This document shows positions 1 to 64,000 of a stretch of 64,000 bases of DNA, in pieces. Under the pieces are notes generated by a model. It saw only the letters and a list, made by a program, of their open reading frames with translations. It was not told where the DNA came from and did not search any database. Location of the stretch: assembly GCA_029959295.1 (NCBI GenBank), contig JASCOH010000010.1:1-64000 (forward strand). The letters are read 5' to 3'. Position numbers and translations under genes: made by a program. Source of the stretch: Flavobacteriaceae bacterium PS02334 (GTDB lineage Bacteria; Bacteroidota; Bacteroidia; Flavobacteriales; Flavobacteriaceae). Position 1 is the stretch's first letter, and each line of letters begins with the position of its first letter.

Positions 1-70
1 TGTCAATCCAATATGTCTATGAACGTGTCATTCTTTTTTATTTCCGAATCCGTGTTTCAGGAAGCGGGTG

Positions 71-426
71 CAAAAGTAGAATTCCTTTTCCAGTCCTGCA
101 AGCTTTTTGTGAAGTTTTTTTCAGAAACCTTGATTTTCTTTTTTCTCCAAATCTGCCTGCCAGCCTCTCAATGAACTCCCTGTCTTGCGGGGTGCAAAGG
201 TAAAACTCTTTTTTATTCTTGGCAAGCTTTTTGATGAAAAATTTTTGATGTTTTTCTCGTCTTGCTTGCGATTAAATTTCGTCTCATTTGCGGAGGGCAA
301 AGATATAATCCTTTTCCGTTTTCTGCAAATCTTTATTGAGATTTTTTTTATTTAATTTTCCAGATTTTAATAAGAACTTCGCCTTGAATGCGGGTGCAAA
401 AATAAGCAACTTTTCTTCTTGCGCAA
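71..426 (-). promoter_or_regulatory. Four tandem leftward promoters, probably of an rRNA operon
   Basis: Read on the minus strand, four units spaced about 100-125 bp apart each carry the Bacteroidota -7 box TAnnTTTG (plus-strand positions 71-78, 195-202, 298-305, 397-404) with a TTG at 99-101, 223-225, 326-328 and 424-426. The spacers are 20, 20, 20 and 19 bases. Each -7 box is followed by a GC-rich start-like stretch (GCACCC or similar). Regular tandem promoters of this kind are known upstream of rRNA operons in this phylum. The rRNA operon itself is inferred and would lie left of position 1. Nothing coding is seen in 1-540. Confidence 0.6.
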
Positions 427-540
427 GCTTTTCGGTAACATTTTTTTAATGTTTTCTTGACTTTGTTTTTAACTAACTGAAAACATTGCAGTTGCAGACA
501 TATTTTTTTGAGCCATTACAAAAGACGTAAAAACAAAAGC

Positions 541-755
541 TAGAATTCGCCATATGTAAGACATTGAAGGGCATTCAAGCATCGTGTTTGGCATGGATTG
601 GCGCGTAATGCTGGTTCTGGCTTTTCCAAAAAAGCGGGAACTTTTCTCAAATAGCCCCGACTGGGGGGAAGAGCATCCCGTTTTTCACGGGATCTCTGGG
701 AGGAAGGCGGGAATTTCGTTTCCTGAATTTGCCTGATGATTCGCTTCAAAATCTT
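541..755. repeat. Dispersed intergenic repeat, copy 1
   Basis: This stretch shares segments with 4334-4556: a block reading TTTCCAAAAAAGCG followed by TTTCTCAAATAGCC, and an end reading TCGCTTCA before an AT-rich tail. Between these blocks the two copies differ. A short open frame crosses each copy on the minus strand and begins MKR in both, but it looks like a by-product of the repeat rather than a gene. Function unknown. Confidence 0.5.
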
Positions 756-767
756 TTGGAAAGAAAA

Positions 768-789
768 AAGACAGCCGAATGGCTGTCTT
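768..789 (-). terminator. Terminator of the DUF4294 gene
   Basis: The inverted repeat AAGACAGCC / GGCTGTCTT has a 4-base loop. On the minus strand it is followed by a T run (plus-strand A run at 764-769). It lies 15 bases past the stop codon of the leftward gene that ends at 804. Confidence 0.8.
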
Positions 790-803
790 AATATATAGGT
801 ATG

Positions 804-1460
804 CTATTTTGATTTTGCAAGTTTTTGATTCCATGACTTGGACAACTGCTCATAGTTGATGTCAATGGCGGGTGCTTGCTTTGGCAACCTCCCTTCTTGG
901 AATGCCTTGACCAGGATGCTTTCGATGAGAAAATCTTCAGGCACATTATAAGGACTGTATTCTGTTTTTAAATTTATGCTGAAAACTCTGGCGGTTTTGT
1001 TTGCCCAGAATGCTTTCCATCCGCTTTTTTGTTCCTTGATGAGATCATAAGTCGTGCTTCCGGTTTGGCGATGGATTAATTTGACTAATATCTGACCGTC
1101 TTTTCGAGACAGCTGTTTCAGTTTTCCTTCGAATTCTTTTTCCAAGTATTCTTCTACGATCTTGAAATATTTTTTCTTCTCTTTATTAGTCTTCAGTTTT
1201 GCCATTCCTTTATTAAGAGAAACCAGTCTTTCAGAAGTCGCTTTTGCAAAAGGATAAACTCTCTGGATTCGGCGCTGCAAAATCAGGAAGTTCTTTTTGC
1301 TTTCTTCGTCAATATCGTCTCCTCTATATATAAGGACTTCGGGAAGCTGCACCACTTTCATCGTGTCGATGTCTTGAAGGTATTCATCGTTTTTGTCAAC
1401 TTGCGCGCTTAAGGCATTTGACATTAATAACAGGAAGGCGATATATTTTATTGGTTTCAT
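804..1460 (-). CDS. DUF4294 domain-containing secreted protein
   Basis: This is a 218-residue protein of the DUF4294 family, which is conserved in Flavobacteriia and has no known function. The frame is open up to 1517, but the start at 1460 is preferred because it puts a clear signal peptide (MKPIKYIAFLLLMSNALSA) at the N-terminus. The mature part is charged and helical, with a lysine-rich stretch in the middle, and has no catalytic motif that I recognise. It is divergent from the M42 peptidase gene 84 bp away; I recall the same neighbour pair in other flavobacteria, but this was not checked. A terminator follows directly. Confidence 0.8.
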   Translation of the reverse strand: MKPIKYIAFLLLMSNALSAQVDKNDEYLQDIDTMKVVQLPEVLIYRGDDIDEESKKNFLILQRRIQRVYPFAKATSERLVSLNKGMAKLKTNKEKKKYFKIVEEYLEKEFEGKLKQLSRKDGQILVKLIHRQTGSTTYDLIKEQKSGWKAFWANKTARVFSINLKTEYSPYNVPEDFLIESILVKAFQEGRLPKQAPAIDINYEQLSKSWNQKLAKSK

Positions 1461-1544
1461 CAATTTCGTGAATTTGCTGTGTAAAAATATACAATATATG
1501 GATAACTGTAATTTCAAATTTATATTTTAGCAGAAAAATAAATT

Positions 1545-2636
1545 ATGGCATCAAAATCTATATTAAAAAAGCAATCTTTGGCTTTTTTGGAAAGTTACTT
1601 AAATAATGCTTCGCCGACAGGATATGAATCAAGCGGTCAGGAAATTTGGATGAATTACCTAAAACCATACGTTGATACATTTATTACCGATACTTATGGA
1701 ACTGCGGTTGGAGTTATCAATCCAGATGCGAAATATAAAGTCGTGATCGAGGGTCATGCGGATGAGATTTCTTGGTATGTAAATTATATTACCGATAACG
1801 GTTTGATTTATGTAATTCGAAATGGCGGTTCTGATCATATGATTGCACCTTCGAAGCGTGTCAATATTCATACCAAAAAAGGAATTGTTCAAGGCGTTTT
1901 TGGATGGCCCGCAATTCATACAAGAAATCGCGGTAAGGAAGAAGTGGCAAGAATCGACAATATTTTTATTGATTGCGGTTGCGAGACTAAAGAAGAAGTT
2001 GAAAATTTAGGCGTTCATGTGGGTTGCGTGATTACGTATCCTGATGAATTCATGATTTTGAATGAAAATAAATTTGTCTGCAGAGCGATTGACAACAGAA
2101 TGGGCGGTTTCATGATTGCTGAAGTTGCGCGTTTGCTACACGAAAATAAAAAGAAATTACCTTTTGGATTATATATCACGAATTCCGTTCAAGAGGAAGT
2201 CGGTTTGCGCGGTGCCGAAATGATTACGAAAACCATCAAGCCAAATGTAGCCATCGTGACAGATGTTTGCCACGATTCTACAACACCGATGATTGACAAA
2301 AAGATTGAAGGCGACACTCAAATCGGAAAAGGTCCGGTTATTACTTATGCGCCAGCGGTTCAAAATAATTTGCGCGAGCTGATTATTGACACTGCTGAAG
2401 AGAAAAAAATTCCGTTTCAACGTTTGGCTTCTTCAAGAGTTACCGGAACTGATACTGATGCTTTTGCTTACAGCAATGGCGGTGTTGCTTCAGCTTTGAT
2501 TTCTTTGCCGTTGCGATATATGCACACAACTGTGGAAATGGTACACCGCGAAGATGTTGAAAATGTAATTTCTTTGATTTATGAATCTTTGCTGAAGATT
2601 GAAAACGAAGAAACTTTCAGTTACTTCAAGAAATAA
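1545..2636 (+). CDS. M42 family metallopeptidase (glutamyl aminopeptidase type)
   Basis: A 363-residue cytosolic aminopeptidase of family M42, the usual full length. These enzymes form large tetrahedral dodecamers and trim N-terminal residues from peptides using two metal ions. The metal-site motifs are present in order: GHADE near residue 70, RAIDNRMGG in the middle, QEEVGLRG with the catalytic glutamate, VTDVCHD, and YMHTTVE near the C-terminus. There is no signal peptide. The gene ends in a bidirectional terminator shared with the convergent ankyrin gene. Confidence 0.92.
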   Translation: MASKSILKKQSLAFLESYLNNASPTGYESSGQEIWMNYLKPYVDTFITDTYGTAVGVINPDAKYKVVIEGHADEISWYVNYITDNGLIYVIRNGGSDHMIAPSKRVNIHTKKGIVQGVFGWPAIHTRNRGKEEVARIDNIFIDCGCETKEEVENLGVHVGCVITYPDEFMILNENKFVCRAIDNRMGGFMIAEVARLLHENKKKLPFGLYITNSVQEEVGLRGAEMITKTIKPNVAIVTDVCHDSTTPMIDKKIEGDTQIGKGPVITYAPAVQNNLRELIIDTAEEKKIPFQRLASSRVTGTDTDAFAYSNGGVASALISLPLRYMHTTVEMVHREDVENVISLIYESLLKIENEETFSYFKK

Positions 2637-2657
2637 AAGTCCTTTTCTACAAATAAA

Positions 2658-2689
2658 AAAGTCCCGTTATTATTAAATAGCGGGACTTT
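2658..2689. terminator. Bidirectional terminator
   Basis: The arms AAAGTCCCGTTAT and ATAGCGGGACTTT pair over 13 positions with one G-T. A runs to the left and a T-rich stretch to the right let it serve both the M42 gene (plus) and the ankyrin gene (minus). Confidence 0.85.
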
Positions 2690-2709
2690 GTTTTGATTGA
2701 TGATTTGTT

Positions 2710-3096
2710 TTATGCTTTGTGAGCTTTTAAAATTTCAACTGTTTCAGTAGCATTAGATAATTCTGCATGTTTTAAAGCAGTAAATCCTTTGTCATCTTTT
2801 AGGTTAGATTTTGCGCCGTTTGCCAAAAGCAATTTTACTATTTCAACTTTGTTGTAACGCGCGGCATACATTAAAGGTGTCATTCCGTTTGAAGTCTGAT
2901 TGATATCAGATCCAAATTCTACCATTTTTTTCACTGTTTGAAGATCCCCTTTTGCGATTGCTTGGCATAAAGGACTAACGGCTTTGTTTTTTGTGATCAC
3001 TAATTTTTCAGTGATTCCTGTTTCATTGTTAGCTGCGATTGCAACATTACCAAATGCTAATAAAGCGATTCCGATGTAAACGATTGATTTTTTCAT
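2710..3096 (-). CDS. Secreted ankyrin-repeat protein
   Basis: A 128-residue protein with an N-terminal signal peptide (MKKSIVYIGIALLAFGNVAIA) and two to three ankyrin repeats. The clearest is GMTPLMYAARYNKVEIVKLL, followed by NGAKSNLKDDKGFTALKHA. Ankyrin repeats mediate protein binding; the partner cannot be told from the sequence. The signal peptide implies a periplasmic or exported location. The gene stands alone between two terminators, so it is probably transcribed singly. Confidence 0.85.
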   Translation of the reverse strand: MKKSIVYIGIALLAFGNVAIAANNETGITEKLVITKNKAVSPLCQAIAKGDLQTVKKMVEFGSDINQTSNGMTPLMYAARYNKVEIVKLLLANGAKSNLKDDKGFTALKHAELSNATETVEILKAHKA

Positions 3097-3257
3097 GATG
3101 ATTGTTTTTTAATTGATGATGATTTAAATAAATGATTTGATTGTATAGTTAAGACGAACGTTTCTTTTCTTTGTTACAGCTTTTTTTTATTATAACATAA
3201 TTTTAACATTTAAGACATTCTATAACTCTTTGATTTTGACACTACAAAGAACAAAAA

Positions 3258-3276
3258 AACCACGCAGAGCGTGGTT
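3258..3276 (-). terminator. Terminator of purC
   Basis: The hairpin AACCACGC / GCGTGGTT has a 3-base loop. On the minus strand a T run follows (plus-strand A run just left of it). It lies about 25 bp past the purC stop codon. Confidence 0.85.
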
Positions 3277-3301
3277 AAATTACTATTATCAAACAATTAG
3301 A

Positions 3302-4252
3302 TTATTGATTCAAAAATTCTAATACATGTTTTTCAATTCGTTCGTGAATATTCGAAATATCAGCCTTGAAGAATTTCTCACCTAAAATATTTTCATATAA
3401 TTCAATATATCTTTCAGAAACAGAATTTACATAAGCTTCATCCATTGCTGGAATTTCTTGTCCTTCTTTTCCTTGGAAACCATTTGCGATTAACCATTGT
3501 CTCACAAATTCTTTTGACAATTGTTTTTGCGATTCTCCCCTATCTTGTCTTTCTTCGTAACCTTCTTTGTAAAAATATCTAGAAGAATCTGGCGTATGGA
3601 TTTCATCAATCAAAACAATCTTGCCTTCTTTAGTTTTTCCAAATTCGTATTTTGTGTCTACTAAAATCAAACCTCTATCAGCTGCAATCTGAGTTCCTTT
3701 GTTATATAGGACTCTTGTGTAGTTTTCTAAAACTTCATAATCTTCTAAAGTAACAATTCCTTTTGCAAGGATTTCTTCTCGTGAAATATCAGCATCGTGC
3801 TCGCCATTGTCCGCTTTTGTGGTTGGCGTAATGATTGGTTCTGGAAATTTATCGTTTTCTTTCAATCCTTCCGGCATTGTTACGCCGCAGATTTCTCTTT
3901 TTCCTAAAGCATATTCGCGAGCCGCATGACCTGAAAGATAACCGCGAATTACCATTTCTACTTTAAACGGTTCGCATAAATGACCAACGGCAACGTTTGG
4001 ATCTGGAGTTGCAATTAACCAATTCGGAACTAAATGCGAAGTCATTTCCATAAATCTTGTCGCAATTTGATTCAAGATTTGTCCTTTGTATGGGATTCCT
4101 TCTGGCAAGACTACGTCAAAAGCGGAAAGCCTGTCGGTAGCGACCATTACTAATAATTCGTCATTAATGTTGTAAACTTCGCGAACTTTGCCGCGGTAAA
4201 CCGATTTTTGGCCTGGAAAATTAAAATTTGTAGTTGTGATTGTGTTGCTCAT
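3302..4252 (-). CDS. purC: Phosphoribosylaminoimidazole-succinocarboxamide synthase
   Basis: A 316-residue SAICAR synthetase, which joins aspartate to CAIR in an ATP-dependent step of purine synthesis in the cytosol. The N-terminus carries the family start [11 protein letters not shown]. Then come the [20 protein letters not shown] block (residues 38-57), [13 protein letters not shown] in the middle, and [21 protein letters not shown], which binds substrate and metal. The length matches the longer PurC form common in this phylum. Its terminator follows directly. Confidence 0.95.
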
Positions 4253-4333
4253 TATAGTAGTTGTATTTTTTTTAAGATGTAAAAGTAGTTGGTTTTATAG
4301 AAGTTTCAAAGGATTATTTCACAGAGATTCACT

Positions 4334-4556
4334 AAAATTCGCAACCATTCACACAGATTTTTGAGGCGATGTTGACACACAATCGTTCAGGTGTTTCCAA
4401 AAAAGCGAAAAGTTTCTCAAATAGCCGCGATGGTGCTACCGAATTCTCGGAATTTGAGCTCTTGCTTTTGCGCCAAGCAAAAGTAAAGCAAGTGGTTCCA
4501 GCGGGAAATGCAATTGCTGAAAATGCCCGAGCCACTCGCTTCATAAAATAAATCTA
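4334..4556. repeat. Dispersed intergenic repeat, copy 2
   Basis: Second copy of the element at 541-755. It carries TTTCCAAAAAAGCG, TTTCTCAAATAGCC and TCGCTTCATAAAAT. Short open frames run on both strands, but neither has the composition of a protein gene. The right end touches the stop codon of the T9SS gene that ends at 4554. Confidence 0.5.
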
Positions 4557-5348
4557 GTTTTTTACAACTTTAAAAGTTTCAGTTTTGCCGTTAGAACTGA
4601 TTTTCACCAAATAAGTTCCAGCTGTCAGGCTAGAAACATTGACTTGTTTTGCTGCGTCAATTCCTTTTTCAGAGAGAACTTCCTGACCTAGCAAATTAAA
4701 AATTGTTAAGTCTGAAACATCTTTAAGGTTTGAGATATTCAAAATATCATTCACAGGATTTGGAAAAACTGCTGTTTTTGCTTTATCAAAATCGGCCGTG
4801 CCTAAAGCTGGCGTAACTGTAAACTCAATAACATCAAAGTCTAAAACCTTTGGATCTGCCCAAATTCCGACTCCGAAATATATGGTTTGATTAGCAGCTA
4901 AATTTGGAACTGTAACTGATAAAATTCCGGTTGGCGAATTGAAAGAACCTGAATACGCACCTGATAGACATCCAGAAATTGCAGTTCCAGTGCAGTCTGA
5001 AAACGCCATTAAGCCCATGTAATCGGTTCTGATTAAAATTTTGAAATAAACTGACTCTCCTGGAGTGCTTCCGGAAGTGTATTTAAACATATAATCATCA
5101 CCCGAAGAAATAAATACATCGTCAAAACATGTGGTATTGAAACTCAATGTACTGCTGTAACCTCCAGTTCCTTGGCAATTTGGCGCTGAAGTAACCCATG
5201 ATCCCGGACTAGAACTGCCTCCCCCAGGCGTTAAAATTCCCATTGAAGTAAATCCGTTGCTTATTGGAATTGCATTTTCACAAGAATATTGTCCATATGA
5301 AGCTATTCCTACAATAAAAAGTAAAAGCGATAAAGTAATTTTTCTCAT
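4554..5348 (-). CDS. T9SS type A sorting domain-containing secreted protein
   Basis: A 264-residue exported protein. The N-terminal signal peptide (MRKITLSLLLFIVGIASYG) is followed by a glycine- and serine-rich domain with several cysteines. The C-terminal 75 residues form a T9SS sorting domain: FPNPVNDILNISN, a FNLLGQEVLSE turn, and the terminal LTAGTYLVKISSNGKTETF block. T9SS moves such proteins across the outer membrane and cleaves or anchors them. The middle resembles the NDLCANA-type repeats of the protein at 19480-21402 only in style. Its function is unknown. Confidence 0.85.
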   Translation of the reverse strand: MRKITLSLLLFIVGIASYGQYSCENAIPISNGFTSMGILTPGGGSSSPGSWVTSAPNCQGTGGYSSTLSFNTTCFDDVFISSGDDYMFKYTSGSTPGESVYFKILIRTDYMGLMAFSDCTGTAISGCLSGAYSGSFNSPTGILSVTVPNLAANQTIYFGVGIWADPKVLDFDVIEFTVTPALGTADFDKAKTAVFPNPVNDILNISNLKDVSDLTIFNLLGQEVLSEKGIDAAKQVNVSSLTAGTYLVKISSNGKTETFKVVKN

Positions 5349-5463
5349 AATTTATTGGTTTTAATATTATTATCCAAATATAATAAAACAATATAAATCA
5401 ATTACTTAATAAAATTACTATATCTAACTTAATTTACAAATTAACCGAGAATAGTTTATTTTT

Positions 5464-5706
5464 TTATGAATCAATACTAAATTCTCCATTATAATAAGCT
5501 TCAACAATCTTGCTTGCTTTTTCAAAATCTTCAGCGCTTACTTTCAGAATAAACGGATTTAAACCGCCAGCTGTAACCGCCCAAGGCTCTATGGAAGCCA
5601 TTGCTGAATTGATTTCAAAAACTTCAATTTCGTTATTTTCTAATATATTTTTCACGGCCATTCCTTCGAAAGGCGAACCGCTGAAAACTTGTTTGTGGTC
5701 AGACAT
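5464..5706 (-). CDS. DUF2007 domain-containing protein
   Basis: A small 80-residue protein of the DUF2007 family, annotated elsewhere as a putative signal-transducing protein. Features are the start of the form (K)QVFSGSPFEGMAVKNILEN, a central segment with PWAVTAGG, and an FILKVSAEDFEKASKIVE helix near the end. There is no signal peptide. The family's role is not established. It lies upstream of phoH on the same strand, 85 bp apart. Confidence 0.75.
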   Translation of the reverse strand: MSDHKQVFSGSPFEGMAVKNILENNEIEVFEINSAMASIEPWAVTAGGLNPFILKVSAEDFEKASKIVEAYYNGEFSIDS

Positions 5707-5739
5707 ATTTTTTATTTCAGGCGATTATTATTCTGATGT

Positions 5740-5763
5740 GATTGCTTCGTTCCTCGCAATGAC
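5740..5763. repeat. Short dispersed repeat (GATTGCTTCG...CGCAATGAC)
   Basis: A 24-base element with imperfect internal symmetry (ATTGC / GCAAT ends around CTTCGTTCCTC). I recall this motif from the intergenic regions of many bacterial genomes. Here it sits between DUF2007 and phoH. Confidence 0.5.
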
Positions 5764-5791
5764 TTTGAAGCTCTGCTACTTTGAAACTTTT

Positions 5792-6742
5792 TTAATCGTG
5801 ATTTTCTATCTGTTTGTAAGCGTCGATTACTTTTTTCACCAATCTATGTCTTACAATATCTTTGTCATCTAAATAAATAATTCCGATTCCGTCGATATCT
5901 TTAAGTACAAGAAGCGCTTCTTTCAAACCTGAAATCGTTCTTCTTGGTAAATCAACTTGGCCTGGATCTCCGGTAATCATGAATTTCGCCTGTTTTCCCA
6001 TACGCGTCAAAAACATTTTCATTTGAGAATGTGTCGTGTTTTGGGCTTCATCTAGAATTACAAAAGCATTGTCCAAAGTTCGTCCGCGCATAAATGCCAA
6101 AGGCGCAATCTGGATGATTCCTTTTAAGATATAATCTTCGAGTTTTTCATTCGGAAGCATATCGCGCAGCGCATCATATAAAGGTTGCATATAGGGATCG
6201 AGTTTTTCCTTCATGTCTCCAGGAAGAAATCCTAGGTTTTCTCCAGCTTCCACGGCAGGCCTTGTCAAGATAATTCTTTTGACTTGCTTTTCTTTCAGCG
6301 CTTTCACAGCCATTGCAACACCTGTGTAGGTTTTACCAGTTCCAGCTGGACCAACGGCAAAAACCATATCGTTTTTGTTCATCGTGTCGACAAGCAATTG
6401 CTGGTTTGGCGTCATTGCCTTGATGATTTTTCCGCCAACGCCGTGCACTAAAATCTTATCGTGGTCGCCCATTTTCTCGACTTGCTGGCTTCCGCCTTCG
6501 ATTACCCTTTCAATGACATTATTGTCAATGTTGTTGTAACGCGAAAAGTGAAGCATGAGTCGCTGAAAGCGGTTTTCGAACTCGTCTAAAACTTCTTTTT
6601 CTCCAAAAGCCTTGATCGTGGTTCCTCGAGCTACGATTTTTAACTTTGGATAATACTTTTTAATCGTTTCAAGATGAGCATCTTGAGCGCCCCAAAAATC
6701 TTTTGGTGCGATATCTACGAGTTCTATGGTTCTTTCGTTCAA
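5792..6742 (-). CDS. PhoH family ATPase
   Basis: A 316-residue PhoH-like protein. The N-terminal third carries a KH-like segment (KIVARGTTIKAFGEKEV). The P-loop ATPase domain begins with Walker A GPAGTGKTY near residue 134, followed by RPAVEAGENLGFLPGD and Walker B VILDEAQNTT, then TGDPGQVDLP. These motifs are diagnostic. PhoH proteins are cytosolic ATPases linked to RNA metabolism and phosphate or stress responses; their substrate is not fixed. It is divergent from the SAM hydroxide adenosyltransferase gene. Confidence 0.9.
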   Translation of the reverse strand: MNERTIELVDIAPKDFWGAQDAHLETIKKYYPKLKIVARGTTIKAFGEKEVLDEFENRFQRLMLHFSRYNNIDNNVIERVIEGGSQQVEKMGDHDKILVHGVGGKIIKAMTPNQQLLVDTMNKNDMVFAVGPAGTGKTYTGVAMAVKALKEKQVKRIILTRPAVEAGENLGFLPGDMKEKLDPYMQPLYDALRDMLPNEKLEDYILKGIIQIAPLAFMRGRTLDNAFVILDEAQNTTHSQMKMFLTRMGKQAKFMITGDPGQVDLPRRTISGLKEALLVLKDIDGIGIIYLDDKDIVRHRLVKKVIDAYKQIENHD

Positions 6743-6783
6743 AAGCTGTAGTATTAAATTAAAAATTTATCTGGCTATTTTGT

Positions 6784-6791
6784 TAGCTTTG
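6784..6791 (+). promoter_or_regulatory. Candidate -7 promoter box for the gene at 6850
   Basis: TAGCTTTG matches the Bacteroidota -7 consensus TAnnTTTG and lies 58 bases before the start codon. I see no good TTG at the expected upstream distance, so support is moderate. Confidence 0.4.
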
Positions 6792-6849
6792 CATATCTCA
6801 AATTTAATAAAAAAATAGGCGCTTCGGCGGTAATGTTATAAACAATTTT

Positions 6850-7677
6850 ATGTCAATAATTACGCTCACTACTGATTTTGGATGCAAAGACCATTTTGTT
6901 GGCGCTTTGAAAGGCAAGATCTATTCAGAGTTTTCAGACGCTAAAATTGTGGACATTTCACATGAAATTGACCTTTTTAATGTTTCTGAAACGAGCTATA
7001 TAATTGGTGCTTCGTATAGTAGCTTTCCGAAAGGAACGGTTCATATTATAGGAGTAGATTCTGAATTGCACCAAGAAACGCAGCATATTGCGATGGAATG
7101 GAATGACCAATATTTTATTTGTGCTGATAATGGCGTTTTGACTATGCTGACGCAGAAAATCATTCCGCAGAAGATTGTGGCGATCAATATTCACGACCGT
7201 TTGGCGATTAATGCTACGGCGATGGATGTTTTTGTAACCGTTGCCTGCCACATTGCAAGAGGTGGATTATTAAACGTAATTGGCAGAGAAATAACGCAAT
7301 TGCGAGAAGTGACCGAATTGCAAGCTGTCGTAAATCAAGATGGAAATTCTATTAAAGGTTACGCGATTTATATCGATCATTGTGGCAACGTGGTCACAAA
7401 TATTTCAAGACAGCTTTTTACAGAAATCGGCAAAGGCAGAAAATATGAAATCGGTTTCAAGAATTATAAGCTGAAAACAATTCTGCCGAATTATTCTGCG
7501 ATTGTCAATTTTGACCAAAACCCGATGAAATTTTACGAAGGAAAAGAATTGGCGATTTTCAATGAAGCTGGTTTTTTAGAAATTGCAATTTACAGAAGCA
7601 ATCCGAGTTCACTGGGAAGCGCTTCGAGCTTATTAGGAATGAATTATCGGGATTTGGTGACGATTAGTTTTTTATAG
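6850..7677 (+). CDS. SAM hydroxide adenosyltransferase (chlorinase/fluorinase superfamily)
   Basis: A 275-residue member of the family once called DUF62. These enzymes hydrolyse S-adenosylmethionine to adenosine and methionine. The N-terminus shows the diagnostic LTTDFGCKDHFVGALKG with substrate aspartate, then VDISHEIDLFN. YIDHCGNVVTNI with the FxGNxxTN-like loop is in the C-terminal half. True halogenases need extra loops that I do not see, so hydrolase activity is more likely. Its physiological role is unclear. The next gene follows 67 bp downstream on the same strand. Confidence 0.85.
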   Translation: MSIITLTTDFGCKDHFVGALKGKIYSEFSDAKIVDISHEIDLFNVSETSYIIGASYSSFPKGTVHIIGVDSELHQETQHIAMEWNDQYFICADNGVLTMLTQKIIPQKIVAINIHDRLAINATAMDVFVTVACHIARGGLLNVIGREITQLREVTELQAVVNQDGNSIKGYAIYIDHCGNVVTNISRQLFTEIGKGRKYEIGFKNYKLKTILPNYSAIVNFDQNPMKFYEGKELAIFNEAGFLEIAIYRSNPSSLGSASSLLGMNYRDLVTISFL

Positions 7678-7744
7678 GCAAGAGAGAATAGCCAAGAGGC
7701 AAAAGCGCAGATTCACAAATCATAAATCTAAAATCATAAATTAA

Positions 7745-8041
7745 ATGTTCGTACGAATTGTAAAATTGTCCTTTCACGAAGAAAACATTCCGGCATTTCT
7801 GGAAAATTTTGAATTGATGAAAGAAAAAATACGAAATGCGCCTGGAAACCGTTTCTTAGAATTGTATCAAGACAAGAACAACAAATGTATTTTCTTCACT
7901 TACAGTTATTGGGAAACTGAGCAAGATTTAGAAAATTATAGAAATTCTGAGCTTTTCGACGGTATTTGGAATTTTACAAAGAAATTATTTAATGACAAAC
8001 CAGAAGCTTGGAGCGTTGATAAATTGGCAACTTTAGAATAA
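7745..8041 (+). CDS. Antibiotic biosynthesis monooxygenase (ABM) domain protein
   Basis: A 98-residue single-domain protein of the dimeric alpha/beta-barrel type. It begins MFVRIVKLSFHEENIPAFLE and contains FLELYQDKNNKCIFFTYSYW and TEQDLENYRNSELF, the usual sequence flow of small ABM proteins. Members act as small monooxygenases or heme-degrading or unknown-ligand proteins; which one applies cannot be decided here. It probably follows the SAM hydrolase in one transcript. Confidence 0.75.
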   Translation: MFVRIVKLSFHEENIPAFLENFELMKEKIRNAPGNRFLELYQDKNNKCIFFTYSYWETEQDLENYRNSELFDGIWNFTKKLFNDKPEAWSVDKLATLE

Positions 8042-8077
8042 ATTTAGATTTTTGATTTAGAATTTTTGGTAGTAACT

Positions 8078-8105
8078 TGCCTCTCGACTGCGCTCGGGGT
8101 GACAA
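8078..8105. repeat. Short dispersed palindromic repeat (CTCGACTGCGCTCGG core)
   Basis: The core CGACTGCGCTCG is an imperfect palindrome. I recall sequences of this kind ending in GATGACAA or GGTGACAA in the intergenic regions of many Bacteroidota genomes. It lies between the ABM gene and gldF. Confidence 0.5.
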
Positions 8106-8201
8106 ACACTTAGAACTCAAAATTTAAATTAAAAAAAGACTTTTTAAACTATAAACTAAAACTTAGAGCCTCAAAAACTCTGAAACTTTGAAACTTTTTA
8201 A

Positions 8202-8927
8202 ATGAAATCAATTTTACTACGAGAAATCAAATCCTTTTTCGGCTCGCCGATTGGTTATTTGGTCATTGCCATTTTTCTATTGATGAACGGGCTTTTCCTT
8301 TGGGTTTTCGAGGGCGATTTTAATATCCCGAATTCTGGATTTGCAGATTTGAGTCCGTTTTTTACTTTGGCGCCTTGGATTTTAATTTTCCTGATTCCGG
8401 CGGTGACGATGCGAAGCTTTTCGGATGAAAAAAAACAGGGAACGATTGAATTGCTTTTTACAAAACCGTTGAGCATTTGGCAAATCGTAAACGGAAAGTT
8501 TTTCGGAGCTTTCTTATTGATCTTAATTGCAATAATTCCTACCTTAATATATGTCTTCGTACTTTCAAGTCTTGGAAATCCAGAAGGAAATTTAGATTTC
8601 GGAAGCACTTTAGGTTCTTATTTCGGATTATTATTTTTAATCGGAGCTTACACTTCCATCGGAATTTTTACTTCCACCCTATCTGAAAATCAAATTGTTG
8701 CCTTTATAATTTCAGTATTTCTTTGCTTCGTATTTTATTTCGGCTTCGACGGAATTTCTTCTCTTGCAGGAAGTTTTGATTTGGTCGTTTCTTCCATCGG
8801 AATGGATTACCACTTTAAAAGCATGAGCCGTGGCGTTTTAGACACCCGGGACATCCTTTATTTCGTCAGCATTACGGTATTATTTTTATCGTTTACAGTT
8901 TACAAACTTAAATCTTTGAAATCGTAA
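8202..8927 (+). CDS. gldF: Gliding motility ABC transporter permease GldF
   Basis: A 241-residue inner-membrane permease of the ABC-2 type. About six hydrophobic segments are visible, starting with PIGYLVIAIFLLMNGLFLW after a short cytoplasmic N-terminus. The conserved loop RSFSDEKKQGTIELLFTKP, typical of GldF, follows the second segment. With GldG and the ATPase GldA (not in this window), GldF forms an ABC transporter found in gliding flavobacteria. Its stop codon overlaps the gldG start by one base, so the two are translationally linked. Confidence 0.93.
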   Translation: MKSILLREIKSFFGSPIGYLVIAIFLLMNGLFLWVFEGDFNIPNSGFADLSPFFTLAPWILIFLIPAVTMRSFSDEKKQGTIELLFTKPLSIWQIVNGKFFGAFLLILIAIIPTLIYVFVLSSLGNPEGNLDFGSTLGSYFGLLFLIGAYTSIGIFTSTLSENQIVAFIISVFLCFVFYFGFDGISSLAGSFDLVVSSIGMDYHFKSMSRGVLDTRDILYFVSITVLFLSFTVYKLKSLKS

Positions 8928-10591
8928 TGAAAGCATCCAAAAAACAAAGCCTGAAGCAATTAGGCCTAATTTTAGTGGCAATTATTGCCTTAAATATCGC
9001 TGGAAATTTCTTTTTCAAGCGATTTGACTTGACACAAGACAAACGTTATACGTTATCGCAAAGTACTTTAGACATAATCAAAAAAGTGGATCAGCCACTT
9101 TATATCGATGTGTTTTTAGACGGACAATTTCCGGCGCAGTTTAAAAGATTGCAAAGCGAAACTCGACAAATGCTGGAAGAATTCAGAGCCTATAATTCCA
9201 ATATCATTTTCAATTTTACAGATCCGGCTGGCGATGAAGCGACAGCAGATCAATACATGGCAGAATTGATACAGCTTGGTTTTACGCCGACAAATATCCA
9301 AAGCAATAAAAACGGAAAAAAATCAATGGTTCCGGTTTTTCCTTGGGCAATTGCGAATTATGGACAAAAGTCAGTCCGCGTTCCTTTATTGGTAAATAAT
9401 TTTGGAAATAATGCCGATGAAAATATCAGCAAATCGGTGCAATTGTTAGAGTTCGCTTTCGCGGATGCGCTGACAAAATTGGCTACAAAAGACATGAAAA
9501 AAATCGCAGTTTTAAAAGGAAACGGCGAAATTGGCGATAAATATCTGGCAGATTTTATTCTGAATTTGAGAGAATATTACTTGATCGGAGAATTTAATTT
9601 AGATTCGCTTACAAACGACCAGAACAAAACGATGCAGAATCTAGATCGTTTTGACGCGGCAATCATTGCAAAACCAACGGAAGCTTTCAGCGATTCTGAG
9701 AAATATATTTTGGACCAATACATCATGAAAGGCGGAAAAACGCTTTGGCTGATGGATAATGTCGTGGCTGATTTAGACAGTCTGCAGAACAAATCACAAT
9801 CCGCTTTGGCTTATCCGCGAGAGCTGAATTTGAACGATATGTTTTTTAAATACGGCATCAGAATTAACTATAATTTGGTAGAAGATTTATTGTCAACTCC
9901 GGTAACGGCTCAGTCTCCGAATGGCGAAGTTCCGATTGACTGGCTGTATTCTCCGATTATCAAATCTCAGGAAAATCATCCAATTAATAAAAATGTTAAT
10001 CTGGTAAAATTAGAATTTGCCAACCAAATTGATACGTTGAAAAATAATATCAAGAAAACGGTTCTTTTAAGAAGTTCGCCACAGTCAAAAGTTGTCGGAG
10101 CGCCCATAGAAATTGGTCTTCAGCAGTTTACGGATGGTGTTGTAGAAGACGAATATGTAAAAGGAAACCAGACAATTGGCGTTTTATTAGAAGGAAATTT
10201 TACTTCCGCATTTAAAAACCGCATAAAACCTTTCAAAGCGGAGAAATCGACTGACGACGGCGTGAAAAGCAAGATGATTGTCATTGCCGACGGCGATATT
10301 GTCAATTATATGTATGCCAATAAAAAGCCTCTCAAAAACGGAATCGACCAGTGGACGCAGCAGGTTTATGGCAATAAAGATTTCTTGATGAATTCGATGA
10401 ATTATCTATTGGATGACAGCGGACTTATTAACATTCGCGGTAAAAATGTGGAGCTTCCATTGCTTGACGGGAAGAAAGTTTCTGAGAATTACACATTTAC
10501 GCAATTCCTAACTGTTGGATTACCAATCTTAATTCTGGCAATTTTTGGTTTGGCGTTCACTTATTTGAGAAAGCGTGCTTACAGCAAATAA
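8927..10591 (+). CDS. gldG: Gliding motility ABC transporter component GldG
   Basis: A 554-residue protein with one N-terminal membrane segment (LGLILVAIIALNIAGNFFF) and one at the C-terminus (FLTVGLPILILAIFGLAF). Between them lies a large periplasmic part with the family start RFDLTQDKRYTLSQSTLDII. GldG is the auxiliary or substrate-binding part of the GldAFG transporter. Its length and architecture are complete. It overlaps gldF by one base and precedes dnaN, which has its own promoter. Confidence 0.93.
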   Translation: MKASKKQSLKQLGLILVAIIALNIAGNFFFKRFDLTQDKRYTLSQSTLDIIKKVDQPLYIDVFLDGQFPAQFKRLQSETRQMLEEFRAYNSNIIFNFTDPAGDEATADQYMAELIQLGFTPTNIQSNKNGKKSMVPVFPWAIANYGQKSVRVPLLVNNFGNNADENISKSVQLLEFAFADALTKLATKDMKKIAVLKGNGEIGDKYLADFILNLREYYLIGEFNLDSLTNDQNKTMQNLDRFDAAIIAKPTEAFSDSEKYILDQYIMKGGKTLWLMDNVVADLDSLQNKSQSALAYPRELNLNDMFFKYGIRINYNLVEDLLSTPVTAQSPNGEVPIDWLYSPIIKSQENHPINKNVNLVKLEFANQIDTLKNNIKKTVLLRSSPQSKVVGAPIEIGLQQFTDGVVEDEYVKGNQTIGVLLEGNFTSAFKNRIKPFKAEKSTDDGVKSKMIVIADGDIVNYMYANKKPLKNGIDQWTQQVYGNKDFLMNSMNYLLDDSGLINIRGKNVELPLLDGKKVSENYTFTQFLTVGLPILILAIFGLAFTYLRKRAYSK

Positions 10592-10607
10592 TGTTAATAA
10601 TTTGGTT

Positions 10608-10637
10608 TTGATTTAGAATTAGTTTAAGATATATTTG
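10608..10637 (+). promoter_or_regulatory. Promoter of dnaN
   Basis: TTG at 10608-10610, a 19-base spacer, then TATATTTG at 10630-10637. This fits the Bacteroidota -33/-7 consensus. The start codon follows 50 bases later. Confidence 0.65.
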
Positions 10638-10686
10638 TGCATCGTAAAATTTATACCCATTTTTACACACATTAAAAAAAACGAAA

Positions 10687-11805
10687 ATGAAGTTTATAGT
10701 ATCGAGTTCGTACTTATTAAAACAATTGCAAGTTTTGGGAAGCGTTATCAACAGCAGTAACACCTTGCCAATTTTAGATAATTTTCTTTTTGAATTAGAC
10801 AACAATCAATTGACTGTTTCTGCTTCAGATTTAGAAACGACAATGTCTGCTACTTTAGAAATCGATTCTACAAGTACGGGAAGCGTTGCCGTTCCTGCAA
10901 AATTGCTTTTGGAAATCTTGAAAACGTTTCCAGAACAGCCTTTGACTTTCACGGTTGAAGAAAACAGCACAATTGAAATCAGTTCCAATTCTGGAAAATA
11001 TGCGTTGGCATATGCTCCGGGTGAAGAGTTCCCGAAATCAGTAAATCTTGACGATCCGTCTTCGACAATTGTTCCTGCGGGAGTTTTGGCGACAGCGGTT
11101 AGCAAGACGATTTTTGCTGCAGGAAACGATGATTTGCGTCCGGTTATGTCTGGCGTATTTTTTCAATTTTCTCCAGAAGGATTGATTTTCGTGGCAACAG
11201 ACGCACACAAATTGGTAAAATATGCAAGAACTGACGTGAAAGCATCTCAAGTTGCCGATTTTATCATGCCAAAGAAACCTTTGAATATTTTAAAAAGTAT
11301 TCTTGGCGCTTCAGAAGCTGACGTAAAAATCGAATATAACGATTCAAATGCGACTTTCTCTTTTGACAATTACGTTTTGACTTGTAGATTGATTGATGGA
11401 AAATATCCAAATTATGAAGCAGTTATCCCAAAAGAAAATCCGAATAAATTAATGATCGACCGTTCTCAGTTTTTGAGTTCTGTTCGTCGTGTTGCGATTT
11501 TCTCTAATAAAACTACACACCAGATTCGTTTGAAAATTGCTGGCGCAGAATTGAATATTTCTGCTGAAGATATTGATTACTCCAACAAAGCCGAAGAGCG
11601 TTTGACTTGTGATTATCAAGGAGATGACATGCAGATTGGTTTCAATTCTCGTTTCTTGACAGAAATGCTGACGAACTTGCAATCTGACGAAATTATGTTA
11701 GAAATGTCATTGCCAAACAGAGCCGGAATCCTTACTCCGGTTGACGGATTGGAAGATGGCGAAACAGTGACGATGCTTGTAATGCCAGTAATGCTAAACA
11801 ACTAA
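10687..11805 (+). CDS. dnaN: DNA polymerase III beta sliding clamp
   Basis: A 372-residue sliding clamp, the usual full length of three tandem clamp domains. It starts MKFIVSSSYLLKQLQVLGSV and shows SASDLETTMSATLEID in domain 1 and FVATDAHKLVKYARTDV in domain 2. The C-terminus (MLVMPVMLNN) has the clamp-type hydrophobic M-P-M ending. It tethers the replicative polymerase to DNA. It has its own promoter after gldG, and a short lipoprotein gene begins two bases after its stop codon. Confidence 0.96.
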   Translation: MKFIVSSSYLLKQLQVLGSVINSSNTLPILDNFLFELDNNQLTVSASDLETTMSATLEIDSTSTGSVAVPAKLLLEILKTFPEQPLTFTVEENSTIEISSNSGKYALAYAPGEEFPKSVNLDDPSSTIVPAGVLATAVSKTIFAAGNDDLRPVMSGVFFQFSPEGLIFVATDAHKLVKYARTDVKASQVADFIMPKKPLNILKSILGASEADVKIEYNDSNATFSFDNYVLTCRLIDGKYPNYEAVIPKENPNKLMIDRSQFLSSVRRVAIFSNKTTHQIRLKIAGAELNISAEDIDYSNKAEERLTCDYQGDDMQIGFNSRFLTEMLTNLQSDEIMLEMSLPNRAGILTPVDGLEDGETVTMLVMPVMLNN

Positions 11806-11807
11806 AT

Positions 11808-12383
11808 ATGAATAAATTATTCAAAATCATAAGCGCCATTTTTATACTTTGTATCGTATTTTCATGTTCTGACGACGATGGCGCTCGTGAATTAGCGAAA
11901 TACGGATTCAATTATAATTCGCAATTTTATGTTTTGAATACAGCTTCTTATGTTGATGAAAATGTAGAGGATGAAATTACGCCAAGCAAACTTTCAATCG
12001 TATTATCCAATGTGGATTTGGCCAATTCAAATGCTATTTCTAACGTTACAAAGCTTTATTTCGATTTTGAAGGAATTACGCTAGTCGCTGGAGAAATTGC
12101 TGAAATTGAGGATTATTTTATAGAAATTGGAGGTTCTTTTGTCAGAAATACAGAAGACGAAAATTTCTCCTATGTAAATGGAAGTTTCCTTTTAGACAGC
12201 CAGCAACCAGCATTAGCTGCCACAGAAAAAAAAGCTGTAATTAATTCAATAACTGAAAACACAATTGACTTGACTTTTTCATTCACCAGAGCTGATGGTC
12301 AAGTTTTTTCAGGAAATTATATAGGCTTGTTTACGGATGACAGTGTTGTTCCTGAAGAAGAAAATCCTGAAGATCCAGAATAA
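11808..12383 (+). CDS. Hypothetical lipoprotein
   Basis: A 191-residue protein with a lipoprotein signal peptide (IISAIFILCIVFSC, lipobox cysteine near residue 20) followed by SDDDG, the acidic stretch common after the lipid-attached cysteine in surface lipoproteins of this phylum. The rest is beta-rich and acidic, ending in a proline/glutamate tail. I do not recognise a family. It begins 2 bp after dnaN, so it is probably cotranscribed with it. A strong terminator follows. Confidence 0.75.
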   Translation: MNKLFKIISAIFILCIVFSCSDDDGARELAKYGFNYNSQFYVLNTASYVDENVEDEITPSKLSIVLSNVDLANSNAISNVTKLYFDFEGITLVAGEIAEIEDYFIEIGGSFVRNTEDENFSYVNGSFLLDSQQPALAATEKKAVINSITENTIDLTFSFTRADGQVFSGNYIGLFTDDSVVPEEENPEDPE

Positions 12384-12420
12384 AAATAAACCCAACCAAT
12401 AACCAACCATTATTTATACA

Positions 12421-12456
12421 AAAATGCCGTAGCTTAAAAGTTACGGCATTTTTTTT
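12421..12456 (+). terminator. Terminator after dnaN-lipoprotein unit
   Basis: The arms AAAATGCCGTA and TACGGCATTTT surround a 10-base loop and are followed by a run of T. Confidence 0.88.
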
Positions 12457-12526
12457 ATAATATTTGTGAGTTCCTATGCGTTCTTTGCGTTGAAATTTAA
12501 CCGCAAAGAAATGTAGATAAAAAAAT

Positions 12527-13894
12527 TTATTCGCTTATTCTGATGAGTTTCTTATTCAAAAATTCTTCAATTCCCAATTCAGAAAGTTCACGTCCATAAC
12601 CAGAACGCTTCGTTCCTCCAAAAGGCAAATCAGGTCGAGAGGCTGTGTGTTCATTGATGAAAACCATTCCTGTTTCAATTTGGCTTGCTACGTTTATGGC
12701 TCTTTCAATGTCTTTACTGAATACAGAACCGCCTAATCCAAAGCTGGAATCATTGGCCAAAGCAATCGCTTCGTTTTCATCTTTCACTCTATAAAAAGAA
12801 GCAACCGGACCGAAAATTTCTTCGTGGTAAGCGGTCATTCCTTTTTTGATATCTGTCAAAATTGTCGGTTCAAAGAATGCGCCTTCTCGATCGATTCTCT
12901 TTCCTCCGATAACCACTTTTGCTCCAGCTTTCACTGTTTGATCAACTTGCTTTTCGATTTTTTCTGCGGCTTCTTCACTGCTCAAAGGTCCGACTTCTGT
13001 GCTTTCATCCATCGGGTCGCCAACTTTTAAACCGACTAATTTCTCTTTGAATTTTTCCAGAAATTCATCAGCAATTTTATCGACAACAATAATTCTTTTG
13101 GAAGAAGTACAAGCTTGTCCCATATTTCCGAACCTTCCGGTCACGGCATTTTCGATTGCTTTTTCTAAATCTGCATCTTCCAGAACTATAAAAGCATCGC
13201 TTCCTCCTAATTCCAAAACTGATTTTTTCAGATTTTTTCCTGCTGCTTCGGCTAAGCTTGAACCTGCGCCTTCGCTTCCAGTCAATGACATTCCGGCGAT
13301 TCTTGGATCTTCGGCCATCTTTGCAATTTTCTTGCTTGATAGAAATAAATTGGTGTAAACTCCTTCTTCCGCGCCAGCTTCTAGAAATAAATCTTCTATT
13401 GCTTTGGCACATTGCGGTACGTTGGAAGCATGTTTTATCGCGATTACATTTCCTGCCATGATATTTGGCGCAGCCATCCTAGCCACTTGATTAAACGGAT
13501 AATTCCACGGCATTACGCCTAAAATTATTCCGATTGGCGAATTACGAATAAAAGCTTTTCCGTCTTTCACATCAACCTCTTTATCCTTTAAAAATGCTGC
13601 AGCGTTTTCAGCATAATATTCATAGACAGAAATGCACATGTCAATTTCAGCTTCGCTTTGTGCAATTAATTTTCCCATTTCCAGGGTTATCATTTCAGCT
13701 AATTCTTTCTTTTTCTCTTTCATAAGAGAAGCCACTTTGTTCAATAATTTAGAACGTTCTGCAAAAGAAGATTTCTTCCAAGTTTGAAAAGCCTTGTCAG
13801 CCCTAGCAATTTTGTTTTCTAATTCTTTTTCAGAAATTTCATCGAAAGTCTTCACAGACTTATTGTTGTATGGATTGATTGTTTCTATTGCCAT
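12527..13894 (-). CDS. NAD(P)-dependent succinate-semialdehyde dehydrogenase (aldehyde dehydrogenase family)
   Basis: A 455-residue aldehyde dehydrogenase of the short SSADH type. It oxidises an aldehyde, probably succinate semialdehyde, to the acid with NAD(P). Key parts are GVMPWNYPFNQVARMAAPN (cofactor-site loop), SLTGSEGAGSSLA, the general base in VLELGGSDAFIVLEDAD near residue 230, and the catalytic cysteine in GNMGQACTSSKR near residue 265. The end is the usual PFGGTKRSGYGRELSELG. It is cotranscribed with the upstream alpha/beta hydrolase gene, three bases apart. Substrate choice is inferred from family resemblance. Confidence 0.87.
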   Translation of the reverse strand: MAIETINPYNNKSVKTFDEISEKELENKIARADKAFQTWKKSSFAERSKLLNKVASLMKEKKKELAEMITLEMGKLIAQSEAEIDMCISVYEYYAENAAAFLKDKEVDVKDGKAFIRNSPIGIILGVMPWNYPFNQVARMAAPNIMAGNVIAIKHASNVPQCAKAIEDLFLEAGAEEGVYTNLFLSSKKIAKMAEDPRIAGMSLTGSEGAGSSLAEAAGKNLKKSVLELGGSDAFIVLEDADLEKAIENAVTGRFGNMGQACTSSKRIIVVDKIADEFLEKFKEKLVGLKVGDPMDESTEVGPLSSEEAAEKIEKQVDQTVKAGAKVVIGGKRIDREGAFFEPTILTDIKKGMTAYHEEIFGPVASFYRVKDENEAIALANDSSFGLGGSVFSKDIERAINVASQIETGMVFINEHTASRPDLPFGGTKRSGYGRELSELGIEEFLNKKLIRISE

Positions 13895-13897
13895 GAT

Positions 13898-14746
13898 TTA
13901 AATGCTTTGATATTCGTTTACAAACCAGAATATGTCGTTGTTTAATTTGTCTTTTTCTGTAAAAAATAATCCGTGCGGTGCGCCGTCATATTTTATGTAT
14001 TTTGCCTGAGGGAGTAATTTTGCAGTTTTATCGCTTGAAACTTCAATCGGAACCGTTTTGTCATCCGTTCCATGAATGATTAGAACAGGAACATTGATTC
14101 TCGCAATATCTTGCCTGAAATCTGTAGTTGCCCAAGACTGCATGCATTTTACTGCTGCATTTCCGTTGGAGACTAAAGTCAAGGATTGGTGCCAATCTAA
14201 AAATTCATCGCTCACGGTTTTGTTCAATAAAGAAACGCTGTAGAAATCTTTAGCAAAATTAGCTAAGAATTTCGGGCGATCCTTACGGATTTTCTCTTCC
14301 ATGTCGTCAAACATTTCTTTAGGCAAGCCATCTGGATTATCGTCCGTTTTTAGTAGAAAAGGAAGTACGGTGCTTACTAAAATCGCTTTTGTAACTCTTC
14401 CTTCCTCATTGTATTTTGAAAGATATCGGGCGACTTCTCCTCCACCCATGGAAAAACCTACAAGCGTCACATCTGATAAATTTAATTCGGTCAAAAGCGC
14501 GTCTAAATCAGAAGCTAAAGTATCATAATCGTAACTATTCCAAGGCTTGTCTGACTTCCCGAAGCCTCTTCGGTCATAGGCGATACAGCGAATGTTATTC
14601 TTTGGAAGCACATCAAGTTGTGACTCCCACATTTGGTGGCTCGACGGCCATCCTCCAATCAAAACTACGGGTTTTCCTTCTCCAATATCTTGATAAAAAA
14701 TTCTAACTTCCTGAGAAGTTCCTTGGTTGGTTCTTATAAATGGCAT
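13898..14746 (-). CDS. Alpha/beta hydrolase (non-heme chloroperoxidase type)
   Basis: A 282-residue alpha/beta-hydrolase. The oxyanion segment LIGGWPSSHQMWESQ, then YDRRGFGKSDKPW, lead to the nucleophile elbow GFSMGGGEVARYL (serine near residue 98). The acid is in LIIHGTDDKTVP and the histidine in GAPHGLFFTEKD. This arrangement is typical of the cofactor-free haloperoxidase/esterase group, whose natural reaction is usually ester or lactone hydrolysis. It is the first gene of a two-gene unit with the aldehyde dehydrogenase. Confidence 0.85.
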   Translation of the reverse strand: MPFIRTNQGTSQEVRIFYQDIGEGKPVVLIGGWPSSHQMWESQLDVLPKNNIRCIAYDRRGFGKSDKPWNSYDYDTLASDLDALLTELNLSDVTLVGFSMGGGEVARYLSKYNEEGRVTKAILVSTVLPFLLKTDDNPDGLPKEMFDDMEEKIRKDRPKFLANFAKDFYSVSLLNKTVSDEFLDWHQSLTLVSNGNAAVKCMQSWATTDFRQDIARINVPVLIIHGTDDKTVPIEVSSDKTAKLLPQAKYIKYDGAPHGLFFTEKDKLNNDIFWFVNEYQSI

Positions 14747-14834
14747 AGCAATGTTTTTTAATTTACTATCCCTAAGTTACCCATTCTTCTAACCAATTGA
14801 AAATGAATTAGTCAATCTTTAACATCTGTCGAAC

Positions 14835-15671
14835 CTACTCTTCTTCGTGCAAAGCCATAATCGGAACATCAACTTTATAAGATAATTTTTGCGCCAAGCT
14901 CGTGCTGAAAAGATCTTCAAAAAAGCCTCTTTTTTCGGTAAGCATTGTCAGCAAATCGATGTGCTGGCTATGTAAAAAATCTTGGATAGTTTCTCTGACA
15001 TTATCATGCGGAATAACGAAAAATTGGACCGGCCATTGACTGCAACGCGCTTCCCAAAGTGAAATTTGGTCGTCAGTAATTTCAGAACCTGATTTTTTTA
15101 CATACAAACATTTTACTGTAGCATTCAATTTATCAGCAATATCCATGACTCTTTTTAGCGCTGTCATATCTTTTTCCCTGTATAAAGTTGTGAAAGCGAT
15201 TGTTTTTATTTTTTGGTAATGCGCCTCAATTGGAATGCTCAAAACGGGAACCGGAAGCATTGAAATCGCTTCGCCCGCATTGGAACCCATAAGCGTTTCG
15301 AACCAATTTGACGTGCCGCTGGTTCCCATGACAACCAAACTTATATTTTGCTCGACAACGGTTTCATTCATAGCATAAATCAGATTTCCTGATTTCAAAA
15401 TATGAGATAACTTTATATGGTCTAGATTGTTATAAGATGCAATTATTTTTAAATTTGGAATATGGTCTTTAAAACTTTCCATCTGCTGGACTTCCAAAGT
15501 GTCATAAATTTCCTTAAAATTCATCGGCATTTCGGCGTTTTCAATTATTGGCAAATCGAAAGTATGAAGCAAGACAATCTCTGCTTCTAAGGTGTCTGCC
15601 ATCTTCAGGGCATAAAGAAAAGCATTATTGGCTATAGCCGAAAAATCTGTGGGAAAAAGAATTTTTTTCAT
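14835..15671 (-). CDS. Universal stress protein, two tandem Usp domains
   Basis: A 278-residue protein with two Usp folds. The first begins MKKILFPTDFSAIANNAFLYAL, with the conserved aspartate, and ends with LVVMGTSGTSNWFETLMGSN, which carries the G-2x-G-9x-G-like nucleotide motif. The second half (KTIAFTTLYREKDMTALKRV onward, to LSYKVDVPIMALHE) is more diverged and lacks a clear G motif. Such proteins are cytosolic and bind ATP or act as stress sensors. It is divergent from mnmE. Confidence 0.88.
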   Translation of the reverse strand: MKKILFPTDFSAIANNAFLYALKMADTLEAEIVLLHTFDLPIIENAEMPMNFKEIYDTLEVQQMESFKDHIPNLKIIASYNNLDHIKLSHILKSGNLIYAMNETVVEQNISLVVMGTSGTSNWFETLMGSNAGEAISMLPVPVLSIPIEAHYQKIKTIAFTTLYREKDMTALKRVMDIADKLNATVKCLYVKKSGSEITDDQISLWEARCSQWPVQFFVIPHDNVRETIQDFLHSQHIDLLTMLTEKRGFFEDLFSTSLAQKLSYKVDVPIMALHEEE

Positions 15672-15781
15672 AATTAATCTATATTAATTTTCCTCATAAA
15701 GTTACGGAAATTGACTGCGATTTGAAAATTTGTGCCTTTAAGTTTTGTTTTATTTAACACTGAATCCATACGAAAGCAAAA

Positions 15782-15812
15782 TTGCCATATTGCAACTTTA
15801 CCCCTATCTTTG
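15782..15812 (+). promoter_or_regulatory. Promoter of mnmE
   Basis: TTG at 15782-15784, a 20-base spacer and TATCTTTG at 15805-15812. It lies 15 bases upstream of the preferred mnmE start and inside the longer open frame, which argues against the upstream start at 15732. Confidence 0.65.
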
Positions 15813-15827
15813 CACAAAATAAAATTT

Positions 15828-17228
15828 ATGGTTTCACAAGACACAATTGTTGCTTTGGCCACGCCTTCAGGAGCTGGAGCAATTGCCATCATAAGGGTTT
15901 CTGGGAAAGATGCGATTTCAATTGCTTCTTCGGTTTTTGATTCGATTTCTAAAAAAGACATTACGAAGCAGAAAACGCATACGATTCATTTGGGGCATAT
16001 TGTGGACGGACCAAAAATTTATGACCAGGTTTTACTTTCGTTATTTAAAGGGCCAAATTCTTATACTGGAGAAAATGTAGTAGAAATTTCTTGCCACGGT
16101 TCAACTTATATCCAACAGCAAATTATTCAATTATTGCTTCGCAAAGGCTGTAAAATGGCCGAACCAGGTGAATTTACACTAAGAGCTTTCATCAACGGAA
16201 AGTTAGATTTGTCGCAAGCGGAAGCTGTTGCAGACCTAATTTCTTCAGAAAACGAAGCTTCTCACCAAATTGCAATGCAACAAATGCGTGGCGGTTTTTC
16301 GAATGAGATTGCCAAACTGCGCGAGGAACTATTGAATTTTGCTTCGCTGATAGAATTGGAATTAGATTTTGCAGAAGAAGATGTGGAATTTGCAGACCGA
16401 AGCCAGTTTAATGACTTATTAGACAGAATTGATTTTGTATTGAAACGATTAATTGATTCTTTTGCCGTAGGAAATGTGATTAAAAACGGAATTCCTGTAG
16501 CAATTGTGGGTGAGCCAAATGTTGGGAAATCTACGCTTTTGAATGCTTTATTGAATGAAGAAAGAGCCATAGTTTCTGAAATTGCCGGAACAACTCGCGA
16601 CACGATTGAAGACGAATTGGTTATCAACGGAATTGGTTTCAGATTCATCGACACCGCGGGAATTCGTGAGACAAAAGATGTTGTGGAAAGCATCGGAATC
16701 AAGAAAACTTTCGAAAAAATTGAACAGGCGCAAGTTGTGGTTTATTTATTAGACAGCAATTTGCAGTTTTCCGAAAATTCAAATAGCTTAAAACAAATTC
16801 AGATAGAAATTGAAAAAATTAAGAATCAATTTCCACTGAAACCATTGATTATAATTGGAAATAAAGCAGATAAGTTAACCGAAAATCAGGTTCAAGCTTT
16901 ACAATCTGAAATTGCGGAAATACTTTTGATTTCTGCTAAAGAGAATCTTAATATTGAAGATTTGAAAAGTAAATTAATGTCTTTTGTCAATACCGGAGCG
17001 CTCCGAAATAATGAAACAATTGTTACTAACACAAGACATTATGATTCTCTAATAAAAGCTTTGGAAGAAATTCAAAAAGTGAAATTTGGAATTGCTACAG
17101 GAATTTCTAGCGATTTAATGGCTATTGATATTCGTCAGGCTTTATATTATTTTGGAGAAATTACGGGCCAGGTTACTAATGATGAATTGCTGGGGAATAT
17201 ATTTGCTAACTTTTGCATCGGCAAATAA
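15828..17228 (+). CDS. mnmE: tRNA modification GTPase MnmE (TrmE)
   Basis: A 466-residue protein that, with MnmG, modifies the wobble uridine of certain tRNAs (cmnm5U type). The start at 15828 gives MVSQDTIVALATPSGAGAIA, the usual N-terminus, and sits just after a promoter. The tetrahydrofolate-binding N-domain runs to about residue 120. A helical domain follows, with an inserted G domain (GEPNVGKSTLLNALL, the IAGTTRDT loop, DTAGIR, and IIGNKADK). The C-terminus is the farnesylation-like CIGK that carries the catalytic cysteine. The gene is complete and marks the last core-like gene before the composition change. Confidence 0.95.
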   Translation: MVSQDTIVALATPSGAGAIAIIRVSGKDAISIASSVFDSISKKDITKQKTHTIHLGHIVDGPKIYDQVLLSLFKGPNSYTGENVVEISCHGSTYIQQQIIQLLLRKGCKMAEPGEFTLRAFINGKLDLSQAEAVADLISSENEASHQIAMQQMRGGFSNEIAKLREELLNFASLIELELDFAEEDVEFADRSQFNDLLDRIDFVLKRLIDSFAVGNVIKNGIPVAIVGEPNVGKSTLLNALLNEERAIVSEIAGTTRDTIEDELVINGIGFRFIDTAGIRETKDVVESIGIKKTFEKIEQAQVVVYLLDSNLQFSENSNSLKQIQIEIEKIKNQFPLKPLIIIGNKADKLTENQVQALQSEIAEILLISAKENLNIEDLKSKLMSFVNTGALRNNETIVTNTRHYDSLIKALEEIQKVKFGIATGISSDLMAIDIRQALYYFGEITGQVTNDELLGNIFANFCIGK

Positions 17229-17259
17229 GCTTCACAAAACATCGCAAACCAAAACAAAG

Positions 17260-17306
17260 AATCCCAGTTAAAATGTCTTAAAATGGCATTTTGACTGGGA
17301 TTTTTC
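17260..17306 (+). terminator. Terminator of mnmE
   Basis: The arms AATCCCAGTTAAAATG (17260-17275) and CATTTTGACTGGGATT (17287-17302) pair almost fully over 16 bases, with a T-rich tail. Confidence 0.85.
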
Positions 17307-17350
17307 TTTCTGCTTATTTACTTTTATTTGCAGATAGTTTGTCCTTTTTT

Positions 17351-17450
17351 GTACCATAATTGTACCACGAAAAATAAACTCCGATCTGGGATTTTTTTTG
17401 GCGAGATTATGACACAATGAGACACACATAGACACGATGGGACGCAAAAT
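17351..17450. repeat. Clustered direct repeats at the island end (possible recombinase/excisionase binding sites)
   Basis: Two GTACCA copies 11 bases apart (17351 and 17362) are followed by four tandem 10-base units starting at 17411, 17421, 17431 and 17441. These begin GACACA, GACACA, GACACG and GACGCA. One unit per helical turn would place all sites on one face of the DNA, as expected for a cooperatively bound protein. They lie between mnmE and the HTH/integrase genes. Binding is inferred. Confidence 0.5.
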
Positions 17451-17460
17451 TAGCCATATT

Positions 17461-18024
17461 ATGAGTTCTAACATTGAGGTTACCAGAATCTGCGAGCACT
17501 GCAAAAAACAGTTCACGGCCAGGACGACGCGCACGCGATATTGCTCGCACATTTGCAACAGCAGGGGCTACAAAGCGCTGGCACGCAAGGGAAAGGTAGA
17601 AAAAAGCAATCAGGAAACGGTCCTGCTCCTGAACACGGACCTGGAAAAAATCAAGCCTCTGGAGTTTCTTAAAATCACCCAGGCGAGCCTTCTTTTCGGA
17701 ATCAGCAGGAGCACCATCTACAGGTTAGTTAACAGAGGGCAACTGGACATCGGCAAGTTCGGGAAGCGGACAGTTCTTCGAAGGTGCGACCTGGAGGCTT
17801 TCTTTGCCATTCCCGTACAGGAATTAAGCCTCAAGACCGGCCAGCAGTTTCCGGGATTTGACAACTGCTACACGATAACGGAAATCCAGCAGAAGTACAA
17901 TATTTCCTCGGGAGCGCTCTATCTGCTGATCCAGAGGCAGGGCATCGTCAAATATTCCGTCGGGAGGTTCACCTGCGTGGCCAAGCAGGACATCGATATA
18001 ATTTTTAATGCCGGGAGAAGATGA
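17461..18024 (+). CDS. Zinc-ribbon/helix-turn-helix protein, excisionase-like
   Basis: A 187-residue protein (195 if the upstream ATG at 17437 is used). An N-terminal cysteine cluster (CEHCKKQF, then RYCSHICNSRG) looks like a small zinc-binding finger. Two winged-helix units of the HTH_17/excisionase type follow: LKITQASLLFGISRSTIYRL with VNRGQLDIGKFGKRTVLR, and YTITEIQQKYNISSGALYLL. It overlaps the start of the integrase gene by four bases, so the two are coupled. This neighbour pair suggests control of excision or integration. GC content is visibly higher than in mnmE. Confidence 0.75.
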   Translation: MSSNIEVTRICEHCKKQFTARTTRTRYCSHICNSRGYKALARKGKVEKSNQETVLLLNTDLEKIKPLEFLKITQASLLFGISRSTIYRLVNRGQLDIGKFGKRTVLRRCDLEAFFAIPVQELSLKTGQQFPGFDNCYTITEIQQKYNISSGALYLLIQRQGIVKYSVGRFTCVAKQDIDIIFNAGRR

Positions 18025-19160
18025 AAAAAACGAATGTTACGCTTAGAAAAAGGACCCTGCCAAGCGGAAAGATCTCGCTGTATCTTGATTTCTTTCCTGC
18101 GGTCTACAATCCCAAAACTAGTGGTTTTTCCCGCAGGGAATATTTGGGATTGTATCTGTTTGCAAAGCCTAAGAACAGTACTGAAAAAGCAATCAATTCA
18201 GAAAACCTGCATAAGGCTGAAATTATCTGCTCCAATAGGTTCAACGAAATGAACAAACAGCAAATTTATACTGCATTCGAGCTGGAACGCATCCATCTAA
18301 AGGAGATTGGTGAAAAGTCATTTATTCAGTTTCTGAAGCAGGCCGCAGGAACCAAGGATGGAAACAACGCTGACATTTGGAAATATGCCATCATTCATTT
18401 TGAAAAGTTTTTAAGAAACGAGGATCTTTTGATGCAAGACATCGATTTGACGGTCATGGAAGATTTCAGGGAATATCTTCTCAAAGCGAGATGCCTGAGA
18501 AAAAAAGGCCGATTTTTGGCACAGAACACAGCGCTCTCCTACTTCAATAAGATCAAGGCGACCTTGAGAAAGGCCTACAAAAAAGGCTATCTCCAAAAAG
18601 ATGTCAACGCAGCAGTGGAAAACATCAAGGAACTGGAATCACAAAGAAATTTCCTGACCATGGAAGAAGCCAGGCGCCTTTATGATACCCCTTGCAAAAA
18701 AGAAACTGTGAGACGTGCCAGCTTTTTTTCCCTGCTGACTGGCATGCGCTACTCGGATATCGCAAAGCTGACATGGGACGAATTACAGCACAGTGGTGAA
18801 GGATATTATATAAGGTTCACTCAGCAGAAAACCGATAGGCCCGTAACCCTCCCAATCGCTGATGAGGCAGCGGAATTGCTTGGCACTAAAACCGCGTCGC
18901 AGGGTAAGATCTTCCATGACTTGAAAAAATGGGATGTAGACCGCCTGCTGCCAATATGGATAAGGGATGCAAACATTGACAAACATATTACTTTCCACTG
19001 TTTCCGCCATACATACGCCACCTTGCAGATGGCATCGGGCACTGATATCTTTACGGTATCTAAAATGCTGGGACACAAAAACATTAAGACCACCCAAATA
19101 TATACAAAAATTATCGATGAGAAAAAAAGGGAAACAACCAATAAAATTTCGTTTAAATAA
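18021..19160 (+). CDS. Tyrosine recombinase / site-specific integrase
   Basis: A 379-residue phage-type integrase. The N-terminal half contains the SAM-like core-binding domain (FIQFLKQAAGTKDGNNADIW onward). The catalytic half shows the residues in order: arginine in LLTGMRYSDIAKL, lysine in QQKTDRPVTLPI, HxxR in ITFHCFRHTYATL, and the second histidine with nucleophile tyrosine in MLGHKNIKTTQIYTKI. The set is complete, so the enzyme should be active. Position and partner suggest it mobilised the island that starts after mnmE. Confidence 0.92.
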   Translation: MKKTNVTLRKRTLPSGKISLYLDFFPAVYNPKTSGFSRREYLGLYLFAKPKNSTEKAINSENLHKAEIICSNRFNEMNKQQIYTAFELERIHLKEIGEKSFIQFLKQAAGTKDGNNADIWKYAIIHFEKFLRNEDLLMQDIDLTVMEDFREYLLKARCLRKKGRFLAQNTALSYFNKIKATLRKAYKKGYLQKDVNAAVENIKELESQRNFLTMEEARRLYDTPCKKETVRRASFFSLLTGMRYSDIAKLTWDELQHSGEGYYIRFTQQKTDRPVTLPIADEAAELLGTKTASQGKIFHDLKKWDVDRLLPIWIRDANIDKHITFHCFRHTYATLQMASGTDIFTVSKMLGHKNIKTTQIYTKIIDEKKRETTNKISFK

Positions 19161-19479
19161 TAAAATTCAGACAAGGGTTAAAAATGAATTATTTAAGGCA
19201 AAGGAGCAGAGAGATCCACATTGAAAATACTTCTGCAATAGACGTCTGCATTGACGGCTTTAAGGATTCGACTTCAAGCCCGATCCTCCATACAAAGGCA
19301 AATAGCCATTTGATTCCAATGGCTTTATTTTTTGTTTCGCTATTTCACAAAGTGCTAAGCTCAAAAGTTTAACCATTAAAACTTAATCAACAACTTTTAG
19401 AATAATTTCAAATAATCCGATCCGGTATTAACCTAAAACTACTAAATTAGCGAACTTTATTTTAAAATTAGACAAGATC
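19161..19479. other. Intergenic, no gene seen
   Basis: This AT-rich stretch contains only short open frames without coding character. I see no clear -7 box or terminator. Confidence 0.5.
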
Positions 19480-21402
19480 GTGAAAATTAAAATTATTTTC
19501 CTTGTAGTATCGTTTTATTCATCCATGATGAATGCTCAGAACGACTTGTGTGCCAACGCCACCACAGTAACCCCGGGATTGACCTGTGCTACAATTAGCG
19601 GAACTTTTAATGGAGCCTCTCTGGAGGCAAACCCTTCCACCTGCGCTCCAAGTGCCTCACAAGACGTGTGGTATAAGTTTACCGCTACAGATCCTACGAT
19701 GTATGTAGAAGTTTCTAACGCTACCAATATTGGTTTGGATGTCGCAATCGAACTGTATTCCGGGAGTTGCGGCGGAACTTTGGTCACCTGCGAAAACGAC
19801 GCGACTGCTGCCCAAGGATATGAAAGTTACTTTAATACCGACTTTGTAGTAGGGCAAACCTACTATGTTAGGGTTTTGAACGTTTCTCCAAACGCTTCTA
19901 TCCGCAGCTTTTCAATTTGTATAAGGAAATATCCTATACCAACCAACGATCTGTGCGCCAACGCTACAACCCTAACCCCCGGCGTGAGCTGCACAACCGC
20001 CAGCGGAACTTTTAGTGGAGCCTATTCAGACGGTGCTCTCTCCACCTGTGCCCCCGATGCCTCACAAGACGTGTGGTACAAATTCACTGCCACAGATCCT
20101 ACCATGTCTGTAGAAGTGTCCAATTCTATCAATATCGGTTTAAATGTTGCGGTGGAAATTTACTCCGGCAGTTGCGGCGGAACTCTGGTCACTTGCAGGA
20201 ACGACGCGACCTCTGCCCAGGGATATGAAAATTATTTCAACACCGACTTTGTAGTGGGTCAAACCTACTATGTAAGGGTATTGAATGCATCGCCTTCTAT
20301 CTCAACCCAGAACTTTTCAATCTGCTTGCGGAAACATCCTACGCCGTCGAATGATCTGTGTGCCAATGCCACGCCACTCACCCCAGGCGCAAGCTGCACC
20401 ACCGTCAGCGGTACATTTAGCGGCGCTTACTTTGACGGAAGTACTTCCCCTTGCGCCCCTGATGCCTCGCAAGACGTATGGTACAAATTTACTGCCACGG
20501 ATCCTACCATGTACGTAGAAGTGTCCAATTCCATCAATATCGGTTTAAATGTTGCCATGGAAATTTACGCAGGAAGTTGCGGAGGCACTTTGGTAACGTG
20601 CAAGAACGACGCGACTGCCGCCCAAGGATATGAAAGCTATTTCAATAACAACTTTGTCGTAGGTCAAACCTATTATGTAAGGGTTTTGAATGCATCCTCT
20701 TCCATATCAACCCAGAGCTTTTCAATATGTGTACAAAAATATCCCACACCATCAAACGATTTGTGTGCCAGCGCCACCTTGCTCACTCATAATTCCCAAT
20801 GCTTCGCAACTTCCGGAACATTTGCCGGTTCGTCTATTAGTTCGGCCTCACCCAACTGCGCGCCAGATGCTTCTCAGGATGTCTGGTACAAATTTGTGGC
20901 AAACAATAGCAATTTGACGATTTTGAGTTCCAATTCGATCAACATTGGCCTCGATTCGGGTCTGGAGCTGTTCGATACCGATTGCTCTGGTGTACCGATG
21001 GCATGCGTCAACCAGGGAGGGGCTTCGTCAGGAGGAGAATCCTATTCTTCTCCTAATTTCGTACCTGGGCGCACCTACTACGTGAGGGTTTTTAACGTTT
21101 CTTCCAATCTTTCAGTAAGAAATTTTTCAATTTGCGTTCAGGGAGCGGTCTTGGGTACCAATTCATTCGAAACAAGTTCAATAGCCATTGTGCCCAACCC
21201 GGTAAAGGACTTTTTTGAGCTTTTCAATCTCGACGCTGCTGTCAATTACAATTTTCAGATACTGAACATCCAAGGACAACTGATACACCAAGGAACGCTT
21301 GCCCATAACAGAATCGACACTGCTAACTTGAAGCAGGGTGTTTACTTTTTAAGACTTTCAGATGGAACTAGATTTAAAGTAACAAAGTTTGTTAAGGAAT
21401 AG
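19480..21402 (+). CDS. Secreted T9SS protein with four tandem 135-residue repeats
   Basis: A 640-residue exported protein. A signal peptide (MKIKIIFLVVSFYSSMMNAQ) is followed by four repeats that each start NDLCANA or NDLCASA, at residues 21, 156, 291 and 426, exactly 135 residues apart. Each has paired cysteines, the motif ASQDVWYKFTATDPTM (weaker in repeat 4), then SGSCGGTLVTC and GQTYYVRVLN. They resemble PPC-like beta-sandwich modules. The last 80 residues are a T9SS sorting domain (AIVPNPVKDFFELFN to LKQGVYFLRLSDGTRFKVTK). The binding target is unknown. It is the first cargo gene after the integrase. Confidence 0.88.
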   Translation: MKIKIIFLVVSFYSSMMNAQNDLCANATTVTPGLTCATISGTFNGASLEANPSTCAPSASQDVWYKFTATDPTMYVEVSNATNIGLDVAIELYSGSCGGTLVTCENDATAAQGYESYFNTDFVVGQTYYVRVLNVSPNASIRSFSICIRKYPIPTNDLCANATTLTPGVSCTTASGTFSGAYSDGALSTCAPDASQDVWYKFTATDPTMSVEVSNSINIGLNVAVEIYSGSCGGTLVTCRNDATSAQGYENYFNTDFVVGQTYYVRVLNASPSISTQNFSICLRKHPTPSNDLCANATPLTPGASCTTVSGTFSGAYFDGSTSPCAPDASQDVWYKFTATDPTMYVEVSNSINIGLNVAMEIYAGSCGGTLVTCKNDATAAQGYESYFNNNFVVGQTYYVRVLNASSSISTQSFSICVQKYPTPSNDLCASATLLTHNSQCFATSGTFAGSSISSASPNCAPDASQDVWYKFVANNSNLTILSSNSINIGLDSGLELFDTDCSGVPMACVNQGGASSGGESYSSPNFVPGRTYYVRVFNVSSNLSVRNFSICVQGAVLGTNSFETSSIAIVPNPVKDFFELFNLDAAVNYNFQILNIQGQLIHQGTLAHNRIDTANLKQGVYFLRLSDGTRFKVTKFVKE

Positions 21403-21445
21403 TGAAACTGGATTAGCACATGAAAGAATAATACGGCACAAACAA

Positions 21446-21500
21446 TTTTCAAGCGTTGGCTAAATGCCCGACTACAGCGTTGGGCATGGGCGCTTGAAAA
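21446..21500. other. Long imperfect hairpin in a gene-poor gap
   Basis: An outer stem TTTTCAAGCG (21446-21455) / CGCTTGAAAA (21491-21500) encloses an inner stem ATGCCCGAC (21464-21472) / GTTGGGCAT (21479-21487). There is no T run after it. The inner arm GTTGGGC fits the GTTRRRY box of integron recombination sites and the other arm differs by one base from RYYYAAC, but the spacing is not that of a normal attC. It could also be a decayed terminator or RNA. The surrounding gap 21403-22353 holds no convincing full gene. Confidence 0.45.
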
Positions 21501-21830
21501 CCGCTAAATGAAATACCCTGACAGAACTTTCAGCAGGGCTCATCGCCGAAGAATACTATCAGATGTATAATCAAGCCGGCGCTGCTTGGCATGCCTGAAA
21601 AGTCTCGCTTGATTCCTATGCCTGCAGTGATATCCTGATCAGGTTCAAAGCACTTAACAATAATGGAAACTATCAATTTCTTGATAACATAAGCGCAGGT
21701 ATGTTTTGACAAAAAATGCAACACGGATGTATTGCTAAACTCTGCTTTCCTATAGTTCCTTATTCCTGATGAGCAATTGGCGGTTTTCAGATTCTATTAA
21801 AATCAGGCCGGAACAAATCAATCGACCAAG

Positions 21831-22037
21831 TTGGAAATAGATTTAAGTTCTTTTGATCCCTGGCTTGATGCAAACGATCCCAAAAGCAAGCCTAAAAATT
21901 TTGAACCAAAAATTGTTACTCTTGCTTTTCTCAGACTGGCCCTAGAAAATGCCATATTATTAGGTTGGAATATTGAAGCTAAAATTAAGCTTGCGAAACT
22001 AAAATATACTGATGGTGTTTTTAAAGTTAGAGAATAA
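21831..22037 (+). CDS. Short hypothetical ORF, possibly a gene remnant
   Basis: An open frame of 68 codons starting with TTG; the frame is open upstream only from 21801. The translation is mixed charged and hydrophobic (FEPKIVTLAFLRLALENAIL, KLKYTDGVFKVRE at the end) and reads like a real protein tail. I know no family for it. It could be the C-terminal remnant of a deleted gene. Confidence 0.3.
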   Translation: MEIDLSSFDPWLDANDPKSKPKNFEPKIVTLAFLRLALENAILLGWNIEAKIKLAKLKYTDGVFKVRE

Positions 22038-22353
22038 TAAACATTGTAAAGAATCAAAAAAATCCAATCCGCAAAAGCTTCTGCTAATCACTGCAATTAT
22101 AATCTTATTGTGCTCCACTGCAGAAGATGCCTGGCCTGCTCAAGCCTTAAAACATTAAGGCAGTTTTCGCCCTAGATGCAGTTGGCAGGCGGTTAATTCC
22201 CTTCGAATAAAGAACGGCGCGCACTTTGCAAAGATGCAAAACATCCGCAGCCAGCATTGAGCGAAGTAGAATAAAACACAATCTAAGAGAAAAATGTGTA
22301 GAACTAAATTGTGAATTGTTGGAAAATTTAAAGAATACTTAAGCTTTAACTTT

Positions 22354-22818
22354 TTACAACGGACTAATTATAAAATTTTTTTTATCTGTGTTTCTATTTT
22401 TCCAATCAATCTCAAATATTTTTTGGATGAGTTTGCGGAGATCTTTATAATCGTTCGGCTTGCTTATAAAAGCATCAGCTCCGAGTAAGAAAGTGTCTGC
22501 TTGATCCTTTTCAGAAATTGAAGTAGAGTATATAGCAACAATTGGAATGTTTTTAAATTCTGGAACTTCCCGTAATTCTTTAAGCGCTTGCACCCCATTT
22601 TTCACCGGCATGTTTAAATCTAAAAAAACCAAATCTGGTACGTTCGATTTTTCCGCCATCATCCCTTCTACAAATTCCTGCCCGTTCATAAATATTCTCA
22701 AGTCAATTTTGTATGGAATTTCTTCGATTGCTTCCTTAAAAAATTCTCTATCATCTGCATCATCTTCAACTAAAACAACTTTAGTAACTCCAAATTTATC
22801 TAACATAAAATTATACAT
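22354..22818 (-). CDS. Single-domain response regulator (Rcp1/CheY-like)
   Basis: A 154-residue stand-alone receiver. Acidic pocket residues are in VLVEDDADDREFF, the phosphoryl acceptor aspartate is in LVFLDLNMPV (residue 67), the conserved serine/threonine in VAIYSTS, and the lysine in FISKPND. A second methionine at residue 6 could be the real start. It has no output domain, so it should work through a partner kinase or by protein binding. No kinase is adjacent. A decayed relative lies at 50388-50835, with the same ending style (DWKN...NF). Confidence 0.88.
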   Translation of the reverse strand: MYNFMLDKFGVTKVVLVEDDADDREFFKEAIEEIPYKIDLRIFMNGQEFVEGMMAEKSNVPDLVFLDLNMPVKNGVQALKELREVPEFKNIPIVAIYSTSISEKDQADTFLLGADAFISKPNDYKDLRKLIQKIFEIDWKNRNTDKKNFIISPL

Positions 22819-23125
22819 TATAGTTTGCCTAAAATAAAATGAAAATTAAATTAGTCAAATATAATAATAAATTTAATTTTTTGAAATTGTTGGATATTTT
22901 TGCTACACGGACATTTATAGACGGTCTAATTTGGAAAAGTGTAAAATTGTATCTACTTACCTTTGCTTAGGCATTTATATACTTGGACATACCAATCCTT
23001 TTTTAATCCTTTTCGTCTTTATTTCCATATAGATTATCATTAAAATCAGTCTAAATTTAGCTCATGATCCCATTTAAACTGATTTTTTATATTGGTACAT
23101 TTAAGTACTTGACCATCATTGGTTA
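22819..23125. other. Intergenic with an orphan promoter-like motif
   Basis: This AT-rich gap lies between two leftward genes. TACCTTTG at 22958-22965 matches the -7 box on the plus strand, but no rightward gene follows until 24568. A nearby TTG is 24 bases upstream, longer than usual. No other feature is seen. Confidence 0.3.
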
Positions 23126-23767
23126 TTATCTAAGTTTTATTTCTACAATTTCTCCATCTTTCCTAACCTCCAAAATTTTGGTCAAAAGCGTACTATTATG
23201 ATTGACATAATTTTGGCTGGTGTAGTAGTTGGTACGCCCGCCATAACTGTTGTAGCCGCTTCCCGCGTACTGCTGGTAGGTGCCGCTTTGCGTCCAGTTC
23301 AGAATCCCCTCAATATAGTATTTTCCGGGCTTCATTTCAGGAAAAGTAAATTCGCCACTGCTGTTTGTAATTGCTTCAAGCCTGTAGCTGACAGCTTCCT
23401 TAGACAGGAAAGCATATTTCAATTTCCTTGGCTTTTCCTTTTTCTTTAGGTCTAAAAATTCACCAAAGTAAGGGGTAACGGGATACAGGCTAATTTTTAT
23501 TCTATCGGCCAGAACCTTTTTGCCTGTTTTTATATTAAACCCGATGTTGTTGTTTGGCCTTATAAAAGCGACACCTTTTATCGTGCTTTTACCTTTCGCC
23601 AACGCTTCTTTCGCCACTGATGCCTTAAAAGCTGTTTTCGGGGTAAGGTAAATAGTGTCGTTTCTTTCCGGCTGTACATATTGCTGTGCAGATAATGTTA
23701 CCGGACAAAAATACGCAGCAACAATAAAACTGCCGTGCAGTGCTTTGCGGATCAGGTTATTTTTCAT
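23126..23767 (-). CDS. Exported protein with carboxypeptidase-regulatory-like domain
   Basis: A 213-residue protein with a signal peptide (ALHGSFIVAAYFCPVTLSA) and a prealbumin-like/CarboxypepD-regulatory beta-sandwich in the C-terminal part. The clearest sign is the block LEAITNSSGEFTFPEMKPGK followed by YYIEGILNW. A tyrosine/glycine-rich stretch (residues 160-190) precedes the end. Such domains occur in periplasmic and surface proteins as binding or structural modules. It lies next to a lipoprotein gene on the same strand and near the divergent TPR kinase. Confidence 0.7.
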   Translation of the reverse strand: MKNNLIRKALHGSFIVAAYFCPVTLSAQQYVQPERNDTIYLTPKTAFKASVAKEALAKGKSTIKGVAFIRPNNNIGFNIKTGKKVLADRIKISLYPVTPYFGEFLDLKKKEKPRKLKYAFLSKEAVSYRLEAITNSSGEFTFPEMKPGKYYIEGILNWTQSGTYQQYAGSGYNSYGGRTNYYTSQNYVNHNSTLLTKILEVRKDGEIVEIKLR

Positions 23768-23882
23768 AGTAGGTTATATTTTGAATTGCAGGACAAACCG
23801 CATAATTATTTGGATGTGTTGCAATTATTCCATACAGTCCTGGCCAAGCAGCTAGAGCTGTATGGATATAAATTTTTGCTGC

Positions 23883-24377
23883 TTAGTAAGTGTAGTCATG
23901 CGTGTAGTCGTTGTCGGAAGTGACCTGGACATTGTTTTCTTCTTTCACTACCTCGCCGTTAATCTCTGCTTTATAGCTAAAAGTGTAGCTCCTTTCCGCA
24001 GAGGTAAGGAACTGCATTCCCACACTTGCAACGCTAAGGGGTGTCACAGATTCTATAACATAGGTTTTCGTGCTTCCTGTAAATTCGTTTTCGCCCAGGC
24101 TTACAGCCCTTTCATTGGTTAATGTTGCGCCGTTTACTTTCCATACTGTATTTTCAGCGGGGTTAGATTGGGCACTGCCTACTGCTACAAAAGAGAGATA
24201 ATCACTATCTGCCGCACCGTTAACGGTAATGGTAAGCTTGACATTTTTTCCATTTGCCGGATTGGAAGTCCCGCCCCCGTCATCACCGCTACATGATGCA
24301 AATAAGCCTGCGGCAATCGTACATAGGATAAGCGCCATTTTTTTAATTCCTGATTTTGCTGTGATTGTGTTTTTCAT
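23883..24377 (-). CDS. Hypothetical lipoprotein
   Basis: A 164-residue protein with a lipoprotein signal (KKMALILCTIAAGLFASC) and, after the cysteine, SGDDGGG, which is the usual acidic export-to-surface signature in this phylum. The rest is beta-rich, predicted extracytoplasmic, and I recognise no family. It is 190 bp from the start of the divergent histidine kinase gene, so shared or linked control is possible. Confidence 0.7.
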   Translation of the reverse strand: MKNTITAKSGIKKMALILCTIAAGLFASCSGDDGGGTSNPANGKNVKLTITVNGAADSDYLSFVAVGSAQSNPAENTVWKVNGATLTNERAVSLGENEFTGSTKTYVIESVTPLSVASVGMQFLTSAERSYTFSYKAEINGEVVKEENNVQVTSDNDYTHDYTY

Positions 24378-24567
24378 GCTTTTTTAATTTTAATTGGTTT
24401 TCTTTTCTGTGCAATTTGATTTTGAAAAAGGTGTTGCCTGTTTATCAGATCAAAGGTCAAAATTTACTACCAACCGTTCAATACCTGTAATCAGGTAAAA
24501 ACACCTACCTGTTTCCGGGTATTTTTTTTCAGCAAAGGATATGGTACATTTAGGCAAATTTTAATAA

Positions 24568-26580
24568 ATGGCTAAAAATAGTAAACGTGGCATATTATTT
24601 TTTATAATCTTGCTTGCTCTTTTTGATGCTGCTGCGCAGCAGTTCCTGCCGATAAGCCAAAAAGCCTACGCTGACAGCCTCAGTGCGGTAGCGGGTTCAA
24701 AAGTTCCAGATAGCAGCAAGGCAGGTGCTTATTACCTGCTTTCAGACTATTGGCGCGCTACAGACAGCATTAAGAGCAAAAATTACCTTTCGCAGGCAAA
24801 GACCTATGCGAAAAATTATCCTTATTGGAAAGCAGCTTATGCTTTCTATGAGGGCCAGTACTACAGTACAAGGAATAAGGATAAGGCAGCCCGCCTTTTC
24901 AGATTGGCCCAAAAGCAGCTTGCCCTATTCAAGGGGAAGGATGCTTTACTGATGCAGGCGGCAGCATGGTACAATTATGCTATTGCCGTCAAAGACAGCA
25001 AAGGCTATCCCTATGTCATGGAGGTGCTCACCAGACACGCCATACCTTTGGCCAGGCAGTCGGGAAATGCTGAAAAACTGGCGCACTACTACTCCCAGTT
25101 CGGAACTATTCTAATGTACAATGCCCAGTTTGAACAAGCGGCAGTATATCATAAAAAGGCCATCGATCTGCTGCAAAAAGATGTACCGCGGTCTCCGGCC
25201 CTTCTTCTTGCGTACATTGCGGCAGCTAATAATTATATCTACGCTGACAGGAAAGGGCCTGCAAAGGAGATGCTGGATGCGGCAAAAAAAATACTCTCAT
25301 CATCTCCGGATTGTGTCAGCTATCCCCTATACTACCTGAGTGAGGCGCAGTATAACATTTACTTGGAAAATTTTACAGCTGCCATAAAAAGTGCAGGACA
25401 GGGTATTGTTCTTGCCAGGAGCCTTAACCAGCCGGATATTTTACAATTGCTATATTTCAGGAATTATGAATCGCTGCTGCACCTTAAGCAGTACAAGCAG
25501 GCAAAGAAGCAGCTTGAAGCTATTGCAGGCGAAGGCATCTTTACAGAAGATGTAAATAACCGCAAGACAATTTATGCCCAGCTTGCAGCCGTTAACGAAT
25601 TAATGGCTGATCAAGAGGAAGCCTACAAATGGCTGAAAAAATACAGTGCCCTAAGCGATAGCTTGTCGGGCATAAGGCTGAAGGAGACAGTAAGCACGCT
25701 GGAGGCAAAATATCAAAATTCTGAAAACCGAAATCAGATCGTACAATTAGAAGCTCAAAAAGTACAGCAGGATATAAAGGTCGCCGAGCAGAGAAATTAC
25801 GTGTTCGCACTAGCAGGCGCAAGCATGCTATTTTTTAGCATTGCACTATTCTCGTACTTCTACTACCGAAATAATAGAAAGCTGATCCTTCAAAAAGAGC
25901 TGAACCATAAACAGGAGATTGCCACGAGGCAGCAGGAAGAAAAGCTTAAGATTACCAGGGCGGTACTGGAAGGAGAGGAAAAAGAAAGGGAACGCATTGC
26001 GAAAGAACTCCACGATGGCCTGGGCGGAATGCTTGCCGGGGTAAAAATCAATTTATCGGGCTGGGCCTCCAAACATCTAGCACCCGGGCAAAGAGATGAT
26101 TTTAATAGTATCGTGCTGCAGCTAGACCGCTCCGTGAGTGAATTGCGCGGTGTAGCCCGAAATCTTATGCCCGAATCGCTGCTTAAATTTGGGCTTGAGA
26201 CCGCCTTGAAAGACCTTTGCGAATTTTTTATCAATGACCATCTTGATATTGATCTTCAAACCTACTCCATCCAAAAGGATCTTTCACTATCTGCGCAGCT
26301 TAATATATATAGGATTGTGCAGGAATTGCTCTCTAATGCAATCAGGCATTCTAATGCAACCGCTATTTTATTGCAGTGCTCGCAGGATGCGGCCGCATTT
26401 TATATTACTATTGAAGATAATGGCACGGGATTTAGGATGGACAGTCTAGCCAATTCGAAAGGCATGGGAATAAATAACATTCACAACAGGGCGGAGTACC
26501 TTGGCGGCAGGGTAGAAATTGAATCGGAAATAGGAGAAGGCACAACGGTTAACATCGAATTGAAATTAAATGGAAAATGA
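24568..26580 (+). CDS. TPR-containing sensor histidine kinase (HisKA_3 type)
   Basis: A 670-residue kinase. A signal peptide or anchor (ILFFIILLALFDAAA) leads into about 370 residues of TPR-like helical repeats in the periplasm. One membrane segment (FALAGASMLFFSIALFSYF, near residue 415) and a coiled coil follow. The HisKA_3 dimerisation motif ERERIAKELHDGLGGMLAG has phosphoacceptor His482. The ATPase domain shows ELLSNAIRHSNA, DNGTGFR and GMGINNIHNRAEYLGG. This is the common periplasmic-TPR/NarL-partner architecture of Bacteroidota. It overlaps the regulator gene by 11 bases. Confidence 0.92.
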   Translation: MAKNSKRGILFFIILLALFDAAAQQFLPISQKAYADSLSAVAGSKVPDSSKAGAYYLLSDYWRATDSIKSKNYLSQAKTYAKNYPYWKAAYAFYEGQYYSTRNKDKAARLFRLAQKQLALFKGKDALLMQAAAWYNYAIAVKDSKGYPYVMEVLTRHAIPLARQSGNAEKLAHYYSQFGTILMYNAQFEQAAVYHKKAIDLLQKDVPRSPALLLAYIAAANNYIYADRKGPAKEMLDAAKKILSSSPDCVSYPLYYLSEAQYNIYLENFTAAIKSAGQGIVLARSLNQPDILQLLYFRNYESLLHLKQYKQAKKQLEAIAGEGIFTEDVNNRKTIYAQLAAVNELMADQEEAYKWLKKYSALSDSLSGIRLKETVSTLEAKYQNSENRNQIVQLEAQKVQQDIKVAEQRNYVFALAGASMLFFSIALFSYFYYRNNRKLILQKELNHKQEIATRQQEEKLKITRAVLEGEEKERERIAKELHDGLGGMLAGVKINLSGWASKHLAPGQRDDFNSIVLQLDRSVSELRGVARNLMPESLLKFGLETALKDLCEFFINDHLDIDLQTYSIQKDLSLSAQLNIYRIVQELLSNAIRHSNATAILLQCSQDAAAFYITIEDNGTGFRMDSLANSKGMGINNIHNRAEYLGGRVEIESEIGEGTTVNIELKLNGK

Positions 26581-27205
26581 AACTATTACAATTGCAGTGG
26601 TTGATGACCACCCTATTGTTATCGAGGGCCTGAAACAATTGCTGTCCGGGGTCAATGGGCTGCATATTGCAGGATGTTTTGCTGACGGCAGCGGAATACT
26701 GTCCTTCATCAGGACCAATTATGTAGATGTGGTACTGCTGGACATTGCGCTACCTGACTGTAATGGCATTGAGCTATGCGGTGCCATCAAGACGGCATCC
26801 CCGTCAACATCAGTGCTTATGCTCAGTAACCGTTCAGAGCGCAGCATGGTAATGCAGTCGCTTCAAAATGGCGCAAGCGGGTATCTTTTAAAAAATGCGT
26901 CGCTTGAAGAGCTTTCAAACTGCATCAAGGAGGCCGCTACGGGAAATATCGTTTTTTGCCATGAAATCAAGATGATAATAGGCAAGCCGGGAGGCAGGGC
27001 TGAGCACAAAATCCCTAAACTTACCAAACGGGAAAGTGAAGTGCTAAAGATGATGGCGGACGGAAAGACAACACCCATCATCGCTAGGGAACTCTGCCTG
27101 AGCCCCCTGACTGTTGAAACACACCGAAAGAACATAATGCAGAAGTTCCAGGCTAAAAATGCAGCAGAATTAATCCTGCTGGCCGCCCAGCAACACATAC
27201 TCTGA
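26570..27205 (+). CDS. NarL/LuxR-family response regulator
   Basis: A 211-residue DNA-binding regulator, partner of the kinase that overlaps it. The receiver has acidic residues in AVVDDHP, the acceptor Asp58 in VVLLDIALPD, a serine in LMLSNRS in place of threonine, and the lysine in YLLKNAS. The C-terminal LuxR-type HTH is LTKRESEVLKMMADGKTTPI and VETHRKNIMQKFQ. Likely targets include neighbouring exported-protein genes, but this is inference. Confidence 0.92.
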   Translation: MENETITIAVVDDHPIVIEGLKQLLSGVNGLHIAGCFADGSGILSFIRTNYVDVVLLDIALPDCNGIELCGAIKTASPSTSVLMLSNRSERSMVMQSLQNGASGYLLKNASLEELSNCIKEAATGNIVFCHEIKMIIGKPGGRAEHKIPKLTKRESEVLKMMADGKTTPIIARELCLSPLTVETHRKNIMQKFQAKNAAELILLAAQQHIL

Positions 27206-27323
27206 AATACCTTCAGGGGCAGAAGGCCTGGATCTTGATCAAATGTATAGCGCCCATTATTACATGTAAGTATTCCTAAAATTTAACGGGTCAAGAAATT
27301 GAGGCTGCGGGCCTGTCCCCGCC

Positions 27324-27524
27324 TCATTTCTGTACTGCCTTATAAAATTCCTTCAGCCTCCAGAAGGCAGGGCAATCTTCATAATTTCCATTGTAATTCG
27401 CAAGCGTATTGTAGGTGCTCTGCAGGAACTTTTCGCAGTCGGCAATTTTTGCCCAGGGCTTGAAGTCAAAAGTTTCGGGCGGCGGGTTGCTGTCAAAATA
27501 GGATTTGATTTCTATCGGTGTCAT
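27324..27524 (-). CDS. DUF6965 family small protein
   Basis: A 66-residue protein that I place in the DUF6965 family of Bacteroidota. It starts MTPIEIKSYFDSNPPPETF and ends with DCPAFWRLKEFYKAVQK. Function is unknown and there is no signal peptide. It lies 41 bases upstream of the S1/P1 nuclease gene on the same strand. A degraded relative sharing the AFWRL block is at about 38790-38990. Confidence 0.65.
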   Translation of the reverse strand: MTPIEIKSYFDSNPPPETFDFKPWAKIADCEKFLQSTYNTLANYNGNYEDCPAFWRLKEFYKAVQK

Positions 27525-27565
27525 TTTAAATTATGATTTTATATTCTTGATGAAAACACAGGCGC

Positions 27566-28324
27566 TCAGGCATTCCTGAAAAGCAGCTGCAGCACTGCCG
27601 CCAGCCTGATGCCGGCCTTCTGGATCTGCAGCTCGACGATCTTTGCGCTTTCGGAGGCATATTTGTCCTGAATTTTAGGATTGCCGTACGCATAGGCATT
27701 GGCCAGGCAGCTCCTGGATTCCTCGCTCCATCCCACTACGTTGATCTTCCTGATTTCTGCGAGCTCTTCAGGAGCATACGTCTTGGCATTGATGCAGTCC
27801 GAAAGCTCGATATGCTGTGTCGAGATAATCCCGCTGTCCCAGAAGGAATGCAGGTTGGTTCCCTGCCCCCTGTAATTGAGCTGCACGGTATTGCCCCCTT
27901 TGTCCTGCTCATAGCCGACATGCAGGGGCTGGTGCAGGTCGCCTACCAGGTGGAACAAGAAAAGCAGTTTCGTTTTTATTTCTTCCCGATCCAGCTTGCC
28001 CTTGCCGCCAAGTTCTAAAATGGTATTGTTCAGTACGTGCACGATGTTGCTTCCTTCCTTGTCGGCAGGCTTCGCCCCTTTCGGGAAATTCGCATAGTGG
28101 TAGGGCTTCATGAAATCCTTGCTCCGGTCGCCCTTGATGTCGTCCATCCAGTTGGCGGCTTCCTCCAATGACATGCCGTCAAGATAGCCGAGTACGTTCT
28201 TTTTGGTTGCCTCGTCCAGATAGCCGAACGCGACCTGCGCAACCATGGTGTGCCCTTTGCGCCCCCATGCAAAACCGCTAACAGAAAACAACAGCAACAA
28301 TACGATTGAAAATATCCTGTTCAT
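27566..28324 (-). CDS. S1/P1 nuclease family protein
   Basis: A 252-residue exported zinc nuclease. The start at 28324 is chosen because it gives a normal signal peptide (MNRIFSIVLLLLFSVSGFA) cleaved right before WGRKGHTMVAQVA. In this family the new N-terminal tryptophan and this histidine bind zinc. Other ligands are in AANWMDDIK, FLFHLVGDLHQPLHVGY and HSFWD. The enzymes cut single-stranded DNA or RNA and remove 3'-phosphates outside the inner membrane. The usual ligand set appears complete. Confidence 0.88.
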   Translation of the reverse strand: MNRIFSIVLLLLFSVSGFAWGRKGHTMVAQVAFGYLDEATKKNVLGYLDGMSLEEAANWMDDIKGDRSKDFMKPYHYANFPKGAKPADKEGSNIVHVLNNTILELGGKGKLDREEIKTKLLFLFHLVGDLHQPLHVGYEQDKGGNTVQLNYRGQGTNLHSFWDSGIISTQHIELSDCINAKTYAPEELAEIRKINVVGWSEESRSCLANAYAYGNPKIQDKYASESAKIVELQIQKAGIRLAAVLQLLFRNA

Positions 28325-28454
28325 ATTTTTTTTTTGCAAAGTTATAAATAAAACAACGCGCATTCGCAGTTCCTCCGCTATTTCCAGCAAAAGCAAATCA
28401 GGAGCATCAATTTGTTTCGAACGCCCTGCCTATCGACGCTTGCCTGAGCGCAGG

Positions 28455-29599
28455 GCCCACAACGTCAACTTAGATTTCTCCTTCGTGCGCCGCCGGCTGG
28501 CCCAGGAAGGCTGCAAGTGGGCACCCAGGAAGCTCTGCACGGTGCGTGCGGCGCGCAAGATTCGCCCGGGGCTTCCCTCCTACAGCCTGGGCAATCTCTG
28601 CCGCTCGCTCGACATCCCGCTGGAAAACCGCCACCGTAGGGAGGCGATGCGGATGCAACCGCCCTCCTGTTCTCCAAATTGATGGAATGGGACACCGAAG
28701 GCGAAATCGAGAAGATGGCCAAGAAGACCGTACCCGACCAGCGCCTGCCGCCCCACCTGCCGCCGGAAGATTTCGAGCGCCTTCCTGAAAAGCCAGGGGT
28801 CTATTATTTCTACAACCAGGATAAGAGGGCCATCTACGTGGGCAAGGCCGTCAAAATCAGAAAGCGGGTCGCCTCCCGCTTCAGCAGGAACAGCACCACC
28901 TCCCAGCGCCATAATTTCTTGAAGGACATCCACGGGATCTCCTTTGACGAATGCGCCACGGAGCTCATGGCCCTGCTGCTGGAATGTTCCGAGATCCAGA
29001 AGCTCTGGCCCAAATACAACCGGGCGCTCAAGGGTTTCGAGCCCAAGTTCGGCCTCTACAGCTATGAGGCCAGAAACGGCTATAAGTACCTGGCGGTAGG
29101 AAAGCTTCCCAAGTTCCAGTCCTGCGTGCAGGCCTACGACCGGGAGCACGAGGGCATCGACGCCCTGAAGGAAATCGCCCAAAAATTCGCCATCGACCCC
29201 CGCTTCTGCTGCTGCGGCAGGCCCCAACCGGGGGAATTCACGCCCCAGCAGAACACAGTACCCTTACCTGAAATCGGCGTGCACAACGCCCGCATCGGGG
29301 AAGCCCTCGCCCGGATCAAGGAAGGAAAGGAAAGCTACGCCTACCTAGATAAGGGACGGCACACCGAGGAACGGAGCTGCATCTATGTGGAAAACGACGC
29401 CTTCTGCGGCATGGGCTACTTTCCCTCAGGCCTCCTGATAGCGGACCTGTCCGAACTGAAGGAATACATCGAACCGTGCAAAAGCACCCACTATGCCATG
29501 AAGCTGGTCGGGAGCTTCGCGCCGCGGCATCCCGGAAAAATAAAGCCTGTCAAAAAAAGGGAAGCTGCCGCTGCGCACCGCTTTGAACCTAATGGATAA
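28455..29599 (+). pseudogene. Decayed exonuclease / GIY-YIG nuclease gene (paralogue of the gene at 63104)
   Basis: Homology to the gene at 63104 begins abruptly at AHNVNLDFSFVRRRL; the first ~80 residues, including the DIETTG motif, are missing. The frame breaks near 28640 at the ExoIII motif, where RHR should continue as GGDADATA: one base is lost. After that the reading continues intact from about 28679 with PGVYYFYNQDKRAIYVGKA (GIY-YIG) to the end of the paralogue. The intact half could in principle be made from the ATG at 28679. The GC content is high. The DUF1810 gene follows 33 bases later. Confidence 0.8.
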
Positions 29600-29632
29600 A
29601 AAGCTATTTTTACAAACAAAATACCAAGAAAA

Positions 29633-30070
29633 ATGTATACCGTCAAAGGACTCCCCCGCTTCCTCGAAGCCCAGAACCAGACCTACCTGAAAGCGCTTGC
29701 AGAAATAAGATCAGGAGAAAAAACCTCCCACTGGATGTGGTACGTCTTTCCCCAGCTCAAAGGCCTGGGAAGAAGCGACATGGCGCAATTTTACGGAATT
29801 GAAAACCTGAAAGAAGCCGAAGACTACCTTGCCCACCCGGTACTGGGAAAACATCTTGCAGAAATTTCGGAAGCCCTGCTGCGGATAGAAGGGAAATCTG
29901 CCAATGACATCCTGGGCAGCCCCGACGACCTGAAGCTGCAATCCTCTATGACACTTTTCAGCGCCGCGTCCCATTCCAGTTCCGTTTTCCAGGAAGTGCT
30001 CGACAGGTACTTCGGAGGCCAGCCCGACAGCCGCACCCTGTCACTGCTCGCAAAGCTTCCCAGCAGCTAG
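29633..30070 (+). CDS. DUF1810 family protein, copy 1
   Basis: A 145-residue DUF1810 protein. It has the family segments LPRFLEAQNQTYLKALAEI, SHWMWYVFPQLKGLGRSD, HPVLGKHLAEISEALLRIEG and SPDDLKLQSSMTLF. It is similar along its length to the copy at 61979 (shared MWY, HPVLG, SPDDLK blocks). The function of the family is unknown. It directly follows the decayed exonuclease/GIY-YIG gene, and its relative lies in the same neighbourhood of the intact cassette. Confidence 0.85.
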   Translation: MYTVKGLPRFLEAQNQTYLKALAEIRSGEKTSHWMWYVFPQLKGLGRSDMAQFYGIENLKEAEDYLAHPVLGKHLAEISEALLRIEGKSANDILGSPDDLKLQSSMTLFSAASHSSSVFQEVLDRYFGGQPDSRTLSLLAKLPSS

Positions 30071-30139
30071 AACCATAGCAAAAAAGCCAGAAGACAAAAC
30101 AAACGCAGCAGACTGCTCTTTATCAATTACTGCATTCCC

Positions 30140-30592
30140 ATGTTCAAAATAAAGATACTTATTCCGTCATTTTTTTTTATTTCTGCCCTTTCCTTTGGGC
30201 AATCGCCAGATAACACTGCCAAAACAATCAAGGGCTTTGTATTGGACAACGCAGAATATACGAAAACTAAAGTTCCTGTTGCAGAAGCAAAGGTCGAGGT
30301 AAAAGGAACCGGCAGAAAAACATTTTCTGACCAAGACGGCAAATTCATGCTTGAAGCAAATAAAGGCGATACATTGGTCGTGTCGGGACTGGAAATTAAA
30401 ACAATCGAGATTTTAGTTACCGACAGTGAATGCTATGCAGTCGATTCAAACCGAAATTTATTCGAGCCGCTCATGGCGGGAAGGGCAGCCCGAAAATACA
30501 GAAGACAGCAGCAAAAAGCGGCGCGGCGCATGGAACGAAAAATAAAAGAAGGCCTCTATGACTGCCTAAATAACCAAGACAGCCACAACTGA
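30140..30592 (+). CDS. Exported carboxypeptidase-regulatory-like (CarboxypepD_reg-like) protein
   Basis: A 150-residue protein with a signal peptide (FKIKILIPSFFFISALSFG). A single beta-sandwich domain follows: IKGFVLDNAEYTKTKVPVAE, VEVKGTGRKTFSDQDGKFML, and GDTLVVSGLEIKTIEI. The basic C-terminal tail (ARKYRRQQQKAARRMERKIK) is unusual for an exported protein. This domain is common at the start of TonB-dependent receptors, but here it stands alone. A lipoprotein gene follows 12 bases downstream. Confidence 0.7.
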   Translation: MFKIKILIPSFFFISALSFGQSPDNTAKTIKGFVLDNAEYTKTKVPVAEAKVEVKGTGRKTFSDQDGKFMLEANKGDTLVVSGLEIKTIEILVTDSECYAVDSNRNLFEPLMAGRAARKYRRQQQKAARRMERKIKEGLYDCLNNQDSHN

Positions 30593-30604
30593 TAAAAAAA
30601 TACT

Positions 30605-31060
30605 ATGAATATCACTTCTAATTTTATTGCTCTTATACTCCTATTGCTATTCGCTGGATGTTCATCCAACCCACAATCCATCGATAAAATTTCATATAAT
30701 TGTGTCGGCGGGGAAACGGGAGGATATGCAAATGTAGAAATAACCAAGGATTCATTAAATGGAACGATTGGAAGCCCAAACAAAAAAATCACCATCAAGG
30801 AAGAAATTCGAAAAACTTTTTGGGATTCGCTAACCAAGTCCATTACATTAGATGATTTCAAAAAAATTAAAACCGGGAGAAGCGTTGTGCATATAGACGG
30901 CATAGACGTTTCCGTAAAAATTGAAACCGGGGAAGACAGCTGCTCGTTCTTAAACGGAGACACAGACAGGCCCCAAAATAAAAAAGTTTTGCATTTCATG
31001 GACATTTTAGAGAATGAGCTGAGAAACAAATTTAGCATGAAAGGGATACAGGACGAATAG
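30605..31060 (+). CDS. Hypothetical lipoprotein
   Basis: A 151-residue protein with lipoprotein signal (FIALILLLLFAGC, then SSNPQS). The remainder is a compact alpha/beta sequence with no family I know. Two further cysteines (YNCVGGETGG and DSCSFLNGD) could form a disulphide. It is downstream of the CarboxypepD-like gene at a 12-bp distance and is probably in the same transcript. Confidence 0.65.
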   Translation: MNITSNFIALILLLLFAGCSSNPQSIDKISYNCVGGETGGYANVEITKDSLNGTIGSPNKKITIKEEIRKTFWDSLTKSITLDDFKKIKTGRSVVHIDGIDVSVKIETGEDSCSFLNGDTDRPQNKKVLHFMDILENELRNKFSMKGIQDE

Positions 31061-31142
31061 ATCGCAGATGCGAGGATGCAGAAAAATTCCTGGTAATTTT
31101 GATCAGAATGCGGAAACCCATAAAATAAATAATATCAAAAAC

Positions 31143-31861
31143 ATGAAAAAAGTACTACTCTCCTTATTTGCAGTAACATTATTCAGCTGCGTATCTGATG
31201 AAGGCGATACTCCTCCGGCAAACGCGGGGCTAAAATTGGTCAAGATTGTCGAGACGGACCTGGACGGAAATACCGTCCTGACCACCAACCTGAACTATAC
31301 CAACAACCAAATTACCTTGGTGGAGGGAAGTGAAAGCACAGGCAATACCTTCAAGACTGAATTTGTATATGAAAACCAGAAGCTGGTGAGGGAAAATCAT
31401 TTTGAAAACAATACTTCTACCGGATACCTAATCCTGAGCTATACCGGCGAGAGGGTAACCAGCACGGCTTCACGTGAGGAAGGCATAAATTACACTAACA
31501 ATTACGCTTACGACAGCAACGGCTTGTAACCAACGAAAAACAGTACAGAAACGGCGCATTGGACGATGACAGGTATTACGACCATGACCATGCGGGAAAC
31601 ATAGTGCGGTATGAATACGATGCAGGCTGCATAACATATAGCCACGATACTGCCAAAAATCCTTTTTCAATCATCTACAGCGATGCCGTTTTAAAAGTCA
31701 ACGGCCCGCGTTTCACTACAAACAACATAACCAAAGAAACTGCAAGCAACCGAACTGTCAGGAATTATGCCTGCACTTATAATTCGGAAGGATATCCGAC
31801 AGAAAAAATTGAATCATACGACGGACGCTCACAAAGAAAGACCAACTATTATTACGAGTAA
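31143..31861 (+). pseudogene. Frameshifted lipoprotein with RHS/YD-like sequence
   Basis: The first part (start 31143, MKKVLLSLFAVTLFSC lipobox) reads to a stop at 31529. The next frame continues the same protein without a gap: NGL is followed in the +1 frame by VTNEKQYRNGALDDDRYYDH and DHAGNIVRYEYDAG, to 31861. A single missing base near 31526 explains it. Intact length would be about 239 residues. The YD/YNSEGYPTEK style resembles RHS-type repeats of exported lipoproteins. It could be a real mutation or a sequence error. Confidence 0.7.
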
Positions 31862-31968
31862 ATTGTACAGAGATTAACATCTGTGAGTAAAAAAAGTGAT
31901 CGGCAGTGCGGAAAACCGTAAAAAAAATAACCACGCCGGTGCTATATTTTACTAAACTCAAAAAACAA

Positions 31969-32526
31969 ATGATGAATAAAATAATACTTATCCTGTTCAT
32001 CTTCTTCTCAGCTCATATTGCAAATGCGCAGCTGCACGGCAAATTTCCATTTAACGAAAAAGGCGAAATTGTCTACAGTGAAGCTGTCAATATAAAGGGC
32101 GCGGATAAAACAGACCTTTACAGAAAAGCTAAAATTTTCTTTGTGGATGATATGCTATCTACAGGAAACATTGTCCAACTCGACGATAAAGAAAATGGGA
32201 TTATAATCGGCAAGGGATCCTTAGCTATTCCAATTCAAAATAAAAAGCTGTCACTACCTGTTAATCTACATTTCACAATAAAAGTTGAAGTTAAGGATGA
32301 TCGATATCGCTATAAAATATACTCCTTGAGATACGAGACAAAAGCCACAAGCTTTACAGCTGAAGAACTTTTCGCTAAAGAAAAATCTGCCGAATATAAA
32401 AAAGCTAAAAAAAATGCCAGAGATATAGCTGACCAGTATCTTGACAGAACCATCACAGTTGCTGACAACATCATAGCTACTTTAAAAGAATATATGTCAA
32501 GCAACAATAATAAAAAAGACTGGTAA
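31969..32526 (+). CDS. DUF4468 domain-containing exported protein
   Basis: A 185-residue protein after trimming to the ATG at 31969, which gives a clear signal peptide (MMNKIILILFIFFSAHIANA). The domain resembles DUF4468 with a TBP-like fold: GEIVYSEAVNIKGADKTDLY, FFVDDMLSTGNIVQLDDKEN, and FTIKVEVKDDRYRYKIYSL. The family occurs in Bacteroidota; function unknown. A terminator follows after about 50 bases, convergent with the beta-helix gene. Confidence 0.75.
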   Translation: MMNKIILILFIFFSAHIANAQLHGKFPFNEKGEIVYSEAVNIKGADKTDLYRKAKIFFVDDMLSTGNIVQLDDKENGIIIGKGSLAIPIQNKKLSLPVNLHFTIKVEVKDDRYRYKIYSLRYETKATSFTAEELFAKEKSAEYKKAKKNARDIADQYLDRTITVADNIIATLKEYMSSNNNKKDW

Positions 32527-32576
32527 TATGGGAACCAGTAATAATCTAAGAAATCCAAGCTTAGATTTGGCATAAA

Positions 32577-32606
32577 AAAAACCGAAGACCCTAATCTTCG
32601 GTTTTT
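32577..32606. terminator. Bidirectional terminator
   Basis: The arms AAAAACCGAAGA and TCTTCGGTTTTT have a 6-base loop. The flanking A and T runs serve both the DUF4468 gene (plus) and the beta-helix gene (minus). Confidence 0.88.
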
Positions 32607-32615
32607 CTATTTGAA

Positions 32616-34214
32616 TCAGACCTGCGCTGCCCTGAGGACTGAAATCAGCTGGAAGGTATCGAGATACAATCCTGTAGGAACATCTGCTTTCATGAATACC
32701 GCAACATCTCCGGCATTCAGAGCTAGCGTACTCTTCCCGAGCAGGTTGATATTTCTGCTGCTGCTAAAAGAGATACTTCCAACCGCCTTTATTGTAATAG
32801 TTTCTGTTGCGCTTATCGAAGACTTTATTGTAGCTATAGCTGTTTGAGAGTAGCTCACATTGACAAACTTGTGCCTTGCGCAGTCAATCTCGAACAACCC
32901 GTTACTTATTGTCTGGACGATGCCATGCGTCAATCCGAGCTTATTATCTTGGAATACGTTGTCCGATATCGCTATCCCCCCGTTCCTGTTGTTTTCTGCA
33001 AAAATAAATGAGCTGTCCTTGCTTACGTTAGGGCTGTTCGGATCACTTACGGCTACGTAGTTATTATAAACATTTACGAATGAATTGGCTACGGAAATGC
33101 ACTGCCCTCCCTTTATATTATCCGGCGACACTACCAGCGAACCGTATCCAGATGCATTCGCAAACCTGCAGTTCTGCACGGTAATATCCCTGCAGCTGTT
33201 ATATTCTGTCCCGTTAAGCGTTATGGAAACGCCTACGTTTTCAAACCAGCAGGTATCAATATTCACGTTTTCTACATAATTCAAGTAGATTCCATAGTCG
33301 CCCTCTTGGAAGCTGCAGTTTATGAAGCTCAATATTGCTGTGGTAGTTGAGCCGGTATGCGAAATATTTACGTTGTGTCCTTTGGGAAACCTGGATGGCG
33401 TGCCAGACTTGTATCCGTCAAAATTGCAGTTTATGAATGTCGTTTGTCCGGTCTGGCCTGTTATCTTCAGACAGTGCGAAAAGTCATTCATTTTTGAAAT
33501 CCTTATGTTTTCAAACGTGTTGAACTGGTTCGGTAGCGGGCTGTCCTGCACAGTATCCAAGAAGAGCCCATGTCCCCCGAAGTTGAAGATCTTGATATTC
33601 TTGAACGAAGAATTCCATATGCCGTCCTTCAGCAGCATGCCTCCCGCATTTGTCTCATTCCTTCCGTACAGGGTTATATTTTCCATATTCAAAAAGGTAG
33701 GGCCTGTCTGTGTCTTGAGCATATAGTCAGCAGTATGGTTGACCGTAGTCTGGAGAACCGTCCTGTCAATATTTTCACCTATGATTGATATTCCGCTTTT
33801 TAGTATAAGCGTGTTGATGCGGTAGCTGCCGTTCGGGATATAGACCACCGAGCCCTTCATCTCTGGATCATTTTGGGCATTCATCCAAGCAAAATCTATA
33901 GCGTTCTGGAAGGCCGCGGTATAATCCTGCGTCTTTCCGAAAGCACCAAAATACAGAACGTTAATGTGGCCATCGTACTGCCTTAGCCATCTTCCCTTGT
34001 CCTGGGTTGTAGATTGGGTCTTGATTACAGTACCGTTGTTATCTATCGCATACGTTCCGGTGCCGTAGTACGGCGGCATCGTACTCCACATGAAAAGGCC
34101 TCCCCCGCCGTCTCCGTCAAAGGTATGCCCTTTTACGAAACACAGCTCGTTTCCGAACATTACCGTGGTGTCTACATTTCTTAATGCTTGCAAATTTGCT
34201 ACTACTTCTGTCAT
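32616..34214 (-). CDS. Right-handed beta-helix protein, pectate-lyase-3/tailspike-like
   Basis: A 532-residue protein without a signal peptide or sorting domain. The N-terminal 90 residues (VKGHTFDGDGGGGLFMW, DNNGTVIK, GRWLRQYDGHINVLYFGAFG) match the entry into phage tailspike and Pectate_lyase_3 beta-helices. Helical-rung repeats follow, with many asparagine ladders, for example FINCNFDGY, FENVGVSITLNG and QNCRFANASGYG. The C-terminal 100 residues form a different beta domain. A polysaccharide-cleaving or -binding role is likely. The lack of an export signal is odd for a secreted lyase and fits a phage- or contractile-tail-type protein. Confidence 0.75.
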   Translation of the reverse strand: MTEVVANLQALRNVDTTVMFGNELCFVKGHTFDGDGGGGLFMWSTMPPYYGTGTYAIDNNGTVIKTQSTTQDKGRWLRQYDGHINVLYFGAFGKTQDYTAAFQNAIDFAWMNAQNDPEMKGSVVYIPNGSYRINTLILKSGISIIGENIDRTVLQTTVNHTADYMLKTQTGPTFLNMENITLYGRNETNAGGMLLKDGIWNSSFKNIKIFNFGGHGLFLDTVQDSPLPNQFNTFENIRISKMNDFSHCLKITGQTGQTTFINCNFDGYKSGTPSRFPKGHNVNISHTGSTTTAILSFINCSFQEGDYGIYLNYVENVNIDTCWFENVGVSITLNGTEYNSCRDITVQNCRFANASGYGSLVVSPDNIKGGQCISVANSFVNVYNNYVAVSDPNSPNVSKDSSFIFAENNRNGGIAISDNVFQDNKLGLTHGIVQTISNGLFEIDCARHKFVNVSYSQTAIATIKSSISATETITIKAVGSISFSSSRNINLLGKSTLALNAGDVAVFMKADVPTGLYLDTFQLISVLRAAQV

Positions 34215-34401
34215 AATTTATTGGTTTTGTTAATAAATTCATTATCAATAACAAAACGAAAGACATATGAATTTTATTACATTTATTTGTAAGATTTTTA
34301 CTTTTATATTTATTGTGATTTCAAAATAGGGTATTTGCGGAAACCCGTAACTTAATTTATACTGCTGGTGATACATTTGGCGAAACGTAAACTTAGATTA
34401 T

Positions 34402-34629
34402 ATGAAAAAAGGATTCTTAGCCAGTATCGCGCTATTCTCAATTATTGCCTGTTCGCCAGGCTCAGACGACGATTATAAACCTGACACCAATACTGAAATA
34501 TCAGGAAGCTCAAGCGGATGCGGCAACTACAACGGCCATGTGCTGCATACTGGAGGGCAAGGCGGATGCTTCTACTACGGTTCAAGCGGCAACAAGATTT
34601 ATGTGGACAGGTCGTATTGCAGGTGCTAA
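34402..34629 (+). CDS. Small cysteine-rich lipoprotein with PBCV_basic_adap-like motif
   Basis: A 75-residue lipoprotein (signal FLASIALFSIIAC, then SPGSDDD). The mature part has five more cysteines and the block HTGGQGGCFYYGSSGNKIYV, which looks like the PBCV-specific basic adaptor repeat. The last residues DRSYCRC add two cysteines. A compact disulphide-bonded domain on the cell surface is likely. The role is unknown. Confidence 0.65.
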   Translation: MKKGFLASIALFSIIACSPGSDDDYKPDTNTEISGSSSGCGNYNGHVLHTGGQGGCFYYGSSGNKIYVDRSYCRC

Positions 34630-34638
34630 TAACAGAAC

Positions 34639-34785
34639 ATGGGATATAGAAGATCCTATTACAGAAAGGATGGAACCTTTGCAAAGAGTTCCTGGGACAG
34701 CAGAAGGAGAGGCACTACTAATGGAAACCCTTGGCCATTCATAATAATCGCTATAATTATTTTTTCGATTGTGAAAAATTGCTAA
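34639..34785 (+). CDS. Small basic membrane protein (48 residues)
   Basis: An open frame of 48 codons, 9 bases after the lipoprotein stop. The N-terminal half is strongly basic (MGYRRSYYRKDGTFAKSSW, then SRRRGTTNGN) and the C-terminal half is one membrane segment (PWPFIIIAIIIFSIV) ending KNC. The basic-then-hydrophobic layout reads as a genuine small membrane protein. Its distance suggests cotranscription with the lipoprotein. Family not known. Confidence 0.5.
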   Translation: MGYRRSYYRKDGTFAKSSWDSRRRGTTNGNPWPFIIIAIIIFSIVKNC

Positions 34786-34820
34786 AAATATTTATTTTAT
34801 TATGGCGAAGCCGCCACGAT

Positions 34821-35084
34821 TCAGCTGCTTTTTAAGGCCTTCAAAATAGTGCTCAAGTCCGAATTAAATTCCAGCAAAAGTGCGTAATATTCTTTCATTT
34901 CTGAAGATGTCTTTACTGTTTTTATTCCCCTGACATAAGTATCTTTGATCCTAAGATACATTTCTCCTGCAGTGCAGTTTTTCGAAATGCGTACGTCTCT
35001 TCCGTGGCAGAGGACAATATCGATCAGCCGGTTTTGTATCTTTTTAATCGTAAGGCAGCTCAGTATGAAATAGTAGTATCGCAT
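34821..35084 (-). CDS. Hypothetical protein
   Basis: An 87-residue protein of mixed helical character. It starts MRYYYFILSCLTIKKIQNRL, has two cysteines in the middle (VLCHGRDVRISKNCTAG), and ends in a helix (EYYALLLEFNSDLSTILKAL). No family recognised. It stands alone among small orphan genes. Confidence 0.4.
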   Translation of the reverse strand: MRYYYFILSCLTIKKIQNRLIDIVLCHGRDVRISKNCTAGEMYLRIKDTYVRGIKTVKTSSEMKEYYALLLEFNSDLSTILKALKSS

Positions 35085-35273
35085 AGGGCGAAGATAATAA
35101 TTTTTTACGAGTGAAATTGATTAGCTCTATTTGTAATGGAGAAAACAGGTATTTCTACGCAGTTTTGTATAAGTCGGAATGAATATGTTTGCCTTATCAC
35201 TTTCCTCAGCATTTATGGAAAACCGTAAAATTGTCCCAGACGCTTAACCTACTTCTGTGCTTAAGACAACTTT

Positions 35274-35483
35274 ATGAAATTTAATTTCAAGCTCATATGC
35301 TCGCCAGCAGACAAAGAAAAGCTAGTGGATATACTGCAGCAGTACAAAAACGAAATACAGATTACAGATAGCTACCTTCGGGATGATCTGATGATCACCC
35401 ATTGCGTTTCGCATGGCATTGCGACGGGTCTTAGGATTTCGGAGAAAATTGGTGCTGAAATCGAGATTATGGGTTGTAGCTGA
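35274..35483 (+). CDS. Hypothetical protein
   Basis: A 69-residue protein, basic at the start (MKFNFKLICSPADKEKLVDI) and with an alpha/beta flow (LRDDLMITHCVSHGIATGL, then EIEIMGCS). I know no family. Support is reading-frame length and plausible composition only. Confidence 0.4.
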   Translation: MKFNFKLICSPADKEKLVDILQQYKNEIQITDSYLRDDLMITHCVSHGIATGLRISEKIGAEIEIMGCS

Positions 35484-35593
35484 TGCGTTATAGATTTGCG
35501 GGTACGGTAGGTTAAGTACCAAAAAATAATGAGGCAAGTAAAAAGTTTGGCAGTTCAATATTTGGCGATTGTTTTTTAAAAATATAACTATCT

Positions 35594-35773
35594 ATGAAAG
35601 ATTCAAACGATAAATTTTCTGATAATAACGCGATGAGTTATGAATATCTTATCAGGCGTGCTCATCAATGTGGTTGACATGGAGTAGCAGGAGCTGATGC
35701 AGATACCTATCGAAGATTATTGCGTATTGCCAAAATATATTATTCTGAGATGGATGCTATCAAAAACAACTAA
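35594..35773 (+). pseudogene. Small gene interrupted by an in-frame TGA
   Basis: The frame reads MKDSNDKFSDNNAMSYEYLI and RRAHQCG, then TGA, then continues HGVAGADADTYRRLLRIAKI to a TAA at 35771. Both sides have consistent charged helical composition, as if one 59-residue protein had lost a tryptophan codon (TGG to TGA). The normal reading would stop after 27 residues. Family unknown. Confidence 0.45.
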
Positions 35774-35818
35774 GAAAGATTATGGTGCAAAAGCCAAGAA
35801 GAGATATTCGTTGATTAC

Positions 35819-36025
35819 ATGGTAGCTTACGGAGAAGTTAAGGCATATATTTTTACAGCAATAGGTAATATTAAGAGGAAATACGAGGATCAACTGAGTG
35901 ATAATCAATATAACGAACTGGAAGATGTTGAAGTTTCGATAAGTAAACCAGATCTTGAAAAACTAACTTACGGTATTGTTCGTGCTGAAGTTGTCTTTTT
36001 AGAATTAGGACTATATCCGAAATAA
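35819..36025 (+). CDS. Hypothetical protein
   Basis: A 68-residue acidic helical protein (MVAYGEVKAYIFTAIGNIKR, LSDNQYNELEDVEVSIS, then LTYGIVRAEVVFLELGLY). The frame is open 15 codons further upstream without a start codon. No family is known to me. It follows the interrupted gene by 45 bases on the same strand. Confidence 0.4.
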   Translation: MVAYGEVKAYIFTAIGNIKRKYEDQLSDNQYNELEDVEVSISKPDLEKLTYGIVRAEVVFLELGLYPK

Positions 36026-36253
36026 ATATTTTCGTATAGGAAGTTAAATGAAAACTCAATTACAACTCCATTCTTGAATAATCATGTGCATATTCATGGT
36101 TAGAATGGTTAGGTTTGCTTGTATAATTTATTTTAGGTGAATATGGGAAACCGTAAGGAATGTCAGTAATTAGCTTTAATTTTGGTATAATTATACACTT
36201 AAAATATAAACTATTCCGCCATACAGCCGCGAACTTCAAAGCCAAACTTAAGA

Positions 36254-36277
36254 AGCTATCCGATCGGATGGCTTTTC
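36254..36277 (+). terminator. Candidate terminator
   Basis: The arms AGCTATCC and GGATGGCT have a GATC loop and a TTTTC tail. The gap 36026-36387 has no other supported feature. Confidence 0.55.
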
Positions 36278-36387
36278 TCATTTAATTTTCTTAGGAACAT
36301 ATCTTGAGGCGCTTCCCTTTAAAAAAAGAATATATGGCTATTAAAAATATAGAACAATTTGTATCTTGCGTATAAATCTATACTGTG

Positions 36388-36795
36388 ATGCGAAAAATAA
36401 ACTGCCTGCTGATCGACGACGATGCCGATGACCACGAATTTTTTGAAATCGCATTGGAAGCTGTCCCTCTGCCGACAAACTATCTGGCGGCGCAGGACGG
36501 AATCCGGGGGCTTGAGCTCCTATCTTCTTTAGAAGAAAGGCCCGATTTTATATTTTTAGACCTCAATATGCCGCTGCTTTCGGGAAAGCAGTGCCTTTCT
36601 TCCATAAGGAAAATGGATGGATATGAAAACATCCCAGTAGTCATTTTCTCGACTTCTTCATACAAGGGGGACATCGATGAATGCCAAGGGCTGGGCGCTT
36701 CTCATTTCCTTACCAAAACTCCTGATATCGACGAATTGTCCATAATAATCAATAAGGTGCTTTCCGAAAAGGGCCTGCCATTCATATTGTCCTAA
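36388..36795 (+). CDS. Single-domain response regulator (Rcp1-like)
   Basis: A 135-residue receiver; the ATG at 36388 is preferred to the GTG three bases earlier. It has the acidic cluster LLIDDDADDHEFFE, acceptor Asp58 in FIFLDLNMPL, IFSTSS, and the lysine in FLTKTPD. It precedes a PAS histidine kinase by three bases. It is probably the kinase's receiver partner and is itself without a DNA-binding output, a layout seen for phytochrome-type response regulators. Confidence 0.88.
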   Translation: MRKINCLLIDDDADDHEFFEIALEAVPLPTNYLAAQDGIRGLELLSSLEERPDFIFLDLNMPLLSGKQCLSSIRKMDGYENIPVVIFSTSSYKGDIDECQGLGASHFLTKTPDIDELSIIINKVLSEKGLPFILS

Positions 36796-36798
36796 TCA

Positions 36799-37926
36799 AT
36801 GATTACTATGGAAGATAAATCACCGCGCACATTTAATAATGAGATGCGATACCAGCGAATGATCGACGAGGTCCAGGACTACGCTATCATACTATTGGAT
36901 ACTGAAGGCAATATCCAAAACTGGAATAAGGGCGCGCAGAAAATCAAGGGCTATTCTGAAAAAGAAATCCTCGGACAGAACTTCAGCATATTCTACCTCC
37001 CAAAAGACAGGGAGGACAGGCTTCCTTTCAATTTGATTTCCCTGGCCTCTTCAAACGGCAGGGCATCGCATGAAGGCTGGCGCATGCGGAAAGATGGGAG
37101 TGCATTTTGGGGGCATGTGGTGATTACTGCCCTGCATGACGAGAACCAAAATGTGATCGGCTTTACCAAAGTCACGCGAGACCTCACCGAAAGGAAGCTT
37201 GCGGAGGAACAAAAAGAGAGGGATGCAAAAAGCATCGAGATGCAGAACAAGCATCTTGAGGAATTTGCCTATGTGACGTCCCATGACCTTCAGGAGCCGA
37301 TACGCAAAATCCGCACTTTTATCAACCTCGCAAAAAAAAATATTAGCAGCCAGGACAGTGTTTCCGCCTATCTCGAGAAAATGGACAGAAGCGCTGAAAG
37401 GATGGTCCTGCTCATTAAGGACGTCCTGGCTTTCTCGAGGCTCTCACATGACCATTCGGAATTTACCGATGTAGATTTGAATAAGATCCTTTCTGGCGTA
37501 TTATCTGAGTTCGAGATACTAATAGGTGAAAAAAAGGCTAAAATCTATATAGGCGACCTGCCCACAATAAAGGGCATTCCAATCCAGATCCACCAATTAT
37601 TCAGCAACCTGATAAGCAATGCTATAAAATTCAACCGCAACGTTCCTGAAATCATAATATCATCAGCCATTGTTCCCGCGGACAATATGCAAAAAGCTCC
37701 TGATTACTCAATTTCAATTACTGACAACGGGATTGGGTTCTCCCAGCAATATGCAGAGCAAGCCTTTCAACCTTTCAAGAGGCTGACTTCCGAATTCGAG
37801 GGAACGGGCATCGGCTTGTCGCTCTGCAAAAGAATTGTAGAAAATCATAAAGGATCCATCGCCGTATTGAGCGAGCCGGAAAAAGGCACTGCCTTTCAAA
37901 TTTTATTGCCTGGAATCCAAATCTAA
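36799..37926 (+). CDS. PAS-domain sensor histidine kinase
   Basis: A 375-residue cytosolic kinase without membrane segments. A PAS domain (residues 20-135; GNIQNWNKGAQKIKGYSEKE, then FTKVTRDLTERK) senses an unknown signal, perhaps light or redox. The HisKA helix has the phosphoacceptor in YVTSHDLQEPIRKIRTF (His162). The ATPase part has LFSNLISNAIKFN, SITDNGIGFS and GTGIGLSLCKRIVENHKG. The start could also be the ATG at 36808. With the receiver gene just upstream it forms a small two-component unit. Confidence 0.9.
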   Translation: MITMEDKSPRTFNNEMRYQRMIDEVQDYAIILLDTEGNIQNWNKGAQKIKGYSEKEILGQNFSIFYLPKDREDRLPFNLISLASSNGRASHEGWRMRKDGSAFWGHVVITALHDENQNVIGFTKVTRDLTERKLAEEQKERDAKSIEMQNKHLEEFAYVTSHDLQEPIRKIRTFINLAKKNISSQDSVSAYLEKMDRSAERMVLLIKDVLAFSRLSHDHSEFTDVDLNKILSGVLSEFEILIGEKKAKIYIGDLPTIKGIPIQIHQLFSNLISNAIKFNRNVPEIIISSAIVPADNMQKAPDYSISITDNGIGFSQQYAEQAFQPFKRLTSEFEGTGIGLSLCKRIVENHKGSIAVLSEPEKGTAFQILLPGIQI

Positions 37927-38035
37927 TAATCGTTTGTTACGCAAACCCGGCATGGGAACCCTAAATTTATTTAAGGAATACCTGTGTTGTAATACAAAAA
38001 TTACTAATCATATATCAAATTTAAATTTTAAATTC

Positions 38036-38332
38036 ATGGAAACGTTCAAGGAAAAAACCGAGGCGCTTCTTAAGGATTTTATAGATGATACTCCCAATGA
38101 TCCAAGAAGCCTATTCTATCAGAAAGAAAAATGAGGGCATATCGTTAAAGATGCGTTGAGGCTGCAGGAATACCTAGATGTACTATGGAAGGAGTACAAA
38201 GAAAAAAATAAGATTACCAATCAGTGCACAAAATGTGCAAAAACGTTTAAAGTAGTTCGATACCGACAGTTAATATTTTTTGATAATCAACATTTTTGCG
38301 TATGTTTTAGTACAATGAACGATATCTTTTGA
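38036..38332 (+). pseudogene. Small gene with an in-frame TGA
   Basis: The frame starts METFKEKTEALLKDFIDDTP and stops after 32 residues at a TGA (38132-38134). It continues in the same frame as GHIVKDALRLQEYLDVLWKE and then KCAKTFKVV to a second TGA at 38330. Both parts are helical and charged, suggesting one 98-residue product disrupted by a stop, again at a plausible TGG position. Family unknown. Confidence 0.4.
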
Positions 38333-38789
38333 TATGTAACAGTTAGAGTGGTTCTTATAATTAATCAAATTTAATTGGCGGACCAACAATGGTTGGGTCA
38401 TTTTCCCAGGATTTGGGGAACTGTCCGGAAAGTGGTGTTGCATACCGGGTGGAATTTAAAAGAGAATTTACTAAATAAATATATGGAGCTAAAGGGCTCA
38501 AACAGCATCGCTCGCTGTGAGGTAAATAGACCGAAGCTTTCATAACTTCGTCTTAGTTAGCAGAGACTACTCCGCTCCAGAGGCCCCCGACAGCTGCGGG
38601 AAGTCCGTATAAATTCAAGCTTAAGAGATCATACAGCCCATGCTTTAAATAACATTTTTTTAACGCTATTTTAAGAGATTGTTAGCGGAGCCGAAATCTG
38701 GAGGAACGTTTTGTATCGTGCTGATGCGTTAAATCTTTTTAAGGAGGTTGTATTTAAATTTTAACCTTGTAACTTGTCTGCGCTTAACT

Positions 38790-38990
38790 TAAAGTGGCTG
38801 TCCACTGCTTGGGGTTTCCGCCTTGAGCATTCAGGCAAAAGTCCATGAGCCTCCAGAATGCCCGACACTGTCCATAGGCATTCTGTATGGCTTGAAAACA
38901 TATCATGGATGCTTTTATAATCTTTAGCAATCTGCTATTTCGACAAAGGCCCGCCCCCTGGTACTTAATGGAACTTATGAATTTTCTCAT
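38790..38990 (-). pseudogene. Degraded DUF6965-like gene
   Basis: The minus-strand reading contains QCRAFWRLMDFCLNAQ, matching DCPAFWRLKEFYKAVQ in the intact gene at 27324. An upstream piece, IAKDYKSIHDMF, lies in another frame and resembles IADCEKFLQSTY, so at least one frameshift is present. No intact protein can be made. The rest of the gap 38333-39011 shows nothing else I can name. Confidence 0.45.
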
Positions 38991-39011
38991 CCAGCTTTCA
39001 AAGCGGCACTG

Positions 39012-42000
39012 CTAGAAGACAATCTTCCTGCTCACTGCCTTGTTTTCTTCGGTCATCACCTTAATGATCAGAACCTGACTGGCGGCTGTCAGCCCATCAA
39101 GAATAATCGACTTGCCGTCTATGCCCCTTTTTGTGTAGATTATCCTTCCCTGCATGTCTGAAACCTCAACGGCAATAATCATGAAGCGCGAGGAAACAAT
39201 TTTTATATCTTCGCCATCCTTAAATGCAATGATGCTGTTGCCAGATTTAAAATCGTCTGTTGCTAATGAGCCATTTCTGTAAACGATTTCAAAACGATCG
39301 TCAAAAGTTCCGACTGCTGTGGCAAACGTATAGGCTGACTCTTTCAAGTCATGAAACAGCCCTAAAGCTCTATCATGTAAGAATATGCCTTGGTTTTCAA
39401 ATAAGCCGTCAAGTTTATCTATAGAAATTGTATGGCTGCCAGCGGTACTCGACTTGAAGCCGAGCAGAACAATGCGGCTAGCATCGAAAGGCAGTCCGAA
39501 GGACTGGATTGAAAGCTTCTTTTCTGATCCTAGGGAATAAAGGGCAAGGCCGGCGCTTTCTGAATATAATTCGCTGTCGAGACCTCTGTCGAAAGATGCC
39601 GAAGCGCCACTTGCATAAGCGACAATCATTTGCTTGTAGGCACCCTGGCTATTGCCCGCGCTCAGCCATAATCGGTGTTTTTCAAAGGTGCTGTTCGTGG
39701 TATTTCTTGAATTTCTGAAAAACTGTGAATTGTTTGCACCGATCCGCATGCTGTCGTCAAAGCTGGCCATTCCTGGGGCAGTTCCTTTTACAAAAAAGCC
39801 CTGTCCTGAAGAAATCAGCCCTGTTGGCGTATTTGTCACGTCTGGAAATTCTTCAGAAGGTGCTGATGTTCCCAACGCTCCTACCAAATTGTAAACAGCA
39901 AAATCATCCGGAGAGTAGCTGTAGGTGCCGCCTCCAGAATTGGCCGGTGGGGAATTGTGCGTCCAGAAATACAGCGTGCCGTCAAGCACGGAGCTGTTTC
40001 CGGCGGCTGTCAAGAAATCATCCGCCGACAATGCTGACGGATAAGGATTCCCAAGGAAGTTTAAGGCATTCCCGCCTGTTACGGGAACATTGATTTTTCC
40101 GTTGTGCGGTTTTCCTGCAAACATTCCTGTAAAGGTTGCCGTAGCAGCAGGATCGGTAGAATAAGATTGCGGTGCGCGAACAATATAGCCTATTCCGGCT
40201 GCCATAGACTGGTTTCCATTCAGGTAGGGAACCCATGCCGCCGTATTTGCATTCCAACCGAAATACTTATCAGCCAGCGTGCCAGGCGAAAGATTATAGA
40301 GACTGAGCCCTTCAACCGGAGACGACCAGTAGGTGTAGTCATATCTGTACATCGGCTGCGTATTTCTTTTCAATAGAAAATTGGTACCTGAATTTACAGC
40401 ATCATCATCGGTCTGGACCAGGCTTGCGCTGTCTTCCAAAGTGAGGCTGCCGCTATTGATAATCAATGCTCCATCGAGCGTTGCAGTATGGCCGCTCCCT
40501 ATGGTGACCGGAGCATTGTTATTTATTATCATGCTGCAGGCCGTCATGTCGGCGGTTATGGCATACGCGCCCGAAAGAATCACATTAGTAGCGCTATCTG
40601 CAGCTCCTGCGCTCCAGGCAGTACCGCTCCAGGTCGTCGTCTTGATGATTGCAGAAGTAGCCGCCGAATATACCTCACTGCAGGATCCGTTGCTTATGAC
40701 GGCTCTGAAATAAACAGTGGCAGACACGGGGCCGATAGCTTGTCCGGTAAGTACGGGAGTCGTATTTGATAAATTAGTAGGCGTCGCAAAGTCTGGTGTT
40801 GGGGCGCTCTGCCAGTAGACAACATCACCTGTTTGTCCGGTAAGCTCGATATCATTAGGTTTTGAGCCGATGCAGATATATTGCGCACCGGTAAGCGTGC
40901 CGCCGAGCGCGGCAGGAAGCACCGTCACGGCTGCGGTGTCAGTTGAAACAAATCCATTGGCATCCCTTGCAGTTACGGTATATGCTGTGGTGCCGACAGT
41001 ACCGGTCGGCGCACTTGCAGTTGATCCGGTTCCAAGCCCTCCCGACCATGCAAAGGTGTAAGGTCCGTCGCCTCCGTCCAGCGCAGCGGAAAGAACTGCG
41101 GGCTGATCTTTGCAAAAAGAACCAAATCCCGTAACCTGCGCGGTGAAATCACCGCCTTTCAGGCCCGTAAAAAATGATGTCTGTCCCGCCGGAAGCAGTG
41201 CCCCCGCGGCAGTCAGCGTGTTATTTGAAAGAGGTGCAAACTTAATCCAAGGATTGGTCACCTGATTGAAGCTGCCTACTAATTGGGCTGCGGCCATTGA
41301 AGCTTCGGGAACTAATACTTCTGCAGGGATATAGTTGGCCGAAATTGTAGCCACTGCTCCTGTAATTCCAGACTGGGTTACTTTCCAATAGCGGCTGATG
41401 TAGTGCTGCGTGCTGCGATTGTCTGGATGAATTGCATCAGTGACCGAAACTCCTACATACGCATTTGAAAAAGACCCTGAAGTGAGGGCAACGGTTATCG
41501 GCGAATAGGCAGGATTGCTTGTTCTTTCTCCGATAGGAAAAAAATAACTGCCTGTAGCGGTAAACGGTCTTCGCACTTGGCCTGGGCCGTCCGCTGCGAT
41601 CATCTTGGATACATCAAAAGTTCCAGCTACGGGATTGGTCCCGAGCGTCAGGCTGCTGCTGTTGATCGAAAGTATCCCCGATAAAAGCGTGAGGGTGCCG
41701 CTTACAGAGGCATTTGCGGCAAGGGAGACACCGCCGTCAGTATTATTAATGACCAGATTATCGAACTGGGGCGCGGTTGTTCCTCCGATTGTCTGCAGTG
41801 CCGGACCGTTCATTATTATTGTCTTTCCTGAAAAATCTACAGCATTGTTAATAGTAAGATCACCTGTAATATTAAGCGATGCCGGGAAGACGGCACCGCT
41901 TCCAGAAATTATTAAATTATTATAAGCCGCCAGGGCTCCTGTCAGCGTAGCTACTGTCTGGTTGGAACCTCTGTATTCAACGGTATTCGTTACCGCTCCA

Positions 42001-45000
42001 GCCGAAAAATTGCCAAGCCTTGAAAATTCTCCAGCAATTCTCATGACATTGCCGGTCAGCACGCGCAATCCTGCACCTGTATTGATTGAAATATTATTAA
42101 AATTAGTCTGGCCGGCTATCGTGGCATCCAGGTTCGTAAAAAGTACCCTGCTGGTGCCCGACCCGGGATTAAAGGTGCCGTTATTGATCCATGCTCCTGA
42201 GGCCGAATTGATAGTGAATTGCGAATTGTCTGGCGCAGTTAAGATGGCGCCGGAATCCATAGTCAGCGAACCCAGCAGCACCGTATTGTTTAATATGGGA
42301 TCATTGGGCGTCAGCGCTGCATCTGGAATCAAGACAGCAGTGTTATCGGACGGGGCTGCATTGGGTGTCCAGTTCAGGGCGGTTGTCCAGGACGAACTCT
42401 GCGAGCCGTTCCAGGTCAGAAATCCTGTAGCCATCTCGTCAAAAGAGAGTTCCACCTGCCCGAACGTGTTGGTAAAGAATACCCCGACATTGGCGTTCGT
42501 TAGTTCTATCCAGTTTTCGGCCGTATTGAAATTCGACCTTCCCTGCTCCAGCGTGGTAGAAGAACTGATTATGTAGGCAAAATCGACAAGCTTTGCCTCT
42601 GCATTGCCATTGAGTTCCGAATCGAGGTAGTGCGCCTGAATTACCGCCTTGGTTCCCGAACCGCCTGATTGTATAAAATCATAGGTTCTGGCTACAGCGC
42701 CTGCACGCCATGAAGGTACGGTCCCGATCTTGATTTTCAATCCCATAGAAGTTGGAAGCGTGCCGACATTTGGGAATACGATGGAGGTATTTGCATGCCC
42801 GAAAGTATAAGTCTTGTTGGCAACGATGCTGTTTCTCGTTACTGTGCCTGTAACGTCACCCATGCCTGTATTTGTCGCATCAGCGCCCATTGCAAGGGTA
42901 TAGCTTCCCATGGAAAGGCTTCCTACAGTCGCCGAAGGGTTTGCTGCCGGCAAGTTTACGATTCCGTTCACGGTCAATGCACCGCCCGCAGTACCGCCCC
43001 CGGTCGAGGAAACGGTAAGGCTGTTGTAGGTTCCTGCCACAACCGTCTGTGCGCCGGCGGCGGCATTGTAATGCACTAGTCCATTTCCGCTCCATATTTT
43101 TCCAGGAGGGATCGGCTCTGCTGCAGTGTTCTGGGTCTGCAGCGTCCCATTTAGGCTTATCGAGGATAGTGTTCCCGAGAGGGCATTTGTTCCTAAATCC
43201 AATGTTTGGTTCTCCTCTATTGTAAGGGCGCCATTTACAGCAATTGGAGAGGCAATAGCTGTTGTTGCCGCTCCAGAAGTACTTATGGAAAGGCTGTTCA
43301 AGGCATTTGTAGTTCCGGGAGAAGCTTGGTCAAAGCTCAGGGCCGTGCTTGTATTTCCTGCCATGGCAAGATTGCTCAAGGCGCTTCCTGTCAAGCCTCC
43401 CGTGGTAGTGTTTGCCACAGTTCCATTTAGGGTAAGCGTCTTTCCGTTGATTGCAAGCTTGCCGCCATTGAATACGAGATCAGAGGCAACGCTTAGATCT
43501 GCTGCCAGCATTACGTTGCCCAAAACTGCAAAGCTTTCTGCAGCGCCGCTGAAAGGCAGGAAAGTACTGCCCGGATTGGCGATCAGCACGATATCATCCA
43601 ATGCAAATTCATCAGATTCGCCGGAAACGGCCGAACCGGTAAAGCGCAGGTAGCAGTAGCCGTTTGCTGCAACTGCAATCGGAAATGTCACCGCCCTGTA
43701 GTAGGCTTTCCATTCGGGAGCCGCATCGGCTGGGGCCGGAGAAACGACATTTACGCCCGCAACCGCAGTATATGCTGCGTTGTCGGCAGAATAGCTGAAG
43801 CCAAGGCTGCTTGACGCTGGCTGGTCATTTCTTATATAAACTTTGTATCCGAGATTTATCGAGCTCATTGCAGCTCCGGTCTGGTTCTGCACCCTCAAGG
43901 TAATGGTCCCCGGGGCAAAATCTCCAGTGGAAGGCTGTACTCCCAATGAGAAATTGCCAGGTGCCGTTTCAAAAGCGTAAACGCCGCCTTCCGAGACGCC
44001 ACCTTCTGAGACGCCCCGATCATAGTCGCCGTCTTCTGCATTGGTACCGTTGAAGGCGATAGGCCCATCGCTGAAACCTGCAATTGCCCACGCACGGGAA
44101 TCGAGCTGGCCGGTTTGTAAATTTGGGGAAATTCCGTCTCCCTGGAATGTATCGCGGTTGACACCGTCGACGGTCGTATCGAAATTGATGGCGTTCACGG
44201 TATTTGCGGCATAGATCTGCCATCCGACCGGAGAATTCAATGTAGTCCTGTTTCCCGTTGCTGGTGATGCCGTACGGTAATTTTCAGTACCATTTATTCC
44301 ATTGTACTCGTAAACTGCGACATGGTAAGCTAATGCAGGAGAGAGTCCTGTGACTGCGACTGAATTCCCTGTTCCTGAATAAATCACATAATTTCCTGTT
44401 CCGGTTTCTGAGCCCGAACCAAATAGCGCAAGGGCATTGTAGCTCTGCCCATCTGCAGGGACCGCATTGACTGCGCTTCCCTGGCGAATCAGAACGATCC
44501 TTCTTGCCCCGTTCCCATTGGTCCAGTTTACCGTAAATCCAGAGGACGATACGCCTGTAAAGGTAACGGCCGTGCTCTGCACTGCAGGTTCCAATGCGAT
44601 GGCTTTTCCTGACACGGCAACCTGTTTTTCTGTTGCCCCTGGAGCATTGTGCGTAATTGCCCCTGAATAGATTCCTGCCGTGGCAGATGCCTTTACCCTG
44701 GCGTACAGTGTCACCGGCTGGCCTGCCAGATTGTTTCCTGCACGGGCTAGTGAGAGGGAAGCCGCATACGAAGTCCCATCTTTTGAAATTTCAAAATTTG
44801 CAGGCGCCGCAACAGTCGGATCTGAAGTCAGGTTTGCGCCGCTTACTGTGTAGGTGAGCGCGGCCGATGCGGTTCCTGCTACCGTATTTGCAAAGCTCAG
44901 GGAATTTGCCGATACCGTGAGCGTGGGCACTCCCGCCAGCTCGATTGCAAAAGGAAGTGAATTCGATACCGTCGTGCCGTTTGCAACGGTTACCGCGGCG

Positions 45001-46022
45001 CTGCCTGACGCAGCAATATCAGCCGCGGTGATGGCCGCCCGAATCTGGGTCGGGGAATTGTACGTTGTGGTCCTGCTGCTGCCATTCCACCTGGCCGCGC
45101 TGGCGGGCGTAAAACCGGTACCTGTGATTATTACTTCAAAAGCGCCCGTTCCCGCAGTCTTTGAGCTTGGAGAAAGAGAAACCAGTACCGGCGTCGCGAC
45201 AGTGACCCTTGCATAATCAAAGAAAGCCGTCTGGCTTGCCGCTGTTCCCGCATTCTGATACCCTCCTAAAATTGGCAGGGATGCGCTGGTATACGTAGTA
45301 TTCACCACGGCTGTTCCTTGCGGGGTAAGCGTTCCTGAATTTGGATCGGCGGCCGCGGTACCGTCATTTCTTAAAAAAAGCTGCCAGCTGTTGGCAGAAG
45401 GCGTATAGATCACCTTGACGCTGATGTACTGCGCGCCAAAATCTGCCAGGCCGCTGGTGCTTGACGCAATCAGGTTGGTAAAATTCCTTATTCCTGAATT
45501 GTAACGCACCAATCGCACGGGATCTGTCGTGCCGGAATTTCCTAATACTACTGCATAGCCTGTCCCCGTCACATTTGTCGTGCCGGCAGTACCGGCAAGA
45601 ATATAGGCGACGCCATATTCTGCAGCGGCAAACCCGGAAGGGTTTGCGTTGCTCTGGCGCATGCTGAAGGTCCATGTCACGATGCCGGGGTTGTTCGCCA
45701 GAATGGTGCTGTAAGGTGCTGGAAAATCGCTAGAATTGGTGTAGGCCAATACCCAGCCATTGCTGTTGGCGGTACCGCCAGTATCGTTAATCAGGGACAG
45801 ATGGCTGTTGGCAATGCCTGAGCCGAAATCAGCGCCGCTGCGCACATTTCGCCAGACAGTGCTTGTACCTATGAATCCGTTTGCTGTCGTGTAGTAAAGC
45901 CCTTGCGCTGTTGAAAAATCATCATTAAAGACGGTAGTCTGGGCACTTGAAATTTGTACCGCGAAAAAAAGCGCGCATATCGCGAACTTCTCTAAAATAA
46001 AAGATGGTAAAAATCGTATCAT
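39012..46022 (-). CDS. Giant secreted surface protein (2336 residues)
   Basis: An exported protein with a signal peptide (FAICALFFAVQISSA). The N-terminal 275 residues form a lectin/SPRY-like beta domain. An IPT/TIG domain (residues about 280-360; SPSSKTAGTGAFEVIITGTG) is followed by Ig-like and FN3-like domains (SSSGFTVNWTNGNG) and by long stretches of repeated LTLNGT/NNLIIS-type beta strands. The last 75 residues end with SRFMIIAVEVSDMQG and LIIKVMTEENKAVSRKIVF, a T9SS-type sorting domain. The sequence is Ala/Thr/Gly-rich. It probably acts in adhesion or polymer binding, but no ligand is known. Confidence 0.82.
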   Translation of the reverse strand: MIRFLPSFILEKFAICALFFAVQISSAQTTVFNDDFSTAQGLYYTTANGFIGTSTVWRNVRSGADFGSGIANSHLSLINDTGGTANSNGWVLAYTNSSDFPAPYSTILANNPGIVTWTFSMRQSNANPSGFAAAEYGVAYILAGTAGTTNVTGTGYAVVLGNSGTTDPVRLVRYNSGIRNFTNLIASSTSGLADFGAQYISVKVIYTPSANSWQLFLRNDGTAAADPNSGTLTPQGTAVVNTTYTSASLPILGGYQNAGTAASQTAFFDYARVTVATPVLVSLSPSSKTAGTGAFEVIITGTGFTPASAARWNGSSRTTTYNSPTQIRAAITAADIAASGSAAVTVANGTTVSNSLPFAIELAGVPTLTVSANSLSFANTVAGTASAALTYTVSGANLTSDPTVAAPANFEISKDGTSYAASLSLARAGNNLAGQPVTLYARVKASATAGIYSGAITHNAPGATEKQVAVSGKAIALEPAVQSTAVTFTGVSSSGFTVNWTNGNGARRIVLIRQGSAVNAVPADGQSYNALALFGSGSETGTGNYVIYSGTGNSVAVTGLSPALAYHVAVYEYNGINGTENYRTASPATGNRTTLNSPVGWQIYAANTVNAINFDTTVDGVNRDTFQGDGISPNLQTGQLDSRAWAIAGFSDGPIAFNGTNAEDGDYDRGVSEGGVSEGGVYAFETAPGNFSLGVQPSTGDFAPGTITLRVQNQTGAAMSSINLGYKVYIRNDQPASSSLGFSYSADNAAYTAVAGVNVVSPAPADAAPEWKAYYRAVTFPIAVAANGYCYLRFTGSAVSGESDEFALDDIVLIANPGSTFLPFSGAAESFAVLGNVMLAADLSVASDLVFNGGKLAINGKTLTLNGTVANTTTGGLTGSALSNLAMAGNTSTALSFDQASPGTTNALNSLSISTSGAATTAIASPIAVNGALTIEENQTLDLGTNALSGTLSSISLNGTLQTQNTAAEPIPPGKIWSGNGLVHYNAAAGAQTVVAGTYNSLTVSSTGGGTAGGALTVNGIVNLPAANPSATVGSLSMGSYTLAMGADATNTGMGDVTGTVTRNSIVANKTYTFGHANTSIVFPNVGTLPTSMGLKIKIGTVPSWRAGAVARTYDFIQSGGSGTKAVIQAHYLDSELNGNAEAKLVDFAYIISSSTTLEQGRSNFNTAENWIELTNANVGVFFTNTFGQVELSFDEMATGFLTWNGSQSSSWTTALNWTPNAAPSDNTAVLIPDAALTPNDPILNNTVLLGSLTMDSGAILTAPDNSQFTINSASGAWINNGTFNPGSGTSRVLFTNLDATIAGQTNFNNISINTGAGLRVLTGNVMRIAGEFSRLGNFSAGAVTNTVEYRGSNQTVATLTGALAAYNNLIISGSGAVFPASLNITGDLTINNAVDFSGKTIIMNGPALQTIGGTTAPQFDNLVINNTDGGVSLAANASVSGTLTLLSGILSINSSSLTLGTNPVAGTFDVSKMIAADGPGQVRRPFTATGSYFFPIGERTSNPAYSPITVALTSGSFSNAYVGVSVTDAIHPDNRSTQHYISRYWKVTQSGITGAVATISANYIPAEVLVPEASMAAAQLVGSFNQVTNPWIKFAPLSNNTLTAAGALLPAGQTSFFTGLKGGDFTAQVTGFGSFCKDQPAVLSAALDGGDGPYTFAWSGGLGTGSTASAPTGTVGTTAYTVTARDANGFVSTDTAAVTVLPAALGGTLTGAQYICIGSKPNDIELTGQTGDVVYWQSAPTPDFATPTNLSNTTPVLTGQAIGPVSATVYFRAVISNGSCSEVYSAATSAIIKTTTWSGTAWSAGAADSATNVILSGAYAITADMTACSMIINNNAPVTIGSGHTATLDGALIINSGSLTLEDSASLVQTDDDAVNSGTNFLLKRNTQPMYRYDYTYWSSPVEGLSLYNLSPGTLADKYFGWNANTAAWVPYLNGNQSMAAGIGYIVRAPQSYSTDPAATATFTGMFAGKPHNGKINVPVTGGNALNFLGNPYPSALSADDFLTAAGNSSVLDGTLYFWTHNSPPANSGGGTYSYSPDDFAVYNLVGALGTSAPSEEFPDVTNTPTGLISSGQGFFVKGTAPGMASFDDSMRIGANNSQFFRNSRNTTNSTFEKHRLWLSAGNSQGAYKQMIVAYASGASASFDRGLDSELYSESAGLALYSLGSEKKLSIQSFGLPFDASRIVLLGFKSSTAGSHTISIDKLDGLFENQGIFLHDRALGLFHDLKESAYTFATAVGTFDDRFEIVYRNGSLATDDFKSGNSIIAFKDGEDIKIVSSRFMIIAVEVSDMQGRIIYTKRGIDGKSIILDGLTAASQVLIIKVMTEENKAVSRKIVF

Positions 46023-46204
46023 AGCAGGTTGAAATAAATGAGGAAGACAAAACTAGCTGTATTTTTTATATAATTCGCAGAAAAAATTCTAAAAAATTAT
46101 TTATTTTGTAAAAAAAACAAACTTTAACTGTTTATACAAGAATATTCTCACTATAACGGATTATTCGCAAAACCAGAATACAAGCAAGAGTGGCCAAGGG
46201 TAAT

Positions 46205-46234
46205 GCCTGCCAAGGGAAGGCAGGCCTTTTTTTT
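46205..46234 (+). terminator. Orphan rho-independent terminator
   Basis: GCCTGCC (46205-46211) and GGCAGGC (46219-46225) are followed by eight T. This is a strong plus-strand terminator, but no plus-strand gene ends before it: the nearest gene (46022) runs leftward. It could end a small RNA in about 46080-46205 or be left from a deleted gene. The rest of 46023-46570 shows nothing I can support. Confidence 0.7.
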
Positions 46235-46570
46235 AATAATCTTAAAAAAAGCCCCATAACTTAATTTTTGCTTTTGCATATAACAATCTAAAGTACAAGT
46301 AACGCCAGTCGCAGTGTCCTTTCTACCGGCTGCTAAATCTTATTGCCGGCTGGTTAAAAGCACTGGATTACAATTGCAGCAATCGATCCGCGATCAATGT
46401 ATCAATATCAAATCCTTGAAGATCTGCATTTCCAAAAAAACGGATACTTATTTCTAATGATTTTCCAAATATTTAAGAAAATCAAAAATCAGTATAAATT
46501 TTTGAGGAAATCCTGTAACCTGCAGACGAAAGATTAGCGCTAACTTTAGATAAACTAAAAATTAGGCGAC

Positions 46571-46780
46571 ATGGATACAAAAAATCAAAACCAGAACCAA
46601 GGACAGAACAATCCAAAAAACCGAGGTACCGACCACCGAAGCGATACGAGAAAGCACCAGTACAAGGATCATGAGGAAGTAAATACCAACGACGAAAACT
46701 ACGATCCTGATACGCAGAAATTCGATGGCGAGGGGCCAGATTTCGACGACAAGAGGAACAACGAGGAAAAAAACAGTTAG
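46571..46780 (+). CDS. Small hydrophilic, disordered protein
   Basis: A 69-residue protein rich in N, Q, D, K and E, with no hydrophobic core. It begins MDTKNQNQNQGQNN and ends FDDKRNNEEKNS. The composition is that of a hydrophilin or desiccation-stress protein. I know no family. It is the first of the stress-like genes that continue to 56.8 kb. Confidence 0.6.
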   Translation: MDTKNQNQNQGQNNPKNRGTDHRSDTRKHQYKDHEEVNTNDENYDPDTQKFDGEGPDFDDKRNNEEKNS

Positions 46781-47377
46781 CGGATAAAGTCTAAAAAAAA
46801 ATACGCTGAACGAATTTTACCAACTGCAGTACGCAGAATGCACTTTCTTTTTTGAACAAGGCCGGCGGGCTTTCCGGCCGTTCAAATGCAATAAGACCAC
46901 AATCGGAGGCTTTGCTCGGAATTCCGTTCAGCAACATGATAATACGTCGATAGGCATATCGTACTGCTTTAAGAAATTCGACCTTGCGATTATGGGTGCA
47001 AAAAGATATACTTGCAGGACTGGGTAGCGCTATTGCCGCTACTACGCAGTCTTTCAGATATAGCGCGAGACATATACTAATTTCCGCTTTCCAGTGCCCC
47101 GATTACGCATTACAAAGTTATAACATATACTCTAGGAACAACATTGATTCTTTTACATCAAACGGCCACGATTGCATCCGTGCCAATTTTAGCGATTGCT
47201 TCAGCGCGGCCACCATGCAGGACCTCCTAGGGCGCGGTACTGTTTGAAAATTACGCAGGAATGGGAAGGATGCGCCATACGCTCGATTATCCACTCCTAA
47301 ATTTAAACCAGTAATTAAACCAGTAAAAAGAACGCAATAGGCTGCCAGGCAGATTAATACTCCAAACACGATTAGGA
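46781..47377. other. Intergenic with a GC-rich hairpin
   Basis: TTGAAC and GGCCGG at 46852-46865 pair with CCGGCC and GTTCAA at 46874-46885. No T run follows. Only short open frames occur in the rest, without coding character. Confidence 0.45.
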
Positions 47378-48970
47378 ATGGAAAAATTTAATACAGTTGA
47401 GGAAGAAATTTCAAGCGGTTCCAATATTTCATATTGGACAGATTCCAGCGAACCGCTTATCTATCAAAAAATTGACGGCGATAAAGAAACTGAGGTTCTG
47501 GTTATCGGCGGCGGCATTGCAGGCCTTACGACGGCCTATTGCCTGGCAAGAAACGGAAAGAAGGTCATCTTGGTCGAAGATGGCTATCTCGGAAGCGGCG
47601 AAACAGGAAGAACCACAGCACACATTACTTATGCCCTGGATGACAGATATTATGAAATTGAGTCGATTTTAGGAGAAGAGAAATCAAGGCTTGCTGCCGA
47701 GAGCCACAAGGCAGCAATTGATTGGATTTCAAGAATTGTAAAGCTGGAAGGCTTCGACTGCTGTTTCAAGCACGCAGACGGCTACCTTTTCATCGATCCG
47801 AGCGACGATGCTGATAATTTGGACAGGGAATTCGAAGCTACCCGAAAGGCAGGGCTCCCCACAGAAATACGTACCGGGATTCCGGGAGTGGCCAATAGTA
47901 TTGATGAGAGGTACCTGTTGTTTCCGCAACAGGCACAGTTCCATGTTCTGAAGTACCTTGACGGGCTTGCAAAGGCTATTGTCCGGATGGGAGGCAAAAT
48001 TTATACCGAATCGAGCGCCCAGGATATCACCAGCGAGGGCGCGAGGGTCAATGAATTTACCGTACAGGCGCAAAATATCGTAGTGGCCACCAACACGCCC
48101 GTCAACAATAAGCTTGCACTTCATACGAAGCAGACCGCCTATAGGACCTATGTAGTGGCTGCGAAAATAGAAAAGGGCAGCTTGCCTTACTCAATGTGGT
48201 GGGACAGCGGCAACCAGAATTCAAAATGGCCAGCAAAACCGTACCATTACGCACGCCTTGAGCCCTTTGACAAAGAATATGATCTGCTGATCTGTGGTGG
48301 CGAAGACCACAAGACCGGCCAGCCAGAAAAGGAAGACTGCACGGAAGAGGAGCGTTACCAGAATCTTGCCGCCTGGGCGCATGAAAAGTTCCCTTGCTTT
48401 TCAGAAATAATTTATAAGTGGTCCGGGCAGGTAATGGAGCCTGTCGACTGCATGGGCTTTATGGGGAAAAATCCGGGAAACGATAATATCTACGTCATCA
48501 GCGGCGATTCCGGCAACGGCATGACGCACTGCACGATCGGGGCGCTGCTGATTACTGACCTTATAATGCAGCGCAAAAACGAATGGGAGGAGCTCTACAG
48601 CCCCTCCCGGATCACCTTCAGCGAAACCGCAGCGTACTTATCAGAAATGGGCGGTATGGCCTACAATATGGCTAAAGATTGGATTTCATCAGGCAATATT
48701 GAGGAATTGTCAGATTTAAAGCCTGGAGAAGGCGGCGTTATTTCAGACGGCTTCGAAAAGATTGCAGCTTATCGAGACGCAGATGGAACTTTGAAAGCCT
48801 GCTCAGCAGTCTGCCCGCATCTTGGCGGCATTTTAAGGTGGAATCCTGACGAAAAATCATTTGACTGCCCGCTGCACGGTTCCCGTTTCAGCACTGATGG
48901 CACGGTTATCAACGGGCCATCCGAAAAAGGACTGAAGACGATAGAAATTAAAAATAGAAATAACGGATAA
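47378..48970 (+). CDS. FAD-dependent oxidoreductase with C-terminal Rieske domain
   Basis: A 530-residue soluble enzyme. The N-terminal Rossmann motif is VIGGGIAGLTTAYCLA, followed by GSGETGRTTAH; the middle matches the DAO-type FAD fold. The last 100 residues are a Rieske [2Fe-2S] domain with CPHLGG and CPLHGSRF, giving the two Cys-x-His pairs. Such fusions catalyse redox reactions on small amines or act as electron-transfer proteins; the substrate is unknown. In the stress-gene neighbourhood, a role in detoxification is only an inference. Confidence 0.88.
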   Translation: MEKFNTVEEEISSGSNISYWTDSSEPLIYQKIDGDKETEVLVIGGGIAGLTTAYCLARNGKKVILVEDGYLGSGETGRTTAHITYALDDRYYEIESILGEEKSRLAAESHKAAIDWISRIVKLEGFDCCFKHADGYLFIDPSDDADNLDREFEATRKAGLPTEIRTGIPGVANSIDERYLLFPQQAQFHVLKYLDGLAKAIVRMGGKIYTESSAQDITSEGARVNEFTVQAQNIVVATNTPVNNKLALHTKQTAYRTYVVAAKIEKGSLPYSMWWDSGNQNSKWPAKPYHYARLEPFDKEYDLLICGGEDHKTGQPEKEDCTEEERYQNLAAWAHEKFPCFSEIIYKWSGQVMEPVDCMGFMGKNPGNDNIYVISGDSGNGMTHCTIGALLITDLIMQRKNEWEELYSPSRITFSETAAYLSEMGGMAYNMAKDWISSGNIEELSDLKPGEGGVISDGFEKIAAYRDADGTLKACSAVCPHLGGILRWNPDEKSFDCPLHGSRFSTDGTVINGPSEKGLKTIEIKNRNNG

Positions 48971-49201
48971 TACGATATCAGAAATTGTAATGCGGTGCGC
49001 CAGAGCCCTTGCCCGCCGCAAATCGAAAATCGCGTTCTTAGAAAGTAGCAGGGACGGCGGAAGACGCTACTAAGATCTTTAAGCGCGGGTTGCAATGCCA
49101 GTCACTGGACTTATGGCCCTGCGGCGGCGAGACCGGTCAAAAGCCTGCTTGAAAAATTTTACTATATATTTTATCTTTTATAAGGCGAGGGCTGCATAGC
49201 G

Positions 49202-49330
49202 CATCAAGAAGTATTGTTTGGGCTGAAAGACATAATTGATGCAGAACGCGCATTGGCAAAAATGCTTCCGAAGATGGCAGGCAGTGCATTTGATCCCGGA
49301 CTGAAAGCTTCGATCGGGGGAGCATGCTGC
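49202..49330 (+). pseudogene. Fragment of a ferritin-like DUF892 gene
   Basis: About 40 codons read LKDIIDAERALAKMLPKMAG and SAFDPGLKAS, clearly similar to LKDIVYAERALVKALPKMAN and NAFDPGLKAS of the intact gene at 56167. Upstream and downstream parts are missing. It is a leftover of a second DUF892 copy. Confidence 0.75.
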
Positions 49331-49372
49331 AGCAAAATTAGATTTACTATAAAATAAGCTCTAGAATGTCTC

Positions 49373-50080
49373 ATGAAAGACACGGTACTAGCTACAGGCT
49401 TTTCGAGTTTTAATACTAGGGACTGGTCAGGAATTTTTTATCCTGGAGACCTGCCACGCAGTAAGTTTTTCTAATTTTACGCGTCGCATTTTCCAACGTG
49501 CGAACTTAACTCCACTTTTTATAATTTTCCAACTCTGAGAACTTTGCAGAACTGGCATACCAAGACCCCCGAAAATTTCCTGTTTTTGGTAAAAGCGACG
49601 AAGATCATAACGCACGTGAAAAGGCTTGAGAATCGCACTGAAGAATCCAGGCTTTTACAGGGCAGGCTGCGAAGGACTCAAAGACAGGCTGCAGCGCACC
49701 CTCTTGCAGCTGCCGCCGAGTCTTATTTCTACTCCACAAATATTATTCCTGCTCCTGCAGGATCTCCAGCCCCAATGTAACGATGTCGTAGAATTTAGAA
49801 ATGAAAGCGGTTGGAGACCTGATGTTTTTGAAGCCTTCAGGGAGACGGCACCAAGTTCTGTTGCCCAAATTATCCAAATCTCCCTTCAGATATTATCCAA
49901 ACCACTCCGATAGGATATATCCGTTTTCATGGGAATCCGAGGCCCTTTTATTCGCGTCATCCGCAGCACGAATTGCGGCGAACCTGCCAAGAAATCAGGA
50001 GAAAGGCATTCGGGAAAGTATTTATCTATTTATAGGAGAATCTGCCAGCCTTTCGGATGAAATCGCCAAAGTGAAATGCT
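49373..50080 (+). pseudogene. Decayed DUF72 (YecE-like) gene
   Basis: Pieces of a DUF72 protein follow each other in three frames. The first frame reads GFSSFNTRDWSGIFYPGDLP, then a TAA, then FYASHFPTCELNSTFYNFPT and KTPENFLFLVKATKIITHV. A second reads FYRAGCEGLKDRLQRTLLQL and NDVVEFRNESGWRPDVFEA. The last has YIRFHGNPRPFYSRHPQHEL and GKVFIYL. The order and spacing match a full-length gene broken by at least two frameshifts and one or more stops. Confidence 0.8.
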
Positions 50081-50387
50081 AGAACCGGGCCCTGCCCTGC
50101 CCATAAAATATCGATAGGATGACAATGGCACAAGCGCGGATACCTCAGAACATCCTTGCTCCCGCCACGCAGATCAGAAAAACCAGGCTGCTAAAGAACG
50201 GGCTGCCATCTCCAGAAGATAGCAGAAGAATAACATCCAAACGAGACGCTTCCTTCGCTGAGACAGCAGCATTTCAAGCCGGCGTATTCAGCGCCAGTAT
50301 TAATTTTATGATAAATTAAACAGTGCAAATATTGCTTTTTGCGATCTAACACGTTAATTTATGACAGAAACACATTCAATACACTAG

Positions 50388-50835
50388 ATGCGAGAGACAG
50401 CCAATTTAAAACTAGCATTGGCAGAAGACGATGAAGACGACAGGGAATTCTTTCAAGAAGTGCTGCTGACAATCGCTCCGGATGCCACTTTAAAGTTCTA
50501 CAAGAACGGCCTGAAACTGGTCAACGGACTTTCAGAAAATATAGAGGAGCTTCCCGATATCGTTTTCCTGGACCTGAACATGGCGGTCATGAGCGGCATC
50601 CAAGCCCTTGAAGAAATAAGAAGCAGAGCGTTTTTCAAGAAGATTCCCGTGATCGCCATTTATTCCACATCGGCCCTAGAAACTGACCAGCAAACAGCGT
50701 TCGGATTAGGCGGACGCCTTTTTAAGCAAGCCAAACGATTACGGCGACCTGAAGTCGCTCCTCCAGCAGGTGCTCGACATTGATTGGAAAAACAAGGGGC
50801 CCGGAAAGCTGAACTTCGTCACCACTCCTGGGTAA
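50388..50835 (+). pseudogene. Decayed single-domain response regulator
   Basis: A receiver domain starting LALAEDDEDDREFFQEVLL, with FLDLNMAVMSG and IYSTSALETD. Near 50705 the frame shifts (about two bases lost). In the new frame the normal ending follows: ADAFLSKPNDYGDLKSLLQQ, then DWKNKGPGKLNFVTTPG and a stop at 50835. It resembles the intact receiver at 22354 in its last 40 residues. As it stands, the regulator ends with a foreign tail and lacks the conserved lysine. Confidence 0.78.
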
Positions 50836-51219
50836 CGCAGCATCCTCGCAGAAGTTTGTGCATTACCCAGGCCCGCCATTTTATCACCCCAGAAAAAAAA
50901 CAACCAGATTATAATCGAACGCCTAGGAGCCTAAAAGCGTGTCGGGCGATTATGCTGCTCCGGCCGCCCCGCTTTCAGCTCGCCACTGAATAGATACTGA
51001 GCGATGCAGCGGGAGCAGCATTCAGTGGTACAGCTGTTAGATAAACTTTTCCGCCACGCCGCCTCTCCCCCATGCCGTCCTAACCTCCTTCTCGACATCT
51101 GCAATAATTTTTAACATTTTGCTATAATCGGCAGTGGACAGATTTTCCTAACTTTATGTACAGACTTTCAAAAATGCCGATGGCATTTGCAGAGTTTCTT
51201 AATAATCTGACTCAACGCG
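50836..51219. other. Intergenic, no supported gene
   Basis: Open frames here are short. A TAACTTTA near 51150 resembles the -7 box except for the last base and could be the promoter of the SDR gene. Confidence 0.35.
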
Positions 51220-51969
51220 ATGGAAAAATTCAACGACTACCTTCCCCAAACGATCTCAGGGAAAAACGTGCTGGTAACAGGGGGCACAACTGGAATAGGC
51301 CGGGCGACGGCACTGCTGCTATCCAGTCTCGGGGCCAACGTTATTGTCGCTGGGCTCCAAAGGGAGCATCTTTTAGAAGCCCTCCACGATATCAAGCCGG
51401 TCGCCGCGGGAACAGTCCACGGCGTGCTGGCCGATCTGGCGACAGAAGGCGGCATCGGCAAGCTCTTTGCCGACACGGCCGCAAGTTTTGGAAAGCTCGA
51501 CATACTGATAAATAATGCAGCGCTTCCCTATGGCACTACCGGGGAGGGAGACTATCAAGAGTGGCAGCGGGTAGTTTCTACGAACCTGCTTGCCTATATG
51601 GCCTGCTGTGCGGAAGCCATAAAGCTAATGCCCGGCGGAGGCCACATCGTCAATATAGGCTCTATGAGCGCCGACGTTCGGGAAGAAACAGGTTCCGTTT
51701 ATGTTGCAACAAAATCCGGAGTCCAAGGATTCTCCGAATCCCTCCGAAAATCTGCAAACAAGCAAGGTATCAAGGTAACGCTCATAGAGCCTGGAGCTGT
51801 CGACACCGACATGCAGCCAGAGTCCGGACCAGAAAAATTGAAAAAAGTAAAGGCCATGGAAATGCTCGCTGCAGACGACATAGCCATGAGCGTGCTGTAC
51901 TGCCTTTCACAGCCGAAGCGCTGCGACATCGTGGAGCTGAAAATCAGGCCGCACCTGCAGCTTATCTAG
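51220..51969 (+). CDS. Short-chain dehydrogenase/reductase (SDR)
   Basis: A 249-residue classical SDR. NAD(P) motif TGGTTGIGRATALLLSSLGA, NNAALPYG, the catalytic serine in NIGSMSA and YVATKSG with the Tyr/Lys pair are all present. The C-terminal part EPGAVDTDMQPESGPEKL is typical of oxidoreductases near stress genes. Substrate unknown. The gene at 52003 follows 33 bases later and is likely cotranscribed. Confidence 0.88.
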   Translation: MEKFNDYLPQTISGKNVLVTGGTTGIGRATALLLSSLGANVIVAGLQREHLLEALHDIKPVAAGTVHGVLADLATEGGIGKLFADTAASFGKLDILINNAALPYGTTGEGDYQEWQRVVSTNLLAYMACCAEAIKLMPGGGHIVNIGSMSADVREETGSVYVATKSGVQGFSESLRKSANKQGIKVTLIEPGAVDTDMQPESGPEKLKKVKAMEMLAADDIAMSVLYCLSQPKRCDIVELKIRPHLQLI

Positions 51970-52002
51970 GCGCCTATAATATACCAACTAAATAGAATAA
52001 TT

Positions 52003-54231
52003 ATGAAGCCTATTGCAGCATGGACAGTATCCTCACAGGACAGTCTTGAAAACGGTGACCTGTTGATGGAAAAAAATATAGGAGGATATCCCCTAAAGGT
52101 TATTTTCGACGGCTTCTCGCTGTGGTTCGTGTCACAATGGACGGCTGGGGGGCGCGTTGCCTTCCGAGGCGGGCTTCCCAGCAACGAGAGGCTGGAATTG
52201 AAGCATAGCCGCAACACTCCAGGTGGCGCCAATTTTACGCTTGAAGGCAGCAGCGCCAGCACAAAAATAACACTGCGGTTTCCCGATCCTGGAAAGCCCA
52301 TATTTAGATATACCGTCTCCCTCGCCCCGTCTCTGGACCTTCTCGTACCTTACACGCCCAGGGATATTATGCCCTTATTTAATGGAAACGGAAGGACACA
52401 GAATACGGACGGGATTGTGCATGCAAGCCAGGTCGGGATGCGCTCAGGCCTGCTGTTCTTTACGCTGGAGCAGCCTGCAGGCGGTTCGGTGTTTTATTTC
52501 CAAAACCTTACGGCGCTTAACAAGTTCTGTGAAGCGACCGGTACTTCGGCTGGCGACCTTGTCGGCGGCTCCTGGCCCGAAATCGGCATGAAACTTCCTC
52601 CCACCGAGCCTGGCAGGCCGCTGAAAAAAAACGAGGAATATATAATTTCTGACGCGTTTGTAAAACTCAGTGACGACCTGCCCGCCAATAATTACGAAAT
52701 GTCCGGGCAATTTTTAAATCATCTCGCCGACATTTACGAAATGCTTCCCCTGCCGCCGACCAGATACCACGACTGGCCGGACATCCTCCACAGGGGACTT
52801 GAAGGGCTGTCAGAGCACAAGGGCTGCTGGAAATTTGCTGACGGCCGTTCTTACCTAAATGCCTATGTCAGCGACTATAAGACGCCTCCAGAAAGCATGG
52901 TCCAGCTCGCAGTGCTTCTGCCTCTTACAGATTTTGACCAGTGGAGTGGCGAAGACCACCACCCCGTAATCGAGACGCTGCGCAATGGCCTCGAAAATTT
53001 TTTCGACCCGCAGCTGGGCACGGTCGTACGCTGGCTGCCCGCATTACAAAAGAACCTTGACTGGAGCGAGGAGCAGAAGGAGCCGGAAGTCATGGATTCC
53101 TGGTACCTGCACCATCCGCTTCTCAATCTCTCTAGATTGGCGCTGAAAGGTGACGCAAAAGCGGAAAAATTATTACTGGATTCCATTGGATATGTCATCA
53201 AGGTAGCCCGCCATTTTAAATATCGATGGCCTGTCTTCTACAAGATGGCCACGCTGGAAGTGCTGAAAGAAGAGACGGCTCCGGGACAGGGCGGCGAAAA
53301 AGACGTTCCGGGCGCCTATGCGCACCTGATGCTGCAGACCTGGAAGCTGACAGGCAAGAAGGTATATCTTGAGGAAGCCGTCAAGGCTGCAAAAAAATTG
53401 GACGGGCTGGGGCTGGACATTTTCTATCAGGCCAACAATACTGCTTTTTCCGCTGGAGCATTGCTTAGGCTTTATAAAGAAACCGGCGATAAGCTGTTCC
53501 TTGACCTCAGCCATCTCTGCATCGCTGCGGTCATGAAAAATGTACAGCTTTGGGAATGCAATTACGGAAATGCAAAACATTATCCAACTTTTTTTGCAGT
53601 CTACCCGCTTAAAGACGCGCCATATACGGCAGCCTACGAGGAACAGGAAGTTTTTTCAGCATTTCATGAATTTTTGCAGGAGGCCGAAGGTGTTGAAGAG
53701 GTGCTTCCTTCCGTAAGGCTGCTGCTTGCAGAATGCCTCCGCAATATCATCAACAGGGTCGCCTACTATTATCCGCCAATGTTGCCCAGGGAGGTCATTG
53801 CGGAGGGCAAGGATGTGAAGACTGGGGAAATCGATCCGAATTTGTGGATAGCGCTTGAAGACCTGCAGGATGGCTGGAACAGGTCGGGGCAGGTCGGACA
53901 GGAAGTATATGGTGCCGGAGTCGCATTCGGTATCGTGCCGCGCCAGTACCATAAAGTCCCGCAGGGCGGTTTCATGCTATTTGCGGACTATCCCGCCGGC
54001 AATTTCAGGAGAAGGAAGAATTCGCTTGCTTTCCAGCTGAAAGGCGGCAGTTCGATGCATTGCAGAATAGCGATATTGCCTCTCGAGAAAGGAATGACGA
54101 TGCCTGAAGTAAGGATACAAGCTGGAAGATCGGCAAAAGACAGGAAGGAAATAGCCCCCCTGTCAGGCATAAAGGGAAAACGTGCAGAATACAGCATCAA
54201 CGGAAACTGCTCGGTAAAAATAACCTGGTAG
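52003..54231 (+). CDS. Uncharacterised 742-residue protein, probably an alpha/alpha-toroid fold
   Basis: A long cytosolic protein with no signal peptide. The N-terminal 220 residues are beta-rich (FDGFSLWFVSQWTAGGRVAF onward). From about residue 230 to 640 there are regular helical pairs with tryptophan- and tyrosine-rich loops (SGQFLNHLADIYEMLPLPPT, MDSWYLHHPLLNLSRLAL, YAHLMLQTWKLTGKKVYLEE, LHLCIAAV-like), which suggests a six-hairpin glycosidase or lyase-like toroid. A beta domain closes the protein. I recognise no family. It is next to the SDR and may act on a carbohydrate-like compound. Confidence 0.6.
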   Translation: MKPIAAWTVSSQDSLENGDLLMEKNIGGYPLKVIFDGFSLWFVSQWTAGGRVAFRGGLPSNERLELKHSRNTPGGANFTLEGSSASTKITLRFPDPGKPIFRYTVSLAPSLDLLVPYTPRDIMPLFNGNGRTQNTDGIVHASQVGMRSGLLFFTLEQPAGGSVFYFQNLTALNKFCEATGTSAGDLVGGSWPEIGMKLPPTEPGRPLKKNEEYIISDAFVKLSDDLPANNYEMSGQFLNHLADIYEMLPLPPTRYHDWPDILHRGLEGLSEHKGCWKFADGRSYLNAYVSDYKTPPESMVQLAVLLPLTDFDQWSGEDHHPVIETLRNGLENFFDPQLGTVVRWLPALQKNLDWSEEQKEPEVMDSWYLHHPLLNLSRLALKGDAKAEKLLLDSIGYVIKVARHFKYRWPVFYKMATLEVLKEETAPGQGGEKDVPGAYAHLMLQTWKLTGKKVYLEEAVKAAKKLDGLGLDIFYQANNTAFSAGALLRLYKETGDKLFLDLSHLCIAAVMKNVQLWECNYGNAKHYPTFFAVYPLKDAPYTAAYEEQEVFSAFHEFLQEAEGVEEVLPSVRLLLAECLRNIINRVAYYYPPMLPREVIAEGKDVKTGEIDPNLWIALEDLQDGWNRSGQVGQEVYGAGVAFGIVPRQYHKVPQGGFMLFADYPAGNFRRRKNSLAFQLKGGSSMHCRIAILPLEKGMTMPEVRIQAGRSAKDRKEIAPLSGIKGKRAEYSINGNCSVKITW

Positions 54232-54308
54232 GCTTTACGGCTATTATGCAATGCAAAAAGATTTCCAGATACCGCTAAAAAAATTGGCAATGCACAAAAA
54301 GATACTGT

Positions 54309-54893
54309 ATGAAAAAGCGCATATACAACCAGATGTCACTTTTTGGGCCGCTCTACGCCTATCTAGCAGTCCTCTCACCGCCCGTATCGATCAGAAACCA
54401 AATCGCTTCGCTAAAAAGGGAATTGGATGCGATTGCCGGGATAGGAGAAAGGAATCTGCATTCGATCGGACATATCACGCTTATCGACAGCTTGACTGAC
54501 GATTCCTGTTTCCAAAACACCGTAGCCAAAATGCTGCAGCCTGCGGAACCTTTCCGGGTAAGATTAAAAAATGCAAATACATTCAATCATGGCCGGTACA
54601 GCACGCTTTATCTTGAAATTGAGGATCCCCTGCCGATTGTCGGCTTAATGGAGTCGCTTAAATCGCCCTACAAGACTCCGCACCTCAGCATAGCCAAGAG
54701 ACTGCCGAACGACAGGGCAGAAATCCTAAAAAGCTACCTTCGGGACAAATGCTATGAGGCGGAATGGCTCTGCGCGGAAGTCAAGGTATTGAGAAAACGC
54801 ATGTCTGAAAAGCACCTGGGATTCAGGGAATCATTTACAATACCACTTCAAAAGATACTTCCAGCCCGCAACCAGACTGGTGAAGGATTATAA
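54309..54893 (+). CDS. 2H phosphoesterase / 2'-5' RNA ligase-like protein
   Basis: A 194-residue member of the 2H phosphoesterase superfamily. The two catalytic tetrads are visible: HITLID near residue 55 and HLSIAKR near residue 122. Between them lies a conserved LRLKNANTFNHGRYSTL-like segment. Some family members ligate or cleave 2'-5' linked RNA or cyclic phosphates. The substrate here is unknown. It is 77 bases after the 742-residue gene. Confidence 0.82.
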   Translation: MKKRIYNQMSLFGPLYAYLAVLSPPVSIRNQIASLKRELDAIAGIGERNLHSIGHITLIDSLTDDSCFQNTVAKMLQPAEPFRVRLKNANTFNHGRYSTLYLEIEDPLPIVGLMESLKSPYKTPHLSIAKRLPNDRAEILKSYLRDKCYEAEWLCAEVKVLRKRMSEKHLGFRESFTIPLQKILPARNQTGEGL

Positions 54894-54973
54894 ATTTTAT
54901 AATAAATACTTTGAGAAATGTAAAATTAACAAATGTATAATGTCGGAACTTTATTATTGTAAATAAAAAGAAA

Positions 54974-55630
54974 ATGAAAAAGTTTTTCCGGAATAATTCG
55001 CTATCCGTATGCTTCGCGGTACTTTTTATGCTGTCCCTATTTGGGCAGGCCTATTTTGGTTATGAGGAATATCTGAAGGAACTTTCAGACTTGGGTGGGG
55101 CGCCGGTTGGATTCTGGCAATATCTGTCGTCAGGCCATTTCCTGCAGGCCACTTTTGAAAACTGGGAGTCCGAATTTCTTCAGATGGCGCTCTTTGTCGT
55201 ACTGACCATTTTCCTGCAGCAGAAAGGTTCTTCTGAGTCAAAAGATTTCGACAAGGAGGAAGAAGTCGATCGCGAGCCCGACCCTTCCCGAAAAGATGCG
55301 CCATGGCCCGTCAGGAAAGGCGGCTGGATGCTTGCGTTATACAGGCATTCGCTTACAATCGTTCTTTCATTCCTATTCCTGGCCAGTTTCGCAGGACATT
55401 TTTACGGCAGCCTGAAAGATGAAAACCTGCAGAGGGCGCTAAAGGGCCTTCCTGCTGAAAGTTCAGGAACTTACAGCGTCGACTCGCGCTTCTGGTTTGA
55501 GTCCTTCCAAAACTGGCAGAGCGAATTCCTCTCAATATTCGCAATCATAATCCTCTCGATATTCCTGCGCCAGAAAGGCTCTCCGCAGTCTAAGCCTGTC
55601 GATGCGCCCAATAGCGAGACAGGAGGATAA
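54974..55630 (+). CDS. DUF6766 family membrane protein with internal duplication
   Basis: A 218-residue protein built from two similar halves. Each has an N-terminal membrane helix (LSVCFAVLFMLSLFGQAYFG and IVLSFLFLASFAGHFYGSL), a loop, the block FENWESEFLQMALFVVLTIF or FQNWQSEFLSIFAIIILSIF, and LRQKGSPQSK or LQQKGSSESK. This suggests an inner-membrane protein with four segments. DUF6766 members are found in stress loci; the function is not known. A charged linker joins the halves. Confidence 0.75.
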   Translation: MKKFFRNNSLSVCFAVLFMLSLFGQAYFGYEEYLKELSDLGGAPVGFWQYLSSGHFLQATFENWESEFLQMALFVVLTIFLQQKGSSESKDFDKEEEVDREPDPSRKDAPWPVRKGGWMLALYRHSLTIVLSFLFLASFAGHFYGSLKDENLQRALKGLPAESSGTYSVDSRFWFESFQNWQSEFLSIFAIIILSIFLRQKGSPQSKPVDAPNSETGG

Positions 55631-55645
55631 TTAAATACTATAATT

Positions 55646-56140
55646 ATGCCATCAGAAAAAGTCAGGGCATGCGCAAAGGCCATTGCCGAAAAAGAGTGGA
55701 AAATTGCATTTGTGGAAAGTGCCACCGCAGGCCGGATGTGCTCTGAATTTTCGCTGACCGAAAATTCAGGAGATATACTGCGCGGGGGCATATCCTGCTA
55801 CGAAGTATTCATAAAGGAAAACATCCTCAAGGTCCCGCATGAGCTGATTGAAAAGCATACTCCTGAATCTGCAGCAGTTACCGAATCGCTTGCGCAAAAC
55901 GCCCTGCCGCTATTCAAGTCAGAAATTGTTGTGGCCGTTACAGGGCTTGTGGCTCCCGGAGGAAGCGAGACGCCTGAAAAGCCTGTAGGGACAATGTTTC
56001 TCCATATCATGATGGCCGGCAGGGCTCTTTCCCACAGGGAAGTCTTCAAGGGAAAGCCTGAGGATATAGTGCTGCAGGCGATCGACAGGGCTGCAGGACT
56101 GATTACAGGCGCTCTGGAAAAATCAGGACTATCTATATAA
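55646..56140 (+). CDS. CinA family protein (nicotinamide-nucleotide amidase domain)
   Basis: A 164-residue single-domain CinA/PncC-type protein. It has AFVESATAGRMCSEFSLTEN, RGGISCYEVFIKENILKVP, AVTGLVAPGGSETPEKPVG and IVLQAIDRAAGLI, the family set with the conserved serine and threonine. The domain deamidates NMN to NaMN. It starts 15 bases after the DUF6766 stop, so it is probably in the same operon. Confidence 0.85.
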   Translation: MPSEKVRACAKAIAEKEWKIAFVESATAGRMCSEFSLTENSGDILRGGISCYEVFIKENILKVPHELIEKHTPESAAVTESLAQNALPLFKSEIVVAVTGLVAPGGSETPEKPVGTMFLHIMMAGRALSHREVFKGKPEDIVLQAIDRAAGLITGALEKSGLSI

Positions 56141-56166
56141 TTCAATAATAATTAAACACAGCAATC

Positions 56167-56760
56167 ATGGCAAACCAGAAAGACCAAAGAAGTGACGGCA
56201 GGGGACAGCGAATCGTCCCGCCGAAATCGGCCGCGGCCGAAGGGCTCAGAGAATTATTTATCGATGAGCTGAAAGACATCGTATATGCGGAACGCGCGCT
56301 GGTAAAGGCGCTTCCAAAAATGGCAAACAATGCATTTGATCCCGGCCTGAAGGCATCGATTGAAGAACACGTGGCAGTGACCGAGGGCCAGGTGGCACGC
56401 CTTGTACAGGTTTTTGAAATCCTGGGCGAATCAGACAGGGGCAAAAAATGCGATGCGATGGAAGGCCTTATCAAGGAAGGAGAAAGCATCCTGGAAGAAA
56501 CCGAACCGGGACCGGTAAGGGATGCCGGTATCATTTCTGCATCGCAGAAAATCGAGCATTACGAAATTGCATCCTACGGCACGCTGGCAGCATTCGCCAA
56601 GATACTTGGAGAAAATGAAGTTGCGGCGCTTCTGGAAGAGACGCTCGCTGAAGAAAAAGAAGCCGACCTCAAGCTCACCGATGCGGCCTACAACGGCATC
56701 AATCTCGAAGCCGCTGGTGGAGCCGCTGCAGATTCGCCTGATTCCGGCGCAATTTTATAA
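56167..56760 (+). CDS. Ferritin-like DUF892 (YciE/YciF-type) protein
   Basis: A 197-residue four-helix protein of the DUF892 family. It starts with a basic tail, then GLRELFIDELKDIVYAERAL, ASIEEHVAVTEGQVARL, KIEHYEIASYGTLAAFAKIL and LLEETLAEEKEADLKL. The glutamate/histidine pairs (E and EHY) are the likely di-iron site. It is the last gene of the 54.3-56.8 kb unit. A small fragment of a second copy survives at 49202. Confidence 0.85.
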   Translation: MANQKDQRSDGRGQRIVPPKSAAAEGLRELFIDELKDIVYAERALVKALPKMANNAFDPGLKASIEEHVAVTEGQVARLVQVFEILGESDRGKKCDAMEGLIKEGESILEETEPGPVRDAGIISASQKIEHYEIASYGTLAAFAKILGENEVAALLEETLAEEKEADLKLTDAAYNGINLEAAGGAAADSPDSGAIL

Positions 56761-56765
56761 CGGAC

Positions 56766-56802
56766 AGCTTGGCAGCTTGCCGTAATGTGCAGTTGCCAAG
56801 CT
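56766..56802. terminator. Candidate bidirectional terminator
   Basis: AGCTTGGCA (56766-56774) and TGCCAAGCT (56794-56802) form a 9-bp stem with a 19-base loop. The tails are weak. It sits between the DUF892 gene and the convergent repressor gene. Confidence 0.45.
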
Positions 56803-56829
56803 ATTCTTACCCGCATAAAAAATATAGAG

Positions 56830-57603
56830 TTAGGAAACTTTTTCCTTTATTTCCATAAGGTCCTGCTGCAGTTTTCGGATGACCGCATCCAAAGGCTGCA
56901 ATTCTTCAGCGTTCTGCTTGAAGACACCCCTTTCAATGCTGCCGCTGTACTCCCAGACCTCGGCAATTTCGGAAACCTTCACATCATAGGGAGCATAAAA
57001 GCTGTTATCCGACTGGAGCTCAATATCATTGTTCTTTTTCCGGCGCAGCCGCTTATAGACCATTTCCCTGTTTTTGGTAATGACGATGTAGGTGCGGCCG
57101 CTGACAATGTCGCCAAGCTTTTCGATGTACCGCCCGACGATCGAAGAATCGCTGTTGTGCGGCGGCATGGAATCCCCGTCTATGGGAAATACGCGGTACT
57201 TCTCGTTTTTGCCCAGCCAGGGGAGCGAAATATGGTCCAGCTCGGAAATGAACCTGAAATCGGCATACCCGCCAGCAGAATAGCCGGCCTTAGCCTTGTG
57301 GGTCACGACTTCGATCAGGTTGCTTCCGTCCCTATCGACGACTATCGGCATCAGTATCCTGTTGCTGTCCAATTTTAACAGCTGTTCCGTCTTGATCTTG
57401 CTGAGATCTACGGTCAGCAGCAGCTCCATGCTGATCGCATAGAACCTAGAAATCACCAGCAGCGATTCGGCAGGAGGCGTATTTTTTCCATATTCGTACT
57501 TCTTGTACTGGTCAAGGCCAAATTTCATCGCATCGGCGGCCTGCAGCTGCGAGAGCTTCCTTTTGCTCCTAAGGTACTTGAGATTGTCAGAAATATACAA
57601 CAT
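56830..57603 (-). CDS. S24-type self-cleaving repressor (XRE-HTH plus peptidase, LexA-like)
   Basis: A 257-residue protein. An XRE-type HTH occupies residues 1-65 (LRSKRKLSQLQAADAM). The S24 peptidase half has a cleavage-site-like Ala106-Gly107 in KAKAGYSAGGYA, the nucleophile Ser145 in IDGDSMPP, and Lys184 in MVYKRLR, 39 residues later. These are the spacings of LexA/CI-type autoproteolysis. It would repress the divergent polymerase gene and be inactivated on DNA damage. Its promoter lies inside a candidate operator. Confidence 0.88.
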   Translation of the reverse strand: MLYISDNLKYLRSKRKLSQLQAADAMKFGLDQYKKYEYGKNTPPAESLLVISRFYAISMELLLTVDLSKIKTEQLLKLDSNRILMPIVVDRDGSNLIEVVTHKAKAGYSAGGYADFRFISELDHISLPWLGKNEKYRVFPIDGDSMPPHNSDSSIVGRYIEKLGDIVSGRTYIVITKNREMVYKRLRRKKNNDIELQSDNSFYAPYDVKVSEIAEVWEYSGSIERGVFKQNAEELQPLDAVIRKLQQDLMEIKEKVS

Positions 57604-57620
57604 GTGTTAAAGGGATTTTT

Positions 57621-57667
57621 AATCACTACAAAAATAATAATTAAAGTGATTTAACGTCCTAATTTTG
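57621..57667. promoter_or_regulatory. Divergent promoter region with inverted repeat, probable repressor operator
   Basis: AATCACT (57621-57627) and AGTGATT (57645-57651) form an inverted repeat with a 17-base gap. The -7 box for the repressor gene (minus strand TATTTTTG, plus positions 57629-57636) lies between the arms. The -7 box for the polymerase gene (TAATTTTG, 57660-57667) lies just right of them. A repressor bound to the arms could block both. I did not find strong TTG boxes for either direction. Confidence 0.55.
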
Positions 57668-57701
57668 TAGAAATATATTCCAAACCCAAACTTATAAATT
57701 A

Positions 57702-58862
57702 ATGGAACGCGCTATCGTACATATGGACCTGGACACCTTTTTTGTTTCCTGCGCCCGGCTGCAGAACTCGGAACTGAACGGAATCCCCCTGATAGTCGGC
57801 GGGGGCGAACGCGGCGTGGTCGCTTCCTGTTCCTACGAGGCCAGGTATTTCGGGGTGCGGGCGGCAATGCCGATCAAGATGGCGCTCCAGCTGTGCCCGC
57901 AGGCCAAGGTAATAAAAGGCGATATGGAACTTTTTTCCAACAAGTCGCATGAAGTCACGCAGATTATCGAAGAACGCGCACCCGTGGTCGAAAAAGCAAG
58001 CATTGATGAGTTTTACCTGGATATCACGGGCATGGACAAATTCTACGGCTGTTATAAGTTTACCGAAGAACTGACTGCAAAAATCACAAAGGAAACCGGG
58101 CTTCCCATAAGCTTTGCGCTTTCCGTAAACAAGACCGTTTCCAAGATCGGGACTGGAGAAGGAAAACCCAAAGGAAACCTGGAAATTCCAGAAGCCATGG
58201 TACAGCCTTTCCTCAACCCTTTGTCCATAAGAAAGATTCCGATGGTGGGCGAAGTCACCTTCAACCTGCTCTCCAGGATCGGGATACGGAATATCCAGAC
58301 GCTGTCCGAAATGCCCCAGCCCTACCTGCAGAAGCTGCTGGGAAAAAACGGGCTGGACCTATGGAAAAAGGCAAACGGCATCGACAATAATCCGGTGGAA
58401 CCCTACACGGAAAGAAAATCAATCTCGACGGAAAATACCTTCGACCAGGACACCTTTGACATCCGCATGCTGAAATTCGTGCTGATCGGGATGGTCGAAA
58501 AACTGGCCTACCAGCTCCGTTCCGAGCAGTGGCTCACGTCAACGGTAGTGGTAAAGATCAGGTACAATAATTTCGATACCGAAACCAGGCAGTGCCAGAT
58601 TCCCTATGCCTCCTGCGACCACGTCCTGATAAAATATGTTTTGGAACTGTTTGAAAAGCTGTACCAGAGACGGATGCGCATCCGCCTGGTCGGGATCCGC
58701 TTCAGCGGATTGGTCCGGGGCGACTACCAGATCAACCTATTTGAGGACACCGTAGAAATGCTCTCGCTCTACCAGGCCATGGACAGGATCAAGAACCGCT
58801 TCGGCTATGATGCCGTGGCGCGTTGCGCCGGAGCGGACCTGAAAAAAAAACCTACCTCCTAA
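57702..58862 (+). CDS. Y-family DNA polymerase (DinB/UmuC type)
   Basis: A 386-residue translesion polymerase. The first catalytic aspartates are in IVHMDLDTFFVSCARL (residues 9 and 11), and the second group in KASIDEFYLDITG. The fingers and thumb continue to a C-terminal little-finger domain (STENTFDQDTFDIRMLKFV to VGIRFSGLV). The length is complete. It is controlled from the divergent promoter shared with the repressor. The DnaE2-type gene follows 37 bases later. Confidence 0.92.
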   Translation: MERAIVHMDLDTFFVSCARLQNSELNGIPLIVGGGERGVVASCSYEARYFGVRAAMPIKMALQLCPQAKVIKGDMELFSNKSHEVTQIIEERAPVVEKASIDEFYLDITGMDKFYGCYKFTEELTAKITKETGLPISFALSVNKTVSKIGTGEGKPKGNLEIPEAMVQPFLNPLSIRKIPMVGEVTFNLLSRIGIRNIQTLSEMPQPYLQKLLGKNGLDLWKKANGIDNNPVEPYTERKSISTENTFDQDTFDIRMLKFVLIGMVEKLAYQLRSEQWLTSTVVVKIRYNNFDTETRQCQIPYASCDHVLIKYVLELFEKLYQRRMRIRLVGIRFSGLVRGDYQINLFEDTVEMLSLYQAMDRIKNRFGYDAVARCAGADLKKKPTS

Positions 58863-58899
58863 CCGTAAGCCATTTACCTGATACCCTAAACCCAAAAAA

Positions 58900-61800
58900 A
58901 TGTACCTCAACTGCCATTCCTTCCATTCCCTCCGTTACGGCACCATTCCCTTGCAGGACCTGGTATCGGACGCCGCGGCATGCGGCGCGAGGGCTATGGC
59001 CCTGACCGACATCACTACCGTGACGGGAATTTACGAATTTATAAAAGCCTGCAAGAAAGAACAGGTAAAACCTCTGGTGGGCATTGAGTTCCGTTCGCAG
59101 GGCAGGCTGCAGTACATTGGCTTGGCGAAGGATAAAAACGGCCTGGCAGAAATGAACCGCCTGGTAACCAAACACAATTTTGAAAATATTCCGTATGAAG
59201 ACAGCGCGCCTGATTTCAGCGGAGCATTTGTCATCTATCCCATGGAAAATGCACCGGACCGGTTAAGGGAACACGAGTACATCGGCATCCGCCCGGAACA
59301 GCTGGCCATGCTTTTCAGCAGGGATTGGAAAAGGCGCATGCATAAAATGGCAGTGCTCCAGCCCGTCACCATCCGCAATAACAAAGAGTTCGCCCTGCAC
59401 AAGATATTGCGCGCCATAGACCTGAATATTTTAGGTTCCAAGCTTCGGGAAGACCAGCGGTGCCGGCCTTCGGAAAGGATGATGCCGCTAAAAGAATTGC
59501 TAGAGAGTTTCAGCAGCTATCCCGAAATCATTCAGAACACCCAGCACATAATCGATCAGTGCAATTTTGAGTACGAGTTTGGCATCCCCAGAAACAAAAA
59601 ACATTTTACCAAAAACCGCAGCACCGACCTGGAACTGCTGGCACAACTGGCAGAAGAAGGGATGGCTTTCCGTTATGGCCATGACAATGAGGAAGCAAAA
59701 GCCAGGGTCAAAAAAGAACTGAAGGTCATCGACGAATTGGGATTCAGCGGCTATTTCCTGATTTCTTGGGATATTGTGCGCTACAGCATGAGCCGGGGCT
59801 TCCTGCACATCGGTCGCGGCAGCGGTGCCAACTCCATTATTGCCTACTGCCTGAGAATAACGGACATCTGCCCGCTGGAACTCGACCTCTATTTCGAGCG
59901 CTTCCTGAACCTGAACCGCAAGACCCCTCCCGATTTCGACATCGACTGGTCGTGGAAGGAGCGCGACACGATGCTGGAATATATCTTTGGAAAATACGGA
60001 AAAGACCACGTTGCCTTCTGCGGCACCAACGTCGAGTTCAAGTACCGCTCCATCTTCCGCGAAGTAGGCAAGGTTTTCGGACTGTCAAAGGAGGAACTTG
60101 ATGCCCTGGCAAAAAACCCGATGGCAAGGCACGACACTAATGCTGTAGTCAAAATGGTACAGCAGTACGGCATGATGCTGGAAAAACACCCCAACCAGCG
60201 CAGCATGCATTCCTGCGGCATCCTGATTTCTGAAGAGCCGATTACCAACTTTACGGCCTTGGAAATGCCTCCCAAAGGTTTCCCTATTGTACAGTTTGAC
60301 ATGCACGTGGCAGAGGATATCGGCTTTGACAAGTTCGACATCCTGAGCCAGCGGGGCATCGGGCATATTGACGACAGCGTAAAGCTGATACGGAAAAATC
60401 AGGGCATCGACGTAGACATACGCGACACGGCAATTTCCAAGGATGAGCCAAAATGCAACGAGCTTTTGAGCCAGGGAAATACCATCGGATGCTTCTACAT
60501 CGAGAGCCCTGCCATGCGGGGACTGCTGCGAAGGCTGCAATGCGACAATTTCAAGGTATTGGTTGCCGCCTCCTCTATCATCCGTCCCGGCGTGGCACAG
60601 TCGGGCATGATGAAGGAATACATTTTCAGGCACAATTACCCCGACCGGTTTGACTATTTTCATGAAGTCTTTAAAGAACAGCTGGGCGAAACCTACGGAA
60701 TCATGGTCTACCAGGAAGACGTGATCAAGATAGCCCTGCACTATGCGGGCGTCCCCGCATCTGACGGCGACATACTGCGCCGTGCCATGAGCGGGAAAGG
60801 ACGCTCCAAGGAAGCGCTGCAGCGCGTAAAGGATAACTTTTTTGCCTGCTGCAGGGAAAAAGGCCACCCGCTGCAATTGAGCCAGGAAATCTACAGGCAG
60901 ATCGAATCCTTTGCGGGCTATTCGTTCTGCAAGGCGCATTCGGCTTCTTATGCCGTGGAAAGTTACCAGAGCCTATATCTTAAGACCTATTATCCATTGG
61001 AGTTCATGACGGCCGTGATCAACAATTTCGGGGGCTTCTACCGTACCGAGGTGTACGTGCACGAGGCAAGGATGTCCGGTGCCAGGATCCACAACCCTTG
61101 CGTAAACAGGAGCAGTTGCGAGACTGTCATCTATGGAAAAAATATCTACCTTGGCTTCCAGCACCTGAAAAGCCTGGAATCCAAACTGGCGCAGGCCATC
61201 GCAGCGGAGCGGGAAGCCTCGGGGGATTTCAGCTGCCTGGAAGACTTCATCAGCAGGGTTCCCATCGGCATAGAAGGCATACAGACCCTGATCTTTATCG
61301 GGGCCTTCCGCTTCACGGGCAGGACCAAGAACGAGCTGCTGGTCATGGCGCGCATGCTCCTGGTCAATTTCAAGCCGGAAAACCGCAACCCGGTGCTGCT
61401 GCAGGAACCTGTTAAAGAATACAGGCTTCCGGTGCTGCCGCGCTCCGCCTTCGAGGATGCCTTTGACGAGATCGAGCTGCTGGACTTTCCGGTTTCGGTC
61501 ACGCCCTTCAACCTGCTCCAGACCCCTTTCCGCGGCGACGTGATGGCCAAGGATCTGGAAAGGCACCACAAAAAGACGGTCCGGATGCTGGCCTACCTGA
61601 TCTCCAGGAAGCACGTCCCCACCAAGATGGGCGATATGTTTTTCGGGACCTGGATCGATGCGGAAGGGCAGTTTTTCGATACGGCGCATTTTGCCGGCTG
61701 CCTCAAGAAATATCCTTTCCAGGGAGGCGGCTGCTACCTGCTGCTGGGGCACGTGGAAGTGGACTACCACTTCCCTACCATTACCGTATCAAAGATGGCG

Positions 61801-61956
61801 AAGATGCCTTTCATTCCTGATCCCAGATATTCTGATACGGATGAGAAGCGATTCCAGACGCAGCAGCAGATACGGGAGGACGTCAGCATGACCCAGCGCC
61901 AGCCCTATCCGCAGGAACACGAGATCAATATTCCAAGACATAAAATGAAAATTTAA
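58900..61956 (+). CDS. DNA polymerase III alpha-subunit homologue, DnaE2/ImuC type
   Basis: A 1018-residue C-family polymerase, shorter than the replicative DnaE of this phylum. The PHP domain starts MYLNCHSFHSLRYGT, but the motif usually LTDH reads LTDITT, so one metal ligand is lost and the domain is probably inactive. The polymerase aspartates are present: PPDFDIDW (Asp347, Asp349) and KFDILSQRG (Asp480). The ending (TITVSKMAKMPFIPDPRYS) is short and lacks the extra C-terminal domains. Such enzymes copy damaged DNA with a Y-family partner. Confidence 0.9.
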   Translation: MYLNCHSFHSLRYGTIPLQDLVSDAAACGARAMALTDITTVTGIYEFIKACKKEQVKPLVGIEFRSQGRLQYIGLAKDKNGLAEMNRLVTKHNFENIPYEDSAPDFSGAFVIYPMENAPDRLREHEYIGIRPEQLAMLFSRDWKRRMHKMAVLQPVTIRNNKEFALHKILRAIDLNILGSKLREDQRCRPSERMMPLKELLESFSSYPEIIQNTQHIIDQCNFEYEFGIPRNKKHFTKNRSTDLELLAQLAEEGMAFRYGHDNEEAKARVKKELKVIDELGFSGYFLISWDIVRYSMSRGFLHIGRGSGANSIIAYCLRITDICPLELDLYFERFLNLNRKTPPDFDIDWSWKERDTMLEYIFGKYGKDHVAFCGTNVEFKYRSIFREVGKVFGLSKEELDALAKNPMARHDTNAVVKMVQQYGMMLEKHPNQRSMHSCGILISEEPITNFTALEMPPKGFPIVQFDMHVAEDIGFDKFDILSQRGIGHIDDSVKLIRKNQGIDVDIRDTAISKDEPKCNELLSQGNTIGCFYIESPAMRGLLRRLQCDNFKVLVAASSIIRPGVAQSGMMKEYIFRHNYPDRFDYFHEVFKEQLGETYGIMVYQEDVIKIALHYAGVPASDGDILRRAMSGKGRSKEALQRVKDNFFACCREKGHPLQLSQEIYRQIESFAGYSFCKAHSASYAVESYQSLYLKTYYPLEFMTAVINNFGGFYRTEVYVHEARMSGARIHNPCVNRSSCETVIYGKNIYLGFQHLKSLESKLAQAIAAEREASGDFSCLEDFISRVPIGIEGIQTLIFIGAFRFTGRTKNELLVMARMLLVNFKPENRNPVLLQEPVKEYRLPVLPRSAFEDAFDEIELLDFPVSVTPFNLLQTPFRGDVMAKDLERHHKKTVRMLAYLISRKHVPTKMGDMFFGTWIDAEGQFFDTAHFAGCLKKYPFQGGGCYLLLGHVEVDYHFPTITVSKMAKMPFIPDPRYSDTDEKRFQTQQQIREDVSMTQRQPYPQEHEINIPRHKMKI

Positions 61957-61978
61957 TTCCCTAATTTTAAAAGAAAAA

Positions 61979-62413
61979 ATGGACGCAATTTATGACCTGA
62001 CTAGATTTTTAGAAGCACAGAACCACTCCTGCCTAAAGGCATTGGCAGAAATTAAAAACGGTAAAAAGGAAACCCACTGGATGTGGTACCTATTCCCGCA
62101 TCTGGCAGGATTGGAAAAAAGCGATACGGCAAGATATTATGCGATTGCAGATCGGGATGAAGCGCATGCCTATCTCTCGCATCCTGTCCTGGGCAGGCAC
62201 CTGGCAGAAATCAGCAATGCATTGATGGAAATTGATGGAAAATCGGCTTTGGAAATATTCGGAAGCCCTGATGACCTGAAATTGAAATCCAGCATGACCT
62301 TGTTTGCATCCCTTGAAAATACGGACAGCATTTTTCAAAAAGTACTGGAGAAATATTACGACGGAGAAACAGACGGTACTACCCTAAAGCTGATAGATCA
62401 AAAAGAGCCATGA
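61979..62413 (+). CDS. DUF1810 family protein, copy 2
   Basis: A 144-residue DUF1810 protein with RFLEAQNHSCLKALAEIK, THWMWYLFPHLAGLEKSD, HPVLGRHLAEISNALMEIDG and GSPDDLKLKSSMTLF. It lies 22 bases after the polymerase and overlaps alkB by 4 bases (ATGA), so it is a coupled member of the operon. Its biochemical role is unknown. A close relative is at 29633. Confidence 0.88.
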   Translation: MDAIYDLTRFLEAQNHSCLKALAEIKNGKKETHWMWYLFPHLAGLEKSDTARYYAIADRDEAHAYLSHPVLGRHLAEISNALMEIDGKSALEIFGSPDDLKLKSSMTLFASLENTDSIFQKVLEKYYDGETDGTTLKLIDQKEP

Positions 62414-63030
62414 TGCTGTTTGAAGACACAGAACTGTTTGCATCCGGAAACAGGGGCAAAAAAGTATTTGATCTTCCCGATGCGGAAGTAATGCTGATCG
62501 ACAATTTCTTTACCAAGCAGGAATCTGATTTTTATTACAGGGAACTTCTGGAGGGAACGGATTGGAGCGAATACGAAATGGAAATCTTTGATAAGACGGT
62601 AACGGTACCCCGCCTGGTATCTTGGCATGAAGAAGATAATAAGCAAGACGGCCTAGATAACATTCCCAAATGGAATCCGCATCTATTGGATATAAGGAAG
62701 AGGGTTGAAAACGAGACAGCGCTGCGGTTCAATGCGGTGCTCCTCAACCTTTACCGCAACGGAAAGGACGGCGTGGCTTGGCACAGCGACCGGACACACA
62801 GGTCGGGAAAGGATCCCATAATCGCATCGGTCAGTTTCGGAGAAACCAGGATGTTCAGCCTGCGCCACAAATTTAGGAAAGAGCAGCCGCAGGTAGACAT
62901 TCCCCTTTATCATGGATCATTTCTGCTGATGGCAGGAACGACCAACAGCTTCTGGCAGCACCAGGTTCCCAAGACCGCAAAAAACATACTGCCGAGGATC
63001 AATCTTACCTTCAGGATGGTCCTGCAATAA
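62410..63030 (+). CDS. alkB: AlkB-type 2-oxoglutarate/Fe(II) dioxygenase
   Basis: A 206-residue enzyme that removes alkyl groups from DNA or RNA bases by oxidation. The iron ligands are in WHSDRTHRSG (His and Asp) and FWQHQVPKT (His), and the 2-oxoglutarate arginines are in PRINLTFRM. VSFGETRMFSLRHK and YHGSFLLMAG complete the fold. It overlaps the DUF1810 gene by 4 bases and precedes the exonuclease gene by 73 bases. Confidence 0.92.
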   Translation: MMLFEDTELFASGNRGKKVFDLPDAEVMLIDNFFTKQESDFYYRELLEGTDWSEYEMEIFDKTVTVPRLVSWHEEDNKQDGLDNIPKWNPHLLDIRKRVENETALRFNAVLLNLYRNGKDGVAWHSDRTHRSGKDPIIASVSFGETRMFSLRHKFRKEQPQVDIPLYHGSFLLMAGTTNSFWQHQVPKTAKNILPRINLTFRMVLQ

Positions 63031-63103
63031 ATGCAGCCTTGAAAGAGACAGAAAAACGGTAAAACAAACGAGCAATAAGAGCGTACCGATAACGTTAATA
63101 CAG

Positions 63104-64000
63104 ATGATGAAAAAGATGGAATATGCAATCGTAGATATTGAGACCACGGGAGGAAATGCGATGCACAGCCGTATCACGGAAATAGCCATACGCATACATG
63201 ACGGAACCGAAGTGATTGACAGCTATGAAACGCTGGTCAATCCCCAGAAGGAAATTCCGGATGCCATATTTGCCCTTACGGGCATAACAAATGAAATGGT
63301 CAGGGAGGCTCCCATTTTTGACGAGATAGCAGAAAAGGTCATGGAAATGCTTGCCGGCCGGATCTTTGTCGCGCACAATGTGAATTTCGACTACTCTTTT
63401 GTGCGCCACCAGCTCAAAGAATCAGGCTTTGACTGGTCTGCCAAAAAATTATGCACTGTCCGTGCTTCAAGAAAGATAAGGCCGGGATTCCCGTCCTACA
63501 GCCTGGGAAGGCTTTGCGCCAGCTTGGACATACCCCTGAATAACAGGCACCGTGCCGGCGGCGATGCCGATGCCACGGCAATATTGTTTTCGCGCCTGCT
63601 GGAATGGGATCTGGAAGGTGAAATGGGAAAGATGCTCAAAAATAATGCGCAGGACCAGCGTCTGCCTCCCAACCTCCCTCCTGAAGATTTTGCAAGCCTG
63701 CCGGAAACGCCTGGCGTCTATTATTTTCACGACAGGGAAAAAAAAGTGATTTATGTCGGCAAGGCGGTCAACATCAAAAAACGCGTGGCATCGCATTTCA
63801 CGGGCAACAATATCAGTTCCCAAAGGCAGAATTTCCTGCGGGATATCCATTCGATTTCCTTTGAAGCCTGCGCTACAGAATTTATGGCGCTGCTTTTAGA
63901 ATGCACGGAGATAAAAAAGCTATGGCCTGAATACAATAGGGCACTGAAGCGTTATGAGCCAAAATTCGGGCTTTATGAGTACGAGGCACGAAATGGCTAC
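63104..64000 (+). CDS. Exonuclease (DnaQ-like) fused to GIY-YIG nuclease, runs off the window
   Basis: Translation from ATG 63104 gives MMKKMEYAIVDIETTGGNAM. The N-terminal DEDD exonuclease has DIETTG, HNVNFDYSF and HRAGGDADATAILF, the full ExoI-III set. After a short linker comes the GIY-YIG domain (PGVYYFHDREKKVIYVGKAV), the UvrC-type fold. This architecture resembles the proofreading epsilon/UvrC fusions known as Cho- or DnaQ-UvrC-like proteins. It is truncated by the edge; by comparison with 28455-29599 about 180-200 more residues are expected. It belongs to the damage-response operon. Confidence 0.9.
   Translation, partial: MMKKMEYAIVDIETTGGNAMHSRITEIAIRIHDGTEVIDSYETLVNPQKEIPDAIFALTGITNEMVREAPIFDEIAEKVMEMLAGRIFVAHNVNFDYSFVRHQLKESGFDWSAKKLCTVRASRKIRPGFPSYSLGRLCASLDIPLNNRHRAGGDADATAILFSRLLEWDLEGEMGKMLKNNAQDQRLPPNLPPEDFASLPETPGVYYFHDREKKVIYVGKAVNIKKRVASHFTGNNISSQRQNFLRDIHSISFEACATEFMALLLECTEIKKLWPEYNRALKRYEPKFGLYEYEARNGY

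Follow-up and report, generated by a model that had tools for sequence, protein, structure and literature searches.

At the right end of the 64,000-nucleotide stretch of Flavobacteriaceae bacterium PS02334 DNA analysed here (the window), a repressor gene stands divergent from five co-directional genes that are predicted to form a self-contained SOS operon, in which bypass polymerases and repair cargo would be placed under one self-cleaving repressor. From the sequence, and by analogy with characterised systems, we put the probability of this reading at about 0.8. The copying core and its regulation appear to be of kinds already known; the new part appears to be the repair tail, which comprises a DUF1810 protein, an AlkB-type dioxygenase, and an exonuclease/GIY-YIG fusion, and which was not found behind PolY2-DnaE2 in the literature searched. 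This tail looks like SOS-controlled repair cargo rather than a set of obligatory mutasome subunits, since it also stands behind a UmuC-type polymerase and since the repressor elsewhere faces alkB alone. The six open reading frames of the locus sit where they were first placed (56830 onward):

56830..57603, minus strand: CI-like HTH + S24 peptidase repressor, non-canonical LexA-type, 257 aa (Pfam HTH_3 and Peptidase_S24; Ala-Gly, Ser145, Lys184)
57702..58862, plus strand: Y-family polymerase, Bacteroid PolY2-like (Pfam IMS and IMS_C; MDLD, SIDE, and QINLF motifs)
58900..61956, plus strand: DnaE2-type polymerase, 1018 aa (Pfam PHP, DNA_pol3_alpha, finger, and HHH_6; motifs)
61979..62413, plus strand: DUF1810 protein, 144 aa, all-helical (Pfam DUF1810)
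62410..63030, plus strand: AlkB-type 2OG-Fe(II) dioxygenase, operon subtype (Pfam PF13532, 2OG-FeII_Oxy_2, E 4e-30; motifs)
63104..64000, continuing to 64486 past the window, plus strand: DEDDh exonuclease + GIY-YIG (UvrC-type) fusion, 460 aa (Pfam RNase_T and GIY-YIG; motifs)

From polY through dnaE, DUF1810, and alkB to the nuclease, the intergenic gaps are 37, 22, -4 (an ATGA overlap), and 73 bp. The positions and Pfam domains agree with the arrangement given in the original prediction, a repressor divergent from polY-dnaE2-DUF1810-alkB-nuclease with tight spacing and a 4-base overlap. The right end of the operon, which that prediction had marked for checking, lies outside the window: the frame of the fusion runs over the window edge to a stop at 64486, and the operon is taken to end there because the next gene is convergent.

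The repressor carries an Ala-Gly cleavage bond at residues 106-107, repeated at 110-111 (motif reading), and a catalytic pair formed by Ser145 within GDSM and Lys184 within VYKR, with residue roles assigned after the S24 literature; the cleavage site and Ser/Lys pair that had been described as intact are thus both present. Four elements were read between the repressor and polY:

57612..57626, no strand: probable operator 1, GGGATTTTTAATCAC, lying between the repressor start and its -7-like box (pattern search and intergenic comparison)
57629..57636, minus strand: -7-like box of the repressor, TATTTTTG (sequence reading)
57646..57660, no strand: probable operator 2, GTGATTTAACGTCCT, which overlaps the promoter of polY (pattern search and relatives' intergenic regions)
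57660..57667, plus strand: -7-like box of the polymerase operon, TAATTTTG (sequence reading)

The boxes at 57629..57636 and 57660..57667 were matched to TAnnTTTG, which we take to be the consensus, and the TAATTTTG string was found at the equivalent place in many of the relatives compared. That the two palindromes are operators of the divergent promoter, with predicted binding of the repressor, is supported by their covariation across relatives with a single recognition-helix residue. Where this residue is acidic, the third half-site base is G in 8 of 9 loci; where it is not, the base is T in 54 of 54, a rule noticed on the very loci on which it is counted. Such a correspondence between an acidic helix residue and an operator G would amount to a simple specificity rule for a repressor family with drifting operators. 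Over the whole genome, the operator pattern gave 58 strand matches versus 18 for a control pattern read backwards. Among the 20 genome sites examined (of the 58 matches), no second target was found, since none immediately precedes a recognisable repair gene; one match is intragenic, 531 bp ahead of a presumably exonuclease-like gene (L250), and another lies just beyond what we take to be a Tag-like glycosylase gene (L236).

A previous study described a non-canonical LexA family in Bacteroidetes (PMC8565304, 2021). According to the available part of that paper, its members resemble the present repressor in combining a CI-like HTH with an S24 domain, in the Ala-Gly and Ser-Lys residues, and in the palindromes of their own promoter; one member is divergent from a mitomycin-induced error-prone polymerase, and a GIY-YIG exonuclease, COG0847, falls within the regulon. 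The Elizabethkingia anophelis repressor binds TTAC-AAATT-GTAA; mitomycin induces this repressor as well as the error-prone polymerase divergent from it. The operator predicted here, GGGAT-N5-ATCAC (general form GKGAT-N5-RTCMY), differs from the published GGA-N5-TCC in having a spacing of 7 rather than 5, and CTAA-N5-TTAG is likewise unmatched. However, these consensus sites are those of the two main clusters, and diverged dyads such as TTAC-N5-GTAA were accepted as well, so the mismatch does not exclude the present repressor from the family. The terms 'alkB', DUF1810, COG3145, and COG5579 are absent from the main text of the same paper. By homology to these relatives, the operon is probably damage-inducible.

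Both polymerases retain motifs of active enzymes. In PolY, the catalytic motifs MDLD (at 8) and SIDE (at 100) are intact and a QINLF clamp-type motif lies near the C-terminus (at 343); Pfam detects no extra C-terminal domain, and the ImuB-C domain is thus not seen. DnaE2 has the palm motif PDFDIDW, and the positions that we presume to be its PHP ligands are partly substituted, as judged by eye. When the genome was searched with the RecA-family model PF00154, RecA alone passed the cut-off, with four weak matches under it, so the absence of ImuA noted earlier stands at this cut-off. Aligning the PolY C-terminus with the N-terminus of the cell's own RecA for a RecA-NT-like motif gave a local score of 27, a value reached by 140 of 2000 shuffles and therefore not significant by itself.

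The operon thus resembles the ImuA-ImuB-DnaE2 mutasome in pairing an inducible Y-family member (induction here by homology) with DnaE2, but its Y-polymerase is catalytically intact and lacks the ImuB-C domain, and no ImuA was found. The polymerase pair without ImuA is not novel: a PolY2 + DnaE2B module of this kind ("Bacteroid PolY2", Cellulophaga algicola type) is already published for Bacteroidetes (PMC6511836, 2019; PMC12926913, 2026), as is the repressor family. In the accessible portions of those papers, the DnaE2B-PolY-RecA module likewise places DnaE2 behind an intact Y-polymerase, in genomes that lack both ImuA and ImuB, and RecA is the proposed partner; unlike the present operon, it is not described with an AlkB, DUF1810, and exonuclease/GIY-YIG tail.

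The DUF1810 protein matches its profile (PF08837) with 184 bits against a curated cut-off of 25 (E 1e-54). Residues K30, W34, W36, K101, and S104 are invariant. Among known structures it is clearly related only to Rv1873 (PDB 2JEK), itself of the DUF1810 family, and no function for Rv1873 or DUF1810 was found in the literature searched. The AlkB has a complete 2OG-Fe(II) pattern of HxD...H plus Arg (HxD at 125, QHQV at 183, RINLTFR at 196) and stays below the NCBIfam AlkB equivalog cut-offs; its relatives within the genus split into those at least 56% and those at most 49% identical. The DEDDh motifs of the fusion are intact.

If the repressor behaves like its proven relatives, RecA filaments formed on damaged DNA would trigger its self-cleavage and free both promoters. 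PolY2 and the putative DnaE2B, both presumably active, would then bypass lesions, with the cell's single RecA standing in for ImuA. AlkB may reverse N-alkyl base damage, removing a lesion class that such polymerases would otherwise bypass; Pol V and DnaE2/ImuC do act on alkylation lesions, as stated in the part of PMC5261740 available. The fusion may trim or incise damaged DNA. DUF1810 keeps company with AlkB and the nuclease irrespective of the polymerase, and would for that reason be a small helper in the processing of damage, not a subunit of a polymerase. The operon suggests joint induction, from a single promoter, of error-prone bypass and of direct lesion reversal, in a system accessible in environmental Flavobacterium.

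We compared 80 related loci. The repressor is divergent from polY and less than 1 kb away in 64; behind PolY2 follow DnaE2 (78 loci), AlkB (35), DUF1810 (33), the exonuclease fusion (32), XthA (8), and SRAP (7). About one third (26/80) consist of PolY-DnaE2 only, and five more were scored as PolY-only where the chain was stopped by the 350-bp gap rule or a contig end, or where DnaE2 was not found. In Flavobacterium the three tail genes recur after PolY2-DnaE2 in varying order; F. johnsoniae CI04, for example, carries the full set at L103 as repressor, polY, dnaE2, nuclease, alkB, and DUF1810. In a set of 61 genomes from the genus, PolY2 is less than 10 kb away for 12 of the 40 DUF1810 matches (expected 0.2), the 40 including a G155 match of 27% identity with six stops that was excluded from the 17-genome count; of the 20 alkB genes of the operon type, 12 have DUF1810 on the same strand no more than 2 kb away (expected 0.04). 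The PolY2 count of 27 genomes takes in a fragment (G182), a partial copy (G200), and a copy with an in-frame stop (G166).

The tail is not bound to this polymerase pair. In four regions (L226, L251, L252, and L264) it follows a UmuC-type polymerase under a repressor as here, in one case without the exonuclease; UmuD and UmuC were confirmed by Pfam at L226, and the operator pair was read at L226 and L251. In three genomes (L227, L255, L256) alkB is the only gene opposite the repressor, and the operator pair is present there; DUF1810 once adjoins remnants of repressor and AlkB with polymerase absent. In the DUF1810 tree, whose rows were hand-chosen, the "operon" label includes L175 (after a UmuC-type gene) and L155 (those remnants); L166, which has no polymerase nearby (region L254), is not so labelled. 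The core of polymerases, either PolY2-DnaE2 or UmuDC, would be interchangeable under one repressor in Flavobacterium, and so would the repair tail, each acting as a module.

In other families of the phylum, DUF1810 mostly lies away from the genes of this operon: it was near them in 0 of 11 regions, the exception seen being Sphingobacterium pedocola (L147). Of 23 hand-picked regions of alphaproteobacterial plasmids, 6 have DUF1810 beside an imuA-imuB-dnaE2 cassette or what remains of one. We offer, at slightly under even odds, the proposal that DUF1810, whose fold has no clear counterpart in the PDB beyond the family itself, is an unrecognised, widespread part of bacterial SOS mutagenesis loci, that it joined DnaE2 or Pol V cassettes on separate occasions in Bacteroidota and in Alphaproteobacteria, and that together with AlkB and the DEDDh/GIY-YIG nuclease it makes up a lesion-processing module that does not depend on the polymerase and is plugged in behind whichever mutagenic one the operon has. 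Its recurrence in such clusters appears to be new, and would give the family, for which a crystal structure has existed since 2007, its first functional context, DNA damage. Accessory families such as SRAP/DUF159 and ImuB-C were recognised in the same way, by recurrent linkage to mutagenic operons (Aravind 2013, PMC3765255), and SRAP is also met in our loci; DUF1810 is not named in the available part of that paper.

It is unlikely that DUF1810 and AlkB are loosely linked passengers swept along on genomic islands, with no role in the damage response. The operon does lie within a stretch of shifted GC content, where a tyrosine integrase adjoins mnmE, and many DUF1810 sites are unrelated to repair (28 of the 40 matches in the genus are not near PolY2, and 17 of the 23 plasmid regions have no DnaE2-cassette sequence). 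Against this stand the close same-strand linkage in several gene orders and with different polymerases, the alkB genes directly under the operator pair, and the DnaE2 linkage in a second phylum. Slightly less probable is that the fusion proofreads for DnaE2 or PolY2. Its intact DEDDh motifs, the substituted PHP ligands, and the homology to a proofreading subunit remarked in PMC8565304, as far as that text was available, would fit, but the exonuclease is joined to a UvrC-type nuclease and follows PolY in fewer than half of the loci, as well as a UmuC-type polymerase. Least likely is the distinct mutasome of the original prediction, in which DUF1810, and perhaps the nuclease, would be PolY2-DnaE2 subunits in ImuA's role: this would suit the lack of an ImuA-like match, the position of DUF1810 directly after dnaE2 in this operon as well as in 5 of 80 loci, and its place beside imuA-imuB-dnaE2 on plasmids, yet the tail genes are far less constant than DnaE2 and occur with another polymerase or none, DUF1810 coexists with ImuA on those plasmids and so is not its replacement there, and the published models, in the parts available, have RecA replace ImuA. 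The damage-inducible, ImuA-less operon joined by repair genes is what we retain of that prediction, induction being by homology.

SOS-controlled repair cargo remains the preferred reading of the tail, and a second copy of two of its genes, which the original prediction did not mention, lies elsewhere in the window:

28455..29599, plus strand: second exonuclease/GIY-YIG copy, exonuclease half broken
29633..30070, plus strand: intact second DUF1810, sharing 58-59% identity with the operon copy, after the broken nuclease copy

The operon at the right end of the window consists of one minus-strand repressor gene and five co-directional plus-strand genes, listed here with their Pfam domains.

56830-57603, minus strand: repressor gene (HTH_3 and Peptidase_S24)
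57702-58862, plus strand: Y-polymerase gene, PolY (IMS and IMS_C)
58900-61956, plus strand: DnaE gene (PHP, DNA_pol3_alpha, finger and HHH_6)
61979-62413, plus strand: DUF1810 gene (DUF1810)
62410-63030, plus strand: AlkB gene (2OG-FeII_Oxy_2)
63104-64486, plus strand: nuclease gene, an exonuclease/GIY-YIG fusion (RNase_T and GIY-YIG)

The plus-strand genes are separated by 37, 22, -4 and 73 bp, in that order. The nuclease gene (460 aa) extends 486 bases beyond the window; the next gene is convergent, which settles the right end of the operon. Catalytic motifs are intact in PolY (MDLD at 8, SIDE at 100, with QINLF close to the C-terminal end); DnaE retains the palm motif PDFDIDW, AlkB its HxD, distal His and Arg, and the nuclease both its DEDDh and GIY-YIG motifs. 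By eye, several residues that we take to be PHP metal ligands in DnaE1 are missing from this DnaE. A RecA-family search of the genome returned a single RecA and nothing else over the cut-off, in agreement with the original prediction that ImuA is absent. The genome's five Y-family members are DinB, the operon PolY and three UmuC-type proteins, each of the last encoded next to a UmuD-like S24 gene (contigs C3, C66 and C7), making a large set of error-prone polymerases. A further AlkB of the operon subtype (58%) lies on contig C33 (L230, 9924-10547), with no repressor or polymerase of the operon kind within the 20 kb fetched. Since most of its nearest named relatives are Flavobacterium, the genome was assigned to that genus.

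The available parts of two earlier papers already describe an ImuA-less pair of operon-type Y-polymerase (PolY2) and DnaE2 (2019, PMC6511836; 2026, PMC12926913), and those of a third describe the repressor family, with a GIY-YIG exonuclease within its regulon (2021, PMC8565304); the available main text of the latter does not mention AlkB or DUF1810. The core is thus ordinary and the regulatory frame published; what differs is the recurrent repair tail (DUF1810, AlkB and nuclease), which is apparently unreported; the DUF1810 association is what merits follow-up. Pol V and DnaE2/ImuC have both been tied to alkylation lesions, as far as the accessible text of a 2017 paper goes (PMC5261740), which fits a pairing with AlkB.

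Gene orders were called by script, with gaps of up to 350 bp allowed, in 80 named loci, the best 80 of 577 by PolY similarity; this set is non-random and repeats some genomes, and in 73 of the loci the sequence reaches 8 kb or more rightwards from the PolY start. The repressor is divergent from PolY in 64 loci. Behind PolY stand DnaE2 (78 loci), AlkB (35), DUF1810 (33), nuclease (32), XthA (8) and SRAP (7). Of the full orders, PolY-DnaE2-nuclease-(XthA)-AlkB-DUF1810 is the most frequent (25/80), and the tail order of the window, DUF1810-AlkB-nuclease, occurs in none of the 80.

Other gene orders behind PolY (loci of 80)
PolY-DnaE2 only: 26
PolY-DnaE2-SRAP: 6
PolY-DnaE2-DUF1810: 5
PolY-DnaE2-AlkB: 5
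PolY only: 5
PolY-DnaE2-nuclease: 4
PolY-DnaE2-AlkB-DUF1810: 2
PolY-DnaE2-nuclease-AlkB: 2

The tail often ends, after DUF1810, with a protein of 133-134 aa (16/80 loci; family CL13, as also in L226, L263, L264 and L265) that looks membrane-like by eye and had no match in a Pfam search. In Sphingobacterium arenae (L146), PolY occurs twice at a distance of 7.3 kb, each copy preceded by a repressor-like start and followed by DnaE2 sequence, so that the module is present as a tandem copy.

Across 61 genomes of the genus, 12 of 40 DUF1810 matches lie within 10 kb of PolY2, where genome sizes predict 0.2; 10 of the 12 share its strand, and the remaining 28 of the 40 are situated elsewhere. Operon-type AlkB lies within 2 kb of DUF1810 in 12 of 20 cases (0.04 expected), always on the same strand. 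PolY2 is present in 27 genomes (incomplete or interrupted in three), DUF1810 in 17 and both in 14 (Fisher p = 4e-4, ignoring kinship and genome size). DUF1810 is rare in the family (5/149 genomes, that of the window counted) and in a sample of the phylum (23/296).

The 98-bp divergent region contains two palindromes: GGGATTTTTAATCAC (57612-57626), between a -7-like box of the repressor and the repressor start, and GTGATTTAACGTCCT (57646-57660), which overlaps the polymerase promoter. For the window and those 62 of the 80 loci whose repressor matches over nearly its full length (n = 63), operator 1 was compared with the recognition-helix residue that precedes Arg/Gln (x-D/G-R-Y-x-K-Y-E). Nine loci have an acidic residue there (8 Asp, 1 Glu), and eight of these carry G at the third position of the half-site (GGGAT, GTGAT, GGGAC or AGGAA, the last taken from intergenic comparison in L081, where the rule-based search found no site); the exception is the Glu locus L091 (GGTAA). 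Where the residue is Gly, Ala, Ser or Val, the third base is T in all 54 loci (GTTAY, GATAY, GCTAT or GTTCC). The data that suggested the rule are the ones on which it is scored here, and kinship among the loci means that they do not represent 63 independent events; the acidic residues are spread over several repressor types (window/L075/L089/L093; L081/L091; L126/L130; L154). Another set of 44 loci, otherwise read by eye only, contains one acidic repressor (L255), with operator GGGATAATTCGTCAC. This covariation of helix residue and operator base supports the palindromes as real operators. A published relative of the repressor in Elizabethkingia anophelis binds TTAC-AAATT-GTAA (PMC8565304), and TTAC-N5-GTAA also forms the core of a site in several Flavobacterium loci examined. 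In the genome, GKGAT-N5-RTCMY has 58 strand matches vs 18 for the pattern read backwards; no other target turned up, as none of the 20 sites fetched immediately precedes a recognisable repair gene.

The original prediction had AlkB, DUF1810 and the nuclease take part in what may be a distinct version of the mutasome, a view against which several of 40 hand-chosen regions around genes for DUF1810 or operon-type AlkB speak. Four genomes (L226, L251, L252 and L264) have, opposite the repressor, a UmuC-type polymerase 20-21% identical to PolY, followed by nuclease (absent in L252), AlkB and DUF1810; UmuD and UmuC were confirmed by Pfam in L226, to which the umuD profile check was limited. The repressor faces alkB alone in L227, L255 and L256, and in L229 remnants of repressor and AlkB adjoin DUF1810. 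As judged from these gene arrangements, the tail is independent of polymerase type, and the swappable core is the main argument for reading it as repair cargo rather than as part of a mutasome. A candidate operator pair can be read in L226, L227, L251, L255 and L256, so there the repressor probably acts on alkB and umuD directly.

DUF1810 appears to have become linked, or relinked, on more than one occasion. A tree of 51 sequences, 16 of them operon copies, requires seven label changes, at least three of which are forced by well-supported branches; its bootstrap had not settled, and support values are rough. A single clade for all 16 operon copies was rejected (p-AU 5e-6). Fifteen fall in one supported clade (95/94), alongside copies located elsewhere. 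The copy of genome G173 falls in another (98/92); it follows PolY-DnaE2-nuclease in the same orientation, separated from them by two unknown genes (L169). CinA-type and DUF892 genes stand near the repressor in both the window (55646-56760) and G173 (L269, 12896-14161); part of the left flank is therefore common to the two.

Outside the genus, repressor and nuclease adjoin DUF1810 in one of three regions from other genera of the family (L225); linkage was found in none of 11 DUF1810 regions from Bacteroidota outside the family, and Sphingobacterium pedocola (L147) carries PolY-DnaE2-DUF1810. Plasmid records with DUF1810 number 254. From these, 23 regions were hand-picked (11 of 30 evenly stepped, and 12 of 40 best matches to a sphingomonad copy), and ImuA/ImuB/DnaE2 sequence lies within 6 kb of DUF1810 in six of them, three among the 11 evenly stepped.

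Plasmid regions with ImuA/ImuB/DnaE2 sequence near DUF1810
Agrobacterium rubi: ImuA/ImuB/DnaE2 sequence; exonuclease gene two genes before DUF1810
A. larrymoorei: fragmented imuA/imuB
Sphingomonas paucimobilis: SRAP-DUF1810-ImuA/ImuB-DnaE2
Sphingobium yanoikuyae: cassette sequence, divergent
Sphingopyxis DBS4: DnaE2 fragments only
Sphingobium indicum: DnaE2 fragments only

In DNA searches, the SRAP-DUF1810-ImuA/B block was found in five records with at least 80% coverage and the Agrobacterium block in four, each count including the query's own. Because such plasmids often carry imuABC cassettes and the count has no random-gene control, this linkage is suggestive. On an Allochromatium vinosum plasmid (L304, 5989-6886), a gene annotated as GIY-YIG nuclease (Pfam DUF123) overlaps DUF1810 by 14 bases.

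The operon seems to lie on an island integrated at the 3' end of mnmE (15732-17228), because integration genes, presumably an excisionase-like gene and a tyrosine recombinase, follow mnmE (region 15732-19160) and GC climbs past it from 36-37% to mostly 40-51%, as far as about 78 kb of the contig. A search for a border repeat of at least 14 bases found none. At 28455-30070, 27 kb from the operon, a second exonuclease/GIY-YIG copy with a broken exonuclease half precedes an intact DUF1810 gene, a second or decaying tail. Towards the contig end (88.8-99.8 kb; L271, 13904-19916, and L272) stand defence-looking genes, which we take to be SIR2-like, HerA-like, DUF262-like and AAA.
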